Below, piece after piece: positions 1 through 64,000 of a DNA stretch of 64,000 nucleotides. Where the stretch lies: positions 21,251,975-21,315,974 of the forward strand of contig CM054183.1 of assembly GCA_028829895.1 (NCBI GenBank). Direction: 5' to 3'. Position numbers and translations under genes: made by a program. Numbering within the stretch: position 1 is the stretch's first letter; each line of letters begins with the position of its first letter. The notes beneath the pieces were generated by a model that did no database searches, was not told where the DNA came from, and saw only the letters and a list, made by a program, of their open reading frames with translations. This stretch comes from Sinotaia quadrata (taxonomy: Eukaryota; Mollusca; Gastropoda; Architaenioglossa; Viviparidae).

Positions 1-107
1 TTTATTATTTTAGTAGATTCAGTGCCAATTCAGTCAGTACTGCTGGACAAAGTAGAATCATTTCTAAGAATATTTCTGTTTTAGTTATAGCTGTGTTTTA
101 TTTCTGC

Positions 108-1206
108 TTATAATTTTGGCTGGGTTTTGCGATAGCAAAATGAAAATCCATTCTTAATACATTTACAGCTTCTTATACCCATCATGTACATTTCACCAGG
201 CTTGTAGGTTACTCCATTGTACACGCAGCCCTTGGTCTCCTGTGTGGGCTGGGTGGTTTGGGCGTTGCCAAACATCGTTCCTCCACCTGACATCAAAATA
301 TTACTTTTCAAATTACATGTATTTTCAATCAAAGGTTTATAAAATCACTTCACCATTTAAAGCTATTGTAATACACTGTGTGTTCAATCAGAAGATTTTA
401 AAACCACTTACCATTTAAAGCAATTTAATACACTGTGTTCAATCAGAAGTTTTGAAAACCACTTACCTTTGAAAGCTAGTGTAATACATTGTGTGAATCT
501 GTGTTTATATATTGTCATGGTTGGGTTTATAAACGGGTGGGCGTCGACAATATGGGTTAAAGAATATTACCCACATGCATACTCCTCGAAACAAAGAAGG
601 TCAAGGATTATGCCTAATTTGTACTGTCACTGTTTGCAATTCTAGATTTAAATAAGCTAATTGAGTTTGATTTTAATTTTAATTTTTCATCTATAAGCAA
701 GAAATAGTTCAGATAATATACGTCCACGTAAAGGATTTTGCCCAGTCAGGTATGACAACAACTAACGTCCACGTAAGTGATTTTGCCCAGTCAGGTATGA
801 CAACAAATAACGTCCACGTAAGTCATTTTGCCCAGTCAGGTATGACAGCAAATAACGTCCACGTAAGTGATTTTGCCCAGTCAGGTGACAGCAAATAACG
901 TTGACTTATTCACTGAAAAGTATTGGATATTTTCTGTGAACTCAATACTCATTCTCTACTTCATTTAAATCATGAAGATGTTCTTGAATTTGCCATGTAC
1001 GCAATGTTAGTAATGTGTGTTCTTGAGATTACACCCATGCACTAAAGACATCACGTGATGTGCGTCATTAACGTGATGAACGCCTCATTCACAAAACAGA
1101 ATTCATTCCTGATTTCGCTGTTACATAAAAAAAATCAAGACTTACCTGTGAATGACACCAGTACGAGGACAGCCATCAGGCAGGCAGCAAAGCGTATCGC
1201 AGACAT
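108..1206 (-). CDS. Secreted 4-Cys VWC-like peptide, copy 1 (two exons)
   Basis: Two exons on the minus strand: exon 1 at 1146-1206 and exon 2 at 108-286, joined across an 859-bp intron with a GTAAG donor (1145-1141) and a TTTTGATGTCAG acceptor. The splice is phase 1 and gives 79 residues. Residues 1-20 form a signal peptide (basic start, then ACLMAVLVLVSF). The mature chain starts with a Gly-rich GGGTMFGNAQ linker, then Cys41, Cys61, Cys63 and Cys71 with a YNGVTYKPGE motif. This pattern (C-x2-NG-x2-Y-x2-GE ... C-x-C-x3-G-x3-C) resembles the first subdomain of a von Willebrand factor C domain, with one Cys of the usual C-x2-C-x-C missing. Two disulfides are possible. An AATAAA lies just past the stop (102-97) and another at 6-1. 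An extracellular role is likely (defence, shell or mucus component, or bioactive peptide), but the sequence does not say which. Confidence 0.85.
350..490. repeat. Intronic 56-60-bp tandem repeat, 3 copies
   Basis: Within the intron of peptide copy 1, a 56-60-bp unit of the form CCATTGAAAGCTAGTGTAA followed by GTGTTCAATCAGAAG and TTTTAAAACCACTTA is repeated about three times. The homologous array has 3 copies in unit 2, 2 in unit 3 and about 12 in unit 4. Confidence 0.85.
721..905. repeat. Intronic 45-bp tandem repeat, 4 copies
   Basis: Units of 45 bp start at 721, 766, 811 and 856 (CGTCCACGTAAGTGATTTTG then CCCAGTCAGGTATGACA). It lies in the intron of peptide copy 1, between the 56-bp array and exon 1. 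The same array has 4, 2 and 1 copies in units 2, 3 and 4. Confidence 0.9.
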
Positions 1207-1260
1207 GTTGACGTAATACAGCCTCTGACTGATGTTACGCTATTCGGATGTTCTGTACGA

Positions 1261-1272
1261 CAAATATATAAG
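1261..1272 (-). promoter_or_regulatory. TATA-like box upstream of peptide gene copy 1
   Basis: On the minus strand this reads CTTATATATTTG, about 58-66 bp upstream of the start codon at 1206. A transcription start some 30 bp downstream would leave a 5' UTR of about 30 nt. The same sequence occurs at the same distance in copy 2; copies 3 and 4 have TACATATTTG instead. Confidence 0.5.
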
Positions 1273-1671
1273 ACTGATTTATACAACAACGTCAGTTCCC
1301 AGCGATACGACAATAATTATAAGACTGCATTTTACAACAAAGTCAATTTATAGCACAAGGAGGTGTCATTAATATGTCGATTAATATCTCACTGTGACAG
1401 TTATTAGGTATAATTGTGGAAGTCATTAGAGGGAAGTGACAACAAAATACATTTGTTCATGGTCCATTATGTTTTCATCTTGTGGCAGAGTAAATTTGCC
1501 TGTCCATATTTCTAGATTTAATTGATATATAAATTGTTAAATTTTCAAAGTAACTCGACCTTGGACACTCCTTATGATAGTATTTTTGTAGTGTCAGAGT
1601 TGGAGTAAACACTCGAGACTCTGCTAGAAATTGCAAACCAGTTCCAAATGGATGTGTAGTTTTTTTTTTAT

Positions 1672-1792
1672 CATCCAATGGTTAAGATTACAAGAACAAG
1701 ACCAGCCAATGGGCTGAGATCAAACGTTTACGTGCTATAGAGAATTCTATTGTCTGATCACTTGAATTTGGTGTGGCAAGAAATTGGGTCAT
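1672..1792 (+). repeat. Short dispersed repeat (MITE or SINE-like), unit 1 copy
   Basis: A segment of about 120-130 bp running from ATCCAATGGTTAAGATTAC to GGTGTGGCAAGAAATTGGG. Equivalent copies lie near 9748, 30314 and 38627 in the other units, and an inverted, diverged copy sits outside the array at 54598-54735. I see neither clear terminal inverted repeats nor a tRNA-like promoter, so its class is open. Confidence 0.6.
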
Positions 1793-3276
1793 GAAAGTCG
1801 GCCGTTAGTTTAATTGTGAGTTAAGTGACTGATTTCGTGCATTTTTAAATTGATATGTTATACTTGTGTTTTACAGAGAGATGTATAATGTGAGTAGACT
1901 ATTATTTCTACGAATGATTGATCTAAGATGCTCGCATGCTAAACACTTAACATTGTTTCTCGTGAATCTGTTCATAAAACTATTATGCTGTATTTATTAT
2001 GCTACATGATTGTGTCCAGCTAATAAATACTGTTGCAGGAAAACTGTAATTTAAAACTTGAACGTAAGAAAAGAATGGAATTTAACTTGAATAAATTGGA
2101 AACTTTGCATTTATTCCCTGTTTATATATTTAGAGGATAATGCACCCTTTCCTTGTATGATTTGAATCTCTAGGTTTACTCATTACAAACGGCTATTACC
2201 GTGGTAGATGCGCAAAATTACTTCTGTAGTGTGTAAGTGTAAAGAATACACCACACTCTATTGATATATGCTAGGAAAGTATGCTGACTACATCGAGCAG
2301 GTTCTGGAACAAGGAAATTACTGGAAATTGCTATAATTGTTTTCTGCTTGAGGGAGCTAAATACGGCAAAGGGTGCTTCTAGGTTAGCCTTGGGAGAATA
2401 GCAGGAATAGCAGTGAATCACATGACATTGACTGTAATAACTGAACAATAACTTGTGACTTTGTTACAAAATGTTTGCAAAAGGCTATTGATACAGTGTT
2501 TAAATCAGGTTTTGTACAAACTATTATTGCTTATGTATAATAACTCCATTTCTGTTCTCTGATAAGAACTATCATGTAACTTGTATGGAATTGTCAAATT
2601 GTATTTTTTAATATAAAACTGTATAAAAACAAAATTATTCGAATGTGGTTTCATGTCATATCGATGTCAAATAATCTATTTTAAAGTATTTGTTATATGT
2701 ATATTGGATTGATTGATAAATTTATTGACCTTCATACATTCAAACATTGATAACCTTATGTTGGAGAAGAAAGTAGGTAGATATGGGCTCGCTAAATATA
2801 GATTAAAGACGAATTTGTCATTTCTTTACTAATTATCTACCTACAGAAATATAAGATTATCATCACTTGTAATTAGTTATGGACGATTAATTAATTAATA
2901 AAATAATAACTATTAACTAGATGGCGTTGGCATCACACATGTGTTTGAACGATTCTCGATTTTGTTTGCTTTTGCAACATGCAGCGTGGACATTTCCAAA
3001 TTCAGTCTTGAAAACTTTCTCACAATTAAAGAACCACATACTTCTTTTTTCGTTTGACATATACTGTATTTGCATAAATTATCACGTTTCTACTATTATC
3101 ATGATTTAGCCTTCAAACTTTTCTTGTTTTTCCCTAATGATAATCGTCTAAATTTAAGCTTCCCAATTTTGAAAATAGTTTTAAACTATCCATTATTTCA
3201 GTCTTCATTATGAAAATTCTTTAAGTATTGAAGAAGTGTATTTTTCGTTTTCGTTATGAGAACTTTATATAATTGA

Positions 3277-3350
3277 TGATGGTGGTAGTGGTGGAGGTGG
3301 AAGAGGTGGTGGCGGTGGTGGGTGGTTGTGATGGTCATGGTGGTGATGAG
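3277..3350. repeat. GGT-rich microsatellite
   Basis: Degenerate GGT/GAT run (GATGATGGTGGTAGTGGTGG and on). The equivalents are at about 19415-19485, 32081-32155 and 40566-40645. Confidence 0.85.
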
Positions 3351-3544
3351 GTATTTTGTTATAAATCCGTGAACTTCTGGAATAACCTATAAGTAAACCA
3401 ACACTTGCAAGTACATGCACACAAACAACTCTCATTCTTATATATGTATATTTATTTGATACTCGCGTAAATATGTACGTACATATAAATAAATATATTC
3501 AGCTCTCACTTTAAAAGAACAGACAACACATCAGTCAAAGCCAT

Positions 3545-4215
3545 AAATGGCCAACACAAAAATCACAGTACACATGGCAACACCACAATCACATCATACG
3601 TGGCTATACAACAATCACAACACACACGTTTGCACAATTATCCCCACCAAACGTGGACAACATAACAATCACATCACACTTGGCCAGCAAAACCAAGCAC
3701 ACCGCCCAAGGCCAACAGAACATTGTGAACACAACAATCACAACACAAATTGCCAACATAACAATCACAGAGCAAATTACATGCATAACAGTCTAAGAAC
3801 AAATGGCCAACAAAACAGTTAAGTAAAATGACCAAAAAAATAATCTCAGCACAAATCGCCCACAGAACAGTTATAATAAAATTACATCAGTCACAGCGCA
3901 AATCACCCACATAACAGTTACAGTACAATTACATCAGTCAAAGCGCAAATCACCCACATAACAGTTACAGTAAAATTACATCAGTCACAGCATAAATCGC
4001 CCACAGAACAGTTATAGTAAAATTACATCAGTCACAGCATAAATCGCCCACAGAACAGTTATATTAAAATTACATCAGTCACAACTCGAAAGTCCCAGCA
4101 GAATATTTAAAGTATAATGACGAACACAGCAGTCAGTGTGCAAATTGCCAAGAGAACAGTTACAGTGAGATAATTATAATTAACAAAACAATAACAGCAC
4201 AAACGGCCAACAGAA
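3545..4215. repeat. Degenerate ACAATCACA/GGCCAACA minisatellite
   Basis: Imperfect repeats of roughly 20-40 bp built from variants of GGCCAACA-ACAATCACA, and then CCCACAGAACAGTTATAGTA and AAATTACATCAGTCACAGCA. Long ORFs across it on either strand are products of the repeat, not genes. Equivalents: 19683-20500 (with an extra block of GTGGCCATACAACAATCACA), 32345-33060 and 40838-41400. Confidence 0.8.
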
Positions 4216-5357
4216 ATGTTTCACTAAAATGACTACATATCATAGCACAACTGTAAGAAGTAAATTATTACATTTTTCAGTTTGTTACCTCCTCTTGATC
4301 GGAAATCAAAAGCTCTCGTCCGCCTTTACAATGCTTTCTCTGTGGTTGGACGAAAAGCTTTCTTGTGAGCGCTGCTATACTTAAAGTCGTTGATGATCAG
4401 CTACAGCACCTTGATCATATTTATGACGTCATACCTATCTCATAAGACGTGCATGATGACGATAATGGTAAACCGCAACAGCATATTAATAGACGATGAT
4501 CATATCCGCTATCGCATACGTCACGAAAGCATCTGATAAACATTTTAATCATAACCGTTACATTGACGACTTAATAAAATATATTGATGGGATTGTGGCG
4601 CGAGAGGTTAGAAATGAATGGGATCAGTTAAATTAACATTAAAATTCAGATCATGGAAGACCACGCGCCTCAAGACACTTCAATATTTGTCAGGCATTGC
4701 TTAGAATTTGAAAAAGGAATTACTAATTAATAAATGGCTAATGAGCCCCCAATCCCAACATGACACAAAGAGACAATACTACACAATTAAAAGATAAACA
4801 GAAATACGACTAGAGAAAGATTTAATTTTGATGGACAAAAGTAATAACGGTTTCAGGAAACTGAATTGCAAAATGAGAATGACTAAAATGCACTCTGGAT
4901 GTTTAAGTTAGTGTTCAGTCCACTTAGAGAAAGTCTTGGAGGCAGAGTTCTTTGGACATGGTGAATATGCCTGTCTGTTGGCGAGCGTGTTAGCTGCAGA
5001 CCGCGTGACGAAGTCCTGAACAGATTGTTGGTACCAGGATCGGAATTAAGAGCTGACGTAAGATCGGTTGAAACCTGGTTCTTCCTGTCTCTTGATGTGG
5101 CACATAAATGTGACACAGGGTGCTTGGCACTCCGGGTGATGAATCTATTTAACGAATAAACTCCTTTCCCGAAGTTCTGTTGGAAATAAATAAACGTTTA
5201 AAGAACAAAGTACCCGTAATTCGTACTTGAATAAAAACAACACAAGATAGTAGTGTAAGAAGAAAAAAGAGAAAAGAAAAGATAACATCAGATAAATATA
5301 TTGCCTTCACAAGAAATTATATAAGTTGGACTTCTCTGACGTTCCTCAGCATAGGAC

Positions 5358-5490
5358 ATTTGACCAGTTTTAGAGCTGGGAGAGTTCTCTTTCTTTCTTT
5401 CTTTTTACTTCTTGCAGTGTAGACATTTGACCAGTTTTAGAGCTGGGAGAGTTCTCTTGCTTTTCTTTCTTTTTACTTCTTGTAGTGTAG
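5358..5490. repeat. 66-bp direct duplication in unit 1
   Basis: The segment GACATTTGACCAGTTTTAGA continuing into GCTGGGAGAGTTCTC and a pyrimidine run occurs twice in tandem, at about 5358 and 5424. The other units have it once, so this is a private duplication of unit 1. Confidence 0.85.
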
Positions 5491-6924
5491 ACATTTCCAA
5501 TATTGGAAACTTTCGCACAACTGGAAAATGATGTATTTCATCGCGAGTTTAATTGCATTGTATTCATCATACACACTCAGGAATGGTAAAGTGAGAACAG
5601 TACAAAACAATACAACATAAAGAAAACAAGACAAGCTGCACTCGCCCTTTCAAAACAGTGATAGACAAGTTAAAGTTTTGAAGATTATAATTTATGTTTA
5701 TTAATCTACGGACTCTCTGTGGCGGTTAATCAGTCACTGTGAATCTTTCACAAACATACACTCTGCGGTGGGGAGATAACGATATATGATGAAAAAAGTA
5801 AATAAATAACAAAACTAATTTCTTTAACAGAACGGTTAATTCCCCCTAGCAGGACAAAATTATTTTTTAAATTGTCGGCAAAAGTTCTGGAGCTATTGGC
5901 TCCATAACAAACAATAACTTAAATTTTTAGTTCACTGATTAAAGATGATGATTCAAGTTCTTAACACAACTTACATAACCAAAATAAGTAAATAGTTTTA
6001 AGTTCCAAGTTCTCAATAAAGCCTAAGTAACTAAAGCTAACTTGCGTTCATGATAATTGAATGAAACAAACCATTTAGACTTGAGTACAATAATTATTTA
6101 GCTTACGCAAAAACTTGAATTCGTGACAACTGAGCAACTAATAAGTTCCAAGTTCAGAATAAAGCTTACCTAATCAAAGCTAACTTGAGTGCACTGAGGG
6201 GTTTAAGTTTAGTTTACTCACGTAAGGTAAATCTGATGGAAGTGTAGGTCATGAAGAAGAATGATGAAAACAATTGTCTCATGACACAAATCCTCGTGTT
6301 GAAGGATCAACTTGATCCATGAATTGACTGTCTGTAGGTATTGTCTAGCTGTTTCCACTACCGCTATTCTAGACGATTTGATGTGTTTGAGATCCACAAG
6401 GTTGACATGCCTGCCTATAGATTAGGTCCGAACGGTTTCACAACCGTTATTCTGCAACGAGTTGAAGTCGCGCTTTGCCCTGCAGTGGTTGTCGTTTTAG
6501 CATGGTATTCCTCTGCATCAGTTCGTCTGCCTGGATGCAAATACTCCACTCACGGAATAGGACTGCTTCAAGACTTCTGGCTGTCTCCGCGTAAGGATCC
6601 TGACTGACTGCTCCGCCCTCACACTATAATGACCTGCCAAAATAGTCAGGACTACTTGATTCCAGAATTTCCAGCGAACTTCCACTGTGCTTAAGTTGCC
6701 CAGATATTTTTCCATCGTAACTGACGGGCACTCAAAATGACGACGAAAGACGCAAAGAAATGGTCTCCTCCCCTTCTCCCAAAACTGCCTGTCTCTGTTC
6801 TCTCTCTCTCTCTCTCTGTGTCTGTCTCTGTTCTCACTCTCTCTTTTTATTCCTGATTCGAGCCCTAGAAAAATTCTGCTGAGTTTCGACTTTTTCACAC
6901 TTAACTCTCGTCTCTGAAAGTTTG

Positions 6925-7070
6925 TTTTGCTAGCACGCACTTTATTGCACGTAACACACGTGTCCTTGAAAGTTTATATTTGTTTAGCTAGCACGCACTT
7001 TATTGCACGTAGCACACGTGTCCTTGAAAATTCACGTTTCTTTCGCTAGCACGCACTTTATTGCACTAGA
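6925..7070. repeat. Tandem repeat with GCTAGCACGCACTTTATTGC, 3 copies
   Basis: Three diverged copies of about 60 bp contain GCTAGCACGCACTTTATTGC and CACACGTGTCCTTGAAA. Units 2 to 4 have two copies at the same place. Confidence 0.8.
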
Positions 7071-7139
7071 ATTACGTTTCACTCCCTACACCTCAGGCAC
7101 ATAAGTTAGCCACCTCGAGTGCAATTTCAAGTACTAGTA

Positions 7140-7290
7140 ATTCAATATACTCTACTGAATTAAATAAGTATTTATCATATTTATCAAAATACTATACTGA
7201 ATGAAATAAGTATTTATCATATTTATCAAAATACTGTACTGAATTAAATAAGTATTTATCATATTTATCAATATACCATGCTGAGTGGAA
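7140..7290. repeat. 42-bp AT-rich tandem repeat, about 3 copies
   Basis: Repeats of AAGTATTTATCATATTTATC followed by AAAATACTGTACTGAATTAA. The copy number differs between units (about 1 at 28030, 2 at 35870). Confidence 0.8.
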
Positions 7291-7694
7291 TAGGTATTTA
7301 AACATGTCAATCTTTTCTAATTAATCCTTTTAACACTCAAATATCACATCAGTGAGATAAAACTGCACACTTACAAAATGCAAAAATCTTGACTTTACGT
7401 GCACACTTTAACAGAATAAATTTTTTATTAATGTGGGTTTTCAATCTCGAACTGCTATGTTGAAATGAATATACAGTTGAGCTTTTAGACTAGTGTTGTT
7501 TGTTTTTTTTAAAAATAAACATTGACCATAGTTATACCGTAGTCAGGCGACCTTGACAGGACGATCGAAGTAATAATTTTAAAAAAATTACTACTGGCGA
7601 GTCTACCTCCCCCACCGACAAGGTTTTAACTATGTGAGTGAGTATTTGTTTGTCCATGTGAGTGATTGTGTTTGCACGATGTTTAACTATATGT

Positions 7695-7926
7695 ACTTGT
7701 GTTTGCCTCTGTGAGTGTATCTGTGTGTGTTTATGGATTTGTATATGTGAGTGTATGTGTGCATGTTTATGGATTTGTATATGTGAGTGTATGTGTATGT
7801 GTGTGTGTTTATGGATTTGTATATGTGAGTGTATGTGTATGTGTGTGTGTTTATGGATTTGTATATGTGAGTGTATGTGTATGTGTGTGTGTTTATGGAT
7901 TTGTATATGTGAGTGTATGTTTGTAA
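7695..7926. repeat. GT-rich 42-bp minisatellite
   Basis: A 42-bp unit (GTTTATGGATTTGTATATGT then GAGTGTATGTGTATGTGTGT) is repeated about five times. ORFs rich in Cys/Val or His/Thr on the two strands come from this repeat and are not genes. Equivalents lie at about 28490-28700 and 36395-36485. Confidence 0.9.
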
Positions 7927-8141
7927 CGTACATGAGTAGTTGTGCCCTCTAACATTCCTTTACACAAAATCCATCCATGCACTGCGCATACAGACTTACA
8001 TAATGATGAAGATTATAGACAAATCGTTCTCTTCTTGAACAGTTTAGAATTTATTATTTTATTATTTTAGTAGATTCAATGCCAATTCAGTCAGTACTGC
8101 TGGACAAAGTAGAATCATTTCTAAGAATATTTCTGTTTTAG

Positions 8142-9271
8142 TTATAGCTGTGTTTTATTTCTGCTTATAGTTTTAGCTGGGTTTTGCCGAAAGCAAAATG
8201 ATAATCCATTCTTAATACATTTACAGCTTCTTGTACCCTTCATGTACATTTCATCAGGCTTGTAGGTTACTCCATTGTACACGCAGCCCTTGGGCTCCTG
8301 TGTGGGCAGGGTGGTTTGGGCGTTGCCAAACATCGTTCCTCCACCTGACAGCAAAATATTACTTTTCAAATTACATGTATTTTCAAATCAAAAAGGTTTA
8401 TAAAATCACTTCACCATTTAAAGCTATTGTAATACACTGTGTGTTCAATCAGAAGTTTTGAAAACCACTTACCTTTGAAAGCTAGTTGTAATACATCGTG
8501 TGTTCAATCAGAAGTTTTTAAAACCACTTACCATTGAAAGCTAGTGTAATACATTGTGTGAATCTGTGTTTATATATTGTCATGGTTGGGTTTATAAACG
8601 GATGGGCGTCGACAATATCGGTTAAAGAATATTACCCACATGTAAACTCCTCGAAACAAAGAAGGTCAAGGGTTATGCCTAATTTGTACTGTCACTGATT
8701 GCAATTCTAGATTTAAATAAGCTAATTGAGTTTGATTTTAATTTTAATTTTTCATCTATAAGCAAGAAATAGTTCAGATAATATACGTCCACGTAAGTGA
8801 TTTTCCCAGTCACGTATGACAACAAATAACGTCCACGTAAGTGATTTTGCCCAGTCAGGCATGACAACAAATAACGTCCACGTAAGTCATTTTGCCCAGT
8901 CAGGTATGACAGCAAACAACGTCCACGTAAGTGATTTTGCCCAGTCAGGTATGACAGCAAATAACGTTGACTTATTCACTGAAAAGTATTGGATATTTTC
9001 TGTGAACTCAATGCTCATTCTCTACTTCATTTAGATCAGAAAGATGTTCTTGAATTTGCCATGTACGCAATGTTAGTAATGTGTGTTCTTGAGATTACAC
9101 CCATGCACTAAAGACATCGCGTGATGTGCGTCATTAACGTGATGAACGCCTCATTCACAAAACAGAATTCATTCCTGATTTCGCTGTTACATAAAAAAAT
9201 CAAGACTTACCTGTAAATGACACCAGTACGAGGATAGCCATCAGGCAGGCAGCAAATCGTATAGAAGACAT
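8142..9271 (-). CDS. Secreted 4-Cys VWC-like peptide, copy 2 (two exons)
   Basis: Exon 1 is 9211-9271 and exon 2 is 8142-8344, with an 866-bp intron (GTAAG donor; TTTTGCTGTCAG acceptor; phase 1), giving 87 residues. The signal peptide differs from copy 1 at two residues (Ser3, Ile13). Cys41, Cys61, Cys63 and Cys71 and the YNGVTYKP motif are kept, with D for G after KP. Compared with copy 1, a 1-nt insertion just after the last Cys codon shifts the frame, so the tail changes from RKTQPKL to a basic 16-residue tail (RQNPAKTISRNKTQL after the aromatic residue) that stops 24 nt later. Either tail could be ancestral. Its promoter has the same TATATA box as copy 1 (about 9328-9338). Confidence 0.85.
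8413..8575. repeat. Intronic 56-60-bp tandem repeat, 3 copies (unit 2)
   Basis: Homologue of the 350-490 array, with about three copies inside the intron of peptide copy 2. Confidence 0.8.
8786..8966. repeat. Intronic 45-bp tandem repeat, 4 copies (unit 2)
   Basis: Copies of CGTCCACGTAAGTGATTTTG begin at 8786, 8830, 8875 and 8920; homologue of the 721-905 array. Confidence 0.85.
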
Positions 9272-9326
9272 GTGGACGTAATACAGCCTCTGACGGATGT
9301 TACGCTATTCGGATGTTCTGTACGAC

Positions 9327-9338
9327 AAATATATAAGA
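9327..9338 (-). promoter_or_regulatory. TATA-like box upstream of peptide gene copy 2
   Basis: Minus-strand CTTATATATTT, identical in sequence and distance to that of copy 1. Confidence 0.5.
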
Positions 9339-9934
9339 CTGATTTATACAACAACGTCAGTTCCTAGCGGTAAGACAATAATTATAAGACTGTATCTTAC
9401 AACAAAGTCAATTTCTAGCACAAGGAGGTGTCATTAATATGTCGATTAATATCTCACTGTGACAGTTATTAGGTATAATTGTTGAAGTCATTAGAGGGAA
9501 GTGACAACAAAATACATTTGTTCATGGTCCATTATGATTTCATCTTGCGGCAGAGTAAATTTGCCTGTCCCTATTTCTAGATTTAATTGATATATAAATT
9601 GTTAAATTTTCAAAGTAACTCGACCTTGGGCACTCCTTATGATAGTATTTTTGTAGTGTCAGAGTTGGAGTAAACACTCGAGTTGAGACTCTGCTAGAAA
9701 TTGCAAACCAGTTCCAAATGGATGTGTAGTTTTTTTAACATCCAATGGTTAAGAGTACAAGAACAAGACCAGCCAATGGGCTGAGATGAAACGTTTACGA
9801 CTTTACGTGCTATAGAGAATTCTCTTGTCTGATCACTTGAATTTGGTGTGGCAAGAAAGTGGGTCATGAAAGTCGGCCGTTAGTTTAATTGTGAGTTAAG
9901 TGACTGATTTCGTGCATTTTTAAATTGATATGTT

Positions 9935-10257
9935 ATACTTGTGTTTTACATACAGATGTATATGTGAGTAGAGTATTTTTTCTACCAATTATATGTTATT
10001 TTACTTGAGTTTTAGATACAGATGTATAATGTGAGTAGACTATTATTTCTACAAATGATATGTTATTTTACTTGTGTTTTACATACAGATGTATAATGTG
10101 AGTAGACTATTATTTCTACAAATGATATGTTATTTTACTTGTGTTTTACATACAGATGTATAATGTGAGTAGACTATTATTTCTACCAATTATATGTTAT
10201 TTTACTTGTGTTTTACATACAAATGTATAATGTGAGTAGACTATTATTTCTACGAAT
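9935..10257. repeat. 67-bp tandem repeat, about 5 copies
   Basis: The unit is ATATGTTATTTTACTTGTGT then TTTACATACAGATGTATAAT and GTGAGTAGACTATTATTTCT. Unit 1 has a single copy (1853-1912), unit 3 about three (30495-30690) and unit 4 about four (38803-39065). It lies upstream of the peptide gene promoter, in the intergenic part. Confidence 0.85.
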
Positions 10258-11032
10258 GATTGATCTAAGATGCTCGTATGCTAAACACTTAACATTGTTT
10301 CTCGTGGATCTGTTCATAAAACTATTATGCTGTATTTATTATGCTACATGAATGTGTCCTGCTAATAAATACTGTTGCAGGAAAACTGTAAGTTGAAACT
10401 TGAACGTAAGAAAGGAATATAAAGAATTTAACTTGAATAAATTGGAAACTTTGCATTTATTCCCTGATTATATATTTACAGGGAAATGCACCATTTCCTT
10501 GTATGATTTGAATCTCTAGATTTACTCATTACAAATGGCTATTACCGTGGTAGATGCGTAAAATTACTTCTATAGTGTGTAAGTGTAAAGAATACACTAC
10601 ACTCTATTGATATATGCTAGCAAAGTATGCTGACTACATCGAGCAGGTTCTGGAACAAGGAAATTACTGGAAATTGCTATAATTGTTTTCTGCTTGAGGG
10701 AGCTAAATATGGCAAAGGATGCTCCTAGGTTAGCCTTGGGAGAATAGCAGAAATAGCAGTGAATCACATGACATTGACTGTAATAACTGAACAATACTTG
10801 TGACTTTTTTACAAAATGTTTGCAAAAGGCTATTGATACAGTGCTTAAATCAGGTTTTGTACAAACTATTATTGCTTATGTATAATAACTCCATTTCTTT
10901 TCTCTGATAACTTGTATGGAATTGTCAGGTTGTATATTTTAATATAAAACTGTATAAAATAAAAATTATTCGAATGTGGTTTCATGTCATCGATGTCGAA
11001 TAATCTTTTTCAAATTATTTGTTATATGTAAT

Positions 11033-12224
11033 TGTCAGGTGAAAGCAAACCTTAGCCCGGCATCACTCCATTAACCATTTAAAAATTAAAATAATTAAAA
11101 TAATAAAATCTAGATACACAAGGTGTATAGGAAACTTAGTACAGGATACACATTCAAAGCATTTAACCAAGCCACTCCAAGACACTAGAGGGATATTAGA
11201 ATTACAAGACTGACCACCCAGGGCTAGAGTACAGGAAACAGATGGGGATCAAAGAGTCACTTGTAGCTAAGATAGGGGGAATGGTTAGTCTCAAAGAAAT
11301 AATGGTAAAATGGAAAATCTTTATATAGTCGGTCTTAGCTAATTCTCTCCACTTGCTCACAACAATCCATGGTTTTTAGAATGCGCAGGAGCAGTCCCAG
11401 AGATTTTGTCTGGTAATTTTGAAGTCAGAAAGACTTGTAAACTTTTAAAATCAGAAAGACTGAGTACAGGATATCTAAAGGAAGGATATAGTACTCCAAC
11501 CAGATGACCTTGGTTCTTGGGCTTTGAGGAGCATGAAAGAACCAACAATAACTAGAACCAGAACCGGGTCAGATACGGGTTGTTTAGTTTAAGTGAAACG
11601 AAAGAGGCAAGGGCCAGCTACTGGTCAAACTGAAAGGCACCACACAGAGGGAGATTTGGACGCTGAGCCAGCAGCATTGACTTTATGGCGTTGAGCTAAG
11701 TATAGCAAGCCTTGACCTTGACAAAGAGTACACATGTATATACACGTGTATTGTGGTTGAAAATTGAGACTGAAATTCGAGTAGGAAAAGAAGAGAAGCT
11801 AGTAGGAAGGAACGGACATTGAAAAATCATTTCGTTAGGGGAGGCTAGTAATTCCCTGATTCAATTAGGACCTATCTATCTATTGTAATTTGGGGTTGGG
11901 TAATCAATAACTGCTAATATTGCTAATTGTTCTTCTCTTATTGTTTTTTTCATTTTACTTTCTTTAAATGTTATATAAAGTTTATTGTTAAATTTTCATT
12001 AGTGTTGTGTCAAATTCAATTTCATTCTTGTCTAAATTGGTTTTATAAGTGTCTTCGTCATGTCCGTCTAACATCTGTCTTGAATCTGTCTTTGTCTTAT
12101 CTGTCTGTCTCTCTGTCTTATCTGTGAGGAATCGTTTCCTCTGGGGGCTCAATACGAGTTACCGGAAGTGACGTCCTCAATTGTTGTCCCGTCCTAGATA
12201 CATGTATTTAAGGGGGTACCAACA
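11033..12224 (+). repeat. 5' LTR of the old element
   Basis: Begins TGTCAGGTGAAAGCAAACCT and ends GGGGGTACCAACA. Near its end is a TCTG-rich run followed by GTGAGGAATCGTTTCCTCTG, a small hairpin-like stretch. It pairs with the copy at 17576-18759. Confidence 0.92.
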
Positions 12225-12242
12225 TGGTGTGGGCTCCTCCGG
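12225..12242 (+). other. Candidate primer binding site
   Basis: TGGTGTGGGCTCCTCCGG starts directly after the 5' LTR. The leading TGG is what pairing to a tRNA CCA end requires. I cannot name the tRNA. Confidence 0.5.
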
Positions 12243-13039
12243 AATGAATGCTAGAAGGGAGTAGACGAAATTTATAACGGGACCTAAATGTTATTGTCAG
12301 AAAGTCTGAAGAGGGGTTGATAAATTTGTGCAGAATAATTTGTTATTACCTAGAAGAGCCAAAAGAATAGAAACACGCTTTTATGCACTCCTTGTCAATG
12401 CCTATTTAATATTTTCATTTGAAATATTTTGATATGTTTTCATGAATTGCTATTTTGATATTTTCACGACTTTTATTTCCATGACTTGCTATTTTGATAT
12501 GCTTTTCATGTCTGGCTATTTTCTATAACTTTTCTTTGAAATGTGCATGCATAGTTAAGATAACGAATGCATTATTTTATTTGCTTACAAATAGCTGAGC
12601 ATGGGATTTTCTGTGATCGATGTGATGCACTAAAAGTATTTCTGTGGTTATATACTAAAGGAAGATTATATAAATTTTAGGGGCGTTCTATGAAGGAAAT
12701 AGAATTGATGTTCACACTGCTTGAAGATAAGAGTGTAGCATAGCCCATTGTAAACGTAAGCGCTATATTTAACAAGGGGTTAAATTATAGGCACGTTTGG
12801 AAAGTACTGCTTGTGGAAAAGGGTATTATTGAATTTTGTACGCTACTAGTGGGTGGAGTGTATTATTACGTCACATCGATACAGAGAAACTGATACTTGG
12901 AAAAAGTGAAAACATTTTTCTAATTTTACATTTGTGAGTGAGAGTGCTTTATTGGATTTGTTTTGTTTGGTATAGTTTGGTATATATTGTAACAGTGACA
13001 CATACCTTTCATTTCCAGAAATTAAAACCCTTTTGTAAA

Positions 13040-13585
13040 ATGTCCACATTAGAAGACGAAAAATTCCTCATTGGGTTAAGGAGGGAATTGCGTAGCCTGT
13101 TCGAAAAATGGGTTACAATGGCCGAAATCGAAAGAAGTTATGAAGGGCTTAGGGAACTATGTATCAGGGAGAAAGTGATGGAGAGTTATAGACCAGAACT
13201 AGTCACATTCTTGGCTGAAAGAGAACATAAAAACCTAGATGATATCGCAACGTGCGCCGACCGCTATGACAACGCGCACAGTAAAACGGGAAACTCCGCA
13301 AGACACCGCACGGAAATTAGCAAGATTACACCAAGTCCAAGTGAAGGTAGAAATACATTTCAGAGTAACAGTTTCAGTGAAAGAAGAGATTTCAGAGAAG
13401 AAGATAGGTTACGAACCCAAACTAAACCACAGATTGACAGAGACCGACAGGCGCAGACCAAGGTGTGTTATCTGTGTAATAAATCGGGACACCTAGCACC
13501 CGAGTGTAACAGACCCGCCCTGAACCGTATTTGCGGAATGGAAAGCAGTAAAAAACACAGACGACTTACCGGCCAACACAACTAG
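13040..13585 (+). pseudogene. gag remnant: capsid C-terminal part plus CCHC knuckle
   Basis: The open frame runs from 12938; the natural start may be the ATG at 13040 (MSTLEDEKFL). Residues downstream show the C-terminal capsid pattern of Ty3/gypsy gag proteins, a Leu-rich helix (RELCIREKVMESYRPELVTF) followed by a C(A)DRYDNAH motif like the usual ADxYxxAH. A CCHC zinc knuckle follows (CYLCNKSGHLAPEC, at about 13465-13506). The N-terminal gag region is missing or degraded in 12243-12937, where I see no coding signal. The frame ends at 13585 and the protease continues in another frame, so an indel or programmed shift separates them. Confidence 0.75.
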
Positions 13586-13765
13586 TGGATTCGTAGAAGA
13601 CAAAGAAATAACGTTTCTGCTAGACACTGGATGCAGTTTTCCAGTACTTTTAGACGCTGACTTCGTGGACAAAAAGAACTACACAGGAGAGACAGTGTCA
13701 GTGACGTATGCTAATGGCACAAATGACATTTTACCCCTAGCTAGAGTCCGCATCGAGACACATTA
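13586..13765 (+). pseudogene. Retropepsin-like aspartic protease remnant
   Basis: In the +1 frame relative to gag, the sequence reads FLLDTGCSFPVLLDADF with the catalytic D-T-G at 13623-13631, followed by a Y-A-N-G-T flap-like segment, and stops at TAG 13765. Similar-looking protein (LEVAVLTNSIYQGVLG) continues in the open frame at 13767-13979, which suggests a point stop in an older longer protease. The D-T-G is intact but the protein is broken by a frame change and a stop. Confidence 0.75.
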
Positions 13766-14202
13766 GGTGACAGGTGCATTAGAAGTAGCAGTTCTGACGA
13801 ATTCTATTTACCAAGGTGTTCTAGGATGTCGTTATGCTCTACCCACACCTAACCCAGAGACGTGTAATCAAACACCCCCTTCCATACACATAGTAGAGAC
13901 TAGGGCAAGCAGTGGAAAACAGAATGACAAAGCGCTGACGGATGACTCAAGACCGATAGCTAATACAACGCTAGAATAATTTAGACCGCTACAACGAACA
14001 GACAATACGCCGCAACAGTTACATAAACTTACAGCAGGCGAGCACGTGAGTGATGGCAGTAAGAAAGATATTTTGTGCAGAGAGACAAAGAAAGTTGAGA
14101 AAGGTAGTTTGATGACACAGGTAGAGACGGCTACTTTTAAACCCAGTGACCCTGTGACAGTTAAAAACACTGACAGCCATCCCATAAACTACAAAGAAAG
14201 TA

Positions 14203-14538
14203 GTGAATCTAAAACAGAAGGGATCATGCGTGTGGTTAAAGAGAAGTTTAGCGACAGTAGCTTTAATGACAAAACAAAGGTTAGAAAAGATGTTAAGACC
14301 CCGCCCATTGTACAAGTCCCAAAGGGGTAAAAACAGATTTCAAAATAGAGCGTGTTTTAATTGTAATGAGCCAGGCCATTTAGGACGTGATTGCACCCGT
14401 AGTGTACCAAGTGTACCCGGCGTATCAGGCGTCGAGCGCGCGGCGATAGAGACATTGGTAACAGATGTGGAAGTTGACCTTATCCTTGTAGCTAATTTGG
14501 GGGTGGGTGAGCCCCAGAGTGTAGAGGGAGGGGAGTAG
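14203..14538 (+). pseudogene. Second CCHC zinc-knuckle fragment
   Basis: The frame contains a second, complete knuckle (CFNCNEPGHLGRDC, about 14350-14391) preceded by a basic run (KSQRGKNRFQNR). A knuckle downstream of the protease is out of the normal gag-PR order, so this may come from a duplicated or recombined gag tail. The flanking Ser/Thr- and acid-rich frames (13767-13979, 14046-14330) have no family I recognise. Confidence 0.6.
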
Positions 14539-14994
14539 CTCGAAAGAAAGGGCCCCTCTCTTATCTGACAGCGTGTGTGCACTGGAGTGTGTACAGACAG
14601 CAGGTGTTGTGAACGGAAGGACAAACACATGTGAGGTTGCTAGCTGTGTATTGTCTACGTGTAACGCACTTAAAGGACTTAGTGGCGTGGACAGTGAGTG
14701 TAAGGGCAGACATGTACCCAGTTAAAGCAACAAAGGCTGAGAACTGCGTATTGTCTGTATGTACACCGCTTAACGGACCTAGCGGTAGGGATGATACTTT
14801 GGCTACTTGTATTAACAAGGCGGTTGATATAGAAGTAGGTCACGAGGAAGTTTTGGATGGAAGGACGCGCGCTAGGTAAGCGCGAAGAAAGGAATGCTTT
14901 ATTAAGTGAAGAGAGAAGTGTTCCTCCCTCTTAAGTAGTAGGGCAGGGTATTTCAGTAACCCCTGATACATGTTCGACAGAGATAGATGATGAT

Positions 14995-15341
14995 GATCTT
15001 TTCCAGATAAGCCCCGCCACTAATGCAAAAAGTGCTCGCGTGAAAAGTTAAGCCCCGCCACTTTTTGCCAGCTCCAATTTAATACACGCACGCAACCTTG
15101 ACCTATTTCTGATGTCTAGACATTTCAATATTTAAACGCACGCCATAAAAACAACTCCTTATCCGCCTCTAACACTAAACCTAACCGTAACCCCTAACCG
15201 TAACCCTAAACCCTAACCCTAACACTAACCCTAACCTTTTCAATAAAAACTAAAAGTACAAGTTTTATATCCTCTTTTTTATAATCTTTTTTTTGGGGGT
15301 GGCGGGGGTTAACTTTTTGGCGGGCTTATCTGGAAAAGATC
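14995..15341. mobile_element. MITE of about 347 bp with telomere-like core
   Basis: The ends are inverted repeats: GATCTTTTCCAGATAAGCCC at the left and its complement GGGCTTATCTGGAAAAGATC at the right, with matching subterminal AAAAGTTAA(G)CCCCGCCAC motifs. Flanking GATGAT on both sides may be a target duplication but is itself a simple repeat. No coding capacity. The core at about 15170-15240 carries degenerate CCTAAC/CCCTAA repeats. It is nested in the old LTR element, so it is younger than that insertion or travelled with it. Confidence 0.8.
15170..15238. repeat. Interstitial telomere-like CCCTAA repeats
   Basis: About eleven degenerate units (ACCCTAAACCCTAACCCTAA and variants ACTAAACC, ACCGTAAC) inside the MITE. 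They match the TTAGGG telomere type common to most animals. Confidence 0.85.
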
Positions 15342-15393
15342 CGATGATGAAACCAGATCAATAAGTAGCGAAAGTGAAGATGACTGTTCTACT

Positions 15394-15780
15394 TTGTTCA
15401 GCATGACAGAGGATAAGTCAGAAGTGACAAGAGAAGTTGCCACTGACAGTTATGCAAATGACAGTGACAATGGTTATGTAGAGCGGCAGAATAGAGATGA
15501 CCCTTTTGAGTTGTGTAAGACTGACTCAGAACGTGACAGTAAAGAAAAGTGTGTAGAGCACCACAGTAAGGTGGACGTCTTGACCTTACAAGGTGAAACG
15601 GAAGGAGGTGAAGTTGTGATTTTACCCTGTGATATAGGAAAATGTGACAAGCACTGCGAGCTAGTAGTGACTGAAACTCCTAGGAAAATCCATGACAGAT
15701 CAGAACAGAGAGGCCAGAATGAGTTTTCATTAGACTGTATGGACATTAAAACAGAGTTGCGCATTGACAGGGACAGATAA
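15394..15780 (+). pseudogene. Acidic Ser/Thr/Asp-rich ORF of the old LTR element
   Basis: 128 codons, rich in D, E, S and T, with no family I recognise. In composition it resembles the middle of the 1097-residue protein at 46155-49448. It follows the MITE and overlaps the next frame by a few bases. Confidence 0.4.
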
Positions 15781-16306
15781 TAAATTAACTCAGATGAAGG
15801 GGAGGACAGCAGCAGACAAGTTAGACGAAAGTAGTTACACAGAGAATAGAGGAATTATACTTATAGAAAGACAAACTGATCCCTATGACAGGATAAAACT
15901 CAAACCCGTACCGTTATGGGACACACACTTGATAGGTGTGACTTTTAATCCTGGCATCATAGATTTGATAGGGCCGTTAACACTTGCACACATGAATGGG
16001 CATCCTCATATTTTGTCCATCGTGGAATTTGAATCGCGATACCCCGAAGCTATCATGGACACAGTGACCGTTACTGAGAGGTCAGCAGGGACACGCGTGG
16101 GAATTCCCCATACCGAGGTAGACGGCGAAAGAGTAAGACTAAAATTCGAAACTGACACAGGGGGGAAAGCGAAGAACACAAACACAGCACATTTTAAGTC
16201 AGTAGGGCCGAGTATTGACAGTGTTGCTAGGTTCAAAGACAAGCCGACAGGAGAAAATGTCGTAGCGACAGATGCGTGGCAGGTCCGTAATTTTAAAGGC
16301 GTTTGA
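15764..16306 (+). pseudogene. Integrase catalytic-core remnant
   Basis: Around 15953-16065 the frame reads GIIDLIGPLTLA, then HPHILSIVEFESRYPEAI. This aligns by eye with the retroviral/Ty3 integrase core (DxxGPL followed by the VDYFSRYPEA type). The first catalytic Asp is present, but the second position is Glu in place of Asp, and the third acid is not evident. No HHCC domain is seen upstream. It is a dead remnant, in keeping with the missing RT. The following short frames (16272-16583, 16584-16955) are open and element-internal but unrecognised. Confidence 0.6.
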
Positions 16307-16955
16307 GATGATAGAAAAGGAGGGTGATGAAATTCCGAGTCAAGGCGATCCCAATGTTGCACAAAATAAGTTAGAGAGGCTAGAATCTGTTTGTTACTCT
16401 AAAAGAGAAGTTATAGATGTCGTTTCGATCTCTTTAACCCCAGAAAGCAACCGCGAAAAGGTAGAAAGGGTAACAGTGAAGTTAAAATTGGAACACATGT
16501 ACATATGTCAGAATGACGCAAAATTCGACAAGAGAAAGTTTTATTTTAAAGGCCTAACGGATACAGTTAAGGAAAGAAAGTAAATGGGGTTGCTATGCAG
16601 AAATGATGCGGGTGACCGAAGGATATGGGTGGACTTAAACACTCAAGATTACTTTGATGATAGATGTACCACTTTAAGTAATGGTTCGTCAAACTGCGGG
16701 TACACTGAGATAGAAAGGTGGGGTGATGCACGCGAACGCTCACTCAAAATGATAAGACAGTCTAGGCTTGAAGATGCCAATCAAACTGTAGATTCCACAG
16801 TTAGGAATGACAAAGAGAGACCGCACAATGAGCGCTTACCTCTGTATAAAGTCACAGTGCGGAATTGTTCTGCAAACTTACCAGAGAATTATGAGGCAAT
16901 ACGGGATTGCCAATTATTTGGGGTAGGAAAACACAGAGATGACTTTGCGTTATGA
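16272..16955 (+). pseudogene. Unrecognised ORFs at the 3' end of the old element
   Basis: Two adjacent frames of 103 and 123 codons, separated only by a stop (TAA at 16581-16583, then ATG). They are rich in charged residues and resemble no family I know. The end of the second (about 16955) marks the last coding-like sequence; 16956-17550 looks like a 3' untranslated region. Confidence 0.4.
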
Positions 16956-17547
16956 ACGGGGACAAAATTGTCGCCAAAACAGTTTAAAAAAAATTCTTTT
17001 GTAGTAGTAGCTAACTTTACCTTGATTTTGATTTGTTGAATTCTATTTGTGTTGTATTGGAGAGAGATTTCTCTATATGGAGATTCATTGTACATATTAT
17101 TTTGATAATCTTTTGGATGATGTAGAATTTATGTCTTATTGAAAGGAAACTCTGTATTATGTAGAGGCTTATGATAAACTGACAAGTAGTAACCTTGTCA
17201 GTTGATTTTGATAACTCTTTGATATTGTAATATTGATTGTGGAAAGGAGGGCGTAGCGAAGTATGCCCTGGGTTATTAAGATGTTGTTGTTGGGCATTAA
17301 ATGGTTAACGTGATTGCGTAATGCACCCTTAAAATTGTTGAAGTAATTATGTAATAAATTTTAAGGATATTCTTTTAGTAAATGAGTAAGAGTCGCGTAT
17401 TGATATTTCATAGATATCAGAGAATGGAGCATCCATAGGTAGATTGTCACAACAGTAAATAATCCCAAAATATTGGAAATGTTAATCTCGTGATCGTTCT
17501 AAGTTTTATGGATTGACATCAATTACTTTCACTAATAGATGGTCAAC

Positions 17548-17575
17548 AAAAAAAAAAAAAGGGGGGGGGGGGTGT
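17548..17575 (+). other. Polypurine tract before the 3' LTR
   Basis: A run of about 13 A followed by about 12 G and TGT, ending at the TG of the 3' LTR. It fixes the element's orientation as plus. Confidence 0.8.
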
Positions 17576-18759
17576 TGTCAGGCGAAAGCAAAACTTAGCC
17601 AGCATCACTTCATTAACCATTTAAAAATTAAAATAATTAAAATAATAAAATCTAGATACACAAGGTGTATAGGAAATGTAGTACAGGATACACATTCAAA
17701 GCATTTAACCAAGCCACTCCAAGACACTAGCAGGATATTAGAATTACAAGACTGACCACCCAGGGCGAGAGTACAGGAAACAGTTGGGGATCAAAGAGTC
17801 ACTTGTAGCTAACGATAGGGCGAATGGTAAGTCTCAAAGAAATAATGGTAAAATGGAAAATCTTTATATAGTCGGTCTTAGCTAATTCTCTCCACTTGCT
17901 CACAACAATCCGCGGTTTTTAGAATGCGCAGGAGCAGTCCCAGAGATTTTGTCTGGTAATTTTGAAGTCAGAAAAGACTTGTAAACTTTGTCAGAAAGAC
18001 TGAGTACAGGATATCTAAAGGAAGGATATAGTACTCCAACCAGATGACCTTGGTTCTTGGGCTTTGAGGAGCATGAAAGAACCAACAATAACTAGAACCA
18101 GAACCGGGTCAGATAGCAGACGATGCATTCTGCTGGTTGTTTATGCAAAACGAAAGAGGCAAGGGCCAGCTACTGGTCAATCTGAAAGGTACCACACAGA
18201 GGGAGATTTATGCCTTGGATGCTGAGCCAGCGGCATTGACTTTATGGCTTTGAGCTAAGTATAGCAAGCCTTGACCTTGACACTGAGTGCACATGTAGAT
18301 ACACATGATACTGAAATTCGAGTAGGAAAAGAAGATAAGCTAGTAGGAAGGAGCGGACATTGAAAAATGACTTCCTTAGGGGAGGCTAGTAATTCCCTGA
18401 TTCAGTTAGGACCTATCTATTGTAATTTGGGGTTGGGTAATCAATAACCGCTAATATTGTTAATTGTTCTTCTCTTATTGTTTTTTTTTTCATTTTACTT
18501 TCTTTAAATGTTATATAAATTGTTAAATTTTCATTAGTGTTGTGTCAAATTCATTGTCATTCTTGTCTAATATGGTTTTATAAGTGTTGTCGTCACGTCC
18601 GTCTAACGTCTGTCTTGAATCTGTCTTTGTCTTATCTGTCTGTCTGTCTGTCTTATCTGTGAGGAATCGTTTCCTCTGGGGGCTCAATACGAGTTACCGG
18701 AAGTGACGTCCTCAATTGTGGTCCCGTCCTAGATACATATATTTAGGGGGGTACCAACA
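17576..18759 (+). repeat. 3' LTR of the old element
   Basis: Begins TGTCAGGCGAAAGCAAAACT and ends GGTACCAACA. It differs from the 5' LTR by substitutions and several indels, for example an insertion around 18117-18140. Unit 2 array sequence resumes at 18760. Confidence 0.92.
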
Positions 18760-18872
18760 GTATATTGGATTGTTCATTTAATAAATTTATTGATACATTT
18801 ATTGACCTTCATACATACACTGATAACCTTATGTTGGAGAAGAAAGTAGGTGGACATGGGCTCGCTAAATAT

Positions 18873-18995
18873 AGATGTGTGACAGTAAATGCTTGTCTTT
18901 AATGTTGTAGAAGAGCGAAAACGTTTATGGCACCTGCTTGTCCGCCAAGTGAGAGAGACGAGTAGTGTCAGCTGGAGTATTATTAATAACATAAA
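18873..18995. other. Block shared only by units 2 and 4
   Basis: A segment from GTGTGACAGTAAATGCTTGT to GTCAGCTGGAGTATTA. It recurs at 40024-40140 in unit 4 and is absent from units 1 and 3 at the same place. Confidence 0.8.
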
Positions 18996-19682
18996 TTAAG
19001 ATTCTCATTACTTGTAATTAGTTATGGACGATTAATTAATTAATAAAATAATAACTATTAACTAGATGGCGTTGGCATCACACGTGTTTGAATGATTCAC
19101 GATTTTGTTTGCTTTTGCAATATGCAGCGTGGACATTTCCAAATTCAGTCTTGAAAACTTTCTCACAATTAAAGAACCAAATACTTATTTTTTCGTTTGA
19201 TATATGCTGTATTTGGAAAAACTATCATGTTTCTACTATTATCATGATTTAGTCTTCAAACTTTTCTTGTTTTTCCTTAATGATAATCGACTAAATTTAA
19301 TCAATTTTGAAAATAGTTTTAAACTATCCATTATTTCAGTCTTCATTATGAAAATACTTTAAGTATTGAAGAAGTGTATTTTTCGTTTTTGTTATGAGAA
19401 CTTTATATAACTGATGATGGTGGTAGTGGTGGAAATGGAAGAGGTGGTGGCGGTAGTGGTGGTTGTGATGGTCATGGTGGTGATGAGGTATTTTGTTACA
19501 AATCCGTGAACTTCTGGGATAACCTATAAATAAAACAACACTTGCAATTACACGCACACAAACAACTCTCATTCTTATATATGTATATTTATTTGATACT
19601 CGCGTAAATATGTACGTACACATAAATAAATATATTCAGCTCTCACTTTTAAAGTACAGACAACCCATCAGTCAAAGCCATA

Positions 19683-20500
19683 AATGGCCAACACAAAAAT
19701 CACAGTACACATGGCAACACCACAATCATATCATACGTGGCCATACAACAATCACACCACTTGTGGCCATACAACAATCACACCACATATGGCCATACAA
19801 CATACACACCACATTATGGCCATACAATAATCACACATGTGGCCATAAAACAATCACACAACATGTGGCCATACAACAATCACACCACATACTGTCGCAA
19901 AATAATCCCACCACACGTGGACAATACAACAACCACATAACACATGGCCAGCAAAACCAAGCACATCGCCCAAGGCAAACAGAACATTGTGAACACAACA
20001 ATCACAGAACAAATTGCCAACATAACAATCACAAAGCAAACTACATGCATAACAGTCTAAGCACAAATGGCCAACAAAGCAGTTAAGTAAAATGACCAAA
20101 AAGACACTCAGCACAAATAGCCAACAGAACAATTACATTTAAATGACCACAGCAGTCACAGCACAAATCGCCCACAGAACAATTGCATTAAAATAACCAC
20201 AGCAGTCACAGCACAAATCGCCCACAGAACAGTTATAGTAAAATTACATCAGGCACAGCACAAATCACCCACAGAACAGTTATAGTAAAATGACATCACT
20301 CACAACACGAAAATCCCAGCAGAATATTTAAAGTATAATGACCAACACAGCAGTCAGAGTGCAAATGGCCAACAGAACAGTTACAGTAAGATAATTATAA
20401 TTAACAAAACTACAACAGCACAAATGGCCAACATAACAGTTACAGTAAAATAATTAACACAACAATAACAGCACAAATGGACAACAGAAATGTTTCAGTA
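19683..20500. repeat. ACAATCACA/GGCCATACA minisatellite (unit 2)
   Basis: Homologue of 3545-4215, expanded here by about seven units of GGCCATACAACAATCACACC. Confidence 0.8.
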
Positions 20501-22103
20501 AAATGACTACATATCATAGCACAACTGTAAGAAGTAAATTATTACTTTTTTCAGTTTGTTACCTCCTATTGATCGGAAATCAAATCCTCTCGTCCGCCTT
20601 TACAATGCTTTCTCTGTGGTTGGATGAAAATCTTTCTTGTGAGTGCTGCTATACTTAAAGTCTTTAATTATCAGCTACAACACCTTGATCATATTTATGA
20701 CGTCATCACTATCTTTTAAGACGTGCATGATGACGATAATGGTAAACCGCAACAGCATATTAATAGACGATGATCACATCCGCTATCGCATACGTCACGA
20801 AAGCATCTGATAAACATTTTAATCATAACCGTTACATTGACGACTTAATAAAATATACTGATGGGATTGTGGCGCGAGAGGTTAGAAATGAATGGGATCA
20901 GTTAAATTAACATTAAAATTCCGATCATGGAAGACCACACGCCTCAAGACACTTCAATACTTGTCAGGCATTGCGTAGAATTTGAACAAGGAATTACTAA
21001 TTAATAAATGGCTAACGAGCCACCAATCCCAACATGACACAAAGAGACAATATTTCACAATTAAAAGATAAACAGAAATACGACTAGAGAAAGATTTAAT
21101 TTTGATGGACAAAAGTAATAACGGTTTCAGGAAACTGAATTGCAAAATAAGAATGACTAAAATGCACTCTGGATGTTTAAGTTAGTGTTCAGTCCTCTTA
21201 GAGAAAGTCTTGGAGGCAGAGTTCTTTGGACTTGGTGAATATGCCTGTCTGTTGGCGAGCGTGTTAGCTGCAGACCGCGTGACGAAGTCCAGAACAGATT
21301 GCTGTCACCGGGATCGGAATTAAGAGCTGACGTAAGGTCTGTTGAAACCTGGTTCTTCCTGTCCCTTGATGTGGCACATAAATGTGACACAGTGTGCTTG
21401 GCACTCCGGGTGATGAATCTATTTAACGAATAAACTCCTTTCCCGAAGTTCTGTTGGAAATAAATAAACGTTTAAAGAACAAAGTACCCGTAATTCGTAC
21501 TTGAATAAAAACAACACAAGATAGTAGTGTAACAAGAAAAAATAGAAAAGAAAAGTTAACATCAGATAAATATATTGCCTTCACAAGAAATTATATAAGT
21601 TAGACTTCTCTGACCTTCCTCAGCATAGGACATTTGACCAGTTTTAGAGCTGGGAGAGTTCTCTTGCTTTTCTTTCTTTTTACTTCTTGTAGTGCAGACA
21701 TTTCCAATATTGGAAACTTTCGCACAACTGGAAAATGATGTATTTCATCGCGAGTTTAATTGCATTGTATTCATCATACACTGAAAGATTTACACGAATT
21801 AGCTTTCGCTTTTTGCTTTTACGAATAATAACTTACTAAAATGAAGACCGACTATTAGTATATATAGAAATGAATACAGTTTAGATATAAGAAGTGAGTC
21901 GTAAATAAAATCTAAATGTAAACACAAGAGTGAGTTTAATAAGATCGTATACAAACATGATCTCTTAAGCCGTTGGAATATGTCAATGAAACAACCTCTC
22001 GTTGACTAGTTAGATCTCTTAAGCCGTTGGAATTTGTTAGTGGAACACCATTCGTAGACCGGTTGTAAGTATCCCTCTCATCACTCCTCTCTGGGACTTA
22101 GAT

Positions 22104-22184
22104 AGACATGACTTCTTTCAAGGAATATGACTTCTTTCAAGGGACATGACTTCTTTCAAGGGACATGACTTCTTTCAAGGGATA
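22104..22184. repeat. 19-bp tandem repeat, 4 copies
   Basis: GACATGACTTCTTTCAAGG units in perfect or near-perfect tandem. Confidence 0.9.
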
Positions 22185-23061
22185 GGACTAATTTTTTTCA
22201 TGAGAGAATGTCTAGTGTATGAGCGTATGTATGCGCCATACAAGACCTATCTCCCCCATTAATATCTGAACATCAAAAGGGCATTCTAATGAAAATCGAA
22301 TGATTGATTTTCTATTAACCATATAGCGAAATGGAATTCGGGCTAAGAAGGATAGATTATCCATGTATCATCAAAGTTCATTTTTATTATGATGAGTTTT
22401 TATTACATTTATTTGTAATCTTACCTTTGTTACATAATTGTTTGTAGCATGACTGTAAGCTAGTTGGGGGCTAAGCCGATGGAAAGAATCATAATTTATA
22501 ATTAAATGGGAAGATTACGTTGCTAGCTTGGGCAAGTCAACTGATTTATCTAGCGATATGTCATTGAATAATAGCCTGAATCATCTGGCATTTTCGTAGT
22601 GGATAGGTCAGGCCATCCGGCTGTCGCTATTGTTAGAGATTAATCAATAACCAATATTGATACCCGAAAATCTAAAATAAGACAGAGTCGTTAAACCTAA
22701 ACCGGACACATGACACTTTGCAATTACTTACATTTCTTGACTGAATATAAGAGATTGTTTTGAGAGAATAAATATTCGACTGTTACTACTGTCAATACGT
22801 CAAATATATTACTCCTGTGATTACAGTTATTGTTATATGTTCATGTGAGTAAAGTTAGTGCTACAGTGCTACGGTCTTGCAGGCAGTTACAATTTCACGT
22901 TACTGTGAGTACACTTGCAGTATTAATATGTGAGTGAAGTGTTTTATTTCTGTAAGCAAGGTCACGGCTGTATATATATTACTGTAAATACAGTTACACT
23001 GTTACGAATCTGTGAGTGCGCTTTTGAAAGAACAACTACAGCACCAAGCATCTCGAGGACA

Positions 23062-23415
23062 ATGACATTATTGCTGAGTTAAACAAGTGTACATTTACAG
23101 TATGATATCCCTGTTAGTACATTTATAGTACTAAGTTCCAATAATAAAGCTGTCATTATTGCTGAGTTAAACAAGTGTACATTTACAGTATTATATCCCT
23201 GTTAGTACATTTATAGTACTAAGTTCCAATAATAAAGCTGTCATTATTGCTGAGTTAAACAAGTGTACATTTACAGTATTATATCCCTGTTAGTACATTT
23301 ATAGTACTAAGTTCCAATAATAAAGCTGTCATTATTGCTGAGTTAAACAAGTGTACATTTACAGTATTATATCCCTGTTAGTACATTTATAGTACTAAGT
23401 TCCAATAATAAAGCT
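23062..23415. repeat. 88-bp tandem repeat, 4 nearly identical copies
   Basis: Units start at 23073, 23161, 23249 and 23337 (GCTGAGTTAAACAAGTGTAC ... AGTTCCAATAATAAAGCTG). They are almost identical, which suggests recent expansion. Each has an AATAAA on the plus strand, probably by chance. Confidence 0.95.
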
Positions 23416-23828
23416 GCAGTGTTTTGCTCCTATAAGTTATGGTTAGAGTGTGACTTTTTACACTCCTACAAGGATATTATAGTGTTCGTAGCTATTGACA
23501 GGAAAGTGTCCGTGTTACATTGCTATGCTTCTGTAAGTAAAGCTACAAAGTTAAAATATTTCGTTATGTGAGTGCTTACAGCTTTATAAAGACACATTGT
23601 TACGTTTCCGCGAGTAATTGCTACAAAGCTACATTCTTACTAACCTGTGGGCGAAGTTACAACAGTAGGCTTTGTTGAGTAAAGCTGCAGGTTTCCAGTC
23701 CCTTGAGTACTACGTTACTGTGTTACGCTCCCCTGAGTACAGTTATAGAGTTACAATGTGATTACAGATTACAGTACTCGTGCGAGAAAAAAACAATAAA
23801 GGTGCATGCTGTTTTGATTCCAAGTTAC

Positions 23829-24300
23829 TAAGAATTAAGAACTAAATAAAGAAATAAGAACTGAATAAAGAAATAAGAACTAAATAAAGAAATAAGAACT
23901 AAGAACTAGTAAGAACTAAGAAGTAAGAAATAAGAACTAAACACTAAAAACTAAGAAGTAATAACTAAGAATTAAGAACTAGTAAGAACTAAGAACTAAA
24001 CACTAAGAACTAAAAACTAAGAAGTAAGAACTAAGAACTAATCAGAACTAAGAAGTAAGAAATAAGAACTAAACACTAAAAACTAAGAAGTAAGAGTAAG
24101 AACTAAGGACTAAGATTAAGAACTAAGAACTAAGAAGTAAGAAGTAAGAAGTAAGAAGTAAGAACAAAGAACTAAGAAGTAAGAACTAAGAACTAAGAAC
24201 TAAAAACTAAGAAGTAAGGACTAAGAACTAAGAAGTAAGAGTAAAAAGTAAGAACTAAGAAGTATAAAGTAAGAACTAAGAAGTAAGAAGTAAGAAGTAT
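23829..24300. repeat. AAGAACTA/AAGAAGTA degenerate satellite
   Basis: About 470 bp of 7-10-bp units such as TAAGAACTAAGAAGTAAGAA, almost all purine plus T on this strand. Confidence 0.95.
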
Positions 24301-24711
24301 AATGCTCCAAGTATGCCAACACTAAATCTGCACGTAACGCAGGGCGTTCATTTTCTAAAAAAAAAATAAAACAAATTAAACTGTAAAATTCAGTGAACGT
24401 GTCTTAAAGCACACGTACAGAAATACTACATTTGCTGGAAAATGATTTAAAAGAAAATATACCATTTTTGCGTTCTAAATGTGCGGCTTCATAAACACAA
24501 CACACACACTCTCTCTCTCCTTCTCTAAATACACACATAGCTAAATACACACAGAGCGAACTATAAGAATGTTAGAATCTGGGAAATCGTTTTCACCTGG
24601 CGTAAACCGTCTAATGAAACATGGCAGTTTGCTTCATTTACTGGGTTACCGATCACAGATCTTTGGAACGTGGGCATTTTGAAATAATAACTTCTACTCG
24701 AAAGTGTGAGT

Positions 24712-24765
<54 letters not shown>

Positions 24766-24795
24766 ATGTGTGTGCATGTGTGTGCATGTGTGTGC
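24712..24795. repeat. (GT)n microsatellite
   Basis: A pure GT run followed by GCATGTGTGT interruptions. The His/Thr-rich and Cys/Val-rich frames across it are not genes. Confidence 0.98.
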
Positions 24796-26226
24796 ATATG
24801 TTGAGGTGGACGGGGTATGTTTATTATGTAGATTTGTCATGCATGCTGTCCGTGCTTAAGGTAAAGAGGATGGTGGGGAAATGGCACATGGACCACTTTG
24901 GCTGATAACGTCGTGAACAGATTCTTGATCCTACACGGTGTTAAAACCAACAATTAACAGAACACAGAAAATACACACATTGCAAAATTTATTGGTGTTG
25001 AGATGATGTGATAAGAATTTAACAACAAGATGAATTTATATGGAAATCACATTGACAAAAAAAATAAAATAAGAAAAGATTTTAAGACACTGGGTGCAGT
25101 CCAATTAATTCTACACACAGATAATAACTTTTTCCTATGTACAAATGTTATGGTTCTTTCATACCTATGTTGATTAACAGTCCATGGCACTTCTGCAATT
25201 TGTTGTGAAACTCAAGGACTATTCCTGTATTCACGTTTTACACTACCCTCAGCTGAAAAGAAATAATTGATTAATTGAATTTAAAATATTGCACATTCGC
25301 TTTTCTAATAAAATAAAATTTAAATCTTTTCCTTCACAGTTTTGACTCAACACAAAATGGAAAAAAAAAAAAATTCCCTTTAACCAAATTCTTCTGACTG
25401 TCTAAATTTCACAAGACGATTCCATAGTCCACGGATATAGACAAAAATTCCTCACTTAAGGTTTGCTGGGATAGAATTAAAATTTTGCATTTGACTCCCG
25501 ATTTTACCCTCCGTCAAATGACAGGCTAAACTCTCCTCCATTTGAGTCACAGAGGAGATAATGGGTTTTGTCTCCTGTTTACTCGTGTGAACCACAGACT
25601 TGTCGTCTTCCCTGTTCAGAATGTTGTTTTCATCTTATGATCTTGTGCACACTGTAGCTTAGCAGTCCGCATGGCGACGTACCACATTCTGGCTATTGTT
25701 GGTTTCACGTTTATCTCACACTTGTCAATTATACAGCTGATACTGAAACGTTAACCCTTCCATCCCTATCTACACCTACGCGCGGGAGTAACGGTATTAA
25801 TCTTCACTACTGCAGGGCGACTGTTTTGTAAGAATTCGAAAATACTTACTTAATTTATGCGGAGCGTTTCCGGTCTAGGCCGATTTCACGCTATCGAAAA
25901 TGCAGCTTCCTATTTTAAATTCTACGTTTCTGCCTAATATATTCGTATGTATGGACATAATTGAAGAACACATGTTTTCTGGAATGCATTGGACTAACCC
26001 GTGTGTCTCTCTGCAGAAAGATTCATCTTAAAAGTGGAAATTCATTCGCCAGCGTAACAAGTAATAAAATCTAGTCTGATTTTACATCACTTGTTTTAAT
26101 TGTGATATAATGACGTCACTAAACTATTACACGCTCATAAAAATTCGTGTTTTGTGGGTCTAGGAGAGTTCACTGTTACTAAGCCAGAACATGGGCGTTC
26201 AACTCCTGTTGGTATTTTATAATGGC

Positions 26227-26227
<1 letters not shown>

Positions 26228-26282
<55 letters not shown>
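26228..26282. repeat. (GT)n microsatellite
   Basis: A pure GT run of about 26 units. Confidence 0.98.
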
Positions 26283-26283
<1 letters not shown>

Positions 26284-28907
26284 TATTTGTGGGTTTAACT
26301 TTGTGAGTGTATGTGTTTGTCGATGTCGGTGCATGTGTGTGTGATGTAGGTTTGTCACCACCACCCGCTTTCTAATGAAAGGAAGCGTGACTATTCAAAT
26401 TCACTCAGGCCCTGTAGAGGTGTTGTCACAGAGTCCACACGCTAAATCACCATGGATATTTGTCTGTCTTTTATTTTTATTTTGCATGCAGTGTTATGTT
26501 TACTGACATGCTTGCGTGCGAGATTGCATATGCAATGGTAAAGTGAGAACAGTACAAAAGAATACAACATAAAGAAAACAAGACATGCTGCACTCGCCCT
26601 TTCAAAACTGTGATAGACAAGTTAAAGTTTAGAAGATTATAATTTATGTTTATTAATCTACGGACTCTCTTTTGTGTGGCGGTTAATCAGTCACTGTGAA
26701 TCTTTCACAAACATACACTCTGGGGTGGGGAGATAACGATATATGATGAAAAAAGTAAATAAAATAACAAAACTTAATTCTTTAACAGAACGGTTAATTC
26801 CCGCTAACAGTAGCAACACTAGCAGGACAAAATTATTTTTTAAATTGTCGGGCAAAAGTTCTGGAGCTATTGGATCCATAACAAACAAAAACTTAAATTT
26901 TTAGTTCACTGATTAAAGATGATGATTCAAGTTCTTAACACAACTTACATAACCATAATAAGTAAATAGTTTTAAGTTCCAAGTTCTCAATAAAGCCTAA
27001 GTAACTAAAGCTAACTTGCGTTCATGATAATTGAATGAAACAAACAATTTAGACTTGAGTATAATAATTATTTAGCTTACGCAAAAGCTTGAATTCGTGA
27101 CAATTGAGCAACTAATAAGTTCCAAGCTCAGAATAAAGCTTACCTAATCAAAGCTAACTTGAGTGCACTGAGGGGTTTAAGTTTAGTTTATTCACATAGG
27201 GTAAATCTGATGGAAAATGTAGGTCATGCAGAAGAATGATGAAAAGAATTGTCTCATGACACAAATCCTAGTGTTGAAGGATCAACTTGATCCATGAATT
27301 GACTGTCTGTAGGTTTTGTCTAGCTGTTTCCACTACCGCTATTCTAGACCATTTGATGTGTTTGGGATCCACAAAGTTGACATGCCTGCCTATAGATTAG
27401 ATCAGAACGGTTCCACAACCGTTATTCTGCAACGAGTTGATGTCGCGCTTTGCCCTGCAGTGGTTGTCATCGAAGCATGGAATTCCCCTCCATCAGTTCG
27501 TCTGCCTGGAAGCAATCACTCCACTCACGGACTAGGACTGCTTCAAAGCTTCTGGCTGTACCCGGGTAAGAGGTCCTGGCTGACTGCTCTACCCTCACCT
27601 ATCATGACCTGCCAAAATAGTCAGGACTACTTGATTCCAGCGAACTTCCACTGTGCTTAAGTTGCCCAGTTATTTTTGACGTAATTGACGGGCACTCAAA
27701 ATGGTGACGAAAGACGCAAAGAAAGGGTATCCTCCCCTTATCCCAAACTGTGTGTCTGTTTGTCTCTGTTTTCTCTCTCTTTTTATTCCTGATTCGAGCC
27801 CTAGAAAAATACTGCTGAGTTTCGCATTTTTCACACTTAACTCTCGTCTCTGAAAGTTTGTTTTGCTAGCACGCACTTTATTGCACGTAACACACGTGTC
27901 CTTGAAATTTCATGTTTCTTTCGCTAGCACGCACTTTATTGCACAAGAATTCCATTTCACTCCCTACATCTGAGGCACATAAGTTAGCTACCTCGAGTGC
28001 AACTTCAAGTACTAGTAATAAAATATACTGAATGAAATAAGTATTTATCATATTTATCAATATACCATGCTGAGTGGAATAGTCATTTAAACATGTCAAT
28101 CTTTTCTAATTAATCCTTTCACACTCAAATATCACATTAGTGAGATAAAACTGCACATATACAAAATGCAAAAATCTTGACTTTACATGCACACTTTAAC
28201 AGAATAAATTTTTTATTAATATGGGTTTTCAATCTCAAACTGCTATGTTGAAATGAATTTACGGTTGAGCTTTTAGACTAGTGTTGTTGTTTTTTTTTAA
28301 AATAAACATTGACCATAGTTATGCCGTGGTCAGGCGAACTTGACCGGACGATCGAAGTAATAATTAAAAAAAAAATTACTTGCGAGTCTACCTCCCCCCA
28401 CTCCCGACAAGGTTTTAACTATGTGAGTGAGTATATGTTTGTCCATGTGAGTGATTGTGTTTGCACGAGGGTTTAACTATGTACGTGTGTTTGCCTCTGT
28501 GAGTGTATGTGTATGTGTTTATGGATTTGTAATGTGAGTGTATGTGTATGTGTGCATGTTTATGGATTTGTATATGTGAGTGTATGTGTGTGTGTTTATG
28601 GATTTGTATATGTGAGTGTATGTGTGTGTGTTTATGGATTTGTAATGTGAGTGTATGTGTATGTGTGCATGTTTATGGATTTGTATATGTGAGTGTATGT
28701 GTGTAACGTACATGAATAGTTGTGCACTCTAACATTCTTTACACAAAATCCATCCATGCACTGCGCATACAGACTTACATAATGATGAAGATTACAGACA
28801 AATCGTTCGCTTCTTGTAGAATTCAACATTTTAGAATTTATTATTTTAATATGTTAGTAGATTCAGTGCCAATTTAGCCAGTACTGCTGGACAAAGTAGA
28901 ACCATTT

Positions 28908-29848
28908 CTATTTCTTTTTAAAATCATAAAAGCAAAATGATGATCCTCTCTTAAGACATCTACAGGTTTGTAAACCCTTCATGTACATTTCATCAGGTTT
29001 GTAGGTAACTCCGTTGTACACGCACACCTTGGGCTTTGTGGTTTGGGCATTGCCAAACATCGTTCCTCCACCTGACAGCAAAATATTACTTTTCAAATTA
29101 CATGTATTTTCAATCAAAGGTTTATAAAATCACTTCACCATTTAAAGCTATTGTAATACACTGTGTGTTCAATTCAGAAGATTTTAAAACCACTTACCAT
29201 TGAAAGCTAGTGTAATACATTGTGTGAATCTGTGTTTCATATATTGTTATGGTTGGGTTTATAAACGGGTGGGCGTCGACAATATGGGTTAAAGAATATT
29301 ACCCACATGCATACTCCTCGAAACAAAGAAGGTCAAGGATTATGCCTAATTTGTACTACCACTGTTTGCAATTCTAGATTTAAATAAGCTAATTGAGTTT
29401 GATTTTAATTTTAATTTTTCATCCATAAGCAAGAAATAGTTCAGATAATATACGTCCACGTAAGTGATTTTGCCCAGTCAGGTATGACAGCAAATAACGT
29501 CCACTTAAGTGATTTTGCCCAGTCAGGTATGACAGTAAATAACGTTGACTTATTCACTGAAAAGTAGTGGATATTTTCTGTGAACTCAATGCTCACTCTC
29601 TACTTCATTTAAATCATCAAGATGTTCTTGAATTTGCCATGTACGCAATGTTAGAACTGTGTGTTCTTGAGATTACACCCACGCACTAAAGACATCACGT
29701 GATGTGCGTCATTAACGTGATGAACGCCTCATTCACAAAACAGAATTCATTCCTGATTTCGCTGTTACATAAAAAATCAAGACTTACCTGTGAATGACAC
29801 CAGCACGAGGACAGCCATCAGGCAGGCAGCAAAGGTTATAGAATACAT
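28908..29848 (-). CDS. Secreted 4-Cys VWC-like peptide, copy 3 (two exons)
   Basis: Exon 1 is 29788-29848 and exon 2 is 28908-29071, with a 716-bp intron (GTAAG donor, TGCTGTCAG acceptor, phase 1), giving 74 residues. Signal peptide MYSITFAACLMAVLVLVSFT, then the common GGGTMFGNAQTT linker. The four residues before the first Cys are shortened relative to copies 1 and 2. Cysteines are at 37, 57, 59 and 67, with the same spacing as copies 1 and 2 (20, 2, 8). The VYNGVTYKPDEMYMKG segment is kept, but the C-terminal loop (LQTCRCLKRGSSFC) and the tail (FYDFKKK) are new. The gene looks intact. Confidence 0.85.
29453..29545. repeat. Intronic 45-bp repeat, 2 copies (unit 3)
   Basis: Contracted homologue of 721-905. 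Confidence 0.85.
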
Positions 29849-29903
29849 GTTGACGTAATACAGCCTCTGACGGATGTTACGCTATTCGGATGTTCTGTAC
29901 GAC

Positions 29904-29914
29904 AAATATGTAAG
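29904..29914 (-). promoter_or_regulatory. Weak TATA-like site upstream of copy 3
   Basis: Minus-strand CTTACATATTT, where copies 1 and 2 have CTTATATATTT. The one-base change could lower expression. Confidence 0.35.
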
Positions 29915-32900
29915 ACTGCTTTATACAACAACGTCAGTTCCTAGCGGTACGACAATAATTAATAGACTGCATTTTACAACAAAGTCAATTTCTAGCACAA
30001 TGAGGTGTCATTAATATGTCGATTAATATCTCACTGTGACAGTTATTACGTATAATGGTGGAAGTTATTAGAGGGAAGTGACAACAATATACATTTGTTC
30101 ATGGTCCATTATGTTTTCACCTTGTGGCAGAGTAAATTTGCCTGTCCCTATTTCTAGATTTAATTGTTATATAAATTGTTAAATTTTCAAAGTAACTCGA
30201 CCTTGGGCACTCCTTATGATAGTATATTTGTAGTGTCAGAGTTGGAGTAAACACTCTAGACTCTGCTAGAAATTGCAAACCAGTTCCAAATGGATGTGTA
30301 GTGTTTTTTTAACATCCAATGGTTAAGAGTAGAAGAACAAGACCAGCCAATGGGCTGAGATGAAACGTTTACGTGCTATAGAGAATTCTATTGTCTGATC
30401 ACTTGAATTTGGTGTGGCAAGAAATTGGGTCCTGAAAATCGGCCGTTAGTTTAATTGTGAGTTAAGTGACTGATTTCGTGCATTTTTAAATTGATATGTT
30501 ATACATGTGTTTTACATACAGATGTATATGTGAGTAGTCTATTATTTCTACAAATGATATGTTATTTTACTTGTATTTTACATACAGATGTATAATGTGA
30601 GTAGACTATTTTTTCTACCAATTATATGTTATTTTACTTGTGTTTTACATACAGATGTATAATGTGAGTAGACTATTATTTCTACGAATAATTGATCTAA
30701 GATGCTCGTATGCTAAACACTTAACATTGTTTCTCGTGAATCTGTTCATAAAACTACTATACTGTATTTATTATGCTACACGATTATGTCCAGCTAATAA
30801 ATACTGTTGCAGGAAAACTGTAAGTTGAAACTTGAACGTAAGAAAAGAATGGAATTTAACTTGAATAAATTGGAAACTTTGCATTTATTCCCTGTTTATA
30901 TATTTAGAGGATAATGCACCCTTTTCTTGTATGATTTGAATCTCTAGGTTTACACATTACAAACGGCTATTACCGTGGTAGATGCGCAAAATTACTTCTA
31001 TAGTGTGTAAGTGTAAAGAATACACCACACTCTATTGATATATGCTAGCAAAGTATGCTGACTACATCGAGCAGTTTCTGGAACAAGGAAATTACTGGAA
31101 ATTGCTATAATTGTTTCCTGCTTGAGGGAGCTAAATACGGCAAAGGGTGCTCCTAGGTTAGCCTTGGGAGAATAGCAGGAATAGCAGTGAATCAATTCTG
31201 CAACATAAGGAGTGAATCACATGACATTGATTGTAATAACTGAACAATAACTTGTGACTTTGTTACAAAATGTTTGCAAAAGGCTATTGATACAGTGTTT
31301 AAATCAGGTTTTGTACAAACTATTATTGCTTATGTATAATAACTCCATTTCTGTTCTCTGATAAGAACTATCATGTAACTTGTATGGAATTGTCAAATTG
31401 TTATTTTTTAATATAAAACTGTATAAAATAAAAATTATTCGAATGTGGTTTCATGTCATATCGATGTCAAATAATCTATTTTAAAGTATTTGTTATATGT
31501 ATATTGGATTGTTGATTTAATAAATTTATTGACCTTCATACATACATACATTGATAACCTTATGTCGGAGAAGAAAGTAGGTAGATATGGGCTCGCTAAA
31601 TATAGATTAAAGACGAATTTGTCATTTCTATACTAATTATCTACCTACAGAAATATAAGATTATCATCACTTGTAATTAGTTATGGACGATTAATTAATT
31701 AATAAAATAATAACTATTAACTAGATGGTGCTGGTATGACACATGTGTTTGAACGATTCTCGATTTTGTTTGCTTTTGCAACATGCAGCGTGGACATTTC
31801 CAAATTCAGTCTTGAAAACTTTCTCACAATTAAAGAACCACATACTTCTTTTTTCGTTTGACATATACTGTATTTGCATAAACTATCACGTTTCTATTAT
31901 TATCATGATTTAGCCATCAAACTTTTCTTGTATTTCCCTAATGATAATCGACTAAATTTAATCTTCCCAATTTTGAAAATAGTTTTAAATTATCCATCAT
32001 TTCAGTCTTCATTATGAAAATACTTTAAGTATTGAAGAAGTGTATTTTTCGTTTTCGTTATGAGAACTTTATATAATTGATGATGGTGGTAGTGGTGGAG
32101 GTGGAAGAGGTGGTGGCGGTGGTGGGTGGTTGTGATGGTCATGGTGGTGATGAGGTATTTTGTTATAAATCCTTGAACTTCTGGAATAACCTATAAATAA
32201 AACAACACTTGCAAGTACATGCACACAAACAATTCTCATTCTTATATATTTATATTTATTTGATACTCGCGTAAATATGTACCTACATATAAATAAATAT
32301 ATTTAGCTCTCACTTTAAAAGAACAGACAACGCGTCAGTCAAAGCCATAAATGGCCAACACAAAAATCACAGTACACATGGCAACACCACAATCACATAC
32401 GTGGCCATACAACAATCACACCACGTGGCTATACAACAATCACAACACACACTTTCGCACAATAATCCCACCAAACGTGGACAACATAACATTCACATCA
32501 CACTTGGCCAGCTAAACCAAGCACACCGCCCAAGGCCAACAGAACATTGTGAACACAACAATCACAACACAAATTGCCAACATAACAATCACAGAGCAAA
32601 TTACATGCATAACAGTCTAAGCACAAATGGCCAACAAAACAGTTAATTAAAATGACCAAAAAGATAATCTCAGCACAAATCGCCCACAGAACAATTACAT
32701 TAAAATGACCACAGTAGTCACAGCACAAATCACCCACAGAACAGTTATAGTAAAATTACATCAGTCACAGCACAAATCACCCACATAACAGTTACAGTAA
32801 AATTACATCAGTCACAGCATAAACCGCCCACAGAACAGTTATAGTAAAATTACATTAGACACAGCACAAATCATCCACAGAACAGTTATAATAAAATTAC

Positions 32901-35900
32901 ATCAGTCACAACTCGAAAGTCCCAGCAGAATATTTAAAGTATAATGACCAACACAGCAGTCAGTGTGCAAATTGCCAACAGAACAGTTACAGTGAGATAA
33001 TTATAATTAACAAAACAATAACAGCACAAACGGCCAACAGAAATGTTTCACTAAAATGACTACATATCATAGCACAACTGTAAGAAGTAAATTATTACTT
33101 TTTTCAGTTTGTTACCTCCTCTTGATCGGAAATCAAATCCTCTCGTCCGCCTTTACAATGCTTTCTCTGTGGTTGGATGAAAAGCTTTCTTGTGAGCGCT
33201 GCTATACTTAAAGTCGTTAATTATCAGCTACAGCACCTTGATCATATTTATGACGTCATACCTATCTCATAAGACGTGCATGATGACGATAATGGTAAAC
33301 CGCAACAGCATATTAATAGACGATGATCATATCCGCTATCGCATACGTCACGAAAGCATCTGATAAACATTTTAATCATAACCGTTACATTGACGACTTA
33401 ATAAAATATATTGATGGGATTGTGGCGCGAGAGGTTAGAAATGAATGGGGTCAGTTAAATTAACATTAAAATTCCGATCATGGAAGACCACACGCCTCAA
33501 GACTCTTCAATATTTGTCAGGCATTGCGTAGAATTTGAACGAGGAATTACTACTTAATAAATGGCTAATGAGCCCCCAATCCCAACATGACACAAAGAGA
33601 CAATATTTCACAATTAAAAGATAAACAGAAATACGACTAGAGAAAGATTTAATTTTGATGGACAAAAGTAATAACGGTTTCAGGAAACTGAATTGCAAAA
33701 TACGAATGACTAAAATGCACTCTGGATGTTTAAGTTAGTGTTCAGTCCTCTTAGAGAAAGTCTTGGAGGCAGAGTTCTTTGAATACGCCTGTCTGTTGGC
33801 GAGCGTGTTAGCTGCAGACCGCGTGACGAAGTCCTGAACAGATTGTTGGTACCAGGATCGGAATTAAGAGCTGACGTAAGGTCTGTTGAAACCTGGTTCT
33901 TCCTGTCCCTTGATGTGGCACATAAATGTGACACAGTGTGCTTGGCACTCGGGGTGATGAATCTATATAACGAATAAACTCTTTTCCCGAAGTTCTGTTG
34001 GAAATAAATAAACGTTTAAAGAACAAAGTACCCGTCATTCGTACTAATAAAAACAACACAAGATAGTAGTGTAACAAGATAGTAGTGTAACAAGAAAAAA
34101 TAGAAAAGAAAAGATAACATCAGATAAATATACTGCCTTCACCAGAAATTATATAAGTTAGACTTCTCTGACCTTCCTCAGCATAGGACATTTGACCAGT
34201 TTTAGAGCTGGAAGAGTTCTCTTGCTTTTCTTTCTTTTTACTTCTTGTAGTGTAGACATTTCCAATGTTGGAAACTTTCGCACAACTGGAAAATGATGTA
34301 TTTCATCGCGAGTTTAATTGCATTGTATTCATCATACACACTCAGGAATGGTAGAGTGAGAACAGTACAAAACAATACAACATAAAGAAAACAAGACATG
34401 CTGCACTCGCCCTTTCAAAACAGTGATAGACAAGTTAAAGCTTTGAAGATTATAATTTATGTTTATTAATCTACGGACTCTCTTTTGTGTGGCGGTTAAT
34501 CAGTCACTGTGAATCTTTCAGAAACATACACTCTGGGATGGGGAGATAACGATATATAATGAAAAAAGTAAATAAAATAACAAAACTAAATTCTTTAACA
34601 GAGCGGTTAATTCCCGCTAACAGTAGCTACACTAGCAGGACAAAATTATTTTTTAAATTGTCGGCAAAAGTTCTGGAGCTATTGGCTCCATAACAAACAA
34701 TAACTTAAAGTTTTAGTTCACTGATTAAGGATGATGATTCAAGTTCTTAACACAACTTACATAACCAAAATAAGTAAATAGTTTTAAGTTCCAACTTCTC
34801 AATAAAGCCTAAGCAACTAAAGCTAACTTGAGTTCATGATAATTGAATGAAACAAACCATTTAGACTTGAGTATAATAATTATTTAGCTTACGCAAATCT
34901 TGAATTCGTGACAACTGAGCAACTAATAAGTTCCAATTTCAGAATAAAGCTTACCTAATCAAAGCTATCTTGAGTGCACTGAGGGGTTTAAGTTTAGTTT
35001 ATTCACATAGGGTAAATCTGATGGAAAATGTAGGTCATGAAGAAGAATGATGAAAACAATTGTCTCATGACACAAATCCTAGTGTTGAAGGATCAACTTG
35101 ATCCATGAATTGACTGTCTTTAGGTTTTGTCTAGCTGTTTCCACTACCGCTATTCTAGACGATTTGATGTGTTTGGGATCCACAAGGTTGACATGCCTGC
35201 CTATAGATTAGGTCAGAACGGTTCCACAACCGTTATTCTGCAACGAGATGATGTCGCGCTTTGCCCTGCAGTGGTTGTCATCGTAGCATGGTATTCCCCT
35301 GCATCAGTTCGTCTGCCTGGATGCAAATACTCCACTCACGGAATAGGACTGCTTCAAGGCTTCTGGCTGTCCCCGGGTAAGAGGTCCTGGCTGACTGCTC
35401 TACCCTCACACTATAATGACCTGCCAAAATAGTCAGGACTACTTGATTCCAGCGAACTTCCACTGTACTTAAGTTGCCCTGTTAGTTTTCCATCGTAATT
35501 GACGGGCACTCAAAATGACGACGAAAGACGCAAAGAAAGAGTCTCCTCCCCTTCTCCCAAACTGTGTGTCTCTGTTCTCTCTCTCTCTGTTTCTGTCTTT
35601 CTCTGTTTTCTCTCTCTTTTTATTCCTGATTCGAGCCCTAGAAAAATTCTGCTGAGTTTCGACTTTTTCACACTTAACTCTCGTCTCTGAAAGTTCATGA
35701 TTGTTTTGCTAGCACACACTTTATTGTACGTAACACACATGTCCTTGAAAGTTCATGTTTCTTTCGCTAGCACGCACTTTATTGCACAAGAATTTCATTT
35801 CACTCCCTACACCTCAGGCACATAAGTTAGCCAACTCGAGTGCAACTTCAAGTACTAGTAATTCAATATACTATACTGAATGAAATAAGTATTTATCATA

Positions 35901-36692
35901 TTTATCAATATACTATACTGAATGAAATAAGTATTTATCATATTTATCAATATACCATGCTGAGTGGAATAGGTATTTAAACATGTCAATCTTTTCTAAT
36001 TAATCCTTTCACACTCAAATATTACATTAGTGAGATAAAACTGCACACATATAAAATACAAAATTCTTGACTTTACGTGCACACTTTAACAGAATAAATT
36101 TTTTATTAATGTAGGTTTTCAATCTCGAACTGCTATGTTGAAATGAATTTACAGTTGAGCTTTTAGACTAGTGTTGTTGTATTTTTTAAAATAAACATTG
36201 ACCATAGTTATATCGTGGTCAGGCGACCTTGACCGGACGATCGAAGTAATAATATTATAAAAAAATTATTACTGGCGAGTCTACCCCCCCCCCCCCCCCC
36301 GACAAGATTTTAACTATGTGAGTGAGTATATGTTTGTCTATGTGAGTGATTGTGTTTGCACGAGGGTTTAACTATGTACGTGTGTTTGCCTCTGTGAGTG
36401 TATGTGTGTGTGTTTATGGATTTGTATATGTGAGTGTATGTGTATGTGTGCATGTTTATGGATTTGTTTATGTGAGTGTATGTGTGTAACGTACATGAGT
36501 AGTTGTGCACTCTAACATTCCTTTACACAAAATCCATCCATGCACTGCGCATACAGACTTACATAATGATGAAGATTACAGACAAATCGTTCGCTTCTTG
36601 TAGAATTGAACATTTTAGAATTTATTATTTTTAATAAGTTAGTAGATTCAGTGCCAATTCAGCCAGTACTCATGGACAAAGTAGAACCATTT

Positions 36693-38134
36693 CTATTTCT
36701 TTTTTAAATCAAAAAAGCAAAATGATGATTCTGTCTTATGACATTTACAGGTTCTAAAACCATTCAAGTGCTCATCAAGCTTGTAGACAACTCCGTGCAC
36801 GCACACCTTGGACTTTGGTTTGGTTTGGGCGTTGCCAAACATCGTTCCTCCACCTGACAGCAAAATATTACTTTTCAAATTACATGTATTTTCAATCAAA
36901 GGTTTATAAAATCACTTCACCATTGAAAGCTAGTGTAATACATTGTGTGTTCAATTCAGAAGATTTTAAAATCACTTACCATTGAAAGTTAGTGTAATAC
37001 ATTGTGTGTTCAATTCAGAAGATTTTAAAATCACTTACCATTGAAAGCTAGTGTAATACATTGTGTGTTCAAATCAGAAGATTTTAAAACCAATTACCAT
37101 TGAAAGCTAGTGTAACACTGTGTGGTCAATCAGAAGATTTTAAAACCAATTACTATTGAAAGCTAGTGTAACACTGTGTGTTCAATCAGAAGATTTTAAA
37201 ACCACTTACCATTGAAAGCTAGTGTAACACTGTGTGTTCAATCAGATGATTTTAAAACCAATTACCATTGAAAGCTAGTGTAACACTGTGTGTTCAATCA
37301 GAAGATTTTAAAACCACTTACCATTGAAAGCTAGTGTAACACTGTGTGTTCAATCAGAAGATTTTAAAACCACTTACCATTGAAAGCTAGTGTAACACTG
37401 TGTGTTCAATCAGAAGATTTTAAAACCACTTACCATTGAAAGCTAGTGTAACACTGTGTGTTCAATCAGAAGATTTTAAAACCACTTACCATTGAAAGCT
37501 AGTGTAACACTGTGTGTTCAATCAGAAGATTTTAAAACCACTTACCATTGAAAGCTAGTGTAATACATTGTGTGAATCTGTGTTTTATATATTGTCATGG
37601 TTGGGTTAATAAACGGGTGGGCGTAGACAATATCGGTTAAAGAATATTACCCAAATGTATACTCCTCGAAGGTCAAGGGTAATGCCTAATTTGTACTACC
37701 ACTGTTTGCAATTCTTGATTTAAATAAGTTAATTGAGTTTGATTTTAATTTTAATTTTTCATCCATAAGCAAGAAATAGTTCAGATAATATACGTCCACT
37801 TAGTGATTTTGCCCAGTCAGGTATGACAGCAAATAACGTTGACTTATTCACTGAAAAGTAGTGGATATTTTCTGTGAACTCAATGCTCATTCTCTGCTTC
37901 ATCAAGATGTTCTTGAATTTGCCATGTACGCAATGTTAGTAATGTGTGTTCTTGAGATTACACCCACGCACTAAAGACATCACGTGATGTGCGTCATTAA
38001 CGTGATGAACGTCTCATTCACAAAACAGAATTCATTCCTGATTTCGCTGTTACATAAAAAAATCAAGACTTACCAGTGAATGACACCAGCACGAGGACAG
38101 CCATCAGGCAGGCAGCAAAGCGTATAGCAGACAT
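36693..38134 (-). CDS. Secreted 4-Cys VWC-like peptide, copy 4 (two exons)
   Basis: Exon 1 is 38074-38134 and exon 2 is 36693-36853, with a 1220-bp intron (GTAAG donor, TGCTGTCAG acceptor, phase 1), giving 73 residues. The signal peptide is identical in protein sequence to copy 1. The mature part is the most changed: Cys38, Cys56, Cys58 and Cys66 remain, but the first loop is two residues shorter, YNG has become HG, the KPGE/KPDE motif is KLDE, and the last loop is KCHKTESSFC. The tail (FFDLKKK) is like copy 3. The frame is intact, so it may still be functional. Confidence 0.82.
36905..37565. repeat. Intronic 56-bp tandem array, about 12 copies (unit 4)
   Basis: Homologue of 350-490 expanded to about 12 copies; the nine copies from 37098 onward are 56 bp long and nearly identical, the first three are 58-60 bp. 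On the gene strand each copy reads GATTGAACACACAG then TGTTACACTAGCTTTCAATG then GTAAGTGG, i.e. an acceptor-like and a donor-like site around 20 nt. The array accounts for the longer intron of copy 4. Confidence 0.95.
37793..37838. repeat. Single 45-bp intronic repeat (unit 4)
   Basis: One copy of the 45-bp unit found four times in units 1 and 2. Confidence 0.8.
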
Positions 38135-38190
38135 GTTGACGTAATACAGCCTCTGACGGATGTTACGCTATTCGGATGTTCTGTACGACA

Positions 38191-38201
38191 AATATGTAAG
38201 A
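38191..38201 (-). promoter_or_regulatory. Weak TATA-like site upstream of copy 4
   Basis: Minus-strand CTTACATATT, the same one-base variant as copy 3. Confidence 0.35.
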
Positions 38202-41200
38202 CTTCTTTATACATCAACGTCAGTTCCTAACGGTACGACAATAATTATAAGACTGCATTTTACAACAAAGTCAATTTCTAGCACAATGAGGTGTCATTAA
38301 TATGTCGATTAATATCTCACTGTGACAGTTATTAGGTATAATTGTGGAAGTCAGTAGGGAAGTGACAACAAAATATATTTGTTCATGGTCCATTATGTTT
38401 TCATCTTGTAGCAGAGTAAATTTGCCTGTCCCTATTTGTAGATTTAATTGATATATAAATTGTTAAATTTTCAAAGTAACTCGACCTTGGGCACTCCTTA
38501 TGATAGTATTTTTGTAGTGTCAGAGTTGGAGTAAACAATCGAGTTGAGACTCTTCTAGAAATTGCAAACCAGTTCCAAATGGATATGTAGTTTTTTTTAA
38601 AATTAAAAAATTTTTTTTTATCATCCAATGGTTAAGATTACAAGAACAAGACCAGCCAATGGGCTGAGATAAAACGTTTACGTGCTATAGAGAATTCTAT
38701 TGTCTGATCACTTGAATTTGGTGTGGAAAGAAATTCGGTCATGAAAATCGGCCGTTAGTTTAATTGTGAGTTAAGTGACTGATTTCTTTCATTTTTAAAT
38801 TGATATGTTATACTTGTGTTTTACATACAGATGTATAATGTGAGTAGACTATTATTTCTACAAATGATATGTTATTTTACTTGTGTTTTACATACAGATG
38901 TATAATGTGAGTAGACTATTATTTCTACAAATGATATGTTATTTTACTTGTGTTTTACATACAGATGTATAATGTGAGTAGACTATTATTTCTACAAACG
39001 ATATGTTATTTTACTTGTGTTTTACATACAGATGTATAATGTGAGTAGACTATTATTTCTACGAATAATTGATCTAAGATGCTCGTATGCTAAACACTTA
39101 ACATTGTTTCTCGTGAATCTGTTCATAAAACTATTATGCTGTATTTATTATGCTACATGATTGTGTCCAGCTAATACATACTGTTGCAGGAAAATTGTAA
39201 GTTGAAACTTGAACGTAAGAAAAGAATGGAATTTAACTTGAATAAATTGGAAACTTTGCATTTATTCCCTGATTATATATTTACAGGGCAATGCACCCTT
39301 TCCTTGTATGATTTGAATCTCTAGGTTTACACATTACAAACGGCTATTACCGTGGTAGATGCGCAAAATTACTTCTGTAGTGTGTAATTGTAAAGAATAC
39401 ACTACACTCTATTGATATATGCTAGCAAAGTATGCTGTCTACATCGAGCAGTTTCTGGAACAAGGAAATTACTGGAAATTGCTATAATTGTATTCTGCTT
39501 GAGGGAGCTAAATACGGCAAAGTGTGCTCCTAGGTTAGCCTTGGGATTATAGCAGGAATAGCAATGAATCAATTCTGCAACATAAGGAGTGAATCACATG
39601 ACATTGACTGTAACAACTTGTGACTTTGTTAGAAAATGTTTGCAAAAGGCTATTGATACAGTGCTTAAATCAGGTTTTGTACAAACCATTATTGCTTATG
39701 TATAATAACTCCATTTCTGTTCTCTGATAAGAACTAACTTGTATGGAATTGTCAAATTGTATTTTTTAATATAAAACTGTATAAAAAAAAAATTATTCGA
39801 ATGTGGTTTCATGTCATATCGATGTCAAATAATCTTTTTCAAATTATTTGTTAAATGTATATTGGATTGTTGATTTAATAAATTTACTGATAAATTTATT
39901 GACCTTCATACATACATTGATAACCTTATGTTGGAGAAGAAATTAGGTGGATATGGGATGGCTAAATATAGAATAAAGACGATTTTGTCATTTCTTTAGT
40001 GCGTTATCTACCTACAGAAATACTGTGTGACAGTAAATGTTTGTCTTTAATGTTGTAGAAGAGCGAAAACGTTTATGGCGCCTGCTTGTCCGCCAAGTGA
40101 GAGAGACGAGTAGTGTCAGCTGGAGTATTATAATAACATAAATTAAGATTCTCATTACTTGTAATTAGTTATAGACGATTAATTAATTAATAAAATAATA
40201 ACTATTAACTAGATGGTGCTGGCATCACACATCTGTTTGAACGATTCTCGAATTTGTTTGCTTTTGCAACATGCAGCGTGGACATTTCCAAATTCAGTCT
40301 TGAAAACTTTCTCACAATTAAAGAACCACATACTTCTATTTTCGTTTGACATATACTGTATTTGGAAAAACTATCATGTTTCTACTATTATCATGATTTA
40401 TCCTTCAAACTTTTCTTGTTTTTCCTTAATGATAATCGACTAAATTTAAGCTTCCCAATTTTGAAAATAGTTTTAAATTATCCATTATTTCAGTCTTCAT
40501 TATGAAAATACTTTAAGTATTGAAGAAGTGTATTTTTCGTTTTTGTTATGAGAACTTTATATTTTGATGATGGTGGTAGTGGTGGAGGTGGAAGAGGTGG
40601 TGGCGGTGGTGGGTGGTTGTGATGGTCATGGTGGTGATGAGGTATTTTGATACAAATCCGTGAACTTCTTGAATAAACTATAAATAAAACAACATTTGGA
40701 AGTACATGCACACAAACAACTCTCATTCTTATATATGCATATTTATTTGATACTCGCGTAAATATGTACGTACATATATATAAATATATTCAGCTCTCAC
40801 TTTAAAAGTACAGACAACGCATCAGTCAAAGCCATAAATGGCCAACACAAAAATCACAGTACACATGGCAACACCACAATCACATCATACGTGGCCATGC
40901 ATCAATCACACCATGTGGCTATACAACAATCACACCATGTGGCCATACAACAATCACATCACACATGGTCAGCAAAAACAAGCACAGATCCCAAGACCAA
41001 CAGAACATTGTGAACACAACAATCACAACACAAATTGCCAACATAACAATCACAGAGCAAATTATATGCATAACAGTCTAAGTACAAATGGCCAACAAAA
41101 CAGTTAGGTAAAATGACCAAAAAGACACTCAGCACAAATAGCCAACAGAACAATTACATTTAAATGCCCACAGCAGTCACAGCACAAATCGTCAACAGAA

Positions 41201-41409
41201 CAATTACATTTAAATGACCACAGCAGCCACAGCACAAATCGCCCATAGAACAGTTATAGTAAAATTACATCAGTCACAGTACAAATCGCCCACAGAACAG
41301 TTATAGGAAAATTACATTAGTCACAGCACAAATCACCCACAGAACAGTTATAATAAAATTACATCAGTCACAACACGAAAGTCCCAGCAGAATATTTAAA
41401 GTATAATGA

Positions 41410-41862
41410 CAGTAAAAGATCTCGAAGGTAAATAAGTAATAAAATCTACTTTAATTCATGATCAGATTTCTTGAGAACTTATTTAGGAAAAAACTTGTAT
41501 GATTTAGAAATTAGTTTAATTCTATGAGTTTAAATATAGTTCAGTGATTTGCCACATAAAACTCTTCGACAGAATAATGCCTTCCATAGAAATTACGAGC
41601 GGTTCTTCATTCTATTATGTTTATACAGGCTATATCTCTGTTGTTCTTTGAGAGAGAAAAATAGCGTATATTTTAAAACTGTGACGCCAACACCACTTAG
41701 TTAATAGATACTATAATGATATGATCTGTTATGAAATCGGACCTACTACACGGAAACAATTTGCATTTATTTATAGCAATTTGTCCAAAATATAATTTAC
41801 AAAATATAAAATACAAACACTTAAGTAAGTTCAGAGTAAAGGTAATTTATGTTTACCGTAAG
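41410..41862. other. Segment private to unit 4
   Basis: About 450 bp (starting CAGTAAAAGATCTCGAAGGT) stand where other units carry AACACAGCAGTCAG and the end of the minisatellite. Array homology resumes at GTAAGAAGTAAA. I see no ORF and no clear inverted ends, so either an insertion with a deletion or an unrelated repeat fragment. Confidence 0.65.
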
Positions 41863-43177
41863 AAGTAAAATTATTACTTTTTTCAGTTTGTTACCTCCTC
41901 TTGATCGGAAATCAAAATAATGCTCTCGCCCGCCTTTACAATGCTTTCTCTGTGGTTGGATGAAAAGCTTTCTTGTGAGCGCTGCTATACTTAAAGTCAT
42001 TGATGATCAGCTACAACACCTTGATCATATTTATGACGTCATCACTATCTCATAAGACGTGCATGATGACGATAATGGTAAACCGCAACAGCATATTAAT
42101 AGACGATGCTCATATCCGCTATCGCATACGTCACGAAAGCATCTGATAAACATTTTAATCATAACCGGTACATTGACGACTTAATAAAATATATTGATGG
42201 GATTGTGGCGCGAGAGGTTAGAAATGAATGGGGTCAGTTAAATTAACATTAAAATTCCGATCATGGAAGACCACACGCCTCAAGACACTTCAATATTTGT
42301 CAGGCATTGCGTAGAATTTGAACAAGGAATTACTAATTAATAAATGGCTAACGAGCCACCAATCCCAACATGACACAAAGAGACAATACTACACAATTAA
42401 AAGATAAACAGAAATACCACTAGAGAAAGATTTAATTTTGATGGACAAAAGTAATAACGGTTTCAGGAAACTGAATTGCAAAATGAGAATGACTAAAATG
42501 CTCTCAGGATGTTTAAGTTAGTGTTCAGTCCACTTAGAGAAAGTCTTGGAGGCAGAGTTTTTGGACATGGTGAATATGCCTGTCTGTTGGCGAGCGAGTT
42601 AGCTGCAGACTGCGTGACGAAGTCCTGAACAGATTGCTGGTACCAGGATCGGAATTAAGAGCTGACGTAAGATCGGTTGAAACCTGGTTCTTCCTGTCCC
42701 TTGATGTGGCACATAAATGTGACACAGTGTGCTTGGCACTCGGGGTGATGAATCTATATAACGAATAAACTCTTTTCCCGAAGTTCTGTTGGAAATAAAT
42801 AAACGTTTAAAGAACAAAGTACCCGTCATTCGTACTTGAATAAAAACAACACAAGATAGTAGTGTAACACGAAAAAATAGAAAAGATAACATCAGATAAA
42901 TATATTGCCTTCACAAGAAATTATATAAGTTAGACTTCTCTGACCTCCCTCAGCATAAGACATTTGACCAGTTTTAGAGCTGGGAGAGTTCTCTTCCTTT
43001 CTTTCTTTTTACTTCTTGTAGTGTAGACATTTCCAATATTGGAAACTTTCGCACAACTGGAAAATGGCATATTTCATCGCGAGTTTAATTGCATTGTATT
43101 CATCATACACTGAAAGATTTTCTCGAATTAGCTTTCGCTTTTTGCTTTTACGAATAATAACTGACTAAAATCAAGAC

Positions 43178-43500
43178 TGACTACTAGTACCACTACAAAT
43201 ACTACTACTACAATCACTACTGCTAGTACTACTACAATTACTACTACCATCACTACTACTAGTACTACTACAAATACTACTACTACCATCACTACTACTA
43301 GTACTATTACAAATACTACTACTACCATCACTACTACTAGTACTACTACAAATGCTACTACTACCATCACTACTACATAGTATTATTACAAATACTACTA
43401 CTACCATCACTACTACTAGTACTACTACAAATACTACTACTACCATCACTACTACTAGTACTACTACAAATACTACAACCATCACTACTACTGTTAACAA
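43178..43500. repeat. ACT-rich 39-bp minisatellite
   Basis: Units such as ACTACTACTACCATCACTAC then TACTAGTACTACTACAAAT. Val- or Ser-rich frames on the minus strand are products of the repeat. Confidence 0.95.
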
Positions 43501-43787
43501 TAATAATAAATAAATAAACATGCACAAGATTACAATCACACAAACAACACATTCTTATACACACTTGCTTACTGTGAGGCATATGTACTTACACACATTA
43601 TTTTTTTCAATCTGGGAAATGTACTATAGGATCCAGTCACTCACTACTAGATCCAGTCACTCACTATAGTAAATGCTAGAGTGGGAGTCCAAGGCAATCT
43701 AATTTTGGTTTCTTTGACACTCTGTGCTTTCTGACATCTGTCGCCCAGATCCCCCCTCCCCTAGGTGACAGTCTCTTCAGCCAAGGG

Positions 43788-43792
43788 CCCAC
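43788..43792. other. Target site duplication, left (CCCAC)
   Basis: Matches 51868-51872 exactly. Five bases is usual for Ty3/gypsy-type integrases. Confidence 0.93.
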
Positions 43793-45494
43793 TGTAACAG
43801 ATTCAGACAAAATTCTGTGTCCTGAACTCTTGCCCCAGTTCTGCAAGTTTCAAATTTAAAACTTCAAATATAGTTCCTTTGTTAGGACATTTTCCCACAC
43901 ACACCTGTGTTGAAACAACGGAGAGACTCATGTGTTATTGTAACCCTTAGGTCAATAGGCAGAGGGAGACTCATCCCATGTTATTGTTATTTTTGGGACC
44001 ATAGCCGACCGTACATCGAACCCATAACGTCACGACTAGTCACGTGACGAATTCATGCATCTTCATAAATAACTGACACGCGCAAAATACTTTACTTACA
44101 CGAGGGACAACGGCCGATTGAACTTACAAGCTTCGTGCCTCCGATAATTCCGTGTAAGTCGATACGAAAAGTATAATAGAAGACCCGCTGTCTTTGTTTG
44201 AAGCTATCTACTGAGAAGGTAAACACATCGATTTCTTAAATTAATACTTACATTTTATTTAGGTTATCATTGTGTGAATGTGCGAAATTGGTAATGTAGA
44301 AATTATATCCTTACTGCAACCTTCTCTAGACACGTGGCTTGGTAACAGTACGACTAGGCTAGAACCATTACATCCTTTACACATTAATTGTCTAATTGTG
44401 AGATAATGGGTTATAATGCTAAATTGATGGAATTGTAATCACAGAACGTTGATGCACGTTCATAGGATTTCTTTTATGTAAAGATCCTTTTGATGTAAAC
44501 AATGTATAATCGCGTCTATGCTTGTAACGCGTATGTGCGTGATTTTAATTCATATTTACTTTCATTGTAAAATCTAAATGTTCTTTGAACGATTAAATTC
44601 TCTTGTATGTGTAAACGTCACATTTTAATTGTAACACGCATGAGCGTGATGCTGATTGTATTTTCGTTATTAGATTCAAACTATTGAATGTGAAGATACA
44701 GAACGGTCATTTGTAAAACAAGCTACGCTATTATCAAAGCCACTTGTGTAGATTGCGAATCAGTAGGAACTGTCGCTCATGAGAATTATTGTATTTTCAG
44801 AGCGGGTCTGAGTTTGTATCGTTGGGTTTGAGATTTCATAATCTCTGCGTCCTGAGACCTCTAGAGGAGTCCGGGGCTGGTCCGTTTAAGTTCTGCTGAA
44901 CTTGATGTGAGGATCGGGCACTGATGTTATGGATCGTCGCTGAAGCCACAACTCATACTAGTTGGGTGCGAGTGTTGCCATAGCTGATGATAGAGTGTCG
45001 TCATAGCAGTGGGAAGTTGCAAGTTGAGTAATGACAATAAACTGGAATCACTAATCAGTAATTGACATTGAAACTATTCGCAGAGCTGATAATACGTAGT
45101 CTTGTTAGACCGAGCATATGATTCAATTTTTGTTATTTGTAAATCTTTTATTAAATCTTATATTTGTTGATCAATTACGTAGTCGACTAAATCATTTGCG
45201 AGAAAGACCAAATTAGGGCTGGGTGGGGGCGAGCATCAAGAGCGTGACGAATGCAAGTATGATTAGTTGTAATTGATTAATGTGTCCCAGTCCGTGCAAT
45301 TGTCACACAGGTTTATCTGTCTCTAAATTTTGTGTCTTACTACGAGATTAAATTTAGTCAGACTGAAGGATAGATCTGGGCAGTCAGTCTGTTTCAGAAT
45401 AAATGAGGAGATTCAATTAATCTAATCCTGGAATTTAATTAATCTAAATCTTAATTCTGGAGCAGGGTCTCTAAATAAATACTGACATGTAACA
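43793..45494 (+). repeat. 5' LTR of the young element
   Basis: 1702 bp, TG...CA ends. A TATA-like CATAAATAAC lies at about 44064-44073, 15 bp after the palindromic CGTCAC...GTGACG at 44029-44049. AATAAA candidates occur at about 45046 and 45397. The U3/R/U5 borders cannot be fixed from sequence alone. Confidence 0.96.
44029..44049. promoter_or_regulatory. Palindromic CRE/E-box-like site in the LTR
   Basis: CGTCACGACTAGTCACGTGACG holds two inverted CGTCAC arms, a CACGTG E-box and TGACG half-sites just upstream of a TATA-like sequence. The same site is in the 3' LTR. Candidate transcription control site. Confidence 0.4.
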
Positions 45495-45497
45495 AAG

Positions 45498-45516
45498 TGG
45501 GTACTCGTCGCGGGAT
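45498..45516 (+). other. Candidate primer binding site
   Basis: TGGGTACTCGTCGCGGGAT starts 3 bp after the 5' LTR. Its complement ATCCCGCGACGAGTACCCA looks like the T-arm and acceptor end of a tRNA closing in CCA. I cannot assign the tRNA. Confidence 0.6.
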
Positions 45517-46154
45517 ATGATAGAATAAATCGGAAAAATTTGTACCAAGGGAAATAATTGTTCTCCTAGACAAACTTAGAAGCGAATTGCAAAAAGAAAT
45601 TTACTGATTCCATGTTATATTGTTCCTTTTTTCTTGTTTCTTCATTTTGCATTTTTGCATTGATTTTTGTACTTGTATTATTCTATTGCAGGGAATAATG
45701 TACATTTTGATTGTTGACATGTTGTAATACATTTTTAGTTGTAGCTAGATGTATGCATGTTAACTGTGGATCAATGATTTTATTTAGTAGCGTGTTAACT
45801 AAGTAGATCATTGTTTTAAGAGGTCGATGTGTTGCACCACCGGACTAAGGTAGTTAACTGGTAGCAATAGGCTTCGGACTATTATATTTAGGGTGCTAAA
45901 TATAATGTGTAATGTTGTATGGTAGGAGCCGTGACATTACGAAAGCCTTGGAACAGCGGAAACTGTGACAAGCAGGTGAAACGTGTGATACTAACGCGTA
46001 ATTTATTTCGGAAGGTGTTCTGAATAAATTCAATAATTTTTGTAAGGTCGTAGCCTAAAAGTTATTGTGGGATAAAAGCGGAGTTTTATCGCCTACGGTT
46101 AGATACACAATCACGAGAGATATTTATTGTAGCCAGACGCGCTAAATAAATAAG
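45517..46154 (+). other. Leader of the young element, no gene
   Basis: About 640 bp between the primer site and the ORF start. AT-rich, with no long frame; probably 5' untranslated and packaging sequence. Confidence 0.6.
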
Positions 46155-49100
46155 ATGGACCTCGAACAGATTATTGAGAATCTGAGAGAGGAAGGTTCCT
46201 TGATCGGATACCGAACCGAAGAAGAGTTGACGAACTACGTGAGAACTGAACTAGACAAGAAAGCAGAGAGAGAGAGAGAAGTAGTTCGAACTGAACTAGA
46301 CAAGAAAGCAGAGAGAGAGAGAGAAAGAGAGAGAGAGAAAGAAGAAGAGGAAAGAGAGGAACGCGAATTCGAGGCGGAACACGTGAAAAGGTTAGAACGA
46401 ATAAAACTCGATGGCGCATTAGAAATGAAACGGATTGAGTCACGGCAGGCCGAGGCTAGAGAAAAGCTAGAGCGCGTTAAGGCCGAGATGGAAAGGTTAG
46501 AGATAGAAGATGATCACCTTATGACTTTGGAAAATCTAAGGATTAAAGATCAGAAGAACAGTGTAGGGAGAGTACAGCTCAGGGAGATTCTAAAACACGA
46601 ACAGGAAATAGGCATATCACTAGGCTACAGAAGTGAACAGCTACGTAATTTCGTCCTGCTAGAACTCAATGAAAAGGAAATAAAACACAGGGAAGAAATT
46701 AGATCTTCATTAAACTCACGCGTAAACCTTACGAAGGCGCGAGTAAAACAGTTGTTTGATAGAGATTTCCGATTCGAAGGGGACTGGATGGAAATGAGAG
46801 GAAGCGAAGTTCTAATAATAGAAAGTGAAGTTGAAATGCGAGACCTAACGTTCGAAATTAGAAAGTTAAAGAAAGAGAAGCTAAGGCTTATCGAGAGGAA
46901 AGAAAGTCTAGAATTAGAATGGTTGTGGACAGAAATCGAAACAGAGTCTAAATTTGCTGGGGAAGGTGACGGTACTGTTGACAAATTACGACAGGAAAGT
47001 CAGGCCGTGAACTTTGACTTGCCGAGGTCAAACGCCGCGAGCGTGGAGACTGACACACAGAAATTAGTCACACTACCGAACACAGCAGACAAAAAAGACC
47101 AAAACAAATGTTTTGACGAAACCATTACAGTTCAACTTGCTAACCAGTTTACAGAAACAGTTGGCGCACCACCAAAGCTTGATCTTGAAACAGAGACAAG
47201 AAAAGACACTGTTGTTAAGGACTTAATAACACGTGTAGAATTTGGACGAACACATACACCGCCGTGTACGTGTGACACCTTGTTTGACGGACTGAATGCG
47301 CATGATAAGATAGAGACAGATTCTATCAGTTGTGTACCGTTAAGGTGTGATGAAACTTCTAGCAACACAGTGACTGATTTTTCTGACAGGACAAATACGC
47401 ATGAGAAGATAGAAACGGGTTCTATCAGTTGTGTATCGTTGAAGGGCAGTGACACATCGACTGAGTCTACTGACCGAACTGTTAGTTTAAGAGAGAGTCA
47501 TGAGAATGTGCTCGCTAGGAAGACTGAGACTGACATCGGTAGATCTCGATCTCCGGTGATTGACGTGAGTCATGACGTAATTTTGGAACACAAGATTATT
47601 GCGTTGGTTCCGAGTGCTAACACATTGATAGCCAGGGAAACAGAAGTATTTGATCCAGATGACAGCATAGGTAGCAATACAGACAGAGACAATGTGCCTA
47701 TGATAAATTCATTTACTTCAGATGACATGACAGTTGTCAGAGCTGAGACAGAGTTCTTTTCCAAACGTGACATGGAAGAAGATAAAGTCAAAGACTGTAC
47801 AGGGACGGAATCTAGTTTTCTTGGTGTAAGAGTGCTAGAGACGGTCGATGACGATGCTGGTATACTGGTGGGTATGCATGATGCTGTTGTCGGAGACAAG
47901 GCAGAACTGTCTGCAGATAAATCACTTAACGGAATTAGTGACGTAGACAGAAGCCACGGTACATGGACTACCTTTATCGACTCACCTGTCGAGATAAAGG
48001 AATGTCATGAGTACGTACCAAAACCAGAGAGAGAGGAGGTGAGTCGTGTGACAGAATACACGAGGGTGACAAGTGGAAGTAAGGAGGAGGGGGTTTCATT
48101 AACTGATATGTTCCTTGATTCACTAATGATAAGTGCGGAGTGTAATCCTGAGTTGATCGAAGACACAGTACAAATGAGTGACGGAACTAGATCGATAGGC
48201 AATGAAAACCGGAGTGACGGACTGATAACCAGAGCAGGTGGGACATCAGGGCTGTTACTGACATCAGATGCAGAAATTTATGATAGAGGAAACAGTGGGA
48301 GTGTAGCCTACAACACACGTAGAGTAGACATAGCGATGTTATTCATTGTGACAGGTAACATTCACTTCCAGTTAGTGATTGAAACTGACAGAATTTCCAT
48401 CATAGATTCTGACGATTTGATGAGAAGACATATTGAATTAACTAAGTCAGTGGAGACAGATTATGTTAGTTCAATAAACAGTATGGTCCAGGGAAGACAA
48501 TCGATAACTCTTGGAGAGTTTAAGACAGAACCCTTGTTCATACAACCGCAGGAATCCGACTTGCTAGCGAGTGAGTCTGACCACCCAGTGACTAGAGAGT
48601 ACTCGAGTGGAGAGTTAGACAATTCTAGAGTCACAAGAGAGACACAGACTTATGTTGTCAAGGAGAGAGACAAGCTGACAGACGTAATGACAGTCGAACA
48701 CCTAGTTGTGAATGGGTTAAGACAGAAGGCAACTAGTGCGGTGAGGTATTTCAACTCAGTCTATGATAAGATCAGGAGAACAGAACCTCCAGATTTAGAG
48801 GGGAAGCTAATGTTGCAATTGAGGTACTTCAGAGGGACTGGTAGCCACAACAGGGCACATTTGCGAACCTATGACGTTAGACTAGATGCGAAATGGACCC
48901 ATAGTAGATCTGACGCCATTCCGACAAAAGACGTTGAGTGCATGCGAACTAGAGATGTTCAACATGTAGAAGATGACGTAACTACAAATGCACGAAACAC
49001 CAAGAGAGCAAATCTACATTTGCAGGAGTTCAGTGTCAAGGCTAAAAGCGATAAGTTGGAAATTCCGACATGGCATAGTCAATGCCACAGTGACACTGAC

Positions 49101-49448
49101 AGGATAGGGAACGTATCGAGAAGTTTGAAACTGTTAGAAGGGGTAGAGACCAGTCATACAGGAACTGACACTACCAGAAACATTTTAAACTTGACAAGTA
49201 CTTTGGAGAGTTTTGAAAGAGATCATGAAGATAAAACACTTCAAGGACGTACTTACTGGACAAGAAATGAAAAGTCTAAACTTGACATGCAATATATTGC
49301 ACCTCACAGTAACGTTCTGACGAACAGAGTAAGAAAGAAAGAGTACAGTTGTCGTACCGTAGACATGTTGACACACATGGACGATGACGTGTATTGGGTT
49401 TGGGATAGAACTACGAAGATTGTGCTAGGCAGGATAGCGCAACAGTAG
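46155..49448 (+). CDS. 1097-residue gag-like coiled-coil protein of the young element
   Basis: One uninterrupted ORF starting MDLEQIIENLREEG. Residues about 1-140 are a highly charged coiled coil with a duplicated VRTELDKKAEREREV stretch, like the N-terminus of many Ty3/gypsy gag proteins in molluscs and arthropods. A module IGYRTEEELTNYV (17-29) recurs as LGYRSEQLRNFV (156-167), followed by more helix to about 265. Residues about 270-700 are acidic, rich in S, T, D and E, and probably disordered, with a 33-residue repeat (HDKIETDSISCV at 383, HEKIETGSISCV at 416). Near 735-755, FQLVIETDRISIIDSDDL resembles a retropepsin active-site strand with D-T-G replaced by E-T-D. The C-terminal part (about 760-1097) is basic to mixed and unrecognised. 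I see no capsid ADxYxxAH motif, CCHC box, RT or integrase. The intact frame suggests the protein matters to the element. Confidence 0.9.
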   Translation: MDLEQIIENLREEGSLIGYRTEEELTNYVRTELDKKAEREREVVRTELDKKAEREREREREKEEEEREEREFEAEHVKRLERIKLDGALEMKRIESRQAEAREKLERVKAEMERLEIEDDHLMTLENLRIKDQKNSVGRVQLREILKHEQEIGISLGYRSEQLRNFVLLELNEKEIKHREEIRSSLNSRVNLTKARVKQLFDRDFRFEGDWMEMRGSEVLIIESEVEMRDLTFEIRKLKKEKLRLIERKESLELEWLWTEIETESKFAGEGDGTVDKLRQESQAVNFDLPRSNAASVETDTQKLVTLPNTADKKDQNKCFDETITVQLANQFTETVGAPPKLDLETETRKDTVVKDLITRVEFGRTHTPPCTCDTLFDGLNAHDKIETDSISCVPLRCDETSSNTVTDFSDRTNTHEKIETGSISCVSLKGSDTSTESTDRTVSLRESHENVLARKTETDIGRSRSPVIDVSHDVILEHKIIALVPSANTLIARETEVFDPDDSIGSNTDRDNVPMINSFTSDDMTVVRAETEFFSKRDMEEDKVKDCTGTESSFLGVRVLETVDDDAGILVGMHDAVVGDKAELSADKSLNGISDVDRSHGTWTTFIDSPVEIKECHEYVPKPEREEVSRVTEYTRVTSGSKEEGVSLTDMFLDSLMISAECNPELIEDTVQMSDGTRSIGNENRSDGLITRAGGTSGLLLTSDAEIYDRGNSGSVAYNTRRVDIAMLFIVTGNIHFQLVIETDRISIIDSDDLMRRHIELTKSVETDYVSSINSMVQGRQSITLGEFKTEPLFIQPQESDLLASESDHPVTREYSSGELDNSRVTRETQTYVVKERDKLTDVMTVEHLVVNGLRQKATSAVRYFNSVYDKIRRTEPPDLEGKLMLQLRYFRGTGSHNRAHLRTYDVRLDAKWTHSRSDAIPTKDVECMRTRDVQHVEDDVTTNARNTKRANLHLQEFSVKAKSDKLEIPTWHSQCHSDTDRIGNVSRSLKLLEGVETSHTGTDTTRNILNLTSTLESFERDHEDKTLQGRTYWTRNEKSKLDMQYIAPHSNVLTNRVRKKEYSCRTVDMLTHMDDDVYWVWDRTTKIVLGRIAQQ

Positions 49449-50155
49449 AAATGATGATTGACACTTCTTTTGAATTTTCATTATTTTCTTGTTGTACCGT
49501 AGTTGGTAGTTGTTACTGTAAATATGTTGGACATTTCATAAAAACTTTGTTGACAAGCTATGACACTGATTGAATTGTGTTAGTGTTATAACTCTGAATA
49601 TGACAGGGAGACTGTTAGATAGTTCATTTGAGTTGGTAATTCATAAACTCTGATATTTGGTTGATACAGGAAATCAATATCTGGAACTTTTCATAACCTG
49701 CATATTGATAGTGTTGTTCATTTGGAAGTCAATTTTTTTTTTATCACACTATTGTTGGATACGTATTCAGTGGAATTGGTTGATGTTGGATTTCTATTCT
49801 GAATAATCTGGTTAGATCAAACTAGGTTGTGTGTGAACTATTGATTATTGGGACAGATAGTGAAATTTTCAGAACATGTTATTCCATTGGATGGATGTCT
49901 ATTAAATTAGACTGAACGTTTTTCTTAAATCATTTTATTTGATTTTTTCTTAAATCATTTTTCTTGATTTCTTGAGGAGAGAAATATTGTATGAGTGTGC
50001 CGTTAATCGAGAGTTGATTTTTCCGTCACGTTACTTTATTTCTAGGAATGTTGAAATTTTTTAATCGTAAAATTTTCTTCATTTTTTCGACTTCTACATT
50101 TTATGACACATAATTTGTAGGAGGCATTTATCATATGGTATGATAAACGCCTAAA
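49449..50155 (+). other. 3' untranslated part of the young element
   Basis: About 700 bp, T-rich, with no frame of note. The old element has a similarly T-rich tail at 16956-17540. Confidence 0.6.
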
Positions 50156-50166
50156 AAGCAGAGGGG
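50153..50166 (+). other. Polypurine tract before the 3' LTR
   Basis: AAAAAGCAGAGGGG ends exactly at the TG of the 3' LTR, the expected plus-strand primer. Confidence 0.88.
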
Positions 50167-51867
50167 TGTAACAGATTCAGACAAAATTCTGTGTCCTGAA
50201 CTCTTGCCCCAGTTCTGCAAGTTTCAAATTTAAAACTTCAAATATAGTTCCTTTGTTAGGACATTTTCCCACACACACCTGTGTTGAAACAACGGAGAGA
50301 CTCATGTGTTATTGTAACCCTTAGGTCAATAGGCAGAGGGAGACTCATCCCATGTTATTGTTATTTTTGGGACCATAGCCGACCGTACATCGAACCCATA
50401 ACGTCACGACTAGTCACGTGACGAATTCATGCATCTTCATAAATAACTGACACGCGCAAAATACTTTACTTACACGAGGGACAACGGCCGATTGAACTTA
50501 CAAGCTTCGTGCCTCCGATAATTCCGTGTAAGTCGATACGAAAAGTATAATAGAAGACCCGCTGTCTTTGTTTGAAGCTATCTACTGAGAAGGTAAACAC
50601 ATCGATTTCTTAAATTAATACTTACATTTTATTTAGGTTATCATTGTGTGAATGTGCGAAATTGGTAATGTAGAAATTATATCCTTACTGCAACCTTCTC
50701 TAGACACGTGGCTTGGTAACAGTACGACTAGGCTAGAACCATTACATCCTTTACACATTAATTGTCTAATTGTGAGATAATGGGTTATAATGCTAAATTG
50801 ATGGAATTGTAATCACAGAACGTTGATGCACGTTCATAGGATTTCTTTTATGTAAAGATCCTTTTGATGTAAACAATGTATAATCGCGTCTATGCTTGTA
50901 ACGCGTATGTGCGTGATTTTAATTCATATTTACTTTCATTGTAAAATCTAAATGTTCTTTGAACGATTAAATTCTCTTGTATGTGTAAACGTCACATTTT
51001 AATTGTAACACGCATGAGCGTGATGCTGATTGTATTTTCGTTATTAGATTCAAACTATTGAATGTGAAGATACAGAACGGTCATTTGTAAAACAAGCTAC
51101 GCTATTATCAAAGCCACTTGTGTAGATTGCGAATCAGTAGGAACTGTCGCTCATGAGAATTATTGTATTTTCAGAGCGGGTCTGAGTTTGTATCGTTGGG
51201 TTTGAGATTTCATAATCTCTGCGTCCTGAGACCTCTAGAGGAGTCCGGGGCTGGTCCGTTTAAGTTCTGCTGAACTTGATGTGAGGATCGGGCACTGATG
51301 TTATGGATCGTCGCTGAAGCCACAACTCATACTAGTTGGGTGCGAGTGTTGCCATAGCTGATGATAGAGTGTCGTCATAGCAGTGGGAAGTTGCAAGTTG
51401 AGTAATGACAATAAACTGGAATCACTAATCAGTAATTGACATTGAAACTATTCGCAGAGCTGATAATACGTAGTCTTGTTAGACCGAGCATATGATTCAA
51501 TTTTTGTTATTTGTAAATCTTTTATTAAATCTTATATTTGTTGATCAATTACGTAGTCGACTAAATCATTTGCGAGAAAGACCAAATTAGGGCTGGGTGG
51601 GGGCGAGCATCAAGAGCGTGACGAATGCAAGTATGATTAGTTGTAATTGATTAATGTGTCCCAGTCCGTGCAATTGTCACACAGGTTTATCTGTCTCTAA
51701 ATTTTGTGTCTTACTACGAGATTAAATTTAGTCAGACTGAAGGATAGATCTGGGCAGTCAGTCTGTTTCAGAATAAATGAGGAGATTCAATTAATCTAAT
51801 CCTGGAATTTAATTAATCTAAATCTTAATTCTGGAGCAGGGTCTCTAAATAAAACTGACATGTAACA
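50167..51867 (+). repeat. 3' LTR of the young element
   Basis: 1701 bp, differing from the 5' LTR by one indel near 51850 as far as I can see by reading. Confidence 0.96.
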
Positions 51868-53141
51868 CCCACAATCCTCTCTTACAGGCATTACTACTTT
51901 TGGTCCGCATTCAGCAGCTGAAGGGGAGATAAGCCAGACCGGAGATTGTATAACCGAGGGAGTTAGAAAACTGGATGCTAAGTTTAATCAGAATGTCAGA
52001 AGTTAGAATACTACAATTTGAAATCACTACTTTTACCAAAAAAATGATTTAAAGTAATAAGTTTGAACTAATATCACTATTTACATTATTATTATTAAAG
52101 TTTAACATATTATTCTGGGATCAGATATATTTATCATTAGGAATTTAATAAAATCGTGAGAAGAAGGACCAACACTCAACAATCAATGACGTCATGACCA
52201 ATAACACTTTCTTTACTTTTCAATTAGTCTCTCAGTCGTGCTGAAAGAAGAGGAAGAATAATCTGGTTTCATGCCTGAGATCTGCCTGGTGAAGTAAATC
52301 GCTCTTTTCTTCCACTGCTTCCCCCCCCCCCCCCAATAAAAAAAGTGGATTTGTGACATTGCCCAGAACTTACGTAGAGCAGGGATGAATGGGTGCTTAT
52401 AACTGTTGTTGTCAAGAGGATTATTTTTCTGTTGTTAACGAAACACTTTCAGTTTTAATTCCCATCTTTTGAAATTAATAAACACTCTCAAACTTCCAAG
52501 AGATTACTTTATTTCCACGGAACCCATTCTTTCTACATACGACTCACAAGGATACATGATCAAATTCTCAGATTTTATTATAAATAATTCCGGGGAAGTA
52601 ATATCAGTCAATGATTAGACTCATTAGCTCCCGTCTTAGTTTCAGTTTACTAACACTCACGCGTGCTCACATTTTAGAGAGAGAGATTCGTCCATACTGA
52701 ATGCGCTACTTCGCACATGCATCATCTCCATAGATCGTGCCGTACATGGGGAGACAATCCGTGCAATAGCATGCCACCTTGGTTAGCATGGATCTGACTC
52801 GTCAAAAACATTATGTCAATCTGACCAGCACACCATTACCAGATCAGGCTCTCTCCTTGTTTCTGATAGCAATTCAAAACGCATTGCAACTCCTCATGTG
52901 AGTGTATTTCCTGCTCGATAAGCACGACACCACCAACCCACTACTCCACCCCTGACTCCCTCCCTGCAATACTGAAATGTGTTGGCAGAAAATGTCTGGT
53001 TACTACAGTGCCACTAATATGGAATGTTGTCGGCAAGGAAACAAGGGGCTCTTACACCAGTGGTTTTGCCGTAAGAACGCAGGACATCGGAGAAGTAAAA
53101 ATCCCATGAACGATTGCAGACTAGGCTACATCCTTCTATGC
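51868..53141. other. Intergenic, no gene seen
   Basis: Begins with the right-hand CCCAC duplication. Contains a run of 14 C at about 52321-52334. The 67-codon frame at 52977-53180 runs into the hAT end and is not convincing. Confidence 0.6.
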
Positions 53142-54077
53142 CAGGCATGTCAAACTCATTCTAGTCACCGGGCCACATAATTAACCAGGTTTAGTTTCAT
53201 TTAATGGTAACTCATATTTCATCACAACTTCCATCAATGCGCCAATATCATCTCCCCTCGTTTTATTGTGTATAGGAATCACCTCCAGTAGTTATTGTGA
53301 GGTTTGCATCACTCCAAAATATCAGCTCATGTCATTCTATAAACTATAGGAATCGTGTCCAACAGTTCTTCACTTACTGTAAGGTTTACATCACACCAAA
53401 ATATCAGCACATGTCATTCTATAAACTATAGGAATCACTTCCAACAGTTCTTCACTTACTGTAAGGTTTGCATCACATCCGCGAATAAAAACAGATAGTT
53501 GGGCCATGTCTCGTATATCAGTGCTCTCATCGATTGTTGACGATAAGCCTCGAATCTGGTATTTTTTATCCATACTTTTAAAAAAATTGTCTGCAATTTC
53601 ATCGATTCTGCTAGCTAGTCTTTCGACTTCAACTTGTACTTTTGAATTTCTTTAACTGCTCGTGGCACAACGCCTCAGCCGTTTAGATCAAACAATCATT
53701 AATAAATTCGACTTCTGTAAGTGGTTTTGATTTGTTTGCAATTAAATGAGATATGACGTCACTAGCTTGAACAGCTGCTGTATTATCCGCAACCGGTTTA
53801 GTAAATGCATTTTGCTGTTTAAAAAAGCACTCATTTTAACTCTTGTCAGCTTTTGTTGACACATCTGTGCAAAATACTGATCATATTTTAATTTGTGAAC
53901 TGTATAAAAGTGTCTCTTAAGATATACTCCTTGCAAACGGTAATGGAGTAACTACATATTAAGCACACAATTTTACCATTTAGCTGTACACAAAAATATT
54001 GCATTTTCCCATTTCTCTTGGAAAATACGATTTCTTTCTTCAATCCATCTCTTTCTATTTACACTAGCTTTTGACAT
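53142..54077 (-). pseudogene. hAT-family transposase remnant (GTF2IRD2/ZBED-like)
   Basis: Read on the minus strand from ATG at 54077 (MSKASVNRKRWIEERNR). The next part encodes a BED-like zinc finger (NGKIVCLICS-type pair of Cys, then LKRHFYTVHKLKYDQ with two His), broken by stops and a frame change near 53940-53980. Further on come SHLIANKSKPLTEVEFINDC and LSSTIDESTDIRDMAQLSVF with the acidic DES of the hAT catalytic core, then SEELLEVIP. At least two stops and two frameshifts separate these, and most of the C-terminal half including the hAT dimerisation region is missing. The right boundary at 53142 reads CAGGCATGTCAAACTCATTC then ACCGGGCCACAT, the typical hAT terminal sequence. It is not functional. 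Confidence 0.82.
53265..53480. repeat. About 80-bp tandem repeat within the hAT remnant, 3 copies
   Basis: Units with AAACTATAGGAATC, TTCTTCACTTACTGTAAGGTT and CCAAAATATCAGC; the last copy is the transposase sequence itself, so part of the pseudogene has been tandemly duplicated. Confidence 0.85.
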
Positions 54078-54214
54078 AATTATATTGTTGGCTTACCCTT
54101 CTTTAAAACAATAATTGTTCTAAGGCAAAATTTTGAGATTTAAAGCACATACAAATTATTTCAAAAGTAAAACTGAGGAAAAAGTTGAAGTTATACCCAT
54201 AGTACAGCTGGATG

Positions 54215-54400
54215 TGGCAAAATATGAGCAAGGCAAAATATGAACAAGGCAAAATATGAACAAAGCGAAATATGATCAAGGCGAAATATGAAAGGCTTGA
54301 TATGAACAAGGCGAAATATGAACAAGTCAAAATATGAACAAGGCGAAATATGAACAAGTCAAAATATGAACAAGGCGAAATATGAACAAGGCAAAAGGAC
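54215..54400. repeat. 16-bp tandem repeat (AAGGCAAAATATGAAC)
   Basis: About eleven imperfect copies, alternating AAGGCG and AAGTCA variants. Confidence 0.95.
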
Positions 54401-54597
54401 AGTGCAATAACTGGTTATACCGTTCCTCCTAAGCTGAAAAGGGCGTGGGAGTAAGCAGTAGAGCAGTTATCCCAGTATCGTTGGTCAATCCCTGGGTGTG
54501 AGTGTGTCATCTCTCCATCGTAAATTCGAGCAACCGATGAAAAAGGTGCGGAAGACGTCTAAACGGCTAAACGGCTGCTCGAAGTCGAATGAATGAC

Positions 54598-54735
54598 TGG
54601 ACTTCTTGCCACTCCAAATTCAAAGTGATTAGACAATAGAATTCTCTACAGCAGGTAAACGTTTGATCTCAGCCCATTGGCTGGTCTCGTTCTCGTAAAT
54701 CGTAACCATTGGATAATAAAATCTACTCATCATCC
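54598..54735 (-). repeat. Inverted, diverged copy of the array's short dispersed repeat
   Basis: The reverse complement (ATCCAATGGTTACGATTTAC, CAGCCAATGGGCTGAGATCA, GAATTTGGAGTGGCAAGAAG) matches 1672-1792 in unit 1. It shows that this stretch of the array is a dispersed repeat and not part of the peptide gene. Confidence 0.8.
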
Positions 54736-54894
54736 AAGACATATAATTTACTGTTAGCATTTGATATTATTTTAATCCCAAAAGATAAAGTTTCGCTGCC
54801 ATCGGTTGTGATTATTGCTTCCAAATCGTTAAATTTTCATGTTGTTTTCGCCAGTAATTATTTTACAAAAGTATAAAATGATGCGTAAACGCTG

Positions 54895-55315
54895 TAATTT
54901 CTTCAATTCTTAGGATTACATTTTACCGCCATCACGTGTGATTACTTTAATTCCAGGGATAACATTTTACCGCCATCAAGAGTGATTACTTTAATTCCAG
55001 GGATAACATTTTACCGCCATCACGTGTAATTACTTTAATTCCAGGGATAACATTTTACCGCCATCAAGTGTGATTACTTTAATTCAAGGGATAACATTTT
55101 ACCGCCATCACGTGTAATTACTTTAATTCCAGGGATAACATTTTACCGCCATCAAGTGTGATTACTTTAATTCCAGGGATAACATTTTACCGCCATCAAG
55201 TGTGATTACTTTAATTCAAGGGATAACATTTTACCGCCATCACGTGTAATTACTTTAATTCCAGGGATTACATTTTACCGCCATCAGTTGTAATTACTTT
55301 AATTCCTAGGATAAA
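54895..55315. repeat. 44-bp tandem repeat, about 9-10 copies
   Basis: CCAGGGATAACATTTTACCG then CCATCAAGTGTGATTACTTT; two subtypes (ATCAAGTGTG and ATCACGTGTA) alternate. Confidence 0.97.
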
Positions 55316-55539
55316 ATTTTGCTGTCTTCGTTTTTGGTTACTTTAGTTCTTCGGATAACATTTTGCTGTCATCAATTTGCTTACTTTAGCTAATATGATA
55401 AAATGTTGCCGTTATCACGGTCGATTATTTAGTTCTAATACATGTATCACATTTTGCTCTAATTTTATTAGGAGATGTAAAATGGCAATCCAAATAGCAA
55501 CACTTTCTTGGAGGGAAAGAAGTTTGTTTCCATAATAAA

Positions 55540-55775
55540 GAACTTTCAGTGCCCTAAACAACTTTCAGTAAATTAAAGAATTTTCACTACCCTAATGAAT
55601 TTTCAATACCCTAAAGAACTTTCATTAACCTAAAAAATTTTCAATGCCCTAAAGAACTTTCATTAACCTAAAAAAATTTCAATGCCCTAAAGAACTTTCA
55701 GTAACCTAAAGAATTTTCAGTACCCTAAAGAATTTTCAATACCCTAAAAAAACTTTCAGTAACCTAAAGAATTTT
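55540..55775. repeat. About 20-bp tandem repeat
   Basis: Variants of AAAGAACTTTCAGTAACCTA, about eleven copies. Confidence 0.9.
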
Positions 55776-55810
55776 AGGTCATATGATCTGCAATGTCCGG
55801 AAGCTTTATT

Positions 55811-55940
55811 GGACACGGCGATTTTTAAAAACCATCAACTTTGGTGTTGTATACTACTTGGGGCAACTTGTACTTGGACATGGCGATTTGTAAAAACCAT
55901 CAACTTTGGTGTTGTATACTACTTGGGGTAACTTGCACTA
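55811..55940. repeat. 65-bp direct duplication
   Basis: GGACACGGCGATTTTTAAAA and its copy at 55876 (GGACATGGCGATTTGTAAAA), both continuing ACCATCAACTTTGGTGTTGT. Confidence 0.95.
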
Positions 55941-56964
55941 GTGTAACGAATTCAAACGCACTTTCAGCTTGAGCACTAATTAAACTACAGTTGCTGATGT
56001 AGTAAGACATGGATTTATGGGGCCACAGCCTGACATTTTATCAGGTATTTTTTTTCTGACTCCCCAGCAGATAACTATGTAGAAAATGTAGCAACACACA
56101 ACAATGACGCTAACATTACAAGAGACACTACATTACAATTATGACATGGATTTGCACTTAATTTAACACTACATTAACAAAAGATGCGTAGAAAAGAACA
56201 CGAGTAACAATAACATTTAATTATTAAAACAAATCATAAAAGATAAAGAGAGATGATAAAACATGATTTCTAAGTGATCACAGTAGTCTTTCTTCAAGAT
56301 CAGATTTGCCTGCTTCCAACTTTATATTTAAATCTAAATGTTCATAACCAAAATTGTTTTAGGAAGACAAGGGCCGCAACTTTCTCAACTAACACTCCAC
56401 TCCACTTTCGTGTTGTTTGGATCGTATTGAACTCTGGCCCGCACACAGCACGTGTCAATATCAATACACCCACACAGCCCAGAACCACACAACGTGCACT
56501 TTTGTCGTATACCAGAACCCTGAAATAAGGCTGACCAGGCGTAAGTTCCTTTTTCAAAACTAGTAAGATTTCTATCCTGTTTGCATTTACTGATCTCTAA
56601 ATAAAATTCGACATTAAGATACTTCATCATTCAAAATAATAATACAATTTAAATTATATTTCTATTCATTCACAGTCACTAGTTTACCTTAATAAAGGGT
56701 TCATAAACATGAACTATTTCCATTTAGGCCTATTCACAGTCACTAGTTTACTTTCATAAAGCGTTCCTAAACAGGAACTTTTCCCAGCCATTCCAGTAAC
56801 ACCCCCATCCTGTTTTTCTGTTAGTGAGTGTGCTAATTCCACAGTGCCAAAGGTTTATAGGCACGCAACCCCCCCCCCAGCCATACTTCTCATTCTAATT
56901 TTAGAAATTTATCTCGCCCACACAGTGTCATTTGACCGTCTGGCACAAGGTCAGTTTAGGTTTT
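55941..56964. other. Intergenic, no gene seen
   Basis: A short duplicated motif (TTCACAGTCACTAGTTTAC near 56668 and 56732) is the only structure. The overlapping frames at 56274-56630 on both strands lack coding character. Confidence 0.55.
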
Positions 56965-57118
56965 CACGTTTCATTCCTCTCCTATACCAATGTTTGTTTA
57001 TACGCCCACACACGTCACGTTTCATTCCTCTCCTATACCAATGTTTGTTTATACGCCCACACACGTCACGTTTCATTCCTCTCCTATACCAATGTTTGTT
57101 TATACGCCCACACACGTC
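56965..57118. repeat. 51-bp tandem repeat, 3 identical copies
   Basis: Units start at 56965, 57016 and 57067 (CACGTTTCATTCCTCTCCTA ...). 51 is a multiple of 3, so all frames stay open across it; this is not evidence of a gene. Confidence 0.97.
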
Positions 57119-57669
57119 ACACACCCCACACCCCTCTCAACTCCCCCCCCCCCACTTTTACCCCGGAAGTCTGCACTTCCAACTATAGACACACAGCCAC
57201 ACTGGCAATTTAATTTATCATTTTAGTTCAAATTTGGAACTGCACCTCCAAACGACCTGACATTTAACTCTTCGGCTTGCTTTATTGTTTCAGCGCTTCA
57301 GTAACAGTAACAACGAAATAATTAATGAAAGGCAAAAAAAAAAAAAATGAGAAGGAAAACAATATTACACGAAAGAAATTATAATCGATTGTGTTTGGCG
57401 GTGAGTCTAGACTGGAAATATATTTGTGGTAAGTGGATCCTTTCAGGGTGGAAAAACTCTACGAAATAGTTGTGCATAGGTGCATATTCAGCCCTTCTAT
57501 AGCAATTTTGAAGGCCAGTGCTTGGGCCAAGTGAGCTATTGAATTATGATCAATATGTATTTCTTTTGTTTGACTTTCTAAAAAAGTAAGAGAAGAGGAA
57601 TAAACAAAAAAGAAAATATAAGAAAAGAAAACAAATCGACATAGGAAATTAAATAGAAAAAATATGTCA

Positions 57670-57773
<104 letters not shown>

Positions 57774-58246
57774 TCCCGCTCATTACTTTTTGTAACGTAT
57801 TGGAAACTGTGACATATATGAAACCTTTTCTCATTGTTTATTGTCTGTCGAAAAACTTGAAATGAATCATATTTGATTTCTTTTTACAAAAGAAAAACAG
57901 AAAGGAAGAACTACAGGGAGAAAGAGAAAGAAAAGTAAACGGAGTAAAATAATTTGTCAGGCGAACTAAAAATCTGTCTCCCTCTAATTGCGCCTCGCAT
58001 TGGAAACTTAGTATATAGTTGATGATAAAAGTAGGGGGCGCTTTCCAGCTTTCGCCGCTTTCGTGCTGGGAGAAGGGTGGGTGGGGAGGGAAGGGGATAT
58101 GTTCTGCTGGCTACGTCGTCGTTGCAGTAGGATTTTTTAAAAGTTGTAGTGTATGCGTTTCTTGAAGTAGAAATTTATTTTACACATCACGAAGTCTCGA
58201 TGTGCGTTCGTCCGTTGCAAACATGTCTGGCCGGCTAAGGCGGACT

Positions 58247-58438
58247 CTAGCCCAGTATTCCGCGGCGTTGTTGTTGTCGCTGCCGATTTTGTTGTTGGTT
58301 TCTGCGGCGTTGTTCTTGTTGCCGTTGCTGTTGTGCTGATGTTGTTGGCGCTATTGTTGTTTTTGCTTCCTGATAAGCTGTGGTGGGCAACATTTTTTTT
58401 TGGGGGGGTCCTCTTCTACTGTTGAAGTTGCCTGCCAT
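58247..58438 (-). other. Gln/Arg-rich 63-codon frame, doubtful
   Basis: Starts MAGNFNSRRGPPQKKM and becomes Gln/Arg-rich over a GTT/TGC trinucleotide repeat on the plus strand. It could be the first exon of a gene running off to the left on the minus strand, but no donor site stands out and the repeat alone can explain the frame. Confidence 0.2.
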
Positions 58439-58529
58439 TTTGTTGTTGTTGTTGCCGTCGTCGATGATGCTCTAGGTGGCGTCACTGGCAAGGGTGAGAT
58501 GGGTATATAGTATGGAGCATGGCCTCTAT

Positions 58530-58660
58530 CAATGGTCCCAAACCTTTTCGGTTCATGGCGCCCTTATTATATCAAGAATTTTTCCACGGCGCCCAAAACT
58601 TATATTTGTGAGGTTGGTTATATCCCATTGGCACACTTTGGGAAACACACAGACCTATAT
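58530..58660. repeat. Possible short hAT-type fragment
   Basis: CAATGGTCCCAAACCTTTTC followed by ATGGCGCCC and, 100 bp on, CATTGGCACACTTTGGGAAA resembles the ends of non-autonomous hAT elements. Ends and target duplication are not clear. Confidence 0.3.
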
Positions 58661-58994
58661 ATTCTTTGCCTGTCAAATAGTCCGACATAAACCACTTTTA
58701 TGCCCGTTGCAATTGTTTTGCAAAAAACTCACTATCAACCATGTCAGTTACCCCCCTCCCCTTCCCATATGAACACAACATCCTGTTTGCGATCGAAATC
58801 ATATCCAAGAGTTCAACACTTCAGCTGATGATGGGTTAAGCGGTTAAGGGAGATAAATAAAACCTTTTGATTAAAAATCTAAAATATTACAGACAATGGA
58901 TTGTTGATCCACCACCCCTTCCTACAAACGAAACTCGAGGGAGGAGAAAATAACTAACGTTACTGGGTAGGTTACGCGATCGACGGTGAAAGTA

Positions 58995-59162
<168 letters not shown>

Positions 59163-59328
59163 CTTATACATCGTGTTTTCCATTCATTTGTCGAATGTTT
59201 TATATATATTCAGCAACTGAACGATTTGAAACAGCCGAAAGAAGATTACTCAGTATACTGTCAAACAAATATTGTTCATGAAAACATGCCACAAACTGTA
59301 ATCCATATGTTCTCTTCACGAATGTAGC

Positions 59329-59575
59329 CCTTGTCGTGAGGTGTTGAAATGTGGTCCGCACCACGAAATTTTGAAACAAGGTCTATGCCAGGAATTGTTG
59401 AGACGTCATCCTTGTCACGAGGTGTTGAAACGTAGTCCTTATCACAAGGTGTTGAAGCATGGTCCTTGTCACGAGGTGCTGAGATGTTTTCCATGTCACA
59501 AGGTTTTGAAACTTGGTCTTTGTAACGAGGTGTTGGACCGTGGTCTTGGTCACAAATTCCTAGTCACAAGGCGTT
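59329..59575. repeat. 24-bp tandem repeat (CCTTGTCACGAGGTGTTGAA)
   Basis: About ten diverged 24-bp units. Because 24 is a multiple of 3 both strands show 8-residue repeats (for example CHEVLKRG on plus). No start context or neighbouring exon supports a gene. Confidence 0.9.
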
Positions 59576-59622
59576 CAAGTAAGGTAACTAAAGAAGTGAA
59601 AGAATTTGAGCTCAAAATTTAA

Positions 59623-60920
59623 AATTAATAGAACAATCACGCAACTGATAGCACATTAACAAATGGAAATATCTGAAACAAGAGCTGATCGCATTGATTG
59701 ATGCTACATCATGCACTTTCAGTCGTGTTTTAAATATATCCTCTGGCAAAATAGCGACTTGAGATTTATTATGTTCAGTTTGAAAATCAGATCTTTGCTA
59801 ACAAAACGTGCATTTCAGTAATTGTGATCATTCTCTACTGGTCGCACAGGGCAGAAAATAACGTCACGACCATTTGTTATCCATGACATTCGCGTGCAAT
59901 TTATGTGACTACAGCCTTATAGAAGTTATCTTTTCCTACTCGTCTGAATTCCGGATATAATTTGCTGACTGATTTACTTCCCTTTGGTAAAGGAGGTAAA
60001 CCCGTTCCATTAAGCGTAAATTATCATGGATCAAATTTGCAAACGAAAAATGGCGGACAATTCTTCTTCTTTTCTTTAAATAATAATTGTTGCCTATTAC
60101 CTATAAATGTAATTTTAAATGAAGACCGGTAATCAGAATAATGATGCATTCATGGTCATGGCTGAAGTAACTGTAACCCTTAATATCGACCAATGTCACG
60201 TATATGATACTATAAAATAATTTTTTTTAAAATATAAAACTGAAGTCGACTTAAACTATTTTTAATAATAATAAAAATATTTTATTTTGTCTTACAGTGA
60301 TATTTAAAGGCTCTACGTATGATTAGTTCTTACATTAATTTTAAACCTGCCTTAATATTGCGAAGATTTCGAGAAAAAGCATTTCCTTTTTATTTGTCTT
60401 TGATGAAAGATTACTTGCGATTTCAGATTATAGAACTGTGAATGTGATTGCATTGCCCAATAGCAGCGTTCTTATGTTCTCTGCGCAGTTTGTAGAAATC
60501 GATGACAGGTTTTTATCGAATCTTTTCTTCTCCTCTGCATTGCTACGACTGCGCAGTCCAGCCACAGCTATTTTTAATTAATAGGGGACTCTGAAAATGA
60601 TGAGAAATTTAGCAGTTCATCAAGTGCAACAAATGAAAGCAGACATATACCAATGTAAACCTTGACGGATTCGGCTGATTGGAGTGAATTAAGGTTAGTT
60701 TACACTGAAAAATGATTTAAGCACAAATTCTTTATTTCGAATCAATCTCCGCTTTCAGACTTAAGTTCATAAGAGGTCACTGACCTCAGTGGTGGAACGT
60801 AATTAATTTCTGAGATGAATGCATTTGGTGAGGGATTACATCTATAGCGATCTGCTTGTAAAATTATAGGAGAAACGGAAAGGCGATGGAATATAGATAA
60901 TGGACAAAAATGATAAATAT
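59623..60920. other. Intergenic, no gene seen
   Basis: AT-rich unique sequence without a frame of note on either strand. Confidence 0.55.
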
Positions 60921-60924
60921 ATCA

Positions 60925-61035
60925 AAAACGGGTAGATATACATGTAGATATATATATGTAGATATATCAAAAACGGGTAGATAAACATGTAGGTATATCA
61001 ACAAACGGGTAGATATACAGGTAGATAGCTGGAAA
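60925..61035. repeat. Degenerate ATATC/GGGTAGATA repeat
   Basis: Three to four units of ATATCAAAAACGGGTAGATA with variable spacers. Confidence 0.85.
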
Positions 61036-61117
61036 GATAGTCATATATATAGAGTGATAAAAACTAGTCCAATAGAATGATGACACACGGAGAGAATTGG
61101 GGAAATAAATGAAAAAA

Positions 61118-61786
61118 ATGTGAAACGATAGAAAGAAAGAAATTTAGAAAGAAAGAAAGAAAGGAAGGAAGAAAGAAATTTAGAAATTTAGAAAGAAAGA
61201 AAGAAAAAAGAAAGAAAGAAATTTAGAGAGAAAGAAAGAAAGAAAGAAAGAAAGAAAGGAATAAAGAAAGAAAAAAAGAAGGAAAGAAAGAAAGAAAGAA
61301 ATTTAGAAAGAAAGGAATAAAGAAAGAAAAAAAGAAAGAAAGAAAGAAAGAAAGAAATTTAGAAAGAAAGGAAGAAAGAAAGACATTTAGAAAGAAAGAA
61401 AGAAATTTAGAAAGGAAGAAAGAAATTTAGAAAGGAAGAAAGAAATTTAGAAAGAAAGAAATTTAGAAATAAATAAAGAAAGAAAGAAATTTAGAAAGAA
61501 AGAAAGAAATTTAGAAAGAAAGAAATTTAGAAAGAAAGAAATTTAGAAAGGAAGAAAGAAATTTAGAAAGAAAGAAATTTAGAAAGAAAGAATTTAGAAA
61601 TAAATAAATAAATAAATAAATTTAGAAAGAAAGAATTTAGAAAGAAAGAAAGAAAGAAATTTAGAAAGAAAGAATTTAGAAAGAAAGAAAGAAAGAAATT
61701 TAGAAAGAAAGAAAGAAAGTTAGAAAGAAAAAAAGAAAGAAATTTAGAAAGAAAGAAAGAAATTTAGAAAGAAAAAAATTAAATGT

Positions 61787-61860
<74 letters not shown>
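61118..61860. repeat. GAAA/GAAATTTA satellite ending in (GA)n
   Basis: About 740 bp of AAAGAAAGAAATTTAGAAAG units, then AGAAAG units, then a GA run (about 61823-61859) and GACA units. Almost all purine on this strand. Leu/Ser-rich frames on the minus strand are not genes. Confidence 0.97.
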
Positions 61861-61875
<15 letters not shown>

Positions 61876-63055
61876 AAGAGACAAGGCAGAGAGAGAGACA
61901 AGGCTAAGAGACAGACACAGAGAGACAAACAGGGAGAGAGACAGAGAGAGGCAGAGAGAGACTGAGACCACAATAACACATCCTACTGAATGTTATGATA
62001 TAATCCGACTGAGCATATATTCTAAACTATAAAGATGAGTGCACAGTATAGTTACTGTAGGCAGTGCAGCACGTTATAGTTACTGTAGGCAGTGCAGCAC
62101 GTCAAGAAAGTGTTATTTCTGTTCTTGTTACTTTGGTCAAACACCTGGAAACAAAACGAACTTTTTTTTTGTTTGTGGGGCACTTTCTTTTTCTTCACAC
62201 TGATTATATCTGTGCATCTTTGACTCCTGAGCTGTTTCTGTCTTAGATAATCATACTTTGGTATTATGGATAAAATATAGATCAATTCTAATCAAACCTG
62301 CCTCATAAAACGGCCTTACATTTTTCACGTGACTCCAAAGTAAATATTTGTTTTACGCACCTTGAAGTCACTCACAACACCTCTCAGTCTAGAGATGATA
62401 TTCCTCTTTCTCTCCCACCCCCCAGGAAGAAGATATGCCTCTTTCTCTCGCTCTCTCTCTCTCTCTCCCCTCCAGTCTTGCAGTCTGGTCGTTGCCATTC
62501 CTGCAGTTTTATCAGCAGGTAATGACCAGATTAGTCTCCAGCTTTAGAGTAGACCTTATGACCACAAATGACCGATCATTGGACTCCAACTCACCCTGAG
62601 TGGTCCACACGGACCTATTTAGAAATAGAACAGCGAATCTGATTGAAAGGTAGCAGATGCATGGTATTAAATAATTTGCCTAACACGTTCAACAGACGAG
62701 CTTGATAATGGCAATCACACTGATTTCCATTAATTATCTAACGTCATATGTCATTACAAAGATGAAGCGACAACTTTCTCTTTCTGAACTGAAGTGATGG
62801 CCTTAACTAGTATCTTGTTACGATTTCCCACTAAATATACAGCAAAGTCCAGATACACGATATTCCTCTAAATAAACTAGAAACTCCAGCTATAAAAAAA
62901 ACTCCTCTAAACATGCATCAGTCTCCAACCAGACGATACTTGAAGTAAATTGCAAACTCCAGCCGTGTGATATTTCTCTACATGTGCCTATAAACTGTGT
63001 CAATACGATATACTTCTACATTGTCTGCAGACCGTGATAAGACACCGTCCTTCTA
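61861..63055. other. Intergenic, no gene seen
   Basis: Contains a 28-bp duplication (AGTTACTGTAGGCAGTGCAG, near 62048 and 62077) and a CTCT-rich run at 62404-62470. No gene supported. Confidence 0.55.
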
Positions 63056-63590
63056 CTCCTACATACACACATTTATATGACAGTATCTCTCTACATGCCC
63101 TTGCAAACTGTGTAAAGACACTATCCCTCTACTCGTGCAAACATACCGTTATAAAACAGTATCTCTCTGCATGACCATGCAGACTGTGTTAAGACACTAT
63201 CCCTCTACTCGTGCAAACATACCGTTATAAAACAGTATCTCTCTGCATGACCATGCAGACTGTGTTAAGACACTATCCCTCTACTCGTGCAAACATACCG
63301 TTATAAAACAGTATCTCTCTACATGCCCATGCAGACTGTGTTAAGACACTATCCCTCTACTCGTGCAAACATACCGTTATAAAACAGTATCTCTCTACAT
63401 GCCCATGCAGACTGTGTTAAGACACTATCCCTCTACTCGTGCAAACATACCGTTATAAAACAGTATCTCTCTACATGACCATGCAGACTGTGTTAAGACA
63501 ATATTCTTCTACCTTGCCTGCAGACTGTGATGAGACACTATCCCTCTACTCGTACATACATACAGTTATAAGACAGTATATCTTACACAC
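63056..63590. repeat. 76-bp tandem repeat, about 6-7 copies
   Basis: Units start at 63121, 63197, 63273, 63349 and 63425 (CTATCCCTCTACTCGTGCAA ... CATGCAGACTGTGTTAAGACA), with degenerate copies at both ends. Confidence 0.95.
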
Positions 63591-63659
63591 ATATTGTATC
63601 TCTCTACATGTTCATGCAGATTATAGGAAGTCACTAACTATGTATGAACGCTGTGAATG

Positions 63660-64000
63660 ACACTGCAGCAATACCATCATAGGTATTGTGCATCAGGAAA
63701 CGACAGACAATTTTTAAGAAAAGTTTTCTTCAACACAGCCAGCAAATTGTGAAGCGATGAGGAATGGGATAAAAAAAAAACACGTATCCGCCATATTACT
63801 TTTACACTGGTTAATATCGACCTGGTAATCAATAGATTATGTTTCAATCTGCACTGTTTGCGCGTCCTTCAGAATAAAACCGAACATAATGAAAATAACA
63901 TGGGCAACTTCGGCTCAGAGTGAGCACTTTCCCGAACGTCTGAGGTAAACACCGTCAAACGAGTTCTAGGAAAGCAATCCTCTTAAAAAAAAACAAAAAA
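63660..64000. other. Right end, no gene seen
   Basis: AT-rich unique sequence with short A runs; nothing recognisable. Confidence 0.5.

Follow-up and report, generated by a model that had tools for sequence, protein, structure and literature searches.

A structurally intact LTR element of 8,075 bp was found at positions 43793-51867 of the window, a term that designates here the whole 64-kb stretch of DNA that was analysed. Self-comparison and alignment delimited a 5' LTR of 1702 bp (43793-45494, + strand) and a 3' LTR of 1701 bp (50167-51867, +), which differed by one 1-bp indel and displayed no substitution in 1701 aligned sites. The sequence TGTAACA was found at the start and at the end of the LTRs (TG...CA ends), and inspection of the flanks uncovered a perfect target site duplication of five bp, CCCAC, at 43788-43792 on the left and at 51868-51872 on the right (no strand assigned). 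A duplication of this length does not by itself decide between Ty3/Gypsy, Copia, BEL and ERV lineages. The interior (4,672 bp) was composed of a leader of 660 bp (45495-46154, +), a single ORF on the + strand that occupied ~70 % of it, a 3' non-coding part (49449-50152, +) and a polypurine tract, AAAAAGCAGAGGGG (50153-50166, +), directly adjoining the 3' LTR. A primer-binding-site-like stretch starting with TGG (45498-45516, +) followed the 5' LTR after a 3-nt spacer; it matched a tRNA-Pro end at 12 out of 18 nt only. No tRNA gene was encountered within the 64-kb window. The element combined the generic attributes of LTR retrotransposons, namely a near-identical LTR pair, TG...CA ends, a target duplication and a polypurine tract. 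An earlier, sequence-only reading of this DNA had described LTRs identical but for one base, a perfect 5-bp target duplication, a primer site and a polypurine tract in place; these were confirmed here, the primer site as a TGG-starting stretch after a short spacer.

Zero substitutions in 1701 sites placed the 95 % upper bound of the insertion age at ~0.09 million years if a rate of 1e-8 per site and year is assumed, and at ~0.44 million years if the rate is 2e-9. Differences between LTRs could also be erased by gene conversion from one to the other; the intact target duplication fits a young insertion. Recent movement, already proposed in the earlier reading, agreed with both the near-identical LTRs and the perfect duplication.

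When the focal LTR was compared with the window, the only matches besides the LTR pair itself were two short stretches (E 0.091 and 0.32). The ORF, compared without filters, gave nothing but charged low-complexity stretches, the best of them (E 3e-5) in AGAA-type arrays at 61.1-62.0 kb, and weak matches with E of at least 0.5. Neither a second copy of the LTR or ORF nor a helper was seen within the 64 kb. The Rfam scan of the window returned nothing reaching a gathering score; a SNORD47 match at 45572-45639 (24.7 bits where 50 were needed, E 0.11) was taken as chance, and LTRs bearing tRNA and 5S sequences, as outlined in PMC10886601, were ruled out as a fit for the focal element, no Rfam match being obtained. 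Beyond the element, an 86-residue open stretch on the - strand (53394-53651) resembled by eye hAT-derived GTF2IRD2-like proteins and had no Pfam match.

The single ORF (46155-49448, +) encodes 1097 residues, ends at its own stop and is intact, as had been read earlier. The open stretch that contains it measured 1100 codons from stop to stop, compared with a longest of 267 when the interior was simulated 300 times with a first-order Markov model. Base usage by codon position was non-random in each quarter of the ORF (chi-square p 1e-10 to 2e-3) and at chance in the leader, the 3' part and the LTR (p 0.40 to 0.72). Three of the four quarters also exceeded all 300 shuffles in a period-3 measure, the last one displaying the weakest coding signal (period-3 power 2.73 vs a maximum of 2.76 among 300 shuffles). 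The other two forward frames of the same region were interrupted by 113 and 115 stops. On account of its length beyond chance, its codon-position bias and the stops in the other frames, the ORF looks like an evolved coding sequence, although its maintenance by selection cannot be demonstrated from a single young copy. Seven open stretches of 79-144 residues lay opposite the ORF on the - strand; in Pfam none of them passed the cut-off, and ExoD (E 0.029) was the one row below it.

Two parts could be distinguished in the protein. The N-terminal 285 residues (46155-47009, +) are highly charged and predicted to be helical, and contain a unit of ~33 residues twice, starting at residue 3 and again at about residue 142, with 13 out of 33 columns identical. 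None of 5000 shuffles reached the score of this repeat (72), a figure that is optimistic in that the repeat was spotted by eye before testing; BLASTP self-comparison of the ORF displayed no off-diagonal match for it. Residues 286-1097 (47010-49445, +) are acidic and rich in Ser/Thr and, as judged from composition, modelling and searches, have neither a confident fold nor relatives; at DNA level this part also contains an internal duplication (47272-47345 and 47370-47445, 80.5 %). A single-sequence model of the whole ORF yielded a mean pLDDT of 34.7, with values of at least 70 at roughly residues 20-110 only, and a helix spanning residues 22-114 is the sole part of the protein to be confidently predicted.

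In Pfam and NCBIfam, the ORF matched neither gag, capsid or zinc knuckle nor any of the enzymes RT, RNase H, integrase and protease. The only Pfam rows were SAM_GIDA_C, below cut-off (E 0.23 with the whole ORF, 0.025 with the first 285 residues), and IFNGR1_transm (E 9.1), and neither a CCHC nor a D-T/S-G motif was present. In comparisons with about 5.8 billion proteins, the top word-sharing candidates that were scored numbered 7982 for the whole ORF, 7993 for residues 285-1097 and 7987 for residues 1-290, with no hit at E <= 0.001, E <= 1 and E <= 10, respectively. PDB sequences gave none at E <= 1. Stretches fitting a peptide pattern occurred in viral contigs (two) and in bacterial and archaeal contigs (17), and no relative was among them. 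This absence of relatives is weak evidence, since mobile elements of eukaryotes may be scarce in the protein libraries. The lack of RT and integrase announced by the sequence-only reading was therefore borne out as far as recognisable domains are concerned (Pfam and NCBIfam for the ORF, Pfam for the other open stretches examined), while its description of the protein as gag-like was not confirmed, no capsid, CCHC or protease signal being found in the ORF. The N-terminal unit followed by a charged helix may be reminiscent of how certain Ty3/Gypsy Gags of invertebrates begin; the protein-library search with residues 1-290 was empty.

That the element might be fully autonomous, with enzymes diverged past recognition, was considered in view of residues 713-775 (48291-48479, +), which were modelled as strand-strand-strand-helix and which by eye resemble either a retropepsin in its first lobe or an integrase core at its start. 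The pLDDT there is only around 30, however, and Pfam was empty. A model of fragment 700-880 (mean pLDDT 35.9) returned 679 Foldseek rows at E <= 10, the best at 0.35 and none at E <= 0.001. Alignments to integrase-like and protease-like pieces of an older element of the window (see below) were no better than shuffles, of which 1063 to 1620 out of 3000 reached the score under three gap settings, and 1333 and 1439 out of 3000 in a second test. Together with the missing D-T/S-G and CCHC motifs, this leaves hidden enzymes highly improbable. Comparably remote is the proposal that residues 286-1097 were captured from a host gene or another foreign coding sequence: they are open throughout and display no similarity to retroelement proteins of the libraries, but they resemble no other library protein either, in libraries that may be poor in host proteins.

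The surroundings of the ORF bear on another alternative, according to which an autonomous element gave rise, by deletion or template switching, to a single derivative that moved once and carried the ORF as baggage, not preserved elsewhere. Only one copy is known, and at so young an age the ORF would be intact even without selection. Had gag-pol simply suffered an internal deletion, however, recognisable pieces would be expected to remain, and neither the ORF nor the longest open stretches flanking it contained a recognisable remnant of RT, RNase H or integrase. Open stretches in the three + frames of the leader and the 3' part did not exceed 50 codons; the five longest of them had no Pfam match above cut-off, with a single sub-threshold row (Orf78, E 0.13). 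Moreover, the frame possesses its own stop, which is followed by 718 bp devoid of codon periodicity (49449-50166, thus including the polypurine tract), and periodicity was likewise absent from the leader. Such a derivation is accordingly regarded as unlikely, though less so than the two preceding alternatives; were the element a single deletion product, the find would be ordinary.

A second, older and decayed LTR element of 7,728 bp was encountered at 11032-18759, with LTRs 91.4 % identical. It sits inside a repeat unit, and the uninterrupted site was present in three paralogous copies. Several traces of coding capacity were preserved in its broken frames: a CCHC knuckle just under the Pfam cut-off (E 0.00093) with a weak SCAN-like match (E 0.098) at 12938-13582, an aspartic-protease match just under cut-off at 13524-13763 (E 0.00028), a sub-threshold DUF6589 row at 13980-14327 (E 0.0071) and a CCHC match above cut-off at 14188-14535 (E 2.2e-7). 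A stretch at 15893-16078 looked by eye like the start of an integrase core, for which Pfam and PDB gave no confirmation. None of the 13 distinct stop-to-stop pieces that were scanned matched an RT. The gag piece, compared with viral contigs, gave five stretches fitting its pattern and no relative. A short telomere-like CTAACC array is located within this element (15169-15236). More generally, repeat units of large size recur several times across positions 1-43189, mostly in the same order and with a similarity of about 90-95 %. In some of these units the - strand carries a short open frame rich in Cys, of which that at 111-344 matched DUF7666 (E 0.086) and that at 8145-8387 matched Fn1_2 (E 0.023), both below cut-off.

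Kinship between the two elements was not supported. Their LTRs displayed no similarity, which counts against the older element being kin of the helper. Residues 285-1097 were compared with the older element in three frames and in a frame-tolerant manner, and the best scores were reached by 234 and 231 out of 300 shuffles, respectively. The C-termini fared no better (2536 out of 3000 shuffles reached the score), and when the whole ORF was compared by BLASTP with nine stop-to-stop pieces, the lowest E was 0.14.

The focal element has near-identical LTRs flanked by a target duplication, a polypurine tract, a stretch resembling a primer site and an intact frame, but no recognisable enzyme. From a recent and clean insertion of an element without recognisable enzymes we infer that copying and integration relied on proteins made elsewhere; the dependence on another element that had been proposed earlier is in this sense supported by the anatomy. 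We put at about three in four the probability that the focal element is non-autonomous and was retrotransposed recently by the enzymes of an autonomous LTR element. Speaking against this are the absence of a second copy or helper within the window, where the sole other LTR element recognised is dissimilar, the poor match of the primer site to a tRNA, and the periodicity of the last ORF quarter, which remained below the shuffle maximum. The LTR would drive a full-length transcript, from which the 1097-residue protein would be translated; the autonomous element would provide the capsid to package this transcript, the RT to copy it and the integrase to insert the copy. Helper and focal element would then have packaging, primer and LTR-end signals in common. 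Our leading guess for the protein is a role in or on the helper's particle, exerted through the helical N-terminal region. Since the searches detected neither a capsid or nucleocapsid module nor a protease, it would serve there as a structural or accessory component and not as a full Gag.

A bolder extension of trans-mobilisation, which we hold as tentative and rather doubtful, if less so than the one-off derivation, would see here a satellite-like family. Its sole, non-Gag protein, made of a helical self-duplicated module and a disordered tail of 800 residues, would dock on the helper particle so as to have its own RNA copied, and would be selected across many copies. What a long protein does in a non-autonomous LTR element, whether it contributes to the helper, competes with it or packages its own RNA, is the question raised by elements of this type. 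An element that has moved recently and whose long protein is not recognisably Gag would make it possible to test directly whether such elements can live on a helper-binding protein other than a capsid.

Mobilisation in trans, as proposed here, follows cases documented or proposed elsewhere, namely Arabidopsis TR-GAG, BARE2, Quinta and Sabrina; wheat Sabrina, WHAM and Quinta are close parallels of the focal element. TR-GAG elements of plants, reportedly treated by Chaparro in 2015, share with the focal element the LTRs, a single ORF and the lack of pol. They are characterised in this way in PMC8704663 and PMC10025401. The Arabidopsis TR-GAG transposed in ddm1 plants and encodes a recognisable GAG of 562 residues (PMC8704663), whereas no such domain was detected in the focal ORF with Pfam or NCBIfam. 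RLG_Quinta of wheat likewise has one ORF and no RT or integrase; its ORF combines gag with a domain of unknown function, the GAG homology is called very clear and mobilisation by RLG_Cereba was proposed (PMC11302176), in contrast to the focal ORF with no detectable GAG homology. RLG_Sabrina and RLG_WHAM are Gypsy elements of wheat without RT and integrase, none of which was recognised in the focal element either, and four of the shorter Sabrina variants encode, in place of gag-pro, proteins without homology to other wheat proteins (PMC9744471), comparable in this to the focal protein. These proteins are called short, the variants number several hundred copies each and RLG_Wilma was proposed as partner (PMC9744471), while the focal protein reaches 1097 residues and one copy was seen in the window. 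For the wheat and Arabidopsis cases, in which the protein is Gag or Gag-protease, a contribution of Gag was proposed (PMC8704663, PMC11302176, PMC9744471). BARE2 of barley is also a non-autonomous LTR element; it cannot make Gag, its RNA is packaged in BARE1 particles and its remaining frame may be translatable (PMC3735527). In the focal element it is the enzymes that are missing.

Among animals, no element with the focal layout was found among the titles and abstract openings listed by searches of the CC-licensed part of PubMed Central, and the animal TRIMs listed there are without such an ORF. The earlier statement that no such layout was known in animals was nevertheless overstated. MaLR (THE1) elements of mammals are LTR elements devoid of pol and env, with homology to ERV-L gag (PMC11359688), so that the pol-less class as such is not new in animals. 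A predicted ORF of 464 residues was given for one THE1D copy (PMC11359688); the focal ORF is more than twice as long and has no gag match in Pfam. The focal element is probably a non-autonomous one with an orphan protein, and it is the length and the orphan nature of this protein that are unusual beside the systems compared.
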